NCBI RefSeq assembly: GCF_963576615.1
Contig: NC_088715.1
Span: 60,857,802-60,921,801, forward strand
Length of the DNA stretch: 64,000 nucleotides
Reading direction: 5' to 3'
DNA from: Watersipora subatra
Lineage: Eukaryota; Bryozoa; Gymnolaemata; Cheilostomatida; Watersiporidae
Translations under genes and position numbers: made by a program
In this document: one piece after another, positions 1 through 64,000 of the stretch
How positions within the stretch are numbered: position 1 is the stretch's first letter
How the letters are laid out: each line of letters starts with the position of its first letter
The notes under the pieces: generated by a model
Seen by the model: only the letters and a program-made list of their open reading frames with translations
What the model was told of the DNA's origin: nothing
Databases searched by the model: none

Positions 1-449
1 AATCTTTTATCGATTGGAGGCACACAAATGATATTTTGTAGGAAATATTGAAATGTTGTGATGCGAAAATCCGTGATGATATAGAGCTTGATACAGACTA
101 CTTTTATGTGTTGATCCTCCAATCCTCAAAGTAAGATTGCCTCATGGCGACTTGAAACTGAAAGTTTAGACTAAAACTACTCTGCAACTGATACAGCGGA
201 TTGATAGATTTATCTTATTTCAGCCATCGATCGGTAAATTAATTCTGCAATAACGTTATTACTAGTTGAGGAATCTAGAATTTTGTGATGATAGGAGTTT
301 TCTAGTACTTTTAGCGTCTTACATACACACTTTATTTTACCAGCGAGTAAGCCTGATTGATAGAGGCCCTTATCTACTGCTGAGGTCCAGGATAAAGAGG
401 ATGAGGGGTAGGGAGTAATGACATGACACACTCCATTGTGTACTAGTAC
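1..449. other. Unassigned non-coding sequence
   Basis: No convincing exon, RNA gene or repeat unit was recognised. Short open frames exist on both strands but lack splice context and protein character. The last ~10 bases run into the SINE-like repeat that follows. Confidence 0.4.
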
Positions 450-625
450 CCAGGTAGTCCCGTGCATCGTGTGAGAGATCATCTTGTGTAATAACTATGT
501 GCACAATTATTCGCAGATATGGAAAAGTAGTTAAGTGGCGCAGTTAGTAGTGAGCTATGCAGCAAAGTGGAGTATTGAAGTTCCACTCCTGCGTGAGGCC
601 ACCCTTTTTCTTTCACGGACATGAC
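450..625 (+). repeat. tRNA-derived SINE-like copy (family S1)
   Basis: The copy begins with a leader shared by other copies (a segment reading TAATAACTATGTGCACAAT) and then has a tRNA-like block. GTGGCGCAGTTAGTA resembles a pol III A box, and about 35 bases later GAAGTTCCACTCC resembles a B box. It is followed by the CTTTTTCTT tract seen in sister copies near 3261 and 11450. The tRNA origin is inferred from box spacing; the source tRNA was not identified. Confidence 0.5.
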
Positions 626-3110
626 ACTTCATATAGTAAAAATTAGAGTGCTAATCCTATAGCTAGTCATACACATTGCTGGGATTTTATCTACTTCCTG
701 TGGCAGCCATAGTAGAACCAAGGTAAATGGGAGTCATCCATAAGACACAAATCATCTCTTATCGTTGAGTCAGGGAGTTGCGCATAGCGTGACGTAAACT
801 GAGCAACCTATTGGAGGAAATACATGACTGTATCCACTCTAGGAAGCTTTGTGCAACTCTTTGAGCACACGGCGTAATCCTTCTTAATGCTCGTAAAGCC
901 TTTCCTTTCGTTCAGATTAAACTCTATATAAATTTTGCGCCTATGACAGATTGAAAGCTTCTCACGACACTAACAAGCTCAGCATATGTAACTAATTGTA
1001 AGTTACATATGCTGACAAATGCGAACAACTTGCAACGAAAGTCTTTTTCGTTGGAATGCTTTAGGTTAATATATCATCTATAGCTAAGTAGCTATATAGC
1101 TATATAATAGCTATATATACATAGCTATATAGCTATATAATAGCTATATAGCTAACAGCTATATAGCTATATAATAGCTATATAGCTGTTAGCTATGAAC
1201 TAATTATGAGCTACTCAACTGTCTGTGTTGATATTCTTAAATTCAAAAGGTGGTAATATTTTTCAACTTGAATCAGAAACCAATTGACAATCGTTAACAG
1301 CTACAAATAAATAGGTTGCTTTATGCTTGGAAATAATACGTAAATATATAACAAATTAATCAAAAAATTTTGCTACATAATAACTTCTAATAATTATTTT
1401 ACTAAATCTTTTTTTTAAAAACTTGGATAGCTTAGTCAACAAAAAATTTGCTTAGAACGAATATCAAAAATATTTTCACAAGAGGGTTTGGAAAGTTTTT
1501 GAGATTCTGTTGAATTCATATGCTTCAATTTTGCTAATATCCTTGCCATATATGACAGGATGAGTGTGCTAGGCAACTGTAAGTCTTTCCTATTGAACAA
1601 CTTCTTGCCTCATAAACATGTCGCCTAAACTAATTTTAGACCAAAAATGAGATACTGGGGTCCTATAAGTGCATGTGATGACACACAAGCCTTGATATGT
1701 TCTTTGGCCTTATTCACTGCCTTGTTATTCAGAGAATTGCATACTTACAATCACCTTATATATGGTACTCAGCCCGTTCTGTAGCAGCCGGTACAATCAG
1801 GGGCCATCCGACTTGGTAAATGTTTGAATGCTCGCTCAACCGAACTAAATGGATTAACTCTAATCCTTTAATCTATCTTGATGACGGTGTCTGCACGATT
1901 ACTCACCGCAATTTCTGGGCAAACTTCCTTGAACTTAAAAGATAGCTTATCTGATGTGGTGGTAAGAGTCCCGAGTATTTTACAAAAAAGATAAAGCCTA
2001 AGGCTAGGAATGAGATGATGCAATTCTAGTTTAATGGTTAAGTGTTTATTCTCTTTAAGTTGGTATGGCTACGGCCTGGTTGCCATACTGATATAACTCA
2101 ACAACAACAGTTGTAGGGTATGCACTCGGTTAACTCCTGCAGGTCCCAGCAACCTGTTCTGCTATTTTTTTTTTACTCCCCCTATGATGACTCAGCTGCC
2201 TTTAGAATCATTGAATTTGTGCAAAACATGTGACTCTACGAGGTAAACCTTACGACTGACTGTTGTTTTTTTCACACACGCTAGAAACAAAAAATGCACT
2301 TTAACTCTTTGAAATCACGGCCCGAGATAATTCAGCGAGTTGCTTTCTCTCCAGATTCTGCACTCAATACAACTGAGCTGCTTAGTTATGCTTTGGTTTT
2401 CAATTTTAAGATTACAAAACTTTGCCTACTTTGTTGGTGATATGTTTTTGGTATACTTCTAAAGTTTCAATTTTATTGGACAAATACCTCTCGAGATATT
2501 ACCGAAATATATCGAGCATTTTAAACTGAACAAAAATGAAAAATAAATGCTGACAGAACATCAGTTTCTAATGACGGTTTCTGATTGAAGCAGTTTGTAA
2601 TGAAGCAGATTTAGAAATAAACAAAACTAAACAGGTTCTTCTCATCAGCAACAAGAGCTCGACAATAAAACTAGTTATTTTTCTATTCATGAAAAGAGAC
2701 ACCATCTATCAGACTCAGTGTACTGCTGTAATTATGTCTCTTCATTTATCCCCAAAACCTTCTTTTCAAGAGTGTGAAATAAGAACTATCCAATCTATTT
2801 GATTTCTGTTTCTTTCATGGTTTTCTAGAGGCTCAACGTTTTAAACTTACGCTCAGTTCAAAAAGAATCGTGATAAATCGCAGTCGATGTAAAGTTGTTA
2901 ATACTCTTTCGGATTAGGGTCCTGCTTGTATACACAAGACTAGGCTTCAATGTGATAACATGTTGTCACAGAAGTGTGTAAGAAAAACCTCAGAAAGCTG
3001 GCAATAAGTCAAGCTAAATACTCTGTAATCTATAATATATTGTTTAAGCTAATCTACAGCTTTAGCTAATTTGGCATAAAGAATAAAAAAATAGTGTTTC
3101 TATTCTCAGG
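626..3110. other. Intergenic sequence with hairpin and AT-palindromic tract
   Basis: About 2.5 kb without a recognisable gene. It contains a perfect 15-bp inverted repeat (979-993 with 1001-1015, 7-nt loop) and a compound repeat at about 1080-1195 made of AGCTATATAGCTATATAATAGC-type units that is itself palindromic. The rest is AT-rich sequence with no exon-like segment that I can support. Confidence 0.4.
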
Positions 3111-3111
3111 T

Positions 3112-3273
3112 AGTATGCTGGTAGTCCCGTGCGTCGTGAGAGATCATCATGTGTAGTAACTACGTGCACAAGTATACTGTAATTAAGCAATCTGAGTGGC
3201 ACAGTTGGTAGCACTCTTAGCTGGTAGTTTGAATATTTTGGTTCATTCCTGAGATGTGATAATCCTTTTTCTT
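3112..3273 (+). repeat. SINE-like copy (family S1)
   Basis: It shares the leader of the copy at 450 (GTAGTCCCGTGC, then a degenerate TAACTACGTGCACAA). Next come a tRNA-like block with GTGGCACAGTTGGTAGCA as A box and a degenerate B box (TTGGTTCATTCC). It ends in CCTTTTTCTTA, immediately abutting the arm of the long-TIR DNA element that starts at 3274. Confidence 0.5.
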
Positions 3274-3797
3274 AAAGGTTGACTTGCACCAAAATTCACA
3301 TTACAGTTATTAAGTACCAATAGATTCACCATGTCTTACTCTGTTGTGTTGTAGGTGCAAAATATGTGGAAATGTGATTACAAACTCTTAAAAGCTCAAA
3401 AACAAACAGTTAGTCGCAGCCATCATGAAAACACGGTAGATTGGAATCTCTTTATTTCGATGACGTACTCAAACATTGTGATTATTGTTTTGACACAAGA
3501 TGTTATTACGTGAAATTTAAGGCCAATAAAAGGCTCAATATAAGACATCTCATAGCACTAGTTTATGACAAACACTTCAGGTTCTACCGAAAAGCCCATC
3601 TCAAATATAGATGCTTGCTACTTTACATTTTCGTTTCATCCTGCTCTAAACATCTATTCGTAATCTGATCATGTGACTCATACTTCCTGCCAATTAGCGC
3701 AAACAATTTCTGCGGCGGCATTTTTGTGACTATCACAGGTGACCAGCAGGCTCCTCATGTTGATCAGAGAATGATATGCACTCCTTCGAGTTTGCGT
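3274..3797 (-). mobile_element. Truncated copy of the long-TIR MITE seen at 13633-14551
   Basis: The sequence starts TTAAAGGTTGAC and matches, in reverse complement, the right arm plus adjacent interior of the element at 13633-14551 (to about position 14033 there). It ends near GGAGTGCATATCATT-type sequence; the opposite arm is missing. The match was made by eye and includes the blocks GTAGGTGCAAAATATGTG and GTCACCTGTGATAGT, here inverted. Confidence 0.6.
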
Positions 3798-4250
3798 CGC
3801 ATACTTAGCAGCCCGACCCTCTAACATCCTGATTAGTCTTCCACATTTCAGCATTTTGGAATAATTGTGCGAATACTTATTCTCTGTACCTTATTGGCAC
3901 ACCTAACAATCAATCGCAGCGCACTAGATTAGTGGATACTAACCTTTACTATCCATCGTTTTTTGATGTCATCACTCTGTTTGCACATGCGCTCGTCCAC
4001 GAAAAAGCCACCATCTTTGTAGAAAACGATCGTCATTCTCTTGATTAATAGTATTTTTCAGTGTTGTTTTGATACTAAAATAAAAATTTGCAAACAAAAG
4101 TATTGTTTGCAATAATTAAATGCAGAAGCTTCGTGTTTTTAACAATAAAAGCTGTTCATAAAGATGACAAACAACGATAGAATGACGTCACGAAAAAACG
4201 AAGTAAGAGCCATATGTCCATCTGTGCGAAGCCACGCTAAAAGCCTTAAG
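3798..4250. other. Unassigned sequence
   Basis: No gene or repeat was recognised beyond a short stretch near 3850-3950 (TTATTCTCTGTACCTTATTGGCACACC) that resembles the tail of the minus-strand SINE near 60140. Confidence 0.3.
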
Positions 4251-4400
4251 AAAAAAGGATTACATGGGCCAAGAATCAAACCCAAATATTCAGATCATCA
4301 TCCATGCACTCCACCATCCGCACTACCAAACCAACTTGCCTCAATGAAGAATGATTGCGCATATAGTTATTACACATGACGGTCTCTCACCAGTGTACTA
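4251..4400 (-). repeat. SINE-like copy (family S1), reverse orientation
   Basis: Read on the minus strand it has the shared S1 leader (now at the right end, complement of TAGTTATTACACATGACGG) followed by a tRNA-like block whose B box is the complement of AGAATCAAACCC. A 71-residue open frame overlaps it but has no protein character. Confidence 0.45.
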
Positions 4401-4520
4401 GTAAAATAAAAGTAAAGTACCTTTATCATATTATGTTGAGAAAAAAAAGCTGCCATAAATTTGGTATAGTGAAGAAAGCTATAGGAGCATTTCTTGGGAG
4501 CTGTTCATGACTTTGAGTTT

Positions 4521-4609
4521 GCCCTTAGGCATTATATATGATGCCCTTAGGCCTTATATATGATGCCCTTAGGCCTTATATATGATGCCCTTAGGCTTTA
4601 TGTATGATA
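4521..4609. repeat. 22-bp minisatellite, four copies
   Basis: The unit GCCCTTAGGCCTTATATATGAT is repeated four times, starting at 4521, 4543, 4565 and 4587, with one or two substitutions in the first and last units. Confidence 0.85.
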
Positions 4610-4844
4610 AATTTATCAAACTAATTTTTAAACCAATATGAAAAAAATTAATACAAAATTTCCATAATAAATGTAAACATTTGAAATTGTGATCTAAGAA
4701 TCACTCTTTCTGGAAACACTCATAAATTGAGGTCTCATGAGTAGCTATTAGGATGTATAACATGTCAGTACTAATACTTTCGTTAATGGGTTAAAAAAGC
4801 TATTATTATTATTCACAGCCTAAATACATGAAGAATCTACATTT

Positions 4845-6265
4845 AAAAATGAACTTACACAAAAAATTTAGTAGATTTTATTAAAAAGAATCGGCATTTT
4901 TCTATCATTTGTGATTTTTGATGCTTGAGTTGGTCTGACTGTTAGGATGTTTCAAGATTAAAATCGACAAAACTCGATCGCGGTTCGACCGCCAAGATCA
5001 AGCCAAAATGCGATTATGACGTATAATAATTATAACTTTTATAATTATAACTGTAAAAGTGCGATTATGATGTCTATAATTACAAAGAGACTGACAGAAT
5101 AGAGCCGTGTAACGCTGCAACTTGAACACAATAGCTGATATAACGATAGCAACTAGTAACCTCATCGTCTTCTGCGCGTTTTAACTGCGATTAAGTTAAA
5201 ACGCTGAATGCCAAGATCTTAAAACCTGTTCTCTTAAAAAGAACAGTGTAGCTATGTTCCGTATAGATATAAGAGGGGTTTCTGACTGATGCAAACTTTA
5301 TTGGCCAAAGTTTACAACGTAAAAACTACAATAGATTTATGCATATTATAAAAAGCAACAATAGACAAGATTTCGCATTCAGTCAAAATTTACACCAGTT
5401 TTATGATATATAAAAGTTTTACATCACTCTTTAAGCAGTTGTTAAAGGATAGCATTGGTAAAAGTAGCATATACTGAGGTATAAATTCAGTATTGGCACA
5501 GCAACAAACAGATGTAAATCATTGAAATGTTAAACTACAGCCATTCTGCCTAAACTATAAAATTACAGTTGAGAAATATATAGTGGCTATATAAAATGAG
5601 AAATTGCATACCTTGTACTCTCTGTCACGAAACTAGCTAATACTACAATCTGCTTGAGAGATACAGTCGAAAGTGTCACTCGTACCTTTGAGCGCACCTC
5701 TTCACTGTTCGTGCTGTACTGCGGTCTTGAAACGATATCTCGCTTTTATACAGCGGCAATCTTGTAAATATGTAAACAACTACTGCTAAGTATAAAATTA
5801 GAACTTATAAATCACTAAAATAACTTTTGCAATTGGTAAGCAGTCGGGTTTCGCCGATTTATTTGTTGCTTTTATTAAAGGTGACAGGGTTGTCACTACA
5901 CTTTCAACATTGAAAGTTAGTGCATAGAGCAATAATGACCAGTTCAGGTAGCCTACCAATTAATTATCCACCAAGTCAAATAAACAGCAAACAGGAAAAT
6001 AGACAGCCAACCCAAATACATGAATCATGGCAGCACCATGTAACCCTTCAAAACACAAGTGTGTTGATCATGCTATAGGGCTGCCGCTACAAACAAGTTT
6101 TAAGATCTTGGCATCTCTTATAATCTTAAAGAATTGTTAAGACCTGAATGCCAAGATCTTAAAACATCTTGGCATTCAGGTCTTCTCAAACATTAAAATC
6201 ATGAATGCTAAAAAAATACCGATGCTTTCTGATAAAATCTGCTAATATTTTGTGTAAGTTTATCT
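4845..6265. mobile_element. Foldback MITE (family F) carrying a nested insertion
   Basis: The left end (ATGAACTTACACAAAAAATT) is repeated inverted at the right end (about 6240-6262, ATATTTTGTGTAAGTTTATC). The interior matches family copies at 50377-50785 and 53610-54055 (shared blocks such as GATGTTTCAAGATTAAAATC and AACTTGAACACAATAGCTGA). The unit is about 1 kb longer than its relatives because of a segment bracketed by direct repeats of GAATGCCAAGATCTTAAAAC (about 5208 and 6146), which are themselves part of small palindromes. No open frame suggests a transposase. Confidence 0.55.
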
Positions 6266-6700
6266 TTATGTGAACAGTGGATCAGTTTTCATACACTCCA
6301 AAATATTTTATGAATTTTTATACTACATAAATGTAGTTACATAGATTATATGGTACCAAGCAACCTAAATCAACGTACAACCACGCTCTTTTTAGGTGCT
6401 AAAAACCAAAGCGTTCCCCAGCAGGTATATTGAGCGTAAACTCACCTAAATATAGATCAAGGTGCCATAAAGAAAGAATTGAGCTACCAGAGCGAAAGAA
6501 ACCCTTTGTATTCATGAGAATGAATCATTTTGAATTTCCGGTCCTTTCAGCTGAGTTTCATTGACTTTAAAATACCAAAGATGATTTGGCACTTATAGTG
6601 ATGTCATCAGTTTGTGCACCGGTCACTTTGCATGAGAGAGCATGAGTAGCAAACTGCAGATGCTTGTACGGTAATCAGTGTGGAGTTTCATTCTCTCTCT
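6266..6700. other. Unassigned sequence
   Basis: No exon-like or repeat structure was recognised. Confidence 0.3.
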
Positions 6701-6705
6701 TGAAT

Positions 6706-6760
6706 TGATATATATATATATATATATTAATTCAAAAGAGAATATATATATATATATACA
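6706..6760. repeat. (TA)n microsatellite pair
   Basis: Two short (TA)n runs are separated by TTAATTCAAAAGAGAA. The sequence lies just 3' (minus-strand sense) of the retrotransposon fragment. Confidence 0.8.
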
Positions 6761-6826
6761 AAAAAAATTGTTTTCTCACCCCGGATACCCCGTATGGGTG
6801 GTAAATTCTGCTCTAACTCGGGTCTC

Positions 6827-7632
6827 CTACCAGAGACCTGGGAGTTTGAGCACTCGCCTCAAGATCTTAGCTGTTCCCAATAGCGCACTTTTCTGCAACT
6901 CACCTGAGTTGATTGTTGTTGGTATTTGGGCAAGCCACATTTTATGCGCCGGTGTTATTGCGTCCAGTGCCCCAATGACTACTGGGATTACAGTTGTTCT
7001 TACATTCCAGCATTTTTCAATTTCTTCTCCAAGAGGGAGATATTTCTCTACCTTTTCTTTTTCTTTGCTGGCTATATTGTAGTCATTGGGTACTGCTATA
7101 TCTATTATAGTAGCCCTTTTGTTCTCCTTGTCTACCACCACTATATCTGGTTGGTTTGCTAGGACATGCTTGTCAGTTCGGATGTAGAAGTCCCAGAGGA
7201 TCTTAGCGTGGTCATTTTCATTGACCTTACCAGGAGCTTCCCACCAGTGTTGTGGTTTATTAAGGCCATACTCATCACATAGACTTCTATACACAACACC
7301 TGCGACATGATTATGCCGCTCAGTGTATGCGTTTCCTGCTAGCTGCTTGCATCCACTGATGATGTGTTGGATGGTCTCAGGTGCATCTTTGCACAGTCTG
7401 CATCTAGGATCGTTTCTAGTGTGATAGATTTTCGTTTGGAGTTGCCTTGTTAGAAGCACTTGCTCCTGGGCTGCCATGATTAGCGACTCTGTATTGGCCG
7501 TTAGGTTTCCTTTGTTCAGCCACATATATGTCTGGTGAAGATCGCCAACCTTAGCTGTTTGTTGGTGGTAAGCACCATGAAGAGGTTTCATGTGCCAGTC
7601 AATTTCCTCATCATCAGGGCGTAAGTCCGTTG

Positions 7633-7633
<1 letters not shown>
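6827..7633 (-). mobile_element. 3' end of a non-LTR retrotransposon ORF (Cys-His finger plus nuclease-like domain), 5'-truncated
   Basis: A continuous minus-strand frame runs from the (TA)n tract at 7634 to a stop at 6827. From the first ATG (7591) it gives 254 residues. In order it shows a CCHC-type knuckle (CRLC at about residues 80-83, then HII and C), a spacer rich in Trp and acidic residues, and a segment with PDIVVVD, then IIDIAVPNDYN, then KEKEKVEKY. That layout is what is known for the restriction-like endonuclease region at the C terminus of R2/R4/NeSL-type ORFs: finger, then PD-(D/E)XK-like core. Assignment to that class is inference. The frame is open with no internal stops, so it inserted recently or came from a young family. 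The reverse transcriptase part is absent; the frame is cut off by the microsatellite. Confidence 0.7.

Positions 7634-7692
<59 letters not shown>
7634..7692. repeat. (AT)n microsatellite
   Basis: About 29 uninterrupted AT dinucleotides lie between the retrotransposon fragment and the first hammerhead ribozyme. Confidence 0.95.
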
Positions 7693-7693
<1 letters not shown>

Positions 7694-7694
<1 letters not shown>

Positions 7695-7750
7695 TCATGC
7701 TACAGACAGTACTGTTTCGGCTATTGAAGCCTCATCAGTGCAGCTCAGAG
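7694..7750 (-). ncRNA. Type I hammerhead self-cleaving ribozyme, copy 1
   Basis: On the minus strand all core elements are present in order. CUGAUGA is at 7738-7732. Stem II (GGCU/AGCC with loop UCAAU) is at 7731-7719. GAAA is at 7718-7715. Stem III (CAG, 2-nt loop UA, CUG) is at 7714-7707. The UC cleavage dinucleotide is at 7706-7705. Stem I pairs GCUGCA (7744-7739) with UGUAGC (7704-7699), then an internal loop, then CUC/GAG. Predicted cleavage is between 7705 and 7704. A 3-bp stem III is what is known for hammerheads of animal retrozymes and Penelope-like elements, which work best as tandem dimers. No substitution is seen in the catalytic core. Confidence 0.88.
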
Positions 7751-7952
7751 CTTAGGCAAGGGACACAAATCCCATTACCAATGAGAGTTGACTTCCTGCC
7801 ATGAAACAACTAGGTTGCCTCACAGACTTTAAGAAAGTCAATGTGCTGGCACCAGAGTACTCAAATCACAAAAGTGATGAGCTTTGCACAAAGGCTAATA
7901 GTGCCGCACCTCTCACAGAGTGCTCAACCAAACCGAAGTGAGGGAGCATATA

Positions 7953-8009
7953 CTCATGCTACAGACAGTACTGTTTCGGCTATTGAAGCCTCATCAGTGC
8001 AGCTCAGAG
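7953..8009 (-). ncRNA. Type I hammerhead self-cleaving ribozyme, copy 2
   Basis: The ribozyme region is base-for-base identical to copy 1, shifted by 259. CUGAUGA is at 7997-7991, stem II at 7990-7978, GAAA at 7977-7974, stem III at 7973-7966 and the cleavage dinucleotide UC at 7965-7964. Stem I is conserved, including its internal loop. Confidence 0.88.
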
Positions 8010-8102
8010 CTTAGGCAAGGGACACAAATTCCATTACCAATGAGAGTTGAGTTTCTGCCTATATATATATACATTTGAAAAATTATTGCGAAAAAAGTAA
8101 AC

Positions 8103-8166
8103 TTTTAGTATTTGCGTTACAAATTTGTTTTGTGCGAAGCACTCATCAGACGCGGTTGTACTAAAA
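8103..8166 (-). ncRNA. Degenerate type I hammerhead ribozyme (core G12 changed)
   Basis: It has the same architecture as copies 1 and 2 but a different sequence. CUGAUGA is at 8149-8143. Stem II is GUGC/GCAC with loop UUC (8142-8132). Stem III is CAA/UUG with loop AU (8127-8120), followed by UA as cleavage dinucleotide (8119-8118). Stem I is GCGU/ACGC, then an internal loop, then eight further pairs UUUUAGUA/UACUAAAA. The expected GAAA reads AAAA at 8131-8128, so the G at core position 12 is an A. G12 is known to be essential for catalysis, so this copy is probably inactive. Confidence 0.72.
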
Positions 8167-8481
8167 TGAAAAGCTTTACCGAATGTGCCAAAATATCAGA
8201 AATGGGCTCGCTGTGGTAATCATGTAATTCAGTGCTAAGTGTAACTGAGAAGATAACTCCTAGCATGTCTGCAATTAGAAGTCAATTCATTTCTTTTATT
8301 TAATGTGCCTAAGTGTGGTTTGCATATTATGAAGTATTTTTCAAGTAAACATAATTTGCATCGTTTTGTTTTGTTTGTATATGGTTGTGCTTGAGCTAAT
8401 ATTTTCCATGTTATGTTGTATGTTGAGTTACTTTCTTTCAACTTCCAAATGTGCTTGCTCAATTCATGCACTTGCTTTTGG

Positions 8482-8720
<239 letters not shown>

Positions 8721-10640
8721 TAAGACCAGTTTAATTGTGGTGACTTCACATATAACTCACTTCAGTTGTATTATTGTAAATCATTCGAATCAATGTTGTA
8801 GTGCAATTAAGTTTTAGTCAGCCTATACCCTGTTTTATATATACATATATATATTACTTTATTAAGTGCATCACCTTGTACAATGGTTAAACAAACTTCA
8901 AACATTTATATCAATAAAACTACCTAAAACACACCTTCACATGTCAACTATGAAAGTATCTAAATAGCAATTAAATTTTATGTACATGTGGATGGCAAAG
9001 AAGATATGATTTGGACTAGCGCAGTCAAACATATAACAATACATAAACCTTTTTACAACTTGTGCAGTTCATTGCTTTAGATTATAGTCTGTCTCCTGCT
9101 ATATTAAGCTGAATTGAACGATCAGAGATTGGTGAACATGATGTCTTCAAGTTACACTTGAGTACTTACAAACTTGTTGCGACGTTCCGTCGTGACAATA
9201 TTTCAAGAAAAGTGGAGTTGTTGCTGCCTCGATTCTTCTTGCATCATTTTAACTGAAAACTAAACTTACAAGATTTCAATACGGTAACATTTGGCCTAAG
9301 CTGAAAAGCACTAACATTAAACCTAATGCTAACACCAGATGTTGGTATTAGCTAAGCTCATCACTAAGTTTGTTTATTTTAAGGTTTGTTAGTTTAGAAT
9401 AAATAATTAGTGAACAAAAGCTTCTTTGCATATAGTTTAGTAGTCATTACAGCTAATCGGCACGCGCAGTTCAGCTGGTACAGAAGAGGCAGTAATTTAT
9501 TTTAAAAAGCTACTGATGATGAATATGCATTGGTTTCCATAGAGACCACTTCCTCCTTCAAACCTATTTACTATATAATTAGTCCATTTTCTGTCTAATA
9601 AACACGAGAGCTGTCTGAGTTTGATGGATGTTTATGGCATTATCAAGGAAATGATACAGCAACGCTCTGACCAATCTAATACTGTCAACCATTCCAGCAT
9701 ATTAATCATAACTAGGTTGTGCTATCTGGCAGACATCTTGCTGTGTGCTGGTACAGAACACGCACAAGAAACTAAGATGGAGAATCGCTTAGATAACAGC
9801 TGTTAATGCTGTCAGAAAGAGAACATATTTATAATATTACAAAAACAATGATAAGTTTAAAGTACTATTTGAAAAGAACCAAAATAATGACAAATACACC
9901 AGTAAAATCTTTCATGCTCGTGGAGCTGACAGCAAACTGAATGCATCCAACTTTCTTCAAGAGCCTATTACTGCTTGTTGTTTAATTAAACAACAGTGAA
10001 CTATGAAGAAAGTTTTTCTCTGCTGACCTCTGACCTGGTTAAGTATTTTAGGAAGGATACTTTACAAGGCCATATTATACTTATTTTACACGATAAAATC
10101 GATTGCTGTGCCTCTCAATCAGTGACGAGGACATATACAGTAGAATATAACTTCTGTTAAAGATAATTGCCCTAAAAAGAATGATTTGATGGCTAGTAAT
10201 GACTAAGTGACCTGCTTTTCAGCTTACATTGTCTGAAACGGGTGATGAGAGGAAGTCCTCTACTGCAATACAAAGGCAAGGAAAACACACAAACTACAAT
10301 AGTTCTGGCTGACCTATTTTTAAAACAATTTTTTGGAGTGGCCCATTGAAACTTCTTTGGTGGTACCACTGCAGTCATATTCCTTGCACATGCAAACATG
10401 TGGTAATAGAAAATGAGGTTTCAATTATGCTGACCAAATTTAGTGTGCTGCCATTGAAGAGAAATGGCATGTCAGCCCTACAGTATATGTAATGACAGAT
10501 TAATAAACACGATAGCTGACGCTGTCACAAATTGAGCTGAAATATGAGCATCAGAGTGTTGAAATAATATGACTGTTTTTGGTTATGAGAATTGCAGCAT
10601 GGGTAACAGAAATAAGTTTGTGCTTTCTATATAATTTTGC
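8721..10640. other. Unassigned sequence
   Basis: About 1.9 kb without a supported gene. A 61-residue open frame at 9621-9806 (+) has no splice context or recognisable family. Occasional short polyA-like and AT-rich stretches only. Confidence 0.3.
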
Positions 10641-10687
10641 AGGTGAAAAAAGACCCGGCACTACATTTGACAGTCCTATCAGCTTAC

Positions 10688-10906
10688 CGGCACGGTGAGG
10701 TGAGTTATTAGGTTTGTAATCACTAAACTAGTTAGTGTTTTGATAAATGCCACCTTCTCCAGCTTGGTGCACAATTGCCTAAACATGTAAGCCGGAGAAA
10801 GGCTATCATCTTCCAGATAGGCGCTGAAATGAGAGAGTTCCTGTAGAGTAGCCGAGAGCCGAGCTATCAAGAAATATTTGACTGAGTTCAAGCAGTGCCA
10901 AGAAAC
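10688..10906 (-). CDS. Candidate internal exon of an unrecognised gene
   Basis: On the minus strand a pyrimidine-containing acceptor (AACTTCTCAG) is followed by a 73-codon open frame starting and ending in phase 0, with donor GTAAGC at its end. The peptide is rich in hydrophobic and charged residues in helix-like spacing (for example FLIARLSATLQELSHFSAYL) and does not look like repeat translation. I do not recognise the family. A second exon-like frame in compatible phase lies upstream at 12924-13016. Weaknesses: no further exons were found downstream, and a short plus-strand exon-like segment overlaps its end. Confidence 0.35.
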
Positions 10907-11094
10907 CTGAGAAGTTACATTCTTTGGACAATAACTACTTACTAGAAAAACTTAAAAGACAACAGCGTTACAAAGTCCAAAAGTTACAGATGCTTGTAAC
11001 TTTTACTCCCATTTATAGTGTGATGAGCAAATTCTTGAGGATCGAGTGTGATGTCTACTAAACAGAAACTCTGTACATTTTTAAAAACACAAGT

Positions 11095-11525
11095 ACGCTG
11101 GCAGTTCCATGGGCTCTGAGAAATTGTCATGTGTAATAACCATAGACCTATTAACTATACTTATGTCAAACTACATGGAGCAACAAAAAATGCCTCTTTA
11201 TTCTTTCAATGTAAATAATGATGACTCACTTGCCTGACCAGCTGAAAGTGAACAAGGCAATAACGTTGCAGCACAAAGATTGTGGCTATTTATGTAGGAC
11301 ACCGTGGCCTCGAATTGCCTAGTCTAGAATAGTTAATAGGTCTGTGGTAATAACTATGCGCACAATTTTTCTGTGATGATGCAAGGTACAAAATTTTGCT
11401 TAGCTGCAAAATAGAATATCCGAGTTCGATGCTCGCCGTGGTGCAATCTTTTTCTTAGCGCTCTTAGCATGGTTTTGGACAGACGAACAGACAAACAGAC
11501 ACTGCTCTTATTATAGTAAATATTG
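11095..11525 (+). repeat. SINE copy (family S1) interrupted by a MITE
   Basis: The leader (GCTGGCAGTTCCATGGGC) runs to CATGTGTAATAAC at 11140 and resumes at 11355 with TATGCGCACAATTT, so the two halves together restore the family leader. The tRNA-like block near 11400-11445 carries GAGTTCGATGC as B box. The tail holds CAGACGAACAGACAAACAGAC, also present in copies at 16130 and 17935. Confidence 0.65.
11141..11346. mobile_element. 206-bp MITE with 8-bp target duplication, hAT-like
   Basis: Terminal inverted repeats are CATAGACCTATTAACTAT (left) and ATAGTTAATAGGTCTGTG (right), with one mismatch over 18 bp. The element is flanked on both sides by GTAATAAC (11133-11140 and 11347-11354). Removing one duplicate and the element restores the S1 SINE consensus. 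An 8-bp duplication is characteristic of hAT transposases; the inner sequence has no coding capacity. Confidence 0.8.
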
Positions 11526-11774
11526 CTCACAGAACACTAAGCAGTTTCAGTTTCTCTTTATTTTATTTTTTCCCTTTCTCTCCATTCTGTTCAGATCTCA
11601 GCTCTGTTCCACTTTTATTTGTAACAATCACCTCAATTATTACTTTATCAAATCTACAGTAGCCTCTCCGTGCCCCGCACAATCTGGTGAGCTGTACTTT
11701 ACTAACCTAACTCTATGTACTTCCTTAATCATTGTCATGCGCTTGTCTATATCCTTTGATTGTACATAAATCTA

Positions 11775-11990
11775 TTAGCATCTTCTTTTAGGTAGAGTTC
11801 TCTGTTCATAGTTTAACCTTTGCTCGGCTTCTGACCAGACATCTTGTTGCACAAACACTGGCTCTGTGATCTTGGCTAGAGATGGTCTGAGTCCATCAGA
11901 AAGGAAACCTGTATGACTGGAGGCATGGCCAGTTGCGGAGAGCAATTTAAGGTTGAATGTCTTTTCTGTCACCATCAGTGCCCTTTTAGA
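11775..11990 (-). repeat. SINE copy (family S2), partial
   Basis: On the minus strand it matches the S2 body (AAATTGCTCTCCGCAACTGG, then GGCCATGCCTCCAGT, then AGCCAAGATCACAGAGCC) shared with 24240-24556 and 29683-29995. The tRNA-like head is missing or diverged. Confidence 0.6.
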
Positions 11991-12179
11991 AAATTAAACC
12001 CTCCCCCATCCCCGAATTAATTCCCTAAAATTAAATTTTAGGAAATTAAGCCCCCCCACCCGACCTGTTGTTCACGGATTAATCATACTAGACCATAGGC
12101 AACAGCTGCTCTGGCATTTATCATCATGGTGCTATTGAAATATATTTCGTCATATGTGTCGTTGTGTCTTGTACTAGAG

Positions 12180-12480
12180 AAATTAATATTGCCTTATCAG
12201 TTGCATGTATAACTTTTTATTGGCATTAGTAATAATCAAAAAATGATGTTTTTCATTACGTATCATAAGGAAACAAACAGAAAGGCAAAAACCTGGAATT
12301 ATTGAGTTAAACAAAAGTTGGTAATCTAATAGTATGGAGAAGGAGTCGAGGTAGTGAATTGAAGGTTTTAGTAGCAGAAAGTTCATAAACTGAAACATAT
12401 GATGATGAATGTAAAACATTGATGTCACGAAATACAAAACGACATTTGTCAAATGTGTGTGGAAGGATAAATACAAATAT
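12180..12480. repeat. Dispersed repeat shared with 25890-26100
   Basis: Blocks such as AATGATGTTTTTC, AAAAGTTGGTAATCTAATAG and AGCAGAAAGTTCATAAACT occur in the same order at 25890-26100. Family unknown; open frames here on the minus strand follow the repeat and are not persuasive as genes. Confidence 0.55.
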
Positions 12481-12923
12481 TATGGGCAAAGTTCACCCAG
12501 GATTTTAAAACTCTTAACACAAAAGGAAGGAGCAAAAAGGAGCATGTTTGAGAAAACACAAAATTTTTAAAGAGTTAGTGATATGATTTCTAGTTTGTTA
12601 TTATAGTGTATGTACCCAGCCTCATCTACAGTATGCGGTGCAAAAATATTGAATTTTCGAAAACAGTGCATGACTCAATTGACATCATGACAGAATTAGC
12701 CTAAGAGCTTGAAGATTTAAATGGATGATTTTTACCATAACAACTGAACACACTCTAACATTAAATGTAGAAATCAACAAGACAGAATGCACTTTATTAG
12801 TAATAAGATAACTCCCATGATAATGCATAAAAGTTTCACAAAACCATGTGCAGACGCTGAGGAGTTGGACGCGTGTTAGAATGTAGTGCCAAATACTCAG
12901 TAACCAAACAAATATATTTCGCA

Positions 12924-13016
12924 TCAAACAAAAACATTTCCTGCAAGATCAGACTTGATTGATTCCCAAATAGCTGTAATTTCTTGCATTACAGATACAT
13001 CTCCAAGGTCTGGCTG
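12924..13016 (-). CDS. Candidate exon, possibly linked to 10688-10906
   Basis: After an acceptor reading GTGTGTGCTTCCAG the minus strand codes for 30 residues beginning QPDLGDVSVMQEITAIWESI, ending in TGA. It could be a terminal exon. Alternatively, a weak GTTTTT donor after GGAAAT would join it in phase to the exon at 10688-10906. The peptide has normal amino-acid composition, unlike the surrounding sequence. The family is not recognised. Confidence 0.3.
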   Translation of the reverse strand, partial: QPDLGDVSVMQEITAIWESIKSDLAGNVFV

Positions 13017-13632
13017 CTGGAAGCACACACCTATCAGGGAGTTAGTGGAAGACTAGCTGACAAATTTTGGCTGTTGTATTATATGACATGAATTTAGATA
13101 TCTGGTAGATACCTGGTAACTCACACGCCGCTAATCTTACAAGTTTCTTTCAAATGATGAAATAAAAGAGATGTTTGGCATCAGTAGGAGAACATTGATA
13201 GTACATAGCGTCAGTTCGATCACTTGAGAAATTTTATTTTTAGGAAGCAAAAAGGGATTAGTCATAGAGCATAAAAAAAAATTAAAAGAGCATCTTTGAA
13301 ATTTTAAAATCTTTTAAATCCAAAATCATGCGGCTCTGCGTTTTATAAATTTATTTCAATTGTAATCTTAATTTTAGCAATTTTATTCAATGTAAGCCAA
13401 TAGTTTTTGCTTTTGATACCTCAAAGCATACAGGAATATACAGCACATGCTTCTTCTAATAGTCTATGAGCTTATTTTAGAATGCATTAAATATAATAAC
13501 TAGTTAAATAAACTGCAGGCACTTTTATGAAAGCTTATAGCCTGAGGCCCTTAATGACATGAGATTTAATATATGATCATCTGTCTATCTATACTTTTAG
13601 TAGCTTAATAAACGGACTAGACAAGGTCTTAG

Positions 13633-14551
13633 TTAAAGGTTGACTTTCAACAAAATTCATGTTACACTTATTTGGTGTCAGAGGTTCACCATGTCTTACT
13701 CTGTTGTGTTGTAGGTGCAAAATATGTAGAAATGTGATTACAAGCTCTTAAAAGCTCAAAAACGATCAGTTAATCGCAGCCATCACGAAAACGCCGTGGA
13801 TTGAAATCCCTTTCCAAAACGGCTCTAATGGGATGTAATTGAACAAAATGGCTTCTGTTTAAACTTTCATGCAACCTCATTCATCGAAATATTTTCACAA
13901 ATATACTTCACGCATTCAGTAAAACTATACATCTATTGTCCTTACACATCTATTTCATCATCATTGTAATACTGTCACTTTGAGCACTGTTATCTCAAAA
14001 CCTACCGTAAAAATTCATTTAATTTTTTAACCTTAGCTCGAAGGAGTGCATGTCATCTTCTGATAAACATGAGGAGCTTGTTGGTCACCTGTGATAGTCC
14101 AAAAATGCTGCAAAAATTTTTTACGCCATTTGGCAGAAAGTATGGGTCACATGATCAGATTACGACTAGATGATTAGACTAGGCTGAAACGAAACTGCAA
14201 AGTAACAAGCCTTTATATTTGATACGGGCTTTCCAGTAAAATCTGAACTGTTTGTCATAAACTCGTGCTACAATGCATTTTATATTGAGCCTTTTATTGA
14301 CATTTCATTTTATTTTGTAACATCACGTGTCAAAACAATGACCACAATATTAACATACGTCATCGAAATAAAGATATTCCAAACTACGGGGTTTTTGTAA
14401 TGGCTGCGATTAACTGTTCGTTTATGAGCTTTTAAGAGCTTGTTATCCCATTATCACATATTTTGCACCTACAACACAGCAGAGTAAGACATGGTGAACC
14501 TTTTGATACCAAATATGTGTAATGTGGCTTTTGTTGCAAGTCAACCTTTAA
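13633..14551. mobile_element. 919-bp non-autonomous DNA element with ~165-bp TIRs and TTAA ends
   Basis: The left arm (13633 to about 13805) is repeated inverted at about 14375-14551: TTAAAGGTTGAC at the left end, GTCAACCTTTAA at the right end. The interior has no transposase frame. TTAA at both borders is what piggyBac-type target duplication would leave, but TTAA could instead be part of the TIR. A truncated relative is at 3274-3797, and a weaker partial match lies near 18645-18730. Confidence 0.75.
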
Positions 14552-14874
14552 AACAAACTTGAGAAACATTCAAGAACTCTAAGACTTATCTTCTACCTGT
14601 TTGTAGGCAGAAAACAACTTCCACAGAAGAAAATGTTGTGACTATGTCTCTTGCTATTTTGTACCTTAAGACTAATTAAAACCTTTAAATAAAATTAATG
14701 TGTAATTGAGTTCAACAAGTATGTTTGATACAGCAGTAGTAGAGAAACAGAAACTATCTGCTTTACTGGATACAAAACTCGAACTAAGTTTCTGTAGGAT
14801 CGCAAGATCCTTAATAAAAATATTTACTATAATAAGAACTGTATCCATCCTTCTGCCCAAAGCCAGGATTAGAG

Positions 14875-15030
14875 ATTAAAAAAAGGATACACTTGTACAG
14901 GATTTGAACTACCAACTTTCAGCGTGGTAGACTGACACTCTAATAACTGCACCAATGGACCACCTCCTAACATTCTAGAACAGTACACATTAAGTTATTA
15001 CGCCAGACGATCTCGCATGGCACACTAGAC
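14875..15030 (-). repeat. SINE-like copy (family S1), reverse
   Basis: On the minus strand a tRNA-like block (complement of GGATTTGAACTACCAACTTTC as B-box region) is followed on its right by the complement of the shared leader (TTACGCCAGACGATCTCGCATGG). Confidence 0.45.
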
Positions 15031-15249
15031 TGCAAGGGTACTAATATTTATTAAGGATATGGAATATTTTTTGATTAAGACTGCGTTGAGATTCCTGCCA
15101 CACAGAGGGTACATGTATGACCTATTACCTATGACCATGGGTATGTTAGTGGTGGACAAGGAGAGTAAGAGACGTACTATAATAAGTACATATAGCAGAA
15201 CCCAATAACTACAGCTTAGACAGCCAAGAAAAGGAATAGCTGCACTATG

Positions 15250-15352
15250 TTTACACAGTGTGTAAACGCAGTGCGTAAACACAGTGCGTAAACACAGTGC
15301 GTAAACACAGTGCGTAAACACAGTGCGTAAAAAAAGTGCGTAAACACACTGC
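15250..15352. repeat. 13-bp minisatellite, about seven copies
   Basis: The unit ACACAGTGCGTAA is repeated head to tail with one GTGTGTAA variant at the start and one AAAAAGTGCGTAA variant near the end. Confidence 0.9.
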
Positions 15353-16004
15353 ATGCGCTAATTGTGCTTGAAGTGTTTTTACTGTATATCCTTTTTACAC
15401 ATGTTTAGTGTGTGAAAGCAACTACAGTATATGGTAAGAGCCATGGGTGTGATAAGAATGGCCTAAGAATGGCTTATATAGCGGTTTACGCTAGGTTCGT
15501 AGCTTGCGAGTGTATTAAGCTGGAATTAATTCACTAATTTGGAGATGACTCGTTGCTGTTTTATTCAGTCAACACCGAAACCGTAAAATCTACAATTGAT
15601 TAACATATTTACAAGTTCTTCCATAGAAATACAAAAAATAACGATGTTATATAAAATAGAAAATTATTAACACAAACATTTTGCCGTCTTTAAAAACACT
15701 CACACAGCTATATTAAAAAGTCCAATGAAACAAATTAACAATAAATGCCAAGGTGTTCTGAACAGAAAAATTGTCTATTAACTCATCAGTTGCGTGTTAC
15801 TCGTTGAAATTCAAATTTCATAATGCCAAGCGTGGATGGTGGATAATTGCACGAAGTGAAAACGTGTCGAGACACGTCGAAACAAAACACGTCGAAACAA
15901 CCCTTTTGGCGCCTCAGACCCGAATACAACAATGTTTTAGTTAACAAAGGACAATAAAATTGGTGAGTTAGTAGTACACAGGAAATGTTAGTAGGGCTCT
16001 CTTA

Positions 16005-16165
16005 CAGCTTAGCATTGTGATTAGGTGCACTGGTTAGTAGACGTGTGAGTATGAATGCCGCAAGGTCAAGTCCAGTGCGAAAGGCAATTTTCGCTGCTAA
16101 AACTTTATTGTTTCGACTGGACACACGAATAACAGACAAACACTGAGATTTATTTATATATAGAT
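16005..16165 (+). repeat. SINE copy (family S1)
   Basis: A tRNA-like block (GTGATTAGGTGCACTGGTTAG, then AAGGTCAAGTCCAGTGC) is followed by a TTTCGCTGCTAAAACTTTA segment and a tail with ACAGACAAACACTGAGA. The copy at 17805 has the same order of blocks. Confidence 0.55.
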
Positions 16166-16249
16166 AATCTACATGTATATATATTTTGCAATAGTATAAA
16201 GAAACTTTCATAAATATATATATAAATTTCTCAAAGTTCGTTGCCTGTG

Positions 16250-16568
16250 TTAATCTGTCCTGCTATTGCTGTTATTATCCTTGAAATAAAGAATCCGTAG
16301 TTCCGTACCGAAAAAAATTTGATCTCAGACCCTCCTGTTCACCCCACCAATTAGATCACAAATATATGTAGCTATATAGGAGCAAATACCCAACGGATTT
16401 AGATGATTGCGCAACGTCACGGAGTTGAATAGCCCTCATTATTAAGCTTACTAAAACTTTCCGCTGGCATTGAGCCAGGCTAATAGCAAGTGGCAGGCAA
16501 CTGTCATTACTTTTCATTGGGTATAAGCTGATTTTTAATACCCGGGCAACACCGGCAAGCACAGCTAG
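16250..16568 (-). repeat. tRNA-like SINE / Helitron-like composite ending CTAG
   Basis: It aligns over its length with 40828-41156. Shared blocks are AATCCGTA, TTTGATCTCAGA (B-box-like on the minus strand), TAAGCTTACT and AAGCTGATTTTTAATACC. At the plus-strand right end a GC-rich CCGGGCAACACCGG hairpin precedes CTAG. A hairpin followed by CTAG is a Helitron-type 3' signature; the tRNA-like core points to a SINE. Both readings are possible. Confidence 0.55.
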
Positions 16569-16650
16569 TACATATATATACTATATATTTAGCATATTCC
16601 TTTCCTTTCCTCTATATTTAGTATATTCCTATATATATTTATATATATAT

Positions 16651-16685
<35 letters not shown>

Positions 16686-16784
16686 AGATTATATATATAA
16701 TATATATATGTCAACAGATATATGATGTTTATATGTATATACTATATATATATCTATACTAAAGGAATATATACTATAGGAAAA
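16569..16784. repeat. (TA)n-rich tract
   Basis: Imperfect TATATA with TTCCTTTCC interruptions. It leads directly into the polypurine tract. Confidence 0.8.
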
Positions 16785-17421
16785 AAAGAGGGGAGAGAAG
16801 GGGAGAGAAAGAGGGGCAAGGAGACAGGGAGAGAGAGGAATAGAGAGGGAGAGATATAGAGAGAGAGAGAGGAAGAGAGAGAAAAGGGGGAGAGAGAGAG
16901 GGAGAGAGAGGGTGAGAGAGGAAGAGTGAGAGCAAGAAAGAGAGGGGGGAGAGAGAGGGAGAGAAAGAGAAAGGGAAAGATAGGAAAGGGAGAGAAAGAG
17001 AGGAAGGGAGAGAGAGGGAGAGAGAGGGGGAGAGAGATTGAGAGGGAGAAAGAGGGAAAGAGAGAGGGAAAAAGATGGAGAAGGAAGGGGAAACTAGGGG
17101 GAGAAAGAGATTTAGAGAGGGGAAGAGAAGGAGAAAGAGAGAGGAGGAAAAAGAGTTACAGAGGAGAAAGAGAGAGAGAGAGGGGCCACGAGAGGGGGAG
17201 AGAAAGGGGACAAGAGAGGGAGGGGGAGAGAGGGAGAGAAAGAGGGAGAGAGAGGGAGAGAGAGAGGGAGAGAGAGAGAGGGAGACAGGGATCAAGAAAG
17301 AGAGCGGGAGAGAGAAAGAGAGAAAAAGGGAGAAAGATAGGGAGAGGCAGAGAGAGAGGGAGAGAGAGGGGGGGGGGGGGGGGAAGAGAGAAAGGGAGGA
17401 GAGAGAGGGGAGAGAGAGAAA
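16785..17421. repeat. 640-bp GA-rich polypurine tract with G16 run
   Basis: Nearly pure purine on the plus strand (GAGA, GGGAGA, AAAGAGAG mixtures) with only scattered C/T interruptions, and 16 consecutive G at 17368-17383. Long frames on both strands (Arg/Glu/Gly on plus, Ser/Leu/Pro on minus) are low-complexity artefacts. Mirror-symmetric purine runs of this kind can form triplex H-DNA. Confidence 0.95.
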
Positions 17422-17804
17422 ACGACCCAAGAACTTAAATATACAGATAATTCCAGTTTATAAACTTGCATTAGAATCTGTTGACACTTTTTAGAGTTTG
17501 GGTTTGATATATCTCACAAATAGTTATCAAATGCTTATGGATCAATTCAATTTTAATTTTCAAGTAAACTAGATGAATGCCCAGAATACTGAGGGTAATA
17601 AAACAATTACCTAATGAATTTGAGAGACTTATGCTATTAAAGCTAGTAACTTACTATAATAATAGCCGTGTCCTTCAACATTGAAGCCAGCTTGAACTAC
17701 GCTACGCGTAAGGATTTTTAACCCAATCATAAACTCAAAGCAAAGTTCATGATATGAAACGGGATGGTATTTTCGCAAGCGATGCGTAAGTTTGTGCTCT
17801 ATTA

Positions 17805-17985
17805 TTCCATAGTGTGGTAAGGACAGTGTGATGGATTTGCATGTTGGTCTGCTGAACAAGAGGTTCCGAGTTAAAATTCAGTGCAAAGTGGATTTTTTGT
17901 TCCTAAAACTTAATCACTATAGCTGGACAGCCGAACGACAGACTACAGACAGACAACCACTGACATGCATATTTATAGATTAATA
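17805..17985 (+). repeat. SINE copy (family S1)
   Basis: A tRNA-like block (GTGTGATGGATTTGCATGTTGG, then GAGGTTCCGAGTTAAAATTC as B box) is followed by TTTGTTCCTAAAACTTAATC and a tail with GGACAGCCGAACGACAGAC. Block order is the same as at 16005. Confidence 0.6.
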
Positions 17986-19440
17986 GCTGTCATTAAAAAA
18001 TCAACAGTGAAAAATGAGCAAATAGTTTTATCATTCCCATAAGGTTATGTAAACCTTATGTTCCCTAACCCAACGCTATGCTGAAGGCTTAATACTTGCA
18101 AATTTGCTCATAAAATAGTGCTTATTTTTTTACACGTTTTTAGTGCGATTCCATTCTTACTTACACATCAAAACACTCTTAATGATAGATTTTGGCAGAT
18201 TAAAATGATGTTTCCTAACATCCGTCAATTTTAAATCTCATAAGATTAGTGTTGCTTATTCTTGTAGCTGTGCTCAGAAAAAAAGACATGTCATTCATTT
18301 GTTAGAATAACACTTAAAACATTTTGGTAAAGCTTCACACTCCATTAGCCAGAGAGCGAGGAAGGCTTGGATATCGACAGATATGCTAATCTATAATCTA
18401 TCATCTGCCTCTTATAGCTTAAGTTCCGTTTGCAACAGTATTCTCTCACTGTGGTAAATACACCCTCAAAGGCTTTTGAAATTGAGACTTAAGGCTAAGC
18501 TTTACGTCAATATAAGTAAATGAGAGGATTAAGTGAATGGTGCAGAGATTAGCTATGAGATATGCTTGAGCTCACTGTCACAACAGATCTCAACTGACAA
18601 GGTATGTCTTTATATCACCTCTATATACCTCCGCTTAGCCCTTTCAGGTTTGACTGCATTTAGGTGTTATAGGCCAATAAGTTCAAATAGAACAAGTTAG
18701 TTACATTATTTGGGTCAGAAGTTCACCTATTGTTAGAGCCTACAGCTGAGATCTCTTTGCTAGCTTGAGATAACTGCTTGATGTTTGCTAAACTGCATCT
18801 GTGTTTATTTTGGTTTCTTCCTACTTGTGGGCAGTTAAGTAATCACAGTTACTTGTAGCTCTTCCATCAATACCATTTCTTCTATGTACAGTAATTATTT
18901 TTTGCATCAACACTTCAATCTGTTTAGATTCTGGGTTTTTCTTTCTTAACACCATATGGTGGAAAAAACTGGTTGATTTGTAGAAGATGCCATTTAAATA
19001 TTTTGATATTCTTTCAAAAAATTGAAAAGGTTAAAAAATTTGACAACTCTTCAAACCAAAGAGCACTATGGCGGACTGTCAAAACCAATCACACCTTCCC
19101 ATGGCCAACTTAAGACAAGTTGCTTGTCGTACTGAATTGATGTACAGCTCTACTAGGTTTTTGTTTAATATCATTTTCTCAAAATATTTGCTCTGTTGAA
19201 AACAAATTAACAACACCAAGCCCAGTTCAGTTCTGCCTGTTCAGCCTTTAGCCATTACTGGTACAAATTTCAGTTGCTCAAATGAACTTTGTCAATCCAG
19301 CATGTGAATGTTTCTGGCTGAATGCCGCTTTAGAGACCACCTTAACAGGAGATAAACATCTGTGACCTTGACAACTCTGTGGTTTATTATTCACATATAT
19401 AACTAGTAGTTTATTCTGTATGAAAACTCATTTAAATAAA
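17986..19440. other. Upstream region of the mucin-like gene
   Basis: No exon was recognised. A degenerate match to the long-TIR MITE arm lies at about 18645-18730 (CATTATTTGGGTCAGAAGTTCACC). The promoter and any 5' untranslated exon of the gene starting at 19445 probably lie here, but no core element is clear. Confidence 0.3.
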
Positions 19441-19444
19441 AAGT

Positions 19445-22400
19445 ATGACACTTTTTCAGATGTATGCTGGAGTATGGATATTGGGTTTAATTGCTGTAGT
19501 CTGTGGACAGCAGACTCAGTCTTCAACTATTGACTGCGCCAATATGGGTTTAAAGAGTGGCCACTCGTTTGTCATCACCAACTCAGCCCTACCTCATGAA
19601 GTGACTTGCGTTCGAAGCACAACAACGATTGATGGTGAGAAAAACAAACACCCTCTCTACTCTCCTTTACACTTTACGTTAGCTTGGAATAGATTTAATG
19701 CAGATACAGACATTTTCAACCTTACCATAGTTCAGCTGGGTCTGCAGTGGTAAAATAGTGGTGGTTTAGGCAGGCTCTGTCATGGCTGACAATGCTGAAT
19801 TAGAACAATGAGTATGTATGAATCTCAATGCTTGCCTGTTTGTCTGTCTGCGTGTCCAGCTATAGTGATAAACTTTTAGGAATCAAAAGTTGGATTTAAA
19901 CTCAGAACTTCCAGTTCTGCAGACAAGCATTAATCCAAGGTTTCACGCAGTCCAACTGGCTATACTATAGAATAAATTGGGCACATACTTATTACACATG
20001 ATAATCTTTCATGGCTTCACGCTTAACCCTGCAGCTACCGCTATGCATGAAGCCAAACCAGAAGGAAAAGACATGCCATTATATGAAGAAAAATGCTTAA
20101 ACTCATATGGGCAGCAAGAATTGCAATCAGTATAGATTTGTAGTAGGCACTGCAGCCGCTACAGTATGAGTACACAGAAATAAACACAGTACACAGAAAG
20201 AAACACAGTACACAAAAAATAAACAAAACACCTTCATTTAGAAGTTGGAATGGTAAATGTTGTAGGCCTATATGTTGTGTAAGAATATATTTTCTGTGCA
20301 AAAACATTTTTCTTACTCGAGCAATGCCAGGGCGGACATTCACTTAGTATATGTATATATAAGTCTTCGAGAATACAAAAAAGTGTTTGGCTCTTGCACT
20401 GACCATCCACTTCTTTTGCTGGAGCTTTGTGTATCAGAAAAAGGCAGTGTCAATACATCAGAAAGAGGGAATCATTGTAGGCGCGGCTACATGAGAAATC
20501 ACCTGTTAACTGATGTACCATAAGTTTAAAACCAACTACACTTTACTGGCGAGACCGACCAATTTAAAATTGCATGATGCATCTGCCTTCACTAGAAGTT
20601 TTTCTGACAGTTGATTCTGACTTGCTGTTTGCGAGGCAAGGACTTGAGACCATGTTATGTATATGTCAACTTTGATATCTAACATTGTTTTAAACTTGCC
20701 TTGGACCTATTCAGTGTTTACCATTAACTTATTTAAATAATAAATTTAATATTTTTTAGTGTGAAAATGTAAATGTTAAATAGCGTGCATGATTAATGTG
20801 AAAACAAAATATAACTGAAAGGTGGACTAAAATTCACTATCACAATTTTCATATCAAAATATCACATTAATTCAAGTTATTATTAAACTTTATTGTTTAG
20901 CAGGCATAAAACACAGAAATAAAGTACTACAGAAAGAACTTGGTATCTTAATATAATATATATTATCTATATTATATATAAAATACAATATAATAAAATC
21001 ATGTTTGTGCACTTTAACATTTCGGTAAAGAAGATTTCTCAATGGGCTGTTTTTAGTTTAAAAATTAACTTGTTACCATAGAGATTGTTTTTCTAGTTTA
21101 CTGGAAAATAATACTAACTGCACAATTGGTTTTTATGTAGTGACAGTCAAAGCTGAAGATGGAGCTGACATCACAGATGTAATGGTCAAAGTTTTCATTA
21201 CTAATTCTTCTTCCGGTATGTTTCTCAGTCCTGATGACGGAGATCGCTTTGCTGTCGGATGCAACGGTAAGAAGCTATTGATAACCTTCTTGATGCTTTA
21301 CAACTTCCTATAAACCAACCACCAGTAACTAGATCCATTATTATGTCCTCGAGTTTGGCACTTTTAAACTTCACCAATATAGCTTAAAATCTTTTGTTAG
21401 TACCTGTAACTCTCTAACATGTGCTGAACCTATAGTCACATGTACTTGAAACAAATGAAAATTGAATATAGACAAATTAAATTGCTAGATACACCTATTA
21501 TTTTACTAAATTTAATTTAGTAAAGTTGGGAAAGGAAGGGTCTTAGCCTTGGGTCTCAGATACTCTTAGCTTTGGCTCCCACAAACAAGATGTTACCATA
21601 AGTAAAGTTGGGACCCAAAGTGTCTAAGCCTTGGCTCTCACAGATGCTTCTTAAAAACGTTCATAAAAGCTGAACTCTTGCTCTGCATTCTAAAGAACTT
21701 GCGCTAAAGATGGTTTGGAAAACTAGTTACATATTTTCTATGGCCCATACCAAGCTCATCGACCTTGGAGAGGATTATGTTTCACACAAAAGGATGATGC
21801 TATTCTAAATACACTTAAGCTAGTTTACAGTCGTTTCACTCTCGTCTCCTAGCGATCTTTCTCTACTCTAGTACCGGTAACTACACACATAAATATGCAT
21901 ATAAGGGTCTGGTGACCAGAACTCATCAAAGCGTTTGGGTATTATCACTTGCCAGATCTGTTATAAAAGTTCATGTAATATTTTACCAGCTGTCATTAGT
22001 CAGCCTTCATCAAAGTCTTTCACCCCATTTATAGGAAGGAATGTGCAACTATATGTAATAAATGGCTTCCTGTGGAATAATATCATATTATTTCCTTTGT
22101 GTCTATTTTATCTTCCTGACTTGGTTTATTTTTAACCACCTTCAATCATGACCTCTGAATTAACTGAAGACTTGCATTGAAAAAACTTTCTTGTCTAAAT
22201 TTGAAACTATTTTGAAATTCATCTAAAACTAGACCAAGAATACAAACCTTTTTGGTGGTAAAAATAATAATTTTTGGTTAGTTTGAGCATCATAAAACTA
22301 CAACTTTATTAGATGTGATCTAGTAAAATTTGGACCAGAAGTGTCTTAGCCTTGGGTCCTAGAGACTCTTAGCTTTGGCTCTCGAAGGCTAGATGTTACC

Positions 22401-25400
22401 ATAAGTAAAGTTGAGACACACAGTGCTTAAGCCTTGGCTCTCACAGATTCCTCTTAAACATGTTCATAAAATCTGAACTCTTGCTCTGCCGCTCTACAAT
22501 TCTGCATTCACAATCTGAATGATTGAATCTGTGATCATATATTATCTACTGTAAGTTGGCAAGCTTCTGTTCATATAATGAAAGCCAACAATAGATGTGA
22601 CAAAGCATAATACCACAGGAATAAATTCTTAATGATATTTATAGGCCAAGCACTCGTCAGCACAGACAGAAGCGCCAAAAGTAGGATTGAAGGCCTTTGG
22701 TTCAACAGTTTGGGCTTGGACTTGACCACAAAGCAACCTACTTGCGTGTAAGTGTGCACTTGGTATTACATGTCTAAAGAAGCATGTGTGATAACAGGTG
22801 AACAAGATCTCTCAAAGATACGTATGTGTAAAAGCAGCTAGTCAAGTAGTTTACACAATTATTATAATAATTATGATAAATAGGATATAATATATTTAAC
22901 ATAATATAAAATATAGCTATACGAGATCATTTATCATAATACAGTATAATATGAAATAGGGTAATATTTTAATATACATCATTTAACAGAAAGAAGAGTA
23001 ATATTTTGTAGCTAATATGTTATAAACATAATTTACAGTAATATAATATGTCATAATTATAAAGTAATATAATATGCAAAATTCAAATATAGAGTATGAT
23101 AAAATACAACAATCTGCTAAACATTATAATGCAATATAATACAACACAATGTAACAAAATTATTTTAGCAATAATACCACTGATAAACCAACTGTTGAAC
23201 TGTGAATAATCTAGTGCTGTTATAGCTTGCAATCTCTTTTCACCCTACTGCGCAGCGGTTCCTGTTGTGGAATCAAGTCTCTGCCTTCCTTCGTAATCAT
23301 GACTAGTAAAAAAAGAAGTATTCAAAGATTATCTCATTTTACCATGACTATTCACATCTACCATGGATTAAGCATATTTCTAAAGACTTCCATCAACTCT
23401 CAACTGCGGATATTAACAAGGAGAGTTAAACGCATTCTTCAACCTTCTTGTTTAATAGATGTTTTAACTGTCCGCAGAAGGAACTTCTGCTTTAAGTTAA
23501 ACAAAAATTTGTTGGATAATTCTTAACTGTCTCTGCTTTATACTTGTAAAATTGAATATAAGTATTTTCTTTTCAAAGACACAAAAACTTCTTCTAAGGC
23601 AAAGTTTTTTGAAAAAATAGCGTAAATTAGGAAACATTTCTTTCTAAAATGAAATAATTTCCAATAAAGTAATTTTTACTGTATTAAGAGCCTGTCTGTC
23701 TATCCAAAGCCACGATAAGAGCTTTAGTAAAAAATTGCCTCACACAGAAATCAAACCCAGATATTTGGCTTGCCCGGCAGGCATTTTATCAACTGTACCA
23801 CTCAGTCACGAAATAATAATACATATAAACATTATTGTCTGTAGTTATTACACATGGCAATCTCTCAAGGAGATCAGGAACTGTTGGCATACTAGTAATG
23901 TATAAAAAATAAAGAAGGTAACTTAAACGAATTTCATTTTCCGCATCGTCAATGAATCTCTTACTTTAACGCTATTTATATAACCTACTCGAGTTCGTTG
24001 ATAACAACCAGAGTTTAAAATAGTTTGTCAAAAATTGTTCATCCTATGGTTTTTATTAACATCATGAATTTATCTAATAAACTCTAATCAAGCGTTTGAT
24101 TGCTTTGCTTGGAGCTGAGCTAAATATGTCTGTTAATCAAGTGTGGAATGGTGGTGCAAGGCTCTGGGTAGTTTGATGAGATAATGATTAGTTGATTCTT
24201 AAAACTTATAATAACTGGGTAAACACTGATAAATCTCTCTTAGTCATTATAAAAAATAACAAGCAGGAAATCTCTCAAATATCGAGTATGATGTCTGCTT
24301 ATCTCACTGCAAGCAGAGGGTGTGAGATTTCTGCGATCATTGTTACACATACAATGGTTCTGTAATCTTGGCTGGTCATATTCAAGTCCAGTGGCATGGG
24401 AACCTTGCCGACTGCAGGTATGTCCAGTTGCAGAGAGCATTTTAAGGTTCGATATCGTTGCGGACCCCACCAGTGGGCATTTGTAGAAAAGTGAACCCGC
24501 AACATGTAGTTTGTGTGTCAGGCGTTCTGGACCACTAAGCCACACCTGCTCACTTTGTCATTATATAAAGGGTTTGTTAGTCTGTATAAAAAGTAAGTGT
24601 CAACATTGTTTGGCCAATTTCATCGACACATATGCTTCCTGCCTTTCGAAAAGGTGCCAAAAATATTTGATTAAAAAATCTGTCTGGTCCCTGAGAACCA
24701 GCCTCTCAAACACCCACCTACAGACTTTCTGATTGAATATGAAATAAACTCTGCGCAATACCGGGCTTACATTTAGTAGTTACTAAAAATAAAAGATAAA
24801 TTAATATCTTTTGAATCATTTTCATCAAATCAACTATTTTATCTGCAAATACAAGTCTAAAAACCTCGTGTATAATAAACATTAGCGAATATGTGAATAA
24901 TTATTTATTGAATCACTGTTTGTGACAACTAAGGGCAGGTGTCCGCTGGTGTCTGCTGGTGTGTGAGTGTGTGTGCGAGGCTACACTAGCAGGATAATCC
25001 ATCTAATGTCATTGCCTTTAATTCTCTTCAACCTTCAGTCCAGCAAACCTTAGTAACCTTATAAGATTAGCTTTAGCTATGACCAGGTTAGTTCCACGGA
25101 CATTCAGTTAGGTTAAACTGATTATGACCAGATGATTGGTTGATAGCGCTGATTGCTACTACTGGAGCTAGACACAGCTACTGTGTGCAGTTGATGGGAA
25201 CTCTCTGCTTTCACTGTTCGCTCACCACAGTAATCAACATTATTGGCAAAGCTAGCAATTTTGTTCAGTGTTATTTGTCAATTATGGCATAAACTCACTT
25301 TATTATCTCAGACCATACATACTACACATATTTGAGAAATAAGTTTTGTAGACTCTCTGTCTGCCACCAAAAGTATTCTCAAGAAATATAATCTATTTTT

Positions 25401-28400
25401 TAGGCACCCATTTTATCCCATCCTGTGATTGACAATAAGAGCTAGCCAACTGAATATTAAAATGTTACTAATACTTAAAAGGTCACTAATTTACTTTCCT
25501 GTCATTATGTTGATTTATGTTCACAAACAATGTTAACTTTATCAAATACTGTTGACTAATATAAAATTAATTTTTATTGGGATTTTGTCATAATATGCAG
25601 ATACTGCTACATTATGCCAAAAAAGGCTAAAACGACAAATATAATATAATTTTCAATAATGATATTTAGTTGTAGAACATCCTTAGCATTCTATTGACGT
25701 GCATATTGCCATAATTCATCCAATAAATATGTAACAAACTACAAATTAATAACAAATATGATATTTTTTTAAGCAATCCCTTAATAATGATCACCACTAT
25801 ATTTGTTTATATATAATACAGCTTCCATCTAAGGGTATAAGGTACAGCTTTATAATGTAGTTTTTCCAGTTTGCACCTCAATGAAGTATCTGCTCAAATG
25901 TATAACTTTTTACTGACACTTGTAATCATAAGCAAAATGATGTTTTTCGTTACATGCCAAAAAAACAATGAATAGACAGAAATCAGGAACTATTGAGTAA
26001 GTTAAGCAAAAGTGTTTTAAAAGTTGGTAATCTAATAGTATTGTGGAGGAGCAGGGATAATGAATTGAAGGTTGTAGTAACAGAAAGTTCATAAACTAAA
26101 ATATACCTCTAAAACAAAACATTTTACACAGTAATAGTAAGAGTTAATTTTGCATAATATTCTTTCTAGCGCACTTCGGCTAAGAATGAAAGTATTCTAG
26201 TCACACTTGATAAATGAGTTCCATCATGAACACCAGTTTGTGCCTGTCACTATCTATTGAATTACTGCAACTCTGACTGCTTGGATGGCCAGATTATAAA
26301 TGGTTAGACTTGACCTGGCAGCTTCTACACATAGTCATTTATCATTGCCAAGGTTTTTAGCAGAAATATATATGGTATTTTTTAATTTTAACTGTATCTT
26401 TTTTCCTAGCGTACAGCTGTCAAAACGTTATCAACAGAGATTTGTTCCAATGAAGTTCATATTTGCATATATTTTCATATACATATAATGATATAAAGTT
26501 AATTACACATAATTAATTAAATTAATTATGTGTTATTAATTATATATAGCATAATTAAAATATACTGGTATATAGTTATATATATAATTTATGCATAACA
26601 TACATATGGTATATACAACGTATGTATATCTATTATAATGTATAATTCATTCATTGTATAATACAATGTAGGTATATAGGTATATACATATATAGGTAGG
26701 CCTATATTATATATGTATATAAAAATATTATATATGATTATAGGTGGTAAGTAATATTTTACGTCATGAATTTATTTATGACTCGTAGTAAGCCTTGTGA
26801 TGCGTGGCACTTTTTAAATTGTTAATCAGATAGTCAGCAGGTGGGTGTTTAAGAAGCTTGTTCCACGACCAGATGGAGTTCGGTTTAGTAAACACACATA
26901 TTGTTTATCTGGACCAACAGGCAGACACACCGTGGCAAAGTGGAATTTATTAAAATAGCTTGTACTTCTTCTAATATTAAAAAATGTTTATTTTAACTTC
27001 CAAATTTCTTCACTCATAAGTTTCTGTTTTCAATATTTTTCACTCATACTAAACTGGAATTGCTATATGAACTCGAAGATTATCAGGCCTATTTTTTTGA
27101 TGCAAACCTTGAAGTGCATGCTGTGGTCCCCTCAAAAAAATCTTGAAATGCATCTATCTAACCGCTTGCTTAGTCTGGAAAAGGTGCAACGATATAGTAT
27201 AACTTTGAGACCTACTGTTTTTAGCATGTAATCATAAAAAACAGGAATGTTGACAATCTTTCTGACTCCCTTTGTTTTCTAGTCCACAGCGATTACCTTT
27301 TCAATTATTATTGTTGACAACAGTGTTAAAAACTTGATTTTAATATGTAACCCTGACTTACACTCTAAGAGTTTAGAGTGTAGCAGGTATAGAGTATGGT
27401 TAGTCTCTATGGGTATAGGGTCTAAACATATCATGGAGTATCCAATAACAATTGTTAACCCCCCCAGCTATCGACAACAAAGCTGGCTCTGTTAAACTTT
27501 TTGCAATAAGTTGTGTGATGAGCTGTGCAATTTTGTATACTGTATATATATTATATATTACTTTGTTGGCAATCATTTTATTTCAAATAGATTTATTTCC
27601 GAATTATGCCATAAACAGTAAACACTTAACATGGTGCACTGTTGACGGTACGTTGAAGGTCAACTAATCTTTCATTGTCGAGTGATAATAAAAAAGAGGC
27701 TTGAGTTACTTGATTAGTGAGTAGCAGCATTGTTGTTAGATTAAAATAAAGAGTTTGTCTATCAACCAATCACCAGATAGAAAAATGAGCTTTGGTCTGC
27801 AATCACATGACTTTATTAGAACAACTACATGTACCTTCTGAACAATTAAATTTTTTTTATTAAAATTAAAAAATTTTCAATAAATTTTTATTTAAATCTC
27901 ACCTACATCTATTACCTGCTACATAAAATATTTTTTGTATTTATTGCTATTTAAGTTAGTTTTCAATTCAAAAATTACAATATAATCATTATCACTTGAG
28001 GATTTTGACGTCAGCAGGTCGCATAGTGAGTCAATGTTCGAGATTTTAGTTGGAGTTGCGTATATAATATGGTGAATATGAGCAATATGGTAAACGAGGA
28101 GCAAACAGCAAAATAGGAATTGCTTCCTCACTGCAACTCAACTGAGTACTTCCTTGTTTTATTTACGGTTTTTACGAGTGCGTCGATAGAACTTAAACTT
28201 GAGCTGGTAGATTTAGCCTAGATTCCTACCATCATTTCAAACTATATGAATATGGGCTGGTTTTGCTATGGTATCTCCAAAACTGGCCAACCGTAAAAGT
28301 GTTTTCAAGTCTATTAAAAATGAGAATGTGTTTTCGTCTTTTCACAATCTGTAGGAATGATACTTCGTGGTAAAACTCAAGCCTCAGAACCCAGACTATA

Positions 28401-31400
28401 AATAGATGAATTTGGCATCTCTTAAACTAAATGAAGCGTGAGTGAAAATAGTTGCTTACTGAGTAAGAGGAGGCCAGAGACTGGCGTTAAGTTATTTAAC
28501 CAGGATTAGAGTTAATCTCTAAAAGATTAGTGCCTGCTGGGTTAAGGAGATACGATATGTTGCCTCGTCTTCAACTCCTACATATTCACTAAACTATACT
28601 CAGATATCATCTCAGTTACAGTCATTACATAGCTGTGGTTTAACATCCAACAAAAACTTTCGTTTAGGCTGGTACACACCATATCGCCATACGCTGATGT
28701 TAATCACACAGCACTTCAGTGATCGTCTGTGATAACAATATTCACAGTATCTCAAACCGACCCATAATTACATCAGCCATTAGTCTGTCTCATTATACAA
28801 TGGGGCTGCAGAGCGATGGAATGCTAGTACTGCAGCAACTGTTATAAAAGAAAGTATATATCGAGCAACCTGCTACGGTCAATCACTAATGCTGAAGTGG
28901 TGCACATTGCTAAGGCTGTTGGGGATGCTCGGTGAACTATCTGAAAAGTGTGACATCTGCAATCTTTTACGACAAATCCGCGTTGCCTATTCAATGTCAT
29001 TGATTTATGGTGGACATATTCTTGGCGATTAATAATCGCCAATAGAGGACAATACTGACATACGCCTATACAGCATGAACCAGCCTTTAGCGTTATTAGA
29101 TCTTTGAATTATAGTGGCTATATATATACTTATATATATACTATATAATATACTAATATAATATACTATATTATATTAGTATATAGTACTAGCCACTATA
29201 GTACATAGTATATATTATATAATATGTACTACAATGGCTACCTTATCAAATATGTTGCATGATGTTATATCCTTTAAAAGCCTTCATAGGAAATGTTTAT
29301 TTGATATCAGTAAGATTCATCATAGTGATTTTAAATTGAATGGAATTTTTAAATTGTGCACTATAATAAAACATAACCTATAGTACTATAATAATACTAT
29401 ATATATATAACATATAGTAATATAATAATATACCCATAATAAATATGGTCAATAACATAGCTAAAAAGTAGGTAAAGCAAAAAGCTTTAACGCCGTATTC
29501 GGAATAAGAAGAAATGAAGGATAACACACCAAACATACAGCATGGTAGGAAATGGTGTCATGCGACCTAAACAACTGATAATTGTAAGAATGTATGTTAT
29601 CAACAGAGACAACTAGAAATAACTCTGTGGCATATAAATTAGCACTGGCTGATTTAGTTATATTGCTAAACATCTAGTCATCATGGGAAGCAGCTGTAGC
29701 CTAGTAGTAGTATGCCTGACATGCAAATAACAGGTTGGGATTTGATTCCCAAAAAGGGCCACTGATGGTAACAAGAATGACCTCCAAACTTAAATTGCTC
29801 TCTGCAATTAGGCATGTCTCCAGTGGTTGAGGTACCCTTGCCGCTGGACTTGGACATGTTCAGCCAATATCACAAAGCCATTGTTTGTGTGACAATGGCA
29901 TTTAAAAACACCACAGCCTCTGCTTGCAGTAAGCTCAGCAGACGTCATACTCAATCTTTGAGAGCTTGTTTACATACATGCATAGTCAACGATGACTCAT
30001 GTTATTGCAGTTACTGTATGCCACACACTGGCATACAGTAACACCATCTGCTGTAGTAAATAAAATATGAAAACTTAATTTCTATTGACTAAAATATAAA
30101 TTATTAAATAAGTTCGAAAAAAAGAAGACACCGTGTGGTAGATGGTAATATTTTGGCATGGTGCTAAAATATTATATTTATTACCAAACAAATTTTTATG
30201 AAATGATATAAATAGTTACCGCTTTTAATGAAGAAAACTCTTTTGCTATTGCAAATAAAAACATGATCTTCCTCGGTAAGTAAATTTTTTGATCATAGAT
30301 TATAGAGGAAGTCGATCATGATAAATAAATGGCTACTGAGCACTCAGGTTCCATGTGAAAGACACTCTAAAAGAGTCTGAATGCTTTATTTTAATATTTA
30401 TTTTTTTGATTGTCTTTATATCTACAGATAATCATAATGAGTGAAACACATTTTTAACACTTTTTTACTCTTTCTCTTTTGCCCCATCACATTTTTGCCA
30501 ACTGTAGGGATTTAGGTTTGAAGTTGTTTAGTTTTTGAAGGTCACAAACCAATTTTTTGTTTTGTAGTCTCACACTAGTAGACTCTAGAAACAGAGCATG
30601 GGAGGCCGTCTCCGTACCCTCAATAACAAGCGAAGAGTACGAGAGACAAAGGCTAGAAGCTCTTCTAGGTGAGAATACACAGGACTATAGCCTGTGTTAT
30701 TATATATATTAATAAATCATTTAGATTATTTTATAATGAATCAATTGCCTGCCGAAGCTTAGCCTTGTGAGTGTAATAAAAGGTTTATGATGTTTATTAT
30801 AAGACATAACCAGATGATAAGTTGGTATCAAGGTTTCAAGATGCGAATTGATGTTTTCAAACAAGTTTGCAATTATATTATACACAAAATAATGAAGGCA
30901 ATTTAAATCTGATTTTCAAACATATTTAAAATAGTATTCCACATGATAAAATCTATAAATTATGTAAGTAAGCTTGCTAAGGATCACCAGCCTTCCTAAA
31001 TTGTTTTCATATCATTTAGAATAGTTTTACTTTTGCTGTATCACCCAACCCATCTAGCATCATGGGCAGTTGAGCCTCTTTAAAAACTAAAACTGATTAG
31101 TGAAACAATTTTCTTAGGACAGACTGTTGTACGTTACATTCTCCCAACAACAGAAACTTAGGATCTCGTGACTCATTAAATATCTGGACAAAGAAACACC
31201 ATGTAAGAACTAGCAAGGAAACCTGGATTCCTGCTGCTAATCACTTACACTAAGCATTGTAAAGGATTTGCAAGGACCCACCCCTTACTGCTCCACTTAA
31301 GACTAGCCGCTTTATTCGATTGTAAAAGATATAATTGTGAATAAATGTATTGTGTAATCAATGTATGTGCATATACATTGATTAATATATATAGCACGAG

Positions 31401-34400
31401 AAAGCTTCACTGTTTTCTGTGAGGCTTTCTTGTGCTCTGGTCTGTTGGTGCCAGGTGGTTTCCTTACATAGCGAGAAGTTCCACCTTTTTCTTCCGAGTT
31501 CGGCTGGTCCTCCTAGTGCAGGCCTGGTAGCTGACTGGTTCTCCTAGTGCCGGCCGGTCATTCTCTCAGCCTGGCCGGTTCTTTCTTCTCTCAGTCTGAT
31601 AGAGTCTATCGGTTTCTCTCTAAGCTTGGCCAGACCGAGCCATTTCCTTGCCAGCCGGGTGATGCTGTGGCCAGCTCTTTGGCTGCGCTCGAGGTCAGCT
31701 GGCATCCTCCACACTATGTTAGCATAATATTTCTGCTTATTACACTTTAACACAGTATCACTGAGTACCTTTTTGTAAGTAGAGTTTACACCTACTGTTA
31801 TGGGGATGACCATTACTGAGAACCTCTCTTGTCTCCATCTGATGTTAAACCTGTTTTGCTGATCTATAATTACGTGATCTTTCCGCAAAATCATAAAAAC
31901 ATTTAGAACATTTAAAAGTTCCCCAATCAAACAGGCGAGTTTAAGGGTTCTTTTTGTGCTCTAACATCTTAGTGCTCTTACATACTACTGAAGGACAGAC
32001 TTTGCAAACTCAAAAACAATGGTTTTATAATTTGGAGCCTAATATCACGCTGTTTTCTTTGATAGGTCCAGGAAACAATGCGTTTGCTAGTGATGCGCAA
32101 CAACCTGCACAAGAGACTACATCTCCTGCTGTAAATGCTGACCCTACTGAACATGTGGACGAACTGACTGGAGCCCAGCCAAATAGACAGCCAGATAAAA
32201 TCCTCAATATTCCTCTTTCCGCTGTTATGTTTGAACAGTTCAACCGAATGCCTAAAAACCGTGCTGTGCCATCTAACGAACTTCCAGGAGTCGGTGAGCC
32301 TACTCAACACGCTAGTAATACGCTAAGTCCTGATGCACAGGCTAGACTTCGGGCATCAGGTAGGCCAGCTGGAGCACAGGCTGATGTAGACTTCATGAAT
32401 CCTTTTGGCAATAATACTACTGCTCGAGACCCAGAACAGCCAAACCCTACTGCTGCACCAACCACTACAACTACCACAACTGCCTTACCCACAACGACGA
32501 CTACCACACCCACAACGACGACTACCACACCCACAACGACAACTACTACACCCACAACGACGACTACCACACCCACGACAACGACTACCACACCTACAAC
32601 AACAACCACTACTCCTAGACCAACTACAACAACATCCACAACGACTACCACCACTACTACCACCCGACCAACCACCACTAGATCAACTCAGGCGCCACGA
32701 CGCGCTACTCGACCTCCAACGACTGCTGCAACAACTGTGCGGCGGAGAACGCGGCCTCCGGTAACTACACCAACAACTACAACGCTTCCAAGAACCACAA
32801 CCACGACACAGCCAGGTTATTTTCACTTGCAGTTCTATAGTTCAGCATGTATTTAAAATGAAAATGTGTTTTACAAAGCTGTTACTTGAATATTTTTTTG
32901 TCCTACAGCCCCTCCTTTAATAAAAACATGGACTTACTCATGTACATACATAGGCCTAAAGGAGCGCTGTAAATAATTTAATCCTAAGTCAAAAGAGTAA
33001 AATAGCTACCAGTAGGTATCAATAACTATCTAAAATACTCCAATAGTTTTACTATGTACTTTTTTCATCAAACACTGACTCAGTTAGAAGTAGAGCCCAA
33101 GTTTCATAAATACCTCTACTAGTTACTGTGATAATTTTACCCTAAATTATAACAATGCCGATATCGAATCTTATTAACAGCTCTATTGGAGTTCTAGATT
33201 AGGTAAAATTGTAAAACACCATAAAATATTTTATTGAATAAAATAATTTTTATTTTTTCCCCGATTTGGGTTTTATTAATTTCCAAGCAAGTATTAGTGA
33301 AATATAAAAAATATTTATAAAATAATATTGCTACGAACTAGCATAACATGAAATGACTGATTATTTGAAACATATTTTGAGAGTTTATATAACAAACTGC
33401 CTGTCATAGAACACTTTCTCAACTAAAATATGAGATGATGGCTTTTGATGTTTGACAAAGAGCATTAGAAATAAGGTTTTGCTTGCAACTTACTTTGCCA
33501 GTTGGCCACTGAAGACTTATAACACAGTCATCAAAATTTGTGTGTTTTGCTTAAATAAAATAATGTCTTTAAACATGTGAAGCGTGCTTACATTTAAAAC
33601 TTGGAACAATGACCTATGAAGCTGTAACATGTCTGTGGTTTCTGGCTAGGAGGAAGCAGTTCAGTGTTATCTTGATTTTGCAGCAAATTTAGATCAAGGA
33701 GAAATAACCGTTGAAGGCCGAACATATGGACATCACTGCCTCAATGGAAACCTTAAGTGAGTGACCTTTGCCTACTAGCTAGCTTAGTAATATCAGACAA
33801 CACTAAGTAAAGATGAATAAGCAAGTAATGCTTCTTTTTGTTTCATCATGCTTGTGTAATCACTTTCTGACATGTCATGTGATACTTTATAATACTACAG
33901 GAGGGTCCTGATTCCACACACAGGCTGCAGATACTACATGACATTAATGAATGGCTTGCCAGGTGCTTTTAGCAGGTGTCCCGTGAGTCAACAGGTGAGC
34001 TAATGTCATGTTTCTTAACTCACTGTCTATTTGCATGGTGACCCAAGTTATGATCAGATATGGAGTTAGCTTAATTTGTATTTGAAAAGAAAATCTAGAT
34101 CATATTTTATTGTCTTATACTGCTTCAAGTTAACTGAACTTGTAGACCAAAAAACCAAAACATTAAACAAGTAAAATAGTTTCTGAACTGTTTTGAGTAG
34201 CGCCAACCTTTTATGGGTAAGTACCTACATGTATGTCTAAAGATATTAAAAATGATGTTATGATCAGAACCTATTAACCACATATTAACAAAATTTATTA
34301 ATTTAATAGACTTCATTTTTATATTAGCTTGCAAATATCTTAAATTAAGTTGTAATATACTTGCAATATAAACTTGTTTTCTTCCGGTATGAAGATATGT

Positions 34401-37400
34401 GGAACAATTTTTTAAGCTGATATTTTCTGGTATTCATTTGTGATAAGTGTAAAAACATACTTTTGATTTACAATTCTTAACATACTCTAGTTGATGATGT
34501 CATAGTGACACCTTCCCTTCTACTAATTTATGGTATAAAAATATCTTAAGAAACCGGTTGACACAAGTCTTTTTGTTTATTAGGAAGGAGCACTCTGTTT
34601 TGACCCTGTGACCTGCTCATGTACGGCCTGCTACCCTACAGTGTGCCCTCCACCACCTATAAACTCGGAAAGAAGATTTAGTGTCACAGTTTTCAACAGC
34701 CAGAGAGACCCAATTGGGGCTGTCCAAGGAGAATTTATTCCTAATGGCCGAGGAGGTATATACTATTTGTTTCTCTGTTCATACATACTAGGAGGAAAGA
34801 CAACTTCAGCAAATAATTTTTTTGGTTCATTTTATAAGTCTGTTACACTGCTAGGAACTTGTTAATAATGCTATGATACTATCTTCGAACACTAAAGCCA
34901 TGAATGGTTACAGTTTTGTTGTACATGTATTTGTAAAAAGCTCTTTTAGTGGTCAATATTTGACGTGAAGATTGAGAAGAGCTATTGCTTTGGGCAGCAT
35001 TAATTATAAAATAAAATAAAAACAAAACACTTGAAGTTTCGTGCTAGTAAAACAAAGAAAGCTTTCTTTATGATGACCTTATTTAGATCTACTTGCTTAT
35101 GTTATCTAATTAGTTATATGGTTGTCTCAGCTTTCATTTTTGACAATAAATGAAAACTATTTAACTGTCGGATTGTTTTGAAAAGTCACCTGCAAAGTGC
35201 ATAACTAGAATTGACAAATTTGTCTAAGAAAATTTAGAACTTGACACAAACCAAATTATTATATCTCTAAACATAATTGTTACAAGTCCTGACTTTTAGC
35301 ACCCTCAAATTCTGAACGAAGCTTCTTTGCTTTACACCAACTTTTTTCCTACCTAAAAATTCTTCTAAGAAGTCTAACCTGAGCACATTTTATTTCTATT
35401 CGAAAATACCTTTACACACTGAAAAGATAGACAGAAAGCTATTCCTGTTGTCACCGTTAGCCGACCTTGCGTTATCTTTTAGCATGCCAAAAGAAAATGC
35501 TGATCATGTGAATTAGTAATTAATTGATAACTGGAGAACATTTAACTGTTCCATGTTGAAAGAACAACAGCCATTACAAATTTATTGTATTAGTTCCTGT
35601 AAAATTAAAATTCTACCATAATATTGCACAGATTGTGCTTATTTTTCAACTAAAATAACTTCCTTGAATAAAAAATGATATTTTTAGTGGAATACCAAGA
35701 TAATAAATTTATATCTATTTGTATATAAGCCTACAGTTAGTTTTATGCAATCAGCCGGTGTGGTAAATATATACTGTAGATTTATATGTTCGCAGTATAT
35801 ATGTTTATAAGACCATGAATATAGTTCACCAAATCACCAAAAGTAAGATAATTAATGATGTTGTGGATTGCTTATCCTTTCTTACATTTTTCTTCCTTGT
35901 TATATTACTGATTGGAGTTTTTTTAATTTAATTTTATTGGAAGACTTAAAAGCCTATACCAATGGTTAAAACAGTTATACATGTCTGTCAGTCTTCCATT
36001 CAGCCACTACAGTCAGTTTCGTAAGCTATTACAGTCAACCGCCTGATGATTTTCCACGACAAGTTATGAAACTGGTAGTAGATAAGGAATAGAAGGATAA
36101 TCTTAAATGGTTTCAATAACTGTTGTATTAATTGTACTAATTATTTTAGTCTTACCCTTGACTTGAATATTTGTTAGGAATTTGTAAGATGATAATTATT
36201 TTTGTGCATTGCTTATTCTTTCTTACGCTTGTCTTGTTTGTTATATTAATAACATATTATACTATTATGTATATTATTATGTTAGCTTATTGGATTGTGC
36301 TTTTCCGTGACATAATCATGTTGGAAAGTTTAAAAAGTTTATGTCAGGCTGGCAGAGCATCACTTGCTCTGATAAATAAGAATAAGGAGATTGTACAGTC
36401 TTCCAGGTGTCCGACACATAAGTATAATTACAGTCTGCTGTGGAGTTTTAACCTATAACTAAGCTTAGAGAAAATAATGAAAAGTAATTTCTGCATAAAC
36501 GCAAATGTTTGTTTTTTAGGCTACAACGAGAACATACAAATAAATGGCATAATTGATCCCGGCTATCTACCCCTGAGAAACCCGGATGGTTCCATTCAGA
36601 CCACTGCATCTCCTGCAACATTTAGACGCAACAACAATGGCAATAATAGACGCGGTAAGTGAATCATTTGTGTTATATAATTGATAACTGATTTGCTTAT
36701 AATAGGATTTATTGACTGCTTTAAAGTGAAAACATATAGACTTTGAGTAAATAAAAATTGTCATGCAAGTTTTGAGTGACTATTTTACAAAAATGACATT
36801 TGTGAGAACAACACCAAATGCTGAAATCATTTTTTAAAATAACACTCGAAGCAAAAAAGTGTGAAGTATTGAACTGATATAACCGTCTTTTTGCCAGATT
36901 CAGGGCTAACAAATTAGAACACATGCTATAGTAAAATATATTTTATTATAATTTAACAGCAAGAACACAAATGTTTTACTCATGCTTTGGGTAAAGAGCG
37001 ATGTTATAGTACAAAGGGAATAACTGTATGAAGTTTCTCATGATATTGATGTGCTTTTTGTCTAATTTCGACTGTTTATGAACTAAACAAATAAAATAGA
37101 AATGTTCATTTGCGCAAAAGCTAGTCACCAGATAAAATTATAAATGAATTTTTGATTAATGACGTATTCCAGCTACCTTTGCTTTTAGCTCCAGAACTGT
37201 TTTTTGTAACAGTTCAGATTTTTTGTCAGCAGCAGAGTTCAACAATAACAATCTTGCTTAGAATAGAAGACAGAGTTCTGTACGGTTGGTTGTTATTAGA
37301 ATTATTCTGTTTGCAGGACCAACAAGAACTAGAGGAAACAATGGTCGGAGTCGCAATAACCAAAACCAGCCATTCGGTTTAGAGAGTCTTCTTGGATTTC

Positions 37401-37414
37401 TCGGAGCATTCTAG
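19445..37414 (+). CDS. Secreted Thr-rich mucin-like protein with peritrophin-like Cys module (nine exons)
   Basis: Exons are 19445/19460-19634, 21141-21266, 30579-30668, 32066-32815, 33684-33756, 33901-33994, 34584-34755, 36520-36654 and 37317-37414. All junctions are GT-AG and phases agree throughout (1,1,1,1,2,0,1,1), giving 570 residues from ATG 19460. Layout: signal peptide (residues 1-20), small Cys-containing region, Gln/Pro/Asn-rich spacer, Thr/Pro repeats (about 262-380), an eight-Cys module (about 390-450), an Asn/Arg-rich tail, and a hydrophobic end GLESLLGFLGAF. Such proteins are usually mucus, cuticle or shell-matrix components; that role is inferred. ATG 19460 directly follows a TTTTTCAG acceptor-like sequence, so a 5' untranslated exon is possible; ATG 19445 is the alternative start. 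AATAAA at 37955-37960 fits polyadenylation. Further exons may hide in the 9.3-kb second intron. Confidence 0.8.
19460..21266 (+). other. Exons 1-2: signal peptide and N-terminal region
   Basis: Exon 1 ends GATG|GTGAGA and exon 2 begins after TTTTATGTAG and ends AACG|GTAAGA. The start MYAGVWILGLIAVVCGQQ is a classic signal peptide, with cleavage likely after CG. The next ~75 residues have three cysteines and alternating hydrophobic stretches (VMVKVFITNSSSG) suggesting a beta-rich fold. A Reeler-like domain was considered (CxxM...SGHS start), but the later hallmarks are missing. Confidence 0.7.
21500..22485. repeat. Intronic direct duplication (~170 bp, ~800 bp apart)
   Basis: About 21523-21690 and 22320-22490 share, in the same order, GTCTTAGCCTTGGGTC, ACTCTTAGCTTTGGCTC, AGATGTTACCATAAGTAAAG, AAGCCTTGGCTCTCACAGA and TGAACTCTTGCTCTGC. 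Both lie in intron 2 of the mucin-like gene. Confidence 0.8.
23690..23900 (-). repeat. SINE-like copy (family S1), reverse, intronic
   Basis: On the minus strand the shared leader (complement of TAGTTATTACACATGGCAATC) is followed by a tRNA-like block whose B box is the complement of GAAATCAAACCC. Confidence 0.5.
24240..24556 (-). repeat. SINE copy (family S2), full-length looking
   Basis: The minus strand starts with a tRNA-like head (GTGTGGCTTAGTGGTCCAG as A box; TGCGGGTTCACTTTTC as B box). The body has ATGCTCTCTGCAACTGGAC, then GGCAAGGTTCCCATGCC, then AGCCAAGATTACAGAACC, and the end is CATACTCGATATTTGAGAGA. The same body occurs at 11775 and 29683. Length is about 310 bp. Confidence 0.75.
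25890..26100. repeat. Dispersed repeat shared with 12180-12480
   Basis: It is collinear with the copy near 12200: ATGATGTTTTTCGTTAC, TTGGTAATCTAATAGTAT and GTAACAGAAAGTTCATAAACT. It lies in the second intron of the mucin-like gene. Confidence 0.55.
26480..26760. repeat. AT-rich palindromic tract
   Basis: Inverted AATTAATTAAATTAATT and many TATATA variants, with no coding potential. Confidence 0.7.
28667..29085. mobile_element. 419-bp TIR element (MITE) in intron 2
   Basis: The left end GGCTGGTACACACCATATCG is matched, inverted and diverged, by the right end (complement reads GGCTGGTTCATGCTGTATAG). The internal sequence has no transposase. GGCTGGT ends are common in PIF/Harbinger-like MITEs; the target duplication is not clear, so the superfamily is open. 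Confidence 0.55.
29108..29206. repeat. Long AT palindrome
   Basis: TATAGTGGCTATATATATAC on the left is mirrored by GTATATAGTACTAGCCACTATA on the right, around an (AT)-rich centre. It could extrude as a cruciform. Confidence 0.7.
29683..30045 (+). repeat. SINE copy (family S2) ending in a perfect hairpin
   Basis: A tRNA-like head (GTAGCCTAGTAGTAGTATGCC; GGTTGGGATTTGATTCCC) is followed by the S2 body (AAATTGCTCTCTGCAATTAG, GGTACCCTTGCCGCTGGAC, CAGACGTCATACTCAATC). The sequence just after it holds a perfect 14-bp hairpin (30010-30023 with 30029-30042). Confidence 0.7.
31430..31700. repeat. Degenerate GC-richer repeat in intron 3
   Basis: Loose repeats of CTGGCCGGTTCT/CTCCTAGTG/CTCTCAG type. 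The composition stands out from the AT-rich surroundings. A similar style of sequence occurs near 43430-43610 (GGGCC, GTTTTTGGTC). No gene function is supported. Confidence 0.4.
32066..32815 (+). other. Exon 4: Thr/Pro mucin exon
   Basis: The exon follows TTTTCTTTGATAG and ends CAGCCAG|GTTATT, a weak donor supported by the matching phase of the next exon. It encodes 250 residues. The first half is Gln/Asn/Pro/Ala-rich and the second half is nearly pure Thr with regular Pro (TTTTTTP repeats), a dense O-glycosylation substrate. At DNA level the repeat CCCACAACGACGACTACCA recurs about every 21 bp, so copy number may vary between alleles. Confidence 0.85.
33684..34755 (+). other. Exons 5-7: Cys-rich module resembling peritrophin-A (CBM14)
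   Basis: Three exons together encode a region with Cys spacing HHC-x13-GC, RYYMTLMNG, SRC, ALC, VTCSC, TAC. The arrangement GCxYYxxxxNG...RCP...C is what is known for chitin-binding peritrophin-A domains. The cysteine normally following the aromatic pair (YxxC) is replaced here by Leu in YMTL, and later cysteines are more numerous. The chitin-binding role is therefore a hypothesis. Confidence 0.55.
34760..36510. other. Intron 7 of the mucin-like gene
   Basis: AT-rich, no exon seen. A diverged duplication is visible: TTGCTTATCCTTTCTTACAT near 35869 and TTGCTTATTCTTTCTTACGC near 36209, each followed by CTTGTTTGTTATATTA-like sequence. Confidence 0.4.
36520..37414 (+). other. Exons 8-9: Asn/Arg-rich C-terminal tail
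   Basis: Exon 8 (45 residues) ends with RRNNNGNNRRG. Exon 9 continues with TRTRGNNGRSRNNQNQPFG and closes with a short hydrophobic segment before TAG at 37412. The tail is strongly basic, unlike the rest of the protein. Confidence 0.75.
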
Positions 37415-38543
37415 AAAGATACCTTTTTAACGCTGACACAACATCATTTGTTTTACTAAATACTAAATACCTTAATATCACATGTTTCTCAAACTCCTAT
37501 CATCAGCCTTCCGTTTAAAAAAACCGACTGCAGTATAATTCTGGTTGCAGTTCTAATTGAATAATCATGAACATCTAATGACCAAATGACCTTTCGTGTT
37601 ACTGTCTTATACTTTATTTACTGACAGGAGATTATAGATATACTACATCATTTGCCACAGCCGAAACTTAATATATCCACTTCTAACTTACTAATTACGT
37701 AAACAAAATTTTCTAAATAGATCAATAATATGAATTTGTACTTTATTTTTTAACTAATGCTTTACCGCTTAAAGGATAATAATTTATTTGTTCACTAAAT
37801 ATAGTGAAAGCTAAAACATCATTACTATAGTAAGTTAAATATTGTGTTAATTACCAAAAGAAAGGGGCACACTTGGGGTAAAACACTAACACATATTAGG
37901 ACTTTGCTTAATCTATGTTTAACAGTTTTGTTATGGTTTTAAGTTATTCTGTTAAATAAATATATTTAAAGTTTGTCAAAGATTACCTCTGCACATTCTT
38001 AGTTTTCATTGCAGAGCCAGGGCATTGAGTTGGTTATTCTAATTCTCAGAAAATGCAGTTGCTCTAATTGCTATATGAAGAAAGTAACCTAGTAATCTCA
38101 AATTAGGGGCGTGTCTCATTCTGTACTCGCTTACAAATCAACTTTGTTATAAGCTCCGCTGGCTCCATTAACTTCTTGCAGCAGCCATGACCTTGGACAT
38201 AAATGTAGCTTCTGCCCAACAATCCCGATCACACAACATTAACTATCCAACATTTTTCTCTTAAAAAGGACTTTATTGTATGATAAAACTAAAGATTAAA
38301 TATAGTGTGATTACTCTGTGAGTCTATATATGCTCATGCATAACAAGTTAACCGTATAACTTGGATTTCAAAATATTCTTTCTATGGCCATTTGTGGATG
38401 TTGTGGTGGCAGCTGGTCAGTTTACAGTGGCCAATCTAAATTAAAACCAAATGAACTATAAATGAGTCAAAGCTTATCTGAGTCGGCCTAGCACGACGAC
38501 ATGACCCACAACTATGGTCGGGGTTAATGATCGCCCAAAATAT

Positions 38544-39960
38544 ACCGTAAAACCTCTAATTGACCGCCATGACGCTCTATTTTTCAACTCTTCCTCTATA
38601 GTGGCAGTCAATTGAAAGTGGCGTTCAAATAGAGGCTGACGATGTGTTTTTCAAGTGGCTCCTCAGAATTTTGGGAAGATAAATTTATCTATTTTACCGG
38701 CGAAGCAAATGTCGTCTATATTTTGCTCTTTTTCCAGTGGAGCGGTATTAAACTTTTCAGGTGCAATAAGTTTGCTAACTTACCTCTAACTTGTCAACGC
38801 TCTCTTTATAGATATGCATTGAGAAACCAAGAAATATTTCTACCAGCTGATATCTATTGCTTGCAATTGACCTGCGATGATATTATAGCCTGTATTCTGC
38901 TTTGCAATTTGTTGGCACTTTCAATTTTCAATTCATTCTAAACTTGAAGACATATTTTATTTCATATTTATATTAACTAATGTTGCATAAAAACTCATTG
39001 CACCCATTGATATGTTTGCTACATTTGGCAGCCAGAACTAGCTTTTTATGTCCAATAGAAGAGGAGTTACGAGCATCAACCAATTGTATGATCAGATTGT
39101 CTCAAGGACGCTATCAAATAGTATGCTATAAATTTGCAAGTTTATAAGTTATATAATAATAATTTAGCAAATGCTACAAATATATGTTCATGAGCAAGTG
39201 ATATAAATGAACTATACTTACATTACATGCAGAAAAAAAATTAGCGTTTTTAAAACAAAAGTATTTGCATCGTTTGCTCGGATAGCTGCATTCTGATTGT
39301 TGCTTTCGATGGAACGAACATCTTCTAGTTGTCCAATACCTTCAACAATGTTTTCTGATTTCAACTCTTCTTCTGCACTGCTGAACTAGTCGATATTAGT
39401 GTCCAAACATTTTTTTGACAGGGTAAAACTTTTCCACGCTGCTTTTAGCACAAATATAAGGCGTAAAAGTTTTGCTCACTAAACGTAACCTTTGGCCCAA
39501 AACTTGCAAACCGTTTTTTATATACAGTATATAATGTATGTACATCGAAGTATTAAGACCGCGTTAAATAAAGAACTACTATTAGCCTGAGACAGGTATC
39601 TATCATGTCTATGGTGTCGCTTTTAAAGTCCATCTACCATCGTAAATTTAAACCCTTTTGATATATGTAATATAGCCTGAGCCTTTGTATATATATACTA
39701 TTAGCCTGAGACCGTTATTGATTATTTCTATGGTGCTGCTTTCAAAGTTTTAATGAAAAAAAAGCGAAAAGCTTTGAAGTTAGACAACGAGAGAATTGGT
39801 TGTTATTAATGTAAATGATTCACTATTAATACGATTTTGTGGACACTTTTCTGCTGGTCACTTTATATCACGGGTTCATAAATATCAAACATTGTCAAAG
39901 TGGCGGTTAGATGGAGGTGTCCTTCAAATAGAAGTGGCATTCAAATAGAGGTTTTATGGT
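38544..39960. mobile_element. 1.4-kb DNA element with short TIRs (ACCGTAAAACCTCT)
   Basis: The left end ACCGTAAAACCTCT is matched inverted by AGAGGTTTTATGGT at 39947-39960. Sub-terminal direct repeats of GGCGTTCAAATAGAGG / GGCATTCAAATAGAGG type occur at both ends. A 99-codon frame at 38642 shows no transposase motif. Two diverged direct copies of a ~50-bp segment (CTATTAGCCTGAGAC) lie at 39583 and 39706. Confidence 0.6.
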
Positions 39961-40375
39961 GGACGTACTTCCACCATAACTCGCAGAAATCATCACCTGC
40001 TTATTGAATGCTTATCTGTACTTTGATGATGTGCTATATTTACTCCACTATATATTACTAACTACTATGTGGATGCCGGACATTGAACTTGACTTTGCAC
40101 AAAAAATCTCATTTTTATTTAGCATATAAATTTACCATTCTATCTTTTAAACTTCATATCATGAGAAAAGTGTTTTGGGCGGTTTGAATAAATTGAAAAA
40201 AAGAAATAAAGCAAACATAAAAGTGTTTAAATGTGAAGTAACTAGCAAGTAAAGGGTAGATAATCTGATTTGCTACAAAGATTACAATAAAAAATAATTT
40301 GATACTGATAAAATTAATACGAACTGAGAAAACAAAACCAAAATCATGAATATTCTAAATCAATAATAGCCAAGA

Positions 40376-40800
40376 CTACATAAAAATGTGTGTATACGAA
40401 AGGTTACTGCTGCAGCAGAAGCTCGTTGTATTCAAAGTTTGATGGATGAAACTGATATCTCTGGATACTGCTACAAATGTAAAAATGAGATATCGGACTG
40501 TCTTTGTCTGACCAAACGGAGAGAGAATGTAGAGACAATTCTTACTCCAGATAATACATTTGTCTACATAAAAAGTATTTGGCCTTTGCAGATTTAGCAA
40601 TCGAATCTTAGGAAAGACCAAAAATGAAGTGTAATGGCATATTTGAAATTAAAACGGCACATTTGAGACTTACAAATAAAAAATAGGTTATGAGGAATGG
40701 TGAAAAAAGCTTTTAAAGATTTAAAAAAAAACAAACACAAAAGGTATAATTAATTAATAATTTACATGCTTAGCGTATGCAATCGTAATAAGGATAAGAC
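40376..40800. repeat. Dispersed repeat shared with 53080-53490
   Basis: Collinear similarity by eye, strongest at the 3' part: GGCACATTT, AAATAAAAAATAGG, AAAAGCTTTTAAAG and AATTAATTAATAAT recur in order at 53354-53445. The 69-codon frame here (with CYKC and CLC cysteines) is disrupted in the sister copy. Confidence 0.45.
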
Positions 40801-40827
40801 AAAGTTTGTGTGAGTTTGTGTATGTAA

Positions 40828-41156
40828 TTCAGTTTGTCTTGCTATAGCTATTAAAATATTGGAATGAACAATCCGTATTGCCTAAAATTTGATCTCAGAA
40901 CCTTCCATTCACCAGACACATGCCTTACCAACTTAGCTACACGAGATTCATGGATTCAATGGGCGATATATTTCGCCATGTGGGTGAAAATGCGCCACTG
41001 CTTTCCATTATGGCGCAACATGATGGCGCTTTTATTAGTAAGCTTACTCAAATTAGCCATTGGCAATGTGCTAGGCTAATGGCAAGCAACTACATTACCT
41101 TTCAATGTTTATAAGCTGATTTTTAGTACCTCCGCAACGCCGGCCATTCCGCTAGT
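40828..41156 (-). repeat. tRNA-like SINE / Helitron-like composite ending CTAG
   Basis: Second copy of the 16250-16568 family. On the minus strand GTAGCTAAGTTGG (A-box-like) and AAGGTTCTGAGATC (B-box-like) are well preserved. The plus-strand right end reads CGCAACGCCGGCC, then CTAG. It also contains an inverted pair TATTTCGCCATGTGGG / GCGCCACTGC...TGGCGC. Confidence 0.6.
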
Positions 41157-41457
41157 TTATATATATAGATTGAATGTCAACTACTAGCTATTGTTTGAGC
41201 ATTGGTGTAAATAAGTAAATGATCGAGCTGCCTTCCTTTAGTATGTGTTCAGATACCAAATAAAGTTATATATTTTACCTTTATTTTTACCTTTTAGGGC
41301 TGTTTGAGTAAAACGGCTAATAGTGCAGTTGACTTTGGTGTCTTGTGTTGATTTATAATATTTGCATGCTTTACACTTACAACCACCAAAACATGCAAAC
41401 TATAAAGTGGTTTTTCTTGAACATAGGTACGTTTATAAAATTTGTTTTGTCTTTGTC

Positions 41458-41513
41458 ATTAATCTATTAATCTATTAATCTATTAATCTATTAATCTATT
41501 AATCTATTAATCT
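41458..41513. repeat. 8-bp tandem repeat, seven copies
   Basis: ATTAATCT is repeated seven times without variation. Confidence 0.95.
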
Positions 41514-42055
41514 GATAACAATTTGTCATAAACACTGTCTATAAATACTTTATTTTCTCATTTATGAAAAAAATATGAGTAAAAATCCAAATAATTATGC
41601 TTGCTGCTTGTTATTAAAGCAGTCAAAAACAAAAAAGTGTTTTTTTCTTGTACTTTTATAAGTAATTTTGGAAATTTTAAAGTAGTGTTTGCTGGCTTTT
41701 TCTGATTTTTATAATAAGGTAGATTTTTGTCAGTGTCAGGGCGTTGAGAAAACTAAAAGTTTGCTTTTCTCAGATAGCCTACTGAAGTAAGCGGCTATTG
41801 CTATAAACAGTAGCTTTAACAAAAAAGAAAACATTTGGCAATCTCATAATGACTCTTTTCTGGGCTCTTCCCAGTGGTCCAGAAAAGAGTCGCTGGAGTT
41901 GGTGTCGTGTGAAGCTTGGACTACAAGCTGTAGCCCAAGTCAAAGATTTACAGTGGAGTCATCGGCCGCACAGCAACAGAGTCAGCTGCAGCTCTCACTC
42001 AGGTCTTTGCGCATCTGCAGGCTGCCATAGAGATTGCTGTGGAGATAGTGAGCTT

Positions 42056-42316
42056 CTATGGTGACTTTTTTTGGCAAGTGGAACAGTGAGGCCGAACATC
42101 TTGTCTCAGTTGGCAGTGCTTGTCTGTAGACCAGCTGCAACTGGGAAAAGCCTTGATTTGACAAACTTTCTTAAAGAGCTCTCGTAGCCTGTGGTCCTTT
42201 AATGCATCCTGCGATGGGAGTTTTATGCTACACTGCGGGTAGCACACATGACAGCAAGAAAAACACTCATGCTTCTTTAACTCACAGGCCACTCGTATTG
42301 TAGGAACACTCAACAC
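42056..42316 (-). CDS. Cys-rich open frame of unknown nature
   Basis: An 86-codon minus-strand frame with 12 cysteines (CFSCCHVCYPQC near the N-terminal part; CSTCQKK near the end). No signal peptide is seen. The spacing is reminiscent of zinc-binding or transposon-encoded Cys clusters, but I do not recognise a family. An overlapping frame continues to 41982. The neighbouring sequence (42390-42733) has MITE-like inverted ends, so this may be transposon debris. Confidence 0.2.
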   Translation of the reverse strand: MLSVPTIRVACELKKHECFSCCHVCYPQCSIKLPSQDALKDHRLRELFKKVCQIKAFPSCSWSTDKHCQLRQDVRPHCSTCQKKSP

Positions 42317-42389
42317 AGTGCAGCATCATGGTTGCCAGAAAATGGTTCAAGCAGGATGCATTGTATTTATAGGTCATAGGTGAGTGTAT

Positions 42390-42733
42390 TAATCTGCGTT
42401 CACTCTGGCCGATTTGCAAACAGAGTTAATGTGGCCGATATCTGAGCAGTTTTATAAAAGTTATCGGCTCGATTTTTTCCATTCACACTAGGATTAGTTT
42501 GAGCTGATAGTGGGTGATGTTGCAATTTTTCATTTGCACGGTCAGATAACTTTAGCTGATATATTTTTAGTGAGTCAAGATTTACATTTCGCTGTTTGCT
42601 ACAAAGTTTGTCGTGAATGTTTTCACCAAGTTTACAAATAACTTTGCGCTACCCAGTTCATCACTAACAGTGGATACTACAGGGCCAAATCGTCCAGATA
42701 ATCGGCATGAAATTGTCTGGTATGAATGCAGCT
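42390..42733. mobile_element. Possible MITE with diverged TIRs
   Basis: The left end AATCTGCGTTCACTCTGGCC is loosely mirrored by the right end (complement AGCTGCATTCATACCAGAC). Internal GGCCGATA/ATCGGC-type motifs recur. Divergence makes the borders uncertain. Confidence 0.4.
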
Positions 42734-42739
42734 CTAGAG

Positions 42740-44095
42740 ACGTACCTTGTTTATGTGATTGTAAAAGTCGATAAAACTGGTGTTTATTGTTTAATTGGCG
42801 CCAAATTTGATTGGGTAATTGGTGAATTATTCTTTACCTTTCATATTTCAAGCATTAGCTAATCATAGCCAGTAAGCTTGACCTATATTATTCTTAACAA
42901 ATCAGTTGTGTTTTGTCTAATTATTTTGTATATCAGGCTTTTGTGCTGCACATTTTGGTCAGTCTGCTTTTTGCTGCGACTTTGCATTATTGCTAATAAA
43001 CTTTAGAATTCAATTAAATCTAAGCTTCAACGTTTATATATTTAGTAAACCAACTGGTAGAGCACTAATTAAGATCTACTTCGCTCTTTTATATACTGTG
43101 GCATAGGCCTGTGCCTCAGAGCTGCAGTCACCCGGGGCTTCAAAAGACGACTAGTGGGTTTGATGAATCCGTGACTCCAGGGGAAATATGTGTGGTATAC
43201 GACTCCAAACTATAACGGCATCAAATCAAACGAACTAATCTAGCTAGGCTTGTAATATGTAGTAAAGCATAAAGTAGCTATTGCTATATGGTAGGAAGGC
43301 TCAGATAGATTAGGCATCTAGACAAATCAGAGGATATGTTCCCTTTTCTAAACTGCCCTGCATGCAGCATTAGCGAGCTATCTGCATGCTGGAGGAGTCG
43401 TGAGTAGTACAGGAAAAATTCAGCTGGGCCAGATTCTGGTTCTCCTCTTGCGAGCCAGTCTTCTGTCTTGCTCTACTTGAATGGTTTTGGTCCAACTCCA
43501 CCGGGCCTGCTTTTGGTCTAATTTAGCTGGACCTGTTATCGGTCCTACGCTACCAGACCAAGCCAAAAATGGGCCAGCTAGTCCAATTCAGCGGGCCCGT
43601 TTTTGGCCAAAATAAACTGTGATATAAGTTATGTGTTGCAAATATGGCTTAATCGGAATTATATATTTTTACTTCACTAGAACTTGTTATTGCTATAACA
43701 TAATGTAGTAAACTTTTGCATTTGTATCTCACTAGTATAGCGACTTACCGCACTTGCAAACATGCAGGATCTATTACAAGTTGGCTGATCTTACTAAGTT
43801 TGATTATAAAAATACGGCTGTATTCGTGTACTACGTGTTTTGGTCAACGACTCAGTAACACCTGTGATTAGTTGTGAGTGCAAGAATAGACCAGACTGTG
43901 CACAAATAAAAGATCGTGTTTAGACCAATACAGCAATATATTAGCTAAAAAATTAATACTTGCCAAAATAAGAAAAGATAAACTCCCGTAGTCAAACAAA
44001 CATACTCAAAAAAATTGCATATATCCATCTCAAGAAAATGGATATATGCAAAATGGACATGCATCCCCAGCAAGATAATGGAGCACATTGTTACC
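42740..44095. other. Unassigned sequence between repeats
   Basis: No exon was recognised. The 43420-43620 part is GC-richer with repeated CTGGGCC/GGGCCTGCTTTTGGTC/GGGCCCGTTTTTGG motifs. An inverted GCATATATCCAT/ATGGATATATGC pair lies at about 44017-44050. Confidence 0.35.
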
Positions 44096-44099
44096 AGCT

Positions 44100-45300
44100 A
44101 ACTCATGCATTTTGACAGGGAAAATAAGATCTTTCACCCAAATCAACATGGCTTGCCCAAAAACCATAGGTGCGAAAAACAGCCGATTGAACTGGTGTCT
44201 GATATTCCGTACAATTTAGACAATGGTCTGAAGACAGATGCACGTGTGCTAGGTTTCAGCAAGGCCTTTGATAAGGTCAACCACAACAAACTGTTGCCAA
44301 AACTGGCCCAATATGGGGTTAGTCACCAGGTCATTTTTTGGGTTCCGGACTGCCTGAGCGATTGCACAGAGAGCGGTTGTGGAGGGGGAGGAGTCTGCTG
44401 AGGCTGCAGTAACATCTGATGTGGCTCAAGGCTCTGTGATCGGCCTAACGCTCTTCCTATATTACATCAATGATTTGCTGGACAGCCCGAGCTCGCAATG
44501 CAGGCTGTTTGCTGATGACACCATTGTGTACAACACCTCCAACAATGTTTCATCTCTGCAGGCCGACTTAGACAGACTGGGAGAGTGGGAAAGGCAATGG
44601 GATATGGAATTTCATCCTGATAAATGCCAGCTCACCACCTTCTCCCGGAAGAGAGTTCCCACTGATAATCAGTCTACCTGCACAACACCACTATACCCAG
44701 AGCTGAAAGCATCAAATACCTTGGTGTGACAGTCGACCATAAAATTCAGTGGCAGTCCCATACCAATGGCACCACCAGCAAAGCCAACACCACCTTGGGT
44801 TTTATCAGCTGCAACATCCTCACAACATCAGAAGAGGTTAAAGTGACTGCATACAAACAGTTAGTGCCTCCTTTGCTGGATTATGCCTTGGCATCTTGAG
44901 ATTCTGCACCAGACAGTACCTCTGACAAACTGGAGGCTGTGCAGAGGCGAGCGGTGCGTCTAATCTGTGGTGTCAGGAGAACGGATAGAAAGACCAGTAC
45001 CACCAGTCTCCTCCAGTGGCTGCAGCTGCTACCACTATCTAAACGTTGATCTGAGAAACGGCTTAAGATCTTTAGTCAATATCACCACTCAAACTCGACA
45101 GTGCTTGATCGATACATCAAGCGTTCCAATTTCTGCTCATCGTGTAGATATTTGCACCAGTACTTCATACCACAGTCAAACACGCTACACCATCAGCGCT
45201 CATTCTTTTTTTGTACAGCAAGAGCATGGAACTTACTGCCGTCCAATAGCAATCTTTTGGTGCCGCCTAACACCTAGTTTGCACGTATTGTACTATAACT
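44100..45300 (+). pseudogene. Decayed CR1/Jockey-type reverse transcriptase
   Basis: Fragments of one reverse transcriptase are read in order across several frames. Near 44255 is FSKAFDKVNHNKLLPKL. Near 44415 is a degenerate SGVPQGSVIGP block (here AQGSVIGLTLFLYYIND), and near 44506 the catalytic FADD box (LFADDTIVYN). After that come LGEWERQWDMEFHPDKCQ, IKYLGVTVDHKIQWQSH and EAVQRRAVRLICG, and finally an ARAWNLLPS-like C terminus near 45225. There is a frameshift near 44375, another near 44725, an in-frame TGA where WDSAP is expected near 44898, and further breaks after 45040. The 5' half (endonuclease) is absent. The motif order is that of the LINE clade with apurinic endonucleases; the exact clade is inferred. 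Confidence 0.8.
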
Positions 45301-45887
45301 CCAACTTTGTTGCCGACCGGAAAAGATTAAATGAATTATACTGAGACAATGTTTCCCAAGTCACAGCTTTTGCTGGTGCTGGAGACTGTACGGACGCAGG
45401 TAAATACACTACTGCATAGTATCACAACAAACAAGTGTGGAACACAGGTTATCAGTAGTTTGGCAAAATTCCATGAGAAGCTAACTCTCAAGAAAGGCAA
45501 ATACATGCGTTTGACAAACAGCGTTATATTTAAAGACTCGCTAATGCATAGCCTGACTACATAATTTCACCACAACGTTATAACCGAACATCATCACAAT
45601 TATTTACGTAAATCAAATTGAAAACAATTATAATCTTTTTCTAGTGCTATTATAACAGCTACTTAATTGAGTGTGAGCGCTTCCAATAAAACGATCAAAT
45701 CTTGAAATTCGGCAAAAGAGGATTTAATAGGCAGTATCAATTTTAGTTACGAGGCAACTGAATAAAAAACTGACCAATTAAAAACCGTTTTACAAAATAC
45801 GATAATTGAAAAATATACGAACGCGAACCGGTGCGTTTTTGCTCGTGGTTCAAGGATATTTAAGCATTTTATTTTTGCATCCATTCA

Positions 45888-48800
45888 ATGATAATGGACG
45901 ACAAACGTATCGTTATGGGTACTTTACAGGGCCGCACAGGGCGTATAGTTAGTGTCACTGCTGGGGATTCAGTACCTGAAGGTGCAATTCCTATTAATAG
46001 AACTATCGTTGGAGACATGAAGAAGATGTTATTAAAATCAAAACCTCCGTCAGAAATGTGAGTTTTTGTATCTGTAATACTAACGACCAGGAATGCAATA
46101 CTTCATATGCCACATGTGCTGCTAACAATCTTATTGTTTATAGCTTTTTTGCTTTAACACTTAGGGCAATTTTCTAAACGCTCGCTTGCACAATAAAAAG
46201 CTGACTTTGATTTTTTCTAATATAAATTGGCAGTAGTTATGGTTATCGATTCTTCAACGCTTAATAAACTTAGTTGCTAGCTACACCTTTTATTTTATGG
46301 ACCTTATTTATGTTTCAATAAAATACTGCAATCATTAACGGAGCAGAAAGCAATATTTTACATCCACTTTATTGAAAGTTTCATGAGAAACTATCCTTAT
46401 CACTCTGACACAAAGAGATGCACAGAGACAATAAATATGATAAATAATTGTATCAAAATTTTGTTAAAATGAAAAAAGTAACATACGGATCACCTCTATA
46501 AGCCTGTACAGAACAGAATTAGTAAATGTGTAGCATAAAAATGCTAAGCATAGCTATGTTTTCTATGACTCTGCTACATCATCCTTGAAGTTCTTACAAT
46601 CAACATGCACTCTTGCGCTCCTCATCTTAACTTGTTGATTTTGTTTCAGCCGAAACATTTATTTGGCTTATGCTCACTACACTATGCTAAGGTTAAACAC
46701 TAGCTTGTTGTTCCTGCTAGAATGGTGATTGGTGAATGGTATCTTTGGAGCGACTTAGTCCCTCAAATTGTCTCACTTCTCTGATTAAGCTAACAGTGTA
46801 TTTCTGTTTTTATCTTTCAGATGGCCGACATACTCACAGTATATTATTGCTGGCAGTAACTACATTTCTGCTGTCGTCTTAACCTATAACCTTAGACGCA
46901 AGTTAAAGATATTTCACGCAGCTCGAGCACTCTCCTACGTTTTTGCACCTATTGGGCCTTCTCTGCTTGCAGGCGTTATTCATGAATTGACTATTATGAA
47001 AAGTATATATAACGGTAAGTCGACATTATGTAACACCTATAATGGCAGTGTAATATATCTAAATAAGGATATGTTAACATTATGTGTCATGTTATGTAAC
47101 ACTTATAATGATACTTACTATGCATACAATGGTAGGTTAAACTCTTAGAATGGTGACACACCATTGGAAAATCATTTCTTATGACAGGTTGCCATTTAAG
47201 ATGCATTTATAAGAACAAGTTGCAGTTCTAAAATGCATATCACAATGAATGCTGCATTGCTAGCAGTAGAAAAACCAAATTCACACCTCCATTCATTAGG
47301 AGTGTGTTACATTATCCAAGTGAATGATATGTGTGTTACTGATGCAAAAGACTTTATAACATCATGATATAACACCTTAACCAATTTATTGTCAGGCAAG
47401 CAAAACAACTAATCTTTCAAAATGGTGTGAATTATGTATTTCAGTCATCAAAAATGTTTGATGTAATTCAGCTGAAAACAATCTTCATATTGTCATAACT
47501 ACTACTAAACTTCTCTAGAAACACTTTTATAAAATTGTTAGGAGTTTAATCCTGAATAATTGTGTACTGGATTTCTAGCAAGTTGTTTATAAAGGTAGCA
47601 ATAGCTGCTAGGAAGCTAGTGTATGCGTTCAATTAAGTAACGTTATGAAGCATGCGGAATCTGAAATGAAAAATCTACATTTTTTGAATTCTGTCTCATT
47701 TTGTCTTATGTTTGAACGAGTGTGAAAGAGAAATTCTCACATTGTTTTTACTAAATAGCTGAGACATTTTACATCGAAAGATTTGTCACAGACCCAAACA
47801 CACTGCTATACTTGCGTTTGAGGTTTTAAAAAGAAAAAAATATAACTTTATGACTAACGTCAATGTAGCCTGAGTTCTACATGACTCCTCTGTACACAGC
47901 TGCGCTACTTGAACTTGAAAGTTTAAGTTCAGATAACTCCATCTTTGGAAAAAAATAGTATTGCTGCTGATTTGGTTGTATTAGGTGTATGAGCGGCCAA
48001 GGAAATATTTGAGTCATGAAGCGTCATCAAGTCATACAGATGGTTCTTATGGAATCTTACTTGAGTGTAGCTTGGTACCTTTCTTTTAAAACTGAAAAGT
48101 TACGGTACACTTTGACATTCACATCAATTTATCGCATTTTTTATGTGTAGGGTGCCGTAGGGTAGAGTGTCGTAGGGTGCTGTAAGGTAGGGTGTCTGGG
48201 GAGCCATAGGGTAGGGTGCCGCACGGCAGGGTGCCGAAAGGTAGGGTGCTGTAGGGTAGAGTGCCATAGGGTAGGGTGCTATAGGTTAGAGTGACATAGG
48301 GCAGGGTGCTATAAAGTAGGGTGCCGTAAGGTAGGGTGCCGTAAGGTAGGGTGCCGTAAGGTAGGGTGCCGTAAGGTAGGGTGCCGAAAGGTAGGGTACC
48401 ATAAGGTGCTATAGGGTAGGATGACGTAGCGTAGGATGCCGTAGGGTAGGGTGTCGTTTCCAAACCTTTATCACCACGAAATGCACTTTTGAATGTTACA
48501 CTAACTTATTGGACTTTTAATGTGTAAAACGAACTGGTTTTGGTCTTTCATTAAAGTTTTGCATCAAATTTCAATCCAAACGCGTAGATATTTTTCTATC
48601 ATTTGAGGTTTTATCTGTTGTTTTAGGCGATATGACTGCTAGAATGTTTCACGGTTAAAATCAACAAAACTTGATCATGGTTAAATTAATCAGAAGAAAA
48701 AGATGTTCTCAGACTTTACCAAAAATGACGTCAATAATTGCGGATATTGTTTATAAGTGATAAATATTTGGTCTCATCGGCGTCAAGTACTCATATGTTT

Positions 48801-51800
48801 ACACAGCATTTAGAGAGAAACAATGGGACAAATTCTAACTAAATTGTCTTTATATCATTTGAAACGTCTATAGCAATATATCTGAGGCTAAAGTTGAACT
48901 TTTTTCAAACAATCATGAACAAATGCAAAAAGACATGTCAATAGAGGCACGTACCAATGCGATAGCCGATGCCATAACAAAAGGGACAAAGAGGAGGTAC
49001 GACTATGGGTGTCACTTTCGAAGAATTCTTTTTCTTCTGATCATTTTAACTGCAATCAATTTTAATCTTGAGACATTCTTGTAGTAAGATTACCAAAAAC
49101 AACAAACAAAATCTCAAATGATAGAAAAATGTCTTCTCTTTTTGATAAAATCTTTTAAAATCTGACATGACTAGCCCCTAATTGCATTTTATCTATTTAT
49201 CTGACATGACTAGCCCCTAATTGCATCTTATCTATTTATCTGACATGACTAGCCCCTAATTGCATCTTATCTATTTATCTGACATGACTAGCCCCTAATT
49301 GCATCTTATCTATTTATCTGACATGACTAGCCCCTAATTGCATCTTATCTATTTATCTGACATGACTAGCCCCTAATTGCATCTTATCTATTTATCTGAC
49401 ATGACTAGCCCCTAATTGCATCTTATCTATTTATCTGACATGACTAGCCCCTAATTGCATCTTATCTATTTATCTGACATGACTAGCCCCTAATTGCATT
49501 TTATCTATTTATCTGACATGACTAGCCCCTAATTGCATCTTATCTATTTATCTGACATGACTAGCCCCTAATTGCATCTTATCTATTTATCTGACATGAC
49601 TAGCCCCTAATTGCATCTTATCTATTTATCTGACATGACTAGCCCCTAATTGCATCTTATCTATTTATCTGACATGACTAGCCCCTAATTGCATCTTATC
49701 TATTTATCTGACATGACTAGCCCCTAATTGCATCTTATCTATTTATCTGACATGACTAGCCCCTAATTGCATCTTATCTATTTATCTGACATGACTAGCC
49801 CCTAATTGCATCTTATCTATTTATCTGACATGACTAGCCCCTAATTGCATCTTATCTATTTATCTGACATGACTAGCCCCTAATTGCATTTTATCTATTT
49901 ATCTGACATGACTAGCCCCTAATTGCATCTTATCTATTTATCTGACATGACTAGCCCCTAATTGCATCTTATCTATTTATCTGACATGACTAGCCCCTAA
50001 TTGCATCTTATCTATTTATCTGACATGACTAGCCCCTAATTGCATTTTATCTATTTCGTTTTGTGGCTATATAAGGTATTAGTTGCTGCGCGCTGGAGTC
50101 TACTGTTTGAAACTAAGCTTTGCTTGATCTATCACATAATCTATCACGATATGTGACTACTTCACTGTATACATGTCTTCTTTTTACAGAAGAGGATCCA
50201 TCTTGCCCTGTCTGTTTACCTCTACGGGCTGCCTGCCTCAACCTGGCCGCTGGTTGGGCTGTTCCAACTGCTATAAGCTTACTTACTACGACACACGTCG
50301 CCAGGCAGACCTACAGTTATCCTGTCCCCACTCTCACTGATTATCGCGCTTTATCTAAGGTAAAAACTGCACACTTTAAAATGAACTTACCCAAAATTGT
50401 AGTAGATTTTATCAGCCAGTATCGATATTCTATTATTTGCAATTTCTTTATGTTTGAGGTGATCTGGTTGCCAGAATGTTTCAAGATTAAAATCGATTAT
50501 ATTTGATCACGATTAAAAAGCTCAGATCAGTTAAAACTGTGATCATGACATCTATACTTGCAAAGAGACCGACAGAATAGATACACGTGATGCTGCAACT
50601 TGAGCGGAATAGCCGATATTAACTATAGCAATGATAACAACTAGTGACGTCATTTTGCACATATATCTTTTTCTGTGCATTTTAATTGCAATCAAGTTTT
50701 AAGATGTTTCAATATTAACATTGATAAAACTTGATCGTGGTTGAAACGTTGTAGTTTTTGTAAGTTCATCTTTAATGGAAGCAAGAAGCATATCGCATCA
50801 TTTGCATTGTATTCTTTATTGTTCCTGGTGTAATATACAAGTCGCATGTGATGTTTCTTACAGTTCACATTGAGCGTGTTTGTGATAAGCGGAAAAATGA
50901 CTTTTGGTGCACATAGTTAATTAATTGACACATAAATATGATTATTTACTTTTTATTATATTATAAATGCTGTGTAAGCGGGTTTTTTGTTTATTTCAGT
51001 TTTATAGGCGCCAGTTTTACAGTTTTCATACTATTTAGACAAGTACATATCTTGAAAAAAGACCGACTAAAAACTAAGCATCTCCTTTTGAAAGGGTTTA
51101 TTGTTAACTTACACAAAGGTTTGGAACTTCCCACCTTCTATAAATCTGTATCATCAGCTAACAGTCAGAGTTTTAGCGTATTATTAAGTGAGAGTTGATG
51201 TTTTAGAATTGTCTTCTCATTTAGTGAAGCACAGAATAATCGGTGTGAACAAATAGTCACCGTATTTTAATACGCCATATTAGTAAGCGGGCTTGTTTAA
51301 TTGCTATTGGCTCTTGCTTCATCTGTATAAAAACTGCTATTCAATTGTTTGCACAAGTTAGGCTGGGAAATGTGAGATTTTTGGATGTTTGAGGGCAGGC
51401 CTTTCTCTAGAAATCCCTTGCACCTTAATCAAACGCAAACAGCAAATGCTCATATTTTAGGCAGACTATTTAAAATCAACTCCATATAGATGGGTCAGAC
51501 AACTTTCAATTGCTATATATAACCTCTCGCTAATTTTGGTCTGAAGGTTTGCTGGTGACAGACAAACTAGTCGGGTCATTGCAATGCTTTGTAAGTGTGA
51601 AAGAATGTTAGAAAACATGAAACTAAAGTCTACCAATATTTTTATACTTTATATTTTTATGTTTGATCAGCTTAAATAAAAGGCAATGCATCTCATAAAA
51701 CATGAAGCTTTGAAATTTGTTGAGTTATGGTTAACATTACCTCTTACTTTATTTTGTGGGTAACGCTTGCATATACAAGTGTTGATGCTCTAATGTTTGG

Positions 51801-52408
51801 GGCATTATCTTTATATATGACGCTTTTATATGTTTCTGTTTGGCTGATTGCTTGACAAAATGTAACTACGACTTTGGTATTAATTTTTTGGAGCAAACTT
51901 TTAGGAAGGTGTCCTAAGATAGATTGATGAGGAGTTATAAATATTATACACTACATAAGGTGAATATTAACCTGTGATGATTTGTTGTGGCATATTGCAA
52001 CTTGTTACTTTGCGAACTTGGTTTCTAGTTAAATCTGAATGATCGCACCTGCTACTACCAGCTTGCTTGTGATAAAATATTGTGATGCTAAGTATTTGGA
52101 AATCAGCACCAATATCAGCTGGTTGTGATAACCATCATTATTTCGTCGGACTGTTAATAAGCTGCCTTTTTATGTTCTATGTTATAGTGCTTTATTTACA
52201 GGAATTAAACAAGGTCACAATGAGGATCCGCCCACTATTTGCTGGGTCATTCGTACTGGCTGCCATACTTCCATTCGTTTTGACACGCCAAGAGAAGGTT
52301 GTTATTGAAAGTGCCGGCAGCATTTCCTTACACGAATATGAAGCCTATGTTCGCCGGTTGCAAGGGAAAAGTGATTCGGAGTGGGGGATTGCAGAAACCC
52401 CCAGGTGA
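45888..52408 (+). CDS. TMEM126-family-like multi-pass membrane protein (four exons)
   Basis: Exons are 45888-46057, 46821-47014, 50190-50359 and 52202-52408. GT-AG borders have agreeing phases (2,1,0), giving 246 residues from ATG 45888 (or 244 from 45894). The N terminus is polar. Four hydrophobic segments follow: around YIIAGSNYISAVVLTYNL (64-81), ALSYVFAPIGPSLLAGVI (94-111), ACLNLAAGWAVPTAISLL (136-153) and PLFAGSFVLAAILPFVL (190-206). A CPVC pair (127-130) precedes an Arg. Known TMEM126A/B proteins have this layout: ~195 residues, four membrane helices, a G-x-N motif in helix 1 followed by basic residues, and a CxxC in the loop after helix 2. They act in mitochondrial inner-membrane assembly, notably complex I. 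Assignment rests on this resemblance. The N terminus is longer than usual. AATAAA lies at 52640. Confidence 0.62.
48144..48455. repeat. 15-bp minisatellite in intron 2
   Basis: About 20 copies of GTAGGGTGCCGTAAG with variants (GCTATAG, GCCATAG, GCACGGC). The central five units are near-identical and the outer ones diverged. The minus-strand open frame (TLPYG repeats) is a by-product. Confidence 0.9.
48580..49140. mobile_element. Foldback element related to family F
   Basis: The ends mirror each other: TTTTTCTATCATTTGAGGTTTT at about 48591 and AAAATCTCAAATGATAGAAAAA at about 49110. The interior carries the family-F blocks GACTGCTAGAATGTTTCACGG and AACAAAACTTGATCATGG and, inverted, ACTGCAATCAATTTTAATC. 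It directly abuts the 39-bp minisatellite. Confidence 0.55.
49160..50056. repeat. 39-bp minisatellite, 23 copies, nearly perfect
   Basis: The unit consists of ATCTGACATGACTAGCCCCT followed by AATTGCATCTTATCTATTT. The 897-bp array is exactly 23 units. The only variation I see is C to T in GCATCTTA (GCATTTTA) in units 1, 9, 19 and 23. It lies in intron 3 of the TMEM126-like gene and ends 134 bp before exon 3. Confidence 0.97.
50377..50785. mobile_element. Foldback MITE (family F) in intron 3
   Basis: The left end TTTAAAATGAACTTAC and right end GTAAGTTCATCTTTAA are inverted repeats. The interior shares TGCTGCAACTTGAGC and AATAGCCGATAT with copies at 4845 and 53610. It starts only 17 bp after exon 3 of the TMEM126-like gene. 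Confidence 0.7.
50786..52200. other. Rest of intron 3, TMEM126-like gene
   Basis: No exon-like segment with consistent phase was found. An 86-codon frame at 50938 lacks splice support. Confidence 0.4.
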
Positions 52409-52854
52409 TGAATTAAGGAGAAATATTTTTGAGAAGACAACTCCTGAGACATATATACATGAAGCTCACCCTAGCGCTTGACTAGTGAATGAAGTGTTGC
52501 TAGTTGTTTAGTTGGCGGAGGGGGAATGGGTGGGTGTGAAGGCTCTTGCTGGTGCTTGCTCTTGTCTTGTGTGAGTTGTGTGATGAACATAGTAGAAGTA
52601 AAATTTAATATAAAATATATTGTACAATCCAAACATAAAAATAAATTATTTCAATGACAAAATATGTACTATAATTTTGATATATTAGTAAAGCTTTATG
52701 TAGCTCCATCAATACATACACTCTATATAATGTTTCTGAACAGTCCAGACTCAGGGTCTCAATTGTAGCTCAAACTTGAGAAAGAGATTTGTTTGATGCG
52801 TTGACTGAGACAATCACAGTTACATTGCTCCCGCAATGGTTTAGGGCTGGTTGC
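52409..52854. other. Convergent intergenic 3' region
   Basis: 446 bp separate the stop of the TMEM126-like gene (+) from the stop of the MAM gene (-). AATAAA at 52640-52645 would serve the plus-strand gene. ATTAAA on the minus strand at 52609-52604 could serve the MAM gene. If both are used, the two 3' untranslated regions overlap by about 40 bp or more. Confidence 0.5.
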
Positions 52855-55800
52855 TTAGCACCCTCCAGATGTAAGAGAGATTGTGTCTATGGCAACATCA
52901 CTTAGCCAATAGCGTTGCCCGCTGCTTGTTGTCACCTCAAAAATGATCTGTAAATAATACCGGCCAGCAATTGGTAAAGTCATTTCCTCAAAGGTAGAAA
53001 AGTGCAGATTAAAGGATTCTTTTGGAGGCGCTGTGTTTGTGGCTTGTTTTGCATAGATTTTACATGATACATGATGTTTTTGATCTTTAAAAATGATTGC
53101 TGTTGCAAAAGAAGCTGTCTATCAAAACTTTGAATACAACGATTTTGGTACAAAGGTAAATTTGAGATATTGAAATTAAATGTACCACTGAATCCCATGA
53201 AGGGAAACAATGTTTTTCGTTTGATCAAGCTGAGAGAAAACGTATAGGTCATTTTTAGGAGGTAAATGCCGACAGATTTTAGTGATTGACCTTAGGTCGT
53301 TAGTCAATGCAAATGAAAGTCGAACCGGAAATTCAAGGCGTGTAAATTGAAATGGCACATTTAGAAGTGGCCAATTAAAAAATAAGTAATGACTATAAAG
53401 CTTTTAAAAAACTCAAAAAAAGCATAAGGTAATATTAATTAATAATGAAAAGTACATACTTGGCTTGTAACCTACAATCGCGACCAGAAGTAAAAGTGGT
53501 AATACAACTCGGATATCCTGAACAGATGCGGAAAACAAGGCTGAACCGACATTTTAATAATCAGTAATTAATAATCAATAACCAAATAGTTTTGCCTAGT
53601 TAAAGATGATCTTGCAAAAACATTTTTAGTAAATTTTACCTAGAAGTATCCGTATTTTTCATCTATATGCAATTGTTGTTGATGTTTGAGGTGATCTGAC
53701 TTTCAAGCGAGGTTTTAAGATTAAATTTGACAAAACTTGATCCTGGTTAAATACTAAGATCAAGCGATAGTGCTATTATGATATTTATAATTGCAAAGAC
53801 TGACACAATAAAATGTGCAACGCTTTAACTTGAACACAGTTGCTGATATCAACTATCACAACGGTAACAACTAATGATGCCATTCTGCTCGTATGTTTCT
53901 TCTGAGTGTTTGAACTGCGATCAAATTTTGTCAATTTTATTCTTAAAACATCCTAGCAGTCAGATGACTTCCAACATCACAAGCAATCGCAATTGATAAA
54001 AAAATACCTTTTGACTAAATTTACAGAAGTTTTGTGTAAGTTCATTTGTAACGTAGTTTAACCAATCGTTATTCATTAGACATAATTTATGATAGTCAGA
54101 CAAACACTTGAATTTATATATATAGATGTCTATATGCATATCTAAGTAGATATATGTATATTTTTGTGTATATACTGTATGCCTACATATATGGGTATAT
54201 ATCTATATGCATACCTATATAGATATATCTATTTATGTATGTGTCTGTATCTATATGTGGCACTCAAGGATAAACGCTATGAATGAACATTATTGAAATG
54301 ATGTTATGCATGTACTATTAACTGTTCAACTAATGTAAAATCGATCAGAAAGATACCTTATATGATATGCTGACAGAAGGTACCATAATGCTGACATGCT
54401 GCCAAGCATTGATGACCCCAGTATTTCTGTGTAGCAATCGTCGGCTGAGTCCATTGTTGAGTACTTGTCGCACAGAGAACTCTCCCATGTCAGCTCCATA
54501 CATGTGCAGGTAGAACATCAAACAAAGGTCTCCAGCTGAAATACAGTTGTACACATTGGTATAATTACCAACAAAAATTTCACTTTCCATCTTACAAAAA
54601 TGTACTAAAATATTTCGAAGCAGAGATCAGGTTGCGTTTTGTGGCAGGGAACACTGCTAAAATTTATTTCCATCATTTGAATGAGGAGAATATGCAAGTA
54701 AACAATTTATATAAACGAACCATTCTCAGGGATAAGCGGGGAGGTAAGCTTGGCTGTCGATCCTGGAAGATTGGGAGCTGAGGCTTCGACATAGAGGTAG
54801 TAATCACCAGCTTGTGCCGAATCAGGTCCAGTTCCTCCTGATCTTGTGGCAACTTTTATGAAAAGAGGTAGTTAAACTTGACAATACACTAAACTAGAGC
54901 CTTACAGTACGTATTTCCATTCAGTAATTTTTTTACTCTCAAGAGAATTTGTGATGATTTCTAGATATGAACATTTTTTTATACCATAAAAATGACTAAT
55001 TTGAGGCAATTTGCGAATGGAATTCGTGCCATACTATTTTTTTAAAACTTGCACTATGAGTTGACAATAAGAGTTTGCATTCGCTTCTTTTACGTATTTG
55101 TGCTAATAATTTTCAATTTTCTGGTTTGTTTACTTACTTCGGCCAATGGAATTCATTGTGTAAAGTCAATAGTTTTAATTAGGGCACCTCAAGGCTAAAA
55201 AGTCAAAATGTTTTTGTCACTAATTAATTTTTACAACCCAAATTTGAGTTTTGAAAGCTGGTTTAATAAAACACTATTTTTTCAAGTTGCTAAAGTCCTA
55301 ATCAAGCTTTGTAAGTGAAAAAATAGGAACAATCTCATTTTTTTAACATTTAATTTCCAGAATAATAAAATTTAAGTAAACTATAGTTTTTCATTTAATG
55401 TTTGGTTCATTTAGAAATGATTTCTGACTTTTCTCACTTAATGCTTTGCTTTCAGCTTGATTAAAAAATCTTTTTTCACCTAGCAACTCAATAATGATCA
55501 CTAAAACAGGAATCTTCTGGATCAGAATGTTGATAAGCATACTTGTGTGAAATAAAATGCGCTTATGCTATGAATTTTGATGTATATCTACTTGTTAGTG
55601 GTTTTCTTATGTCAAAATATATTAGACAGCTATTTGTAAAACAAAAAATCGATTCATTTTGGATCAAAATTAACAACCGTTTTGGTCAAAATAGGGTAAT
55701 AATAGACCGATGCTCAGTGTAGCTGATTGATTGTTGATATCCTCCAATATGGTTGAATAGAGAGCTGATGACATCAATATTAATAAATAGTGGTTATTGG

Positions 55801-58800
55801 AAAAATATTGCACCGTGTTGTTGGTAAAAATTGCTTCAGTTCAACAAAAACAAGATTGAAGGCTGCTGGCTTGACAGAAAGCTTGGTATTTTTGTAATAG
55901 CTAACTTGGAAAAGATATTTGTTTGATGCGTTGACTTAGACAATCGCAGGTGAGTTCTTGCAATGGTTTAGGGCTACCTAAACTATTGAAGGATGGTTTA
56001 GGAATCATAGCATAGGGGTTGGCACAAATCGCAATAGACTTATTGTGCATAGTCTGTAGTAAATGCAAAATAAGTCTATTTTGAATTTTGTTTTTAAAGT
56101 GTGTGTGTATTTGTCTCAGTAAGAGAAATAATATGTTTGTACAAATGCTTATAAAAAACTGATGCTGACTAAAAAAATACATGAATAAAAATATGAAACC
56201 ATAAAAACTATATTACTTGGTAAAAATGGGAATAAGATACGATATACACTTAGATCTAAAACAGTGTTTGTGTAGGTTCACTCTAAATTCTATTGCAGAC
56301 AGACTTTCTGAGAGTAGTTTTGTCAAAACTAAGATTGGTGTGGCTTCTGATTCTATTACCCTTAAGCTTTTACTGGCTAGGCAGCAGTCATATAGTTGTT
56401 GGACAGACTGCAATGCTGAAATGCCCTTTAACTCTTGTTACTCTTTTTCTTCATTCTCCACTTTTATTTAATTGAAAGCTACTTACTTGATTGGATTTCC
56501 CAGTCAGCATCATCGTCTTGCTCATTCTCAAAGTCGCAAAGATTGTTCTGCTCAAAATTACACTCATACCCTAGAAAAACCCACAGAGTATAAGAAAAAT
56601 ATCAAATTCAACTTTTATCAAAAGTTCCATTTTCTTAAACATCAATAATACAACTGCGTAACAACTTCTGGTTGACCCTGACATTACTAAGCTTCCAGAA
56701 CTCTCTAGAACTTACCTTTCTTTTTTCATAATATTTTTATGTCTACCATACAAGTGGGTTAAGTGGTCTATTGCTTTCTCAAACATTTACAGTGGTCTTT
56801 ATTAATACTCAATAAAAAGAAATGAACACAGTACATGACTGTGGTATATGACTCTGGCGAGAAGACAACTCTTTTAAGTCTACTTAGTGTGTGCGTGCGT
56901 GCGTGTGTTAGTGAATTAGTAAAAATCAATTGAGGCGTGATGAGGCCCACATGTGCACTGGCACTGCAGCTAGTCGAGGCGCTGGGTCCGCAGAAGCTGG
57001 CATAACTTGGCAAGGAAGTCAACATTCACCATTTCACTAAATTTAGAAAAGTAGGGTTGGCAGTCTTGATTAATTTGAGTTTAACAAGTCGATCTTGGAT
57101 ATCTTTTAAAGCTACTAAGTGTTGAATATGTACATAAGTCTATTGTGAGACTTTTCCATTGTGATAGAACTTTATATCCTTTTGCTTTTTGACTGGAAGC
57201 AGTATAAAATATTGGTAATGGTAGACTGGTTTTCAAACACCTACTATTATAATAGTGGGAATCTTTTTTACTGCATAACCATTTGAATGGAATTTTGAAT
57301 TTGCTATCAATAGAGTTTTGTATGGGTAAATGTTTATCATTTAGTAAGAATATCACTTACTCAGAATTAGCTAGGTAGTAGAGGAGACAACATTTTTTTA
57401 AGGCCATTCATACTGACAAAAACTGAAGGAGGTGGGGGGGGGGGGCTACGCGCGACCCAGACAATTCTCTAATGATTATCTATAAGGAAACAATTTAAGC
57501 AACTTGGACAACTCACTCAGGCTTGTCTGCTCTGGCTGCATCTGCACAATCGGAAGTTGGTTAACTTCATTGTTAGAAGAGGTATTGTTCCTCATTCTAT
57601 CTCGCATGCCTTTTTTTCTATCTTTGCGCTGCTGAGATCTAGTTCGTGACCTGCATGTTCCCTTGGTGATTAGCAGCTGATCCAAGGCTATGTCAGCTTG
57701 ATAGCTCCTCCCTCTTATCGCTTCTATCACAACCTAAACAACATTTACTTTGGTTTATTCAGATATTTCAGTTTTGTCATGAGATTATCTAGATAAATAT
57801 GAGGCTGCAAACAGAGTATACTGCACTTGATAAGCCCCCATTAAAAACTGACCAAAAATTGCAAAAGCCTATGTTTTTGCAATTTAATGCAATGTAATGT
57901 AGTGCAATGCAAAAGTGTATTTAGAAAATTAATTGTTAATGTTCTCTTGAGTTTTTCTGTAAATCATTCATTGCAGTTAGGTTGACCTTGGAAGGTCACT
58001 TGCCTTAACCCAAAATAATTTTTTCAAAATATATCTTTATTTCAGGCATCGTCTGATTCATATGAGCACTAGTTGAAACCATGACTTGGCTAGATTGGAA
58101 GTTTTTCTTCGCCATACCAAAAAATAATTTTTGAAACATTTAAACAAAATGCTGCTAAACCTTTACTTATGGTATTCAAAAGATACAAACTTTTCAAGAT
58201 ACTACAAAAAAGTAGCAAATATTTGACTCTAAACCCAAAGTAGTTTTTAAAGTTAAATGCTCAAAATTTCTGAAATTTCTCATAGGCAACAGTGAAAAGG
58301 CTAAAAAATGAAAGAAACTGCCTAAACTAAACTTGGTATCATTTGAAGTTAAATTAGGTGAAGTTTAAGCAAAGTGGTGTTTTGTCTCAACTTTGAAACT
58401 AAATAACATCCCATCTATCTCCACGTATTTTACCTCTGAACCTAAATGGGCTCGTCGCTGCACCTACAATTCCATGATCTGTAAAGTAACAAGAAACACC
58501 TCTTTTTATTTCACTGTTGCCTCATTGATATAGACTTTACTTTTAGTTTTTTACTAAAATTAATACAAGTACTTTTTTATTGTTAGATGTAATTACCTGT
58601 AATATTTATTAAAGATTTATCATGTATTTTAAAGCTATGAAACAAATTACGCCAATTACAGTGTATTCTTATAGGAACATTTACTTCAACATATAAAGCA
58701 GATCCCGGAACAATTTAAATTCATGTATAAAAGTTTGACTGTGATGATTGTAAAACGGGTTTTTATAAGCTGAGATAATTTTCATGATTGATCAAACTAT

Positions 58801-61800
58801 TGGCTGAATGACACTTCAGTTTAGGCTGACCTTAACAGCCAATTATTTTTGTAATTCTTTGTAAGAGTACTGGTGGGGGAAGTGCTCGGCACAAAGTACA
58901 GATCTATTTTGAGAACTCTAAAATAGCTAGACAACCTCACTTGAAATGTGAATAGAAATGCATTTTGCTTCCGCCATTCACTCTTTGAACATGTTCTGAT
59001 TTGCCAGCCTTCGTAGAAATGCGCTGACACAAAGAGAACTACTTGATCACAATAAATTCACATTCTATAATAATCAACCTACTGGGGTAATTGCCAGATA
59101 CCGCTTAAAACTCAAACAGAGAATGCAAGGCTGTGAAGTTTAGATGAGGTTCTCTTTTCTGGCGCCACTGTCTATTCTATAGCTTAGATTTATAAACACC
59201 CATTCAAAGCATACATATCACTATTATAACTGTGCTAACCAATTTCGCAACAACAATATTTAATATAAATTTCTTTAAGAGCTACAGACTGTATCCTGAA
59301 GGCTAGAGATAGAAATATGGTGACACACCTGAGAATTATTGGTAATAGTGGTGGATAGTTGAGCCTTTAACCAATCATCTCCCTTCTCTCCAGACTGTTG
59401 CCATAGCAACTGAATGGCACCTAGAGGTGGTTGCACGTAGACAGATAGTTTGTCTACAGTTGCTCCTTTCATGTGATAGTAGAACGTTATGCACACCCTA
59501 CCTGCAATACCCCAATAAAGGCTATAGATAAATTAATCTTTAAAGCAGGCGACTAGCCAAGATAAAGAAGACTCGCTTACTCATAGAGTTTGCAGCCAGG
59601 GTTAGATACACTAAGTTAAGTTTTATGTTTTTGGTGAAAAGCTAAATTTTGGAATTAGGTGCGCATTGTAGTGGCCTGCTTGCTTAGTGTAGGGTGTTAG
59701 AACGTTAAAGATATCCATGTAAAGATACCGAGAGTTAATGATGGAACTGAGGCAACTATTGAGAATATCTGTCAATATAACACTGATTGTTATTGGACCA
59801 CTTGGTTTGGTTGAGAATTTGGGCGAGTGGACCACACTGAAGTTTAAGAAAAATTAGAAAGCCAAGGTATAGTTTGCTGCACTACTGGGATCAGCATAGA
59901 TGTTAAAGAAAATGATGGACATCTCAAGTTAGTTGCTCTAGCCCGAGGTCCAACAAATAAAATTAACAAGCAGAACAGCAGCTGTACAAAATGACAATAA
60001 TCTTTGCTATAATAAGAACCAGGTCCGTCCTTCCATCTGTTTATTCCAACTCATGACATTCACCTAGTTAGACCAACACTCTAATATCTGCACCAATAAG
60101 TCACCTTCAAGCATTTCTGAACGATCGTGCAGCTGCTTATTCTCTGTGGTTTATCGACACACCTAATGCTCTCTCGCGACAAACTAGAATGGTAGAGAAC
60201 TAGATGTATAATAAGTTAGTAACCCATAAACAGAGTTCATCAAAATTTAAACCCTAAAGTTAAACAAGCTGTCCATGAATTTATCAGTTAGTTGATTTTG
60301 CTAAACCAGTCTTAGAGTCCTGATCCTGCAGAGCTAGTAGGAGAAAAATAGAAACCAAGAAACGGTTCAATGTGTTGTTTTTCTTGAATCAAATGGCTTA
60401 CCAGAGTATCGCAGCGCGTAAGTTGACATTTGGAATACGTTATTGTTTCTGTTGCTGTGTCTGTCGACACTGGCATCCATGTGAATGTAATAGGAACCAT
60501 TGGATGCACTGTTTGGACCAGTCCCAGTTGAGTGTGTCGGTCCCTGCAATATCATACAGGAGTACTAGTATATTTGCATTAGATACTAACTCTTTTCCTT
60601 AGCAAAGGTGATGATATGTTAGAAATATTATGTCTTTGTACTTTATTATAAACAACTTAGATTATTCTAAAGTTTGTACAGTTTTTTAACTACATTTTGT
60701 ATTTTGTGAACCTTTGAAAGATCATTGTTGATATTTTCATAAGTAACTCATACTCAATTTAATAAAATGGGTTGTTGAGCGATGACTTACTTCCTGGCAA
60801 CAATACCAGAGTGTTTGGAATGGCTCAAGTTGAGTCTCTTAGGCCTGTCCAGCCTAACCTTATTTTTAGACAATGCTGATCTACAGCATTGTCATGCTGT
60901 ACAGTATTACTGGCCATCGATGTTGGCTATTATTGATAGCCAGTAAAACTATATTTGGTAATATTGGCAACCCAAATACTTTTTACAAGGATTGAATGCT
61001 ATAATAACTATTTTTGCTTCAATTTTACTTCTAGCAAATATGTTAGGACAAATATGACAACTCTTTGTCATCTATTTACACGATTGTATGCTCAACTGCT
61101 TCATGGGCAGGCAAATCTAAAAATGGCAAAAATGGCTTACTTGAATCCTTTCCCACATCTGCGAAACCACAGGAAAATACAAATATTTTTCACAAATATC
61201 CTGTTCAAATCCACAGCTGACCAGCGGTCGTCTCCTCCGGCCTGTGCAACAAAACATTAACTCGATTAGAAACTCAGAATAATGCAAGAATCTATTAGTT
61301 TACAATAGTAAAAAAATAGTTAGTCCACAGAGTTATTTCATGAAGTTATTCTACTGCTTCAATGACAGTTAAGTAGTGCTATTTTAAGTGACTGCCATAA
61401 ACTGCCTTGGGCTAACAGAAGAGCAAATGACTTAGACAGCAGTTTTAATTTCCTCTGACTAACTTAATCAAAATATTTGCTTACATCTTTACAGAAAAAT
61501 AGAAAGAGACAACTTATAAAATGATGTTTTAACAAATTTGCTCTGAGTTGAAGTTTGAAAGCTCTCACACATTTATCAAACATAGCAATTGTCTATTATA
61601 GCAGTATTAAACACGAGACTTGATAAACCTAATTGCTCTTCATCAGGTGACTGGAATGACACTTCGTAAAGCTTTGGTCAGACATTTTTAGCCTGACAGT
61701 TTTTATACTACTGTCTGCCTCACTAAAGCAGTTTTAATTCGTAATGTGATTGGTGTAGGAATGTTTCCATACCTCTTTGTGAAGAGGAGCGGGATGAATT

Positions 61801-63732
61801 ATTAGGGGCTTGTCGTAGAGCTATGACTTGCTGTTCTGAAGTTGTTTCCTGAATGACATTCGATGCAGTTGTCTGCCTTTCCTGAGGTGATGAGAAAATT
61901 CGGTCCACAGGTGGCTGCTGGTGGCGGTTGACTGGTCTCTGTCGAAGCATATTATTAGCATTTGTTGTTATAACTGGAGGTATAGATTCCCTGGGACTTT
62001 GTGTAGCTTCACCAAATATAAATGGACGTCTCGAATTTGTAAAAGGAAATGGAACTGCCATTGTTCTAGTCTGTTGTTGTATTGGTTGCTGGGTGATTGA
62101 ATGCTGGGTAGTTGTGTGCAGTGTAGCTGGGTGCCGTATAGTTGTGCGGCGTGTAGCTGGGCGATGTGTAATTGGGCGACGCGTAGTTGGGCGTTGCGTA
62201 GTTGGGCGTTGCGTAGTTGGGCGTTGCGTATTTGGGCGTTGCGTAGTTGGGCGTTGTGTAGTTGGGCGCCGTGTAGTTGGGCGCTGTGTAGTTGGGCGTT
62301 GCGTAGTTGGGCGTTGTGTAGTTGGCTGTTGTGTAGTTGGGCGTTGCGTAGTTGGGCGTTGTGTAGCTGGGCGTCGCGTAGTTGGGTGTTGCGTAGTTGA
62401 ACGTTGCGTAGTTGAACGTTGCGTAGTTGGGCGTTGCGTAGTTGGGTGTTGGGTAGTTGGGCGTTGCGTAGTTGTGCGTTGTGTAGCTGGGCGCCGTGTA
62501 GTTGGGCGTTGCGTAGTTGGGTGTTGCGTAGTTGGGCGTTGGGTAGTTGGTCGTTGAGTAGTTGGGCGTCGTGTAGTTGGGCGTCGTGTAGTTGGGCGTC
62601 GCGTATTTGGGTGCTGTGTGGTTGAACGCATTGTAGTTGGACGTTGTCTAGTTAAATGTCCCATAAATACAAACCTTGTGACTGGAAACCGCGTGGTCTG
62701 ACGCTGCGTAGTTGAAGGTTGCTGAATAGTTGTGTGATGCACAGGAAGTGACCTTGAGCTCAAGGTTTGCTGCCTTGTTCTAAATGTTGTGTGTCTCGTT
62801 GTTGTCGGTATATTGGTAGAAGATGGTGGTAGGAGCATTCCTTCTGTGTTAGAATTGTCTGGGATACTTGCTATTGGTGGCAGTCGCATTGCATCAGAAT
62901 TGCATCTCCCTTTGCTAATCTGCATGCAAACTTACATATATTAAGAAAGTTATATTTTGTAAACAGCTGAACAATACTTATTATTAGCTAAATAACTGGA
63001 CAGTAAAATTTGTAGCTATGGTATTTTTTAGGAACAAAAACATTAAAACACTTTTTACTTCGATGATTTTTAGCCTCATTGCTATATTGAGTTTACCGAG
63101 CTTATTTTCACAGCACTAAGTTTGGTACTAGGGCTAGATTAGCCAAATTCTTTTGTATTTACATAAATGCCAAATTCTTTTCTATTTACGCAAATTTTGT
63201 TTAGTCAGACTTTCTACCATCAGAGTAAATCTAAATTCTTGTCCTTCATTTTTGTTCAATTGCAGACATTTCACTTTAACCAACTACAAAGAAGAAACTT
63301 TGGAAAAGCATAGAAGTATTTTGTAGCAGTAAATCTGCTGTTTTCTTATTCCCTGTAATTGTATTAAAATTGGGAGAGGAAAAAATTGCCACAAGCATAT
63401 TATGCAACAAATTCAAGCATAAAATTTCGCATTTAACCTAATTAAAAAATTGGAAAACAAAACAATTGTAATCGGTGCCATTTCACACACCTTCACATCA
63501 TCCACAGCAATATCTGAGAGATGCTTTTCGCCTACAGTTGCTTCAAAGATCAGACGACTCCTCCGACTGCGAGTTGTCATAGCTACGCTTTTATGTAGCC
63601 ATTCTGTAGATTGCTCTCCAGCGGCTGAGAAGTACTTGGTAGACCGTGATGCCTCCACAGATTCAAGAATAAGATTAAGGGTGCCAACACTTTCTCCGTA
63701 CATGTGATAGTAGAATGAGACACAAATACTGC
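52855..63732 (-). CDS. Multi-MAM, Thr-rich extracellular protein, 5' partial (ten exons visible)
   Basis: Minus-strand exons in transcription order are 63732-63491, 62919-61773, 61241-61141, 60543-60402, 59501-59329, 57733-57517, 56570-56487, 54837-54721, 54535-54357 and 52947-52855 (TAA). All phases agree, giving 830 residues in the window. Layout: second half of MAM1, a ~380-residue Thr/Pro/Gln/Arg repeat region, complete MAM2, a basic linker, complete MAM3, stop. MAM domains are known extracellular adhesion and interaction modules with four conserved cysteines, all visible in MAM2 and MAM3. No transmembrane segment follows MAM3, so this end is secreted; the signal peptide would lie upstream of the window. 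Weak points are the GTTCGT donor after exon 8 and the choice of a GTGAGT donor inside the frame of exon 6. Confidence 0.85.
53080..53490. repeat. Dispersed repeat shared with 40376-40800 (intronic)
   Basis: Best preserved between 53350 and 53450 (GGCACATTTAGAAG, AATTAAAAAATAAG, AAAGCTTTTAAAAA, AATATTAATTAATAATG). It lies in the last intron of the MAM gene. Confidence 0.45.
53610..54055. mobile_element. Foldback MITE (family F) in MAM gene intron
   Basis: Interior blocks (GATGTTTGAGGTGATCTGAC, AACTTGAACACAGTTGCTGA, AACAACTAATGATG) match the copies at 4845 and 50377. The right arm (ACAGAAGTTTTGTGTAAGTTCATTTGTAAC) is clear and the left arm is diverged. Confidence 0.6.
55905..55975. repeat. Duplicate of the MAM gene 3' flank
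   Basis: TTTGTTTGATGCGTTGACT, AGACAATC and GCAATGGTTTAGGGCT occur in order here and at 52786-52850, directly next to the MAM3 stop codon. Confidence 0.75.
57517..61241 (-). other. MAM domain 2 (five exons) and basic linker
   Basis: The exon at 61241 opens with RRRRPLVSCGFEQDICEKY, a possible furin-type basic site right before MAM2. Next come SNGSYYIHMDASVDRH and CITFYYHMKGATVDKLSV, then WLKAQLS, VVIEAIRGRSYQADIALDQL and KGTC. After the fourth Cys a very basic linker (SRTRSQQRKDRKKGMRDRMR) leads into a Gln/Asn-rich stretch. The frame remains open past the GTGAGT donor to a stop at 57476; unspliced, that would give a shorter isoform ending in MAM2. Confidence 0.85.
59995..60190 (-). repeat. 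SINE-like copy (family S1), reverse, intronic
   Basis: The minus strand carries a tRNA-like block (complement of CAACTCATGACATTCACC...GTTAGACCAACACTCTAATATC). The plus-strand left part reads ATAATAAGAACCAGGTCCGTCC. Shared features with 14875 include ACACTCTAATAACTGCACCAA-like sequence. Confidence 0.45.
61773..62919 (-). other. Thr/Pro/Gln/Arg repeat exon (mucin-like)
   Basis: One 1147-bp exon encodes ISKGRC (the fourth MAM1 cysteine), about 80 residues of Ser/Thr/Pro-rich sequence, then about 30 tandem five-residue repeats of PTTQR/PTTRR, and a Gln/Asn/Ser-rich end. At DNA level the 15-bp unit (plus strand GCGTAGTTGGGCGTT) is the repeat. Plus-strand frames here (CVVGR / SWALR repeats) are shadows. 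Alternating Thr pairs with Arg gives a positively charged mucin, unlike the pure Thr mucin of the gene at 19445. Confidence 0.85.
63491..63732 (-). other. MAM domain 1, C-terminal half
   Basis: The exon begins in phase 1 with SICVSFYYHMYGESVGTLNL and runs through STEWLHKSVAM, SRLIFEATVGEK and SDIAVDDVK. The donor GTGTGT joins to ISKGRC in the next exon. Unlike MAM2 and MAM3, there is no intron before the LIFEA strand, so two exons are fused here. The first half of MAM1 lies beyond the window. Confidence 0.85.
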
Positions 63733-64000
63733 CTGAAATATTAATAACGATAGCTTTTTATTGTTGTACCACACGTGATAAACTTCACATGGGGACCATC
63801 TAAGTTAAAGTTTGGTTAAGCTCTCTAAGGTAAGTATAAAACAACTTTTTTAGAAATAAAAATAAACAGTAGCAAGTTTTTGAGCTCTCTCTTGTTTTCA
63901 GCAGACATGATTTTCCCAACAAACTATAATTGCTGGCAACAATGCTAAATTATTTCAGGAAATTAAAATTAAAAAATTTTTTTTTAACTGAGTTGTAAAA
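63733..64000. other. Intron of the MAM gene running off the window
   Basis: No further exon is seen. Polypyrimidine on the minus strand precedes the exon at 63732 (ATTAATATTTCAG). Confidence 0.5.

What the first reader, a model, noticed from the sequence alone, without database searches (positions are those of the whole stretch)
7691..8059. Tandem hammerhead ribozymes 259 nt apart: an animal retrozyme or ribozyme-bearing repeat
Two identical type I hammerheads with complete cores (CUGAUGA, stem II, GAAA, 3-bp stem III, UC) and well-paired stem I lie on the same strand in a 110-bp direct repeat. The exact 259-nt spacing means that self-cleavage of a minus-strand transcript would release a unit-length RNA that could circularise. 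Hammerheads of this form are known from animal retrozymes and Penelope-like elements.
Basis: partly seen in the sequence, partly recalled or inferred. Interest (0 to 1): 0.92.

Follow-up and report, generated by a model that had tools for sequence, protein, structure and literature searches.

The report
Bryozoan retrozyme with twin hammerhead ribozymes
A bryozoan genome carries a tiny mobile element whose RNA should cut itself out as a 259-letter circle, and the way its copies end in TA repeats suggests how such circles get pasted back into DNA.

Summary
Two identical, complete type I hammerheads lie 259 nt apart on the minus strand (cuts 7705/7704 and 7964/7963), in a 371-nt insert inside a (TA)n tract. 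No match reaches Rfam's gathering score, but the same hammerhead (up to 3 mismatches) occurs 2,111 times in the host genome (reversed control 0). The host is very probably Watersipora subatra (Bryozoa). This is a metazoan non-LTR retrozyme, the class of Cervera & de la Pena 2020.

New here is the integration pattern. In 59 of 61 genomic copies the 3' end falls at unit positions 13-17 (just behind UAUAU, about 16 nt past the cleavage site), while 5' ends lie round the circle and lengths run from 0.25 to 15 units. 29 of 31 multi-unit arrays carry one haplotype. TA runs flank most copies. This fits target-primed reverse transcription of a circle, primed by (TA)n. The abundant R2-like LINE next to this insert also ends in TA tracts and clusters with the retrozymes. 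The only match to Pfam GIY-YIG in the genome is SLX1, which weakens the proposed Penelope-like partner here. Covarying pairs support a folded RNA. Cleavage, circles and the partner enzyme are untested.

The parts
7689..8059 (-). retrozyme insertion, 371 nt = 1.43 units; RNA 5' end at 8059, 3' end at 7689 (unit position 16)
   Evidence: alignment to the unit concatemer, (L001); repeat family D3
7705..7963 (-). the 259-nt unit between the two predicted cleavage sites; would be released and circularised
   Evidence: circular fold -88.1 kcal/mol, z -3.56 against 200 shuffles
7953..8009 (-). first hammerhead in the RNA (type I), cut between 7964 and 7963
   Evidence: HH9 21.7 bits, below the cut-off of 52
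7694..7750 (-). second hammerhead in the RNA (type I), cut between 7705 and 7704
   Evidence: HH9 23.5 bits, below the cut-off of 52
7689..7693 (-). UAUAU, unit positions 12-16: fixed 3' junction and inferred priming site
   Evidence: 3' end at unit positions 13-17 in 59 of 61 copies
7634..7693 (.). (TA)30 tract at the RNA 3' side of the insert (target site and/or tail; its last bases overlap the element end)
8060..8071 (.). TATATATATATA at the RNA 5' side of the insert, the other side of the target
6760..7633 (-). 5'-truncated copy of an R2-like LINE bordered by TA tracts on both sides; candidate partner family

Best explanation
This is one copy of a metazoan non-LTR retrozyme family of a bryozoan (Watersipora subatra). 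A transcript of the minus strand cuts itself at both hammerheads and releases a 259-nt RNA, which a host ligase closes into a circle (inferred from relatives). A (TA)n microsatellite nicked by a retrotransposon enzyme anneals to UAUAU at unit positions 12-16. Reverse transcription starts there and runs round the circle for a fraction of a turn up to many turns, which leaves a fixed 3' end and a variable 5' end. The enzyme most likely comes from the R2-like LINE that shares the TA target. Shown: family, fixed 3' junction, variable 5' ends, TA flanks, one haplotype in nearly every array, RNA covariation. Inferred: transcription, cleavage, circle, priming, enzyme.
For: Family: 113 matches in the own genome, with 259-nt periodicity (40 of 1,426 candidates scored); 1,062 + 1,049 hammerhead 34-mers with up to 3 mismatches, reversed control 0. 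Junctions: 3' end at unit positions 12-17 in 39 of 41 copies from the top-scoring arrays and in 20 of 20 copies from 20 of the first 21 exact-hammerhead loci of C1; 5' ends nearly dispersed (resultant length 0.22 and 0.30, against 0.95 and 1.00 for 3' ends). TA run of 10 or more in the 60-nt 3' flank in 39/41 and 18/20, in the 5' flank in 35/41 and 14/20, against 1.7% of 5,000 random 60-mers of the window. 60 of 61 copies cross the cleavage junction, so a cleaved linear monomer was not the template. 29 of 31 arrays with 2 or more full units carry one haplotype at 7 diagnostic sites. Hammerhead sites vary about five times less than the rest (0.0036 against 0.0195; 97 units; core intact in 91). 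Covariation: 24 double-change cells against 7.2 in shuffles, 0 of 500; two pairs changed on both sides in 11 of 40 sequences each. LINE: R2-like RT (best solved-structure relative an R2 protein, E 6.6e-31); TA run of 10 or more after the 3' end in 25 of 30 copies; 4 of 46 retrozyme loci on C1 within 500 nt of a LINE 3' end against 0.08 expected, 0 of 2,000 shifts; 11 of 38 retrozyme loci hold a piece of it, 3 of 30 LINE loci (one of them this window's) hold a retrozyme. GIY-YIG: 1 match at E <= 0.001, SLX1.
Against: No Rfam match at gathering score, and the hammerhead is not the computed optimum. Abutting repeats that would be target-site duplications are not above permuted pairs (17 of 41 against 15.3; 6 of 20 against 6.6), although TA flanks hide them; L044, with an imperfect TA flank, shows one of 9 nt. 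LINE and retrozyme show no sequence similarity above chance. Two exceptions for the 3' end: L005 (136, followed by a 44-nt piece ending at 16) and the second full-length copy in L026 (9). L005 and L024 mix haplotypes, and 14 of 65 variants that are polymorphic within an array also occur in 2 or more other arrays. The 10 core positions vary more (0.0062) than the hammerhead as a whole (0.0036). No covariation lies in the hammerhead stems themselves. 5' ends are not uniform.
Confidence: 0.8

Rival explanations
1. Linear, SINE-like spread: an uncut read-through transcript of an existing copy, with its genomic (TA)n tail, is reverse transcribed from the tail. The tail fixes the 3' end; no circle is needed.
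For: Most copies are followed by a TA run, and a transcript of such a copy would carry a (UA)n tail. Half of the 20 consecutively sampled copies are shorter than one unit.
Against: Copying alone could only keep or shorten arrays, yet arrays reach 15.03 units (later growth by unequal exchange is possible). 29 of 31 multi-unit arrays are one haplotype although several haplotypes are common, which asks for a homogenising step such as a circle. The hammerhead is conserved above the rest although cleavage would destroy this template.
Confidence: 0.13
2. The partner enzyme is a Penelope-like element, as proposed for other metazoan retrozymes, not the R2-like LINE.
For: Penelope-like elements carry hammerheads, cut AT-rich DNA and start reverse transcription internally (PMC11167929, passages seen). 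The authors of PMC7229834 name them as strong candidates.
Against: One match to Pfam GIY-YIG in the whole genome at E <= 0.001, all 16 candidates scored, and it is SLX1. The model may miss divergent Penelope endonucleases, its sensitivity for them was not tested here, and elements without that domain would not show.
Confidence: 0.2
3. Ordinary satellite DNA: tandem copies made by unequal exchange, with hammerheads as a passive remnant.
For: Tandem head-to-tail arrays; arrays of up to 15 units could have grown by exchange.
Against: Dispersed over 11 contigs, median length 0.97 unit in the consecutive sample, fixed 3' end and variable 5' end at TA tracts, conserved ribozyme, compensatory pairs.
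Confidence: 0.03

Closest known systems
Metazoan non-LTR retrozymes (Cervera & de la Pena 2020, PMC7229834)
   Same: type I hammerhead, 170-400 nt units, dimers to multimers, GC below 50%, no long reading frame, self-paired circular fold, many copies
   Different: found in Bryozoa; a fixed 3' junction at TA tracts and one haplotype in nearly every array are shown here; a candidate R2-like LINE partner is named
Plant LTR retrozymes (PMC4918200, listing only)
   Same: tandem hammerheads that release a circle
   Different: type III hammerheads, 600-800 nt circles, LTR, PBS and PPT, 4-bp duplications (as described in PMC7229834)
Penelope-like elements with hammerheads in pseudo-LTRs (PMC11167929, passages)
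   Same: hammerhead, tandem arrangement, AT-rich target, internal start of reverse transcription
   Different: encode RT and GIY-YIG; the unit here is non-coding and its hammerhead has a 3-bp helix III, unlike the minimal kind
RLE-type LINEs, many of which target repeats such as microsatellites (PMC4640811, passages)
   Same: the neighbouring R2-like LINE of this genome ends in TA tracts as the retrozyme does
   Different: autonomous, coding, 3' end CAATTTT before the TA tract

Membership tests
metazoan non-LTR retrozyme | type I hammerhead with core, short helix III and internal loop in helix I | tested here: met
   but below Rfam gathering score
metazoan non-LTR retrozyme | tandem units of about 170-400 nt, dimers to multimers | tested here: met
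   259 nt here; 0.25 to 15.03 units over 61 copies; 10 of the 20 consecutively sampled copies are shorter than one unit
metazoan non-LTR retrozyme | many dispersed copies in the genome | tested here: met
   2,111 hammerhead matches
metazoan non-LTR retrozyme | low GC (below 45% in the figure legend, below 50% in the text) and no coding region | tested here: met
   unit GC 46%, so below 50% but not below 45%; longest reading frame from ATG in the circle 27 aa on the RNA strand and 57 aa on the other
metazoan non-LTR retrozyme | no LTR, primer binding site or polypurine tract | not tested
   no dedicated search; copies end at a fixed 3' point and variable 5' points, which is unlike LTR elements
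metazoan non-LTR retrozyme | stable self-paired circular RNA fold | tested here: met
   z -3.56; covariation
metazoan non-LTR retrozyme | loop 1 - loop 2 tertiary contact | not tested
   loops are present (UGA/AU and UCAAU); contact not modelled
metazoan non-LTR retrozyme | self-cleavage and circular RNA in tissue | not testable with these tools
   no RNA data or bench
metazoan non-LTR retrozyme | target-site duplications, when present | tested here: inconclusive
   not above permuted flanks; TA tracts hide them
Penelope-like element | RT and GIY-YIG coding region flanked by pseudo-LTRs with minimal hammerheads | tested here: not met
   no coding region in the unit; the only Pfam GIY-YIG match found in the genome is SLX1

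The most novel reading that the evidence does not exclude
Animal retrozymes integrate by target-primed reverse transcription of a circular RNA at one fixed internal site, primed by the very microsatellite they insert into, with several rounds of rolling copying, using the machinery of an R2-like restriction-endonuclease LINE rather than a Penelope-like element.
Probability: 0.45. Interest if true: 0.78.

Novelty: new member of a known kind. Interest (0 to 1): 0.58.

Why it matters
Retrozymes were described as circular RNAs whose integration route is a model, and a 2020 review states that the metazoan repeats show no conserved motif that reveals the helper (PMC7761336, passages). Here the genomic scars offer one: fixed 3' junction, variable 5' end, TA target, one haplotype in nearly every array, and a LINE with the same target. 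That makes the helper question testable in vitro with one defined circle and one defined enzyme. It also adds Bryozoa to the hosts; a search of the held papers for bryozoa together with hammerhead ribozyme gave 0.

Tried and rejected
Exact hammerhead scans of the viral and prokaryote contig collections found nothing. tRNA search of the window: none. Target-site duplication test: not above permuted pairs. The first duplication script hung and was repeated with a fix. Isolated fold of the hammerhead: not informative, a competing fold wins. Penelope search via a second Pfam accession recalled from memory: not in the library. A control with the other LINE of the window (44.2-45.4 kb) and genome searches with Rfam hammerhead models did not complete because the machine was busy, so I do not know whether other LINE families of this genome sit in TA tracts as well. 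The 5' ends are not fully random: 13 of 61 lie at 4-16 and 15 of 61 at 66-82, more than uniform; the second cluster is not explained.

Full report
What is there. The minus strand of 7689-8059 carries 1.43 copies of a 259-nt unit, so that one hammerhead appears twice. Each has CUGAUGA, a 4-bp stem II, GAAA, a 3-bp stem III with the palindromic loop GUAC and the cleavage triplet GUC. Stem I has 6 bp, an internal loop and 3 more bp. The 3 differences between the two repeat copies lie outside the ribozymes. A descriptor found these 2 sites only, and none in 400 simulated windows. Rfam gives no match at gathering score and a weak HH9 match in permissive mode. The isolated hammerhead is not the lowest-energy fold. 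The case therefore rests on the genome, not on Rfam or folding energy.

Host. An eighth length differs: 75932528 against 75923518 for C3. The genome note reports 783.70 Mb and 11 chromosomes, the first five of 79.35, 77.13, 75.93, 67.13 and 66.62 Mb (PMC12902671, abstract in the listing and passages). G000 has 783,720,542 bases and the window lies on C8. I take the host as Watersipora subatra; the small C3 difference is unexplained.

The family. A search of the own genome with the insert gave 113 matches from the 40 of 1,426 candidates that were scored. The hammerhead 34-mer with up to 3 mismatches occurs 1,062 + 1,049 times, and its reversed control 0 times. I studied 61 copies. Forty-one, each of at least one unit, come from 38 loci of the top-scoring arrays (L001-L050 less 12 overlapping loci); two shorter pieces, in L005 and L026, were dropped, and both end at position 16. 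Two of the 22 further arrays listed were not fetched in that step; one was fetched later as L092. The other twenty copies come from 20 of the first 21 exact-hammerhead loci on C1; the one left out lies at 26.57 Mb. The first set is picked for likeness to this insert; the second only by an exact hammerhead.

Junctions. Numbering the unit from the cleavage site, the 3' end lies at 16 in 51 of 61 copies, at 13-15 or 17 in 8, at 9 in 1 and at 136 in 1. The last is L005, where a further piece then runs to 16. Because TA follows, the true end could be anywhere in positions 12-16. The 5' ends range from 4 to 256. In circular statistics the 3' ends have a resultant of 0.95 and 1.00 and the 5' ends 0.22 and 0.30; uniform data would give about 0.14 and 0.20. 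Lengths run from 0.25 to 15.03 units; the median of the consecutive sample is 0.97. 39 of 41 and 18 of 20 copies have a TA run of 10 or more in the 60 nt after the 3' end, and 35 of 41 and 14 of 20 before the 5' end; of 5,000 random 60-mers of the window, 1.7% do. This is the pattern of target-primed reverse transcription with 5' truncation. In 60 of 61 copies the element crosses the cleavage junction, so the template was not a cleaved linear monomer.

One circle per array. Of 31 arrays with 2 or more full units, 29 carry a single haplotype at 7 diagnostic sites; L005 and L024 do not. Of 65 variants that are polymorphic within an array, 14 also occur in 2 or more other arrays. Units of one locus differ at 2.03 positions on average, units of different loci at 6.93 (0 of 2,000 label shuffles as low; two arrays of one locus were pooled there). 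Copying one circle several times gives this directly. A linear source array that was itself homogeneous would also give it, so the circle is favoured but not proven.

RNA structure. Of 46 aligned units (40 distinct), 4 pairs of the structure show changes on both sides (6 of 500 shuffles reach this), in 24 cells against 7.2 in shuffles (0 of 500), and the covariation score exceeds all 500 shuffles and all 6 slid structures. Two pairs account for most of it, with 11 of 40 sequences each; relatedness can inflate such counts. The measure 'further pair types' was not above shuffles (486 of 500 at least as high). The structure was derived from the consensus of these units. Five of the 51 full-length copies considered gave no full unit and are not in the alignment. 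The hammerhead stems hardly vary and give no covariation. Hammerhead sites vary about five times less than the rest of the unit (0.0036 against 0.0195 over 97 units, several from one array and so not independent); the 10 core positions are at 0.0062, and the core is intact in 91 of 97.

The partner. The ORF at 6827-7630 on the minus strand is the end of a LINE. A longer open frame of the family (L061) has an RT whose best relative of solved structure is an R2 protein (E 6.6e-31) and a zinc motif below Pfam's cut-off. A PD...D motif like that of restriction-like endonucleases is seen by eye and named from recall. In 25 of 30 top-scoring copies, the window's own included, a TA run of 10 or more lies within 60 nt after the 3' end (sequences), and the copy in this window is bordered by TA tracts on both sides. 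The LINE 3' end occurs 1,161 + 1,199 times with up to 1 mismatch, reversed control 0. On C1, 4 of 46 exact-hammerhead loci lie within 500 nt of one of 91 exact LINE ends against 0.08 expected, and 8 of 46 within 5 kb against 0.53 (0 of 2,000 circular shifts reach either). A shared taste for TA tracts explains this; it does not prove a shared enzyme, and no other LINE family was examined as a control. Literature: LINEs with restriction-like endonuclease often target repeats such as microsatellites (PMC4640811, passages). The Penelope-like alternative is weakened by the single GIY-YIG match, SLX1, but Penelope endonucleases may escape that model and no reverse transcriptase census was made.

What is known. 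Metazoan non-LTR retrozymes were defined in 2020 (PMC7229834, parts 1-4 of 6 read), with the same ribozyme type, unit sizes, tandem form and circular RNAs. That paper proposes priming by target DNA or a small RNA and an unnamed helper, with Penelope-like elements as a strong candidate. A later review (PMC7761336, passages) says that no conserved motif reveals the helper. No held paper has both bryozoa and hammerhead ribozyme. In the rows listed by two searches that join retrozyme or hammerhead ribozyme with target-primed reverse transcription, TA repeats, microsatellite or SINE (15 of 426 and 12 of 13 papers), I saw no title or abstract start that describes this junction pattern; most of those papers were not opened.

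Verdict. A real retrozyme, a new member of a known kind, with junction evidence that turns its integration route into a testable model.

Noticed in passing
window 6760-7633 (minus): 5'-truncated copy of an abundant R2-like LINE bordered by TA tracts; three copies of the family lie about 5.46 kb apart in one orientation on contig C9 (L055-L057).
   Followed up: partly
L085, L086: Retrozyme and LINE share one TA tract: tail to tail in L085, and retrozyme directly behind the LINE tail in L086.
   Followed up: partly
61 retrozyme copies, 5' ends: 5' ends cluster at unit positions 4-16 (13 of 61) and 66-82 (15 of 61), more than uniform; perhaps a completed turn and a pause.
   Followed up: partly
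L032, 5' flank: The 5' flank carries an inverted piece of the unit next to the junction, as if the cDNA had folded back (by eye).
   Followed up: no
G000 contig C3: C3 is 75923518 bases here, while a Watersipora protein cluster names a contig of 75932528 bases; seven other contig lengths agree exactly.
   Followed up: no
window 49160-50056: 23 copies of a 39-bp tandem repeat, 99% alike.
   Followed up: no
window 61723-62931 (minus): 402-aa open frame with threonine-rich repeats of 5 residues (15-bp period), mucin-like.
   Followed up: no
window 48119-48505 (minus): 128-aa open frame with repeated PYGTL-like units of 15 bp.
   Followed up: no
window 44358-44729 (+): fragment of another LINE reverse transcriptase (RVT_1).
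   Followed up: no
window 63413-63757 (minus): MAM domain open frame.
   Followed up: no
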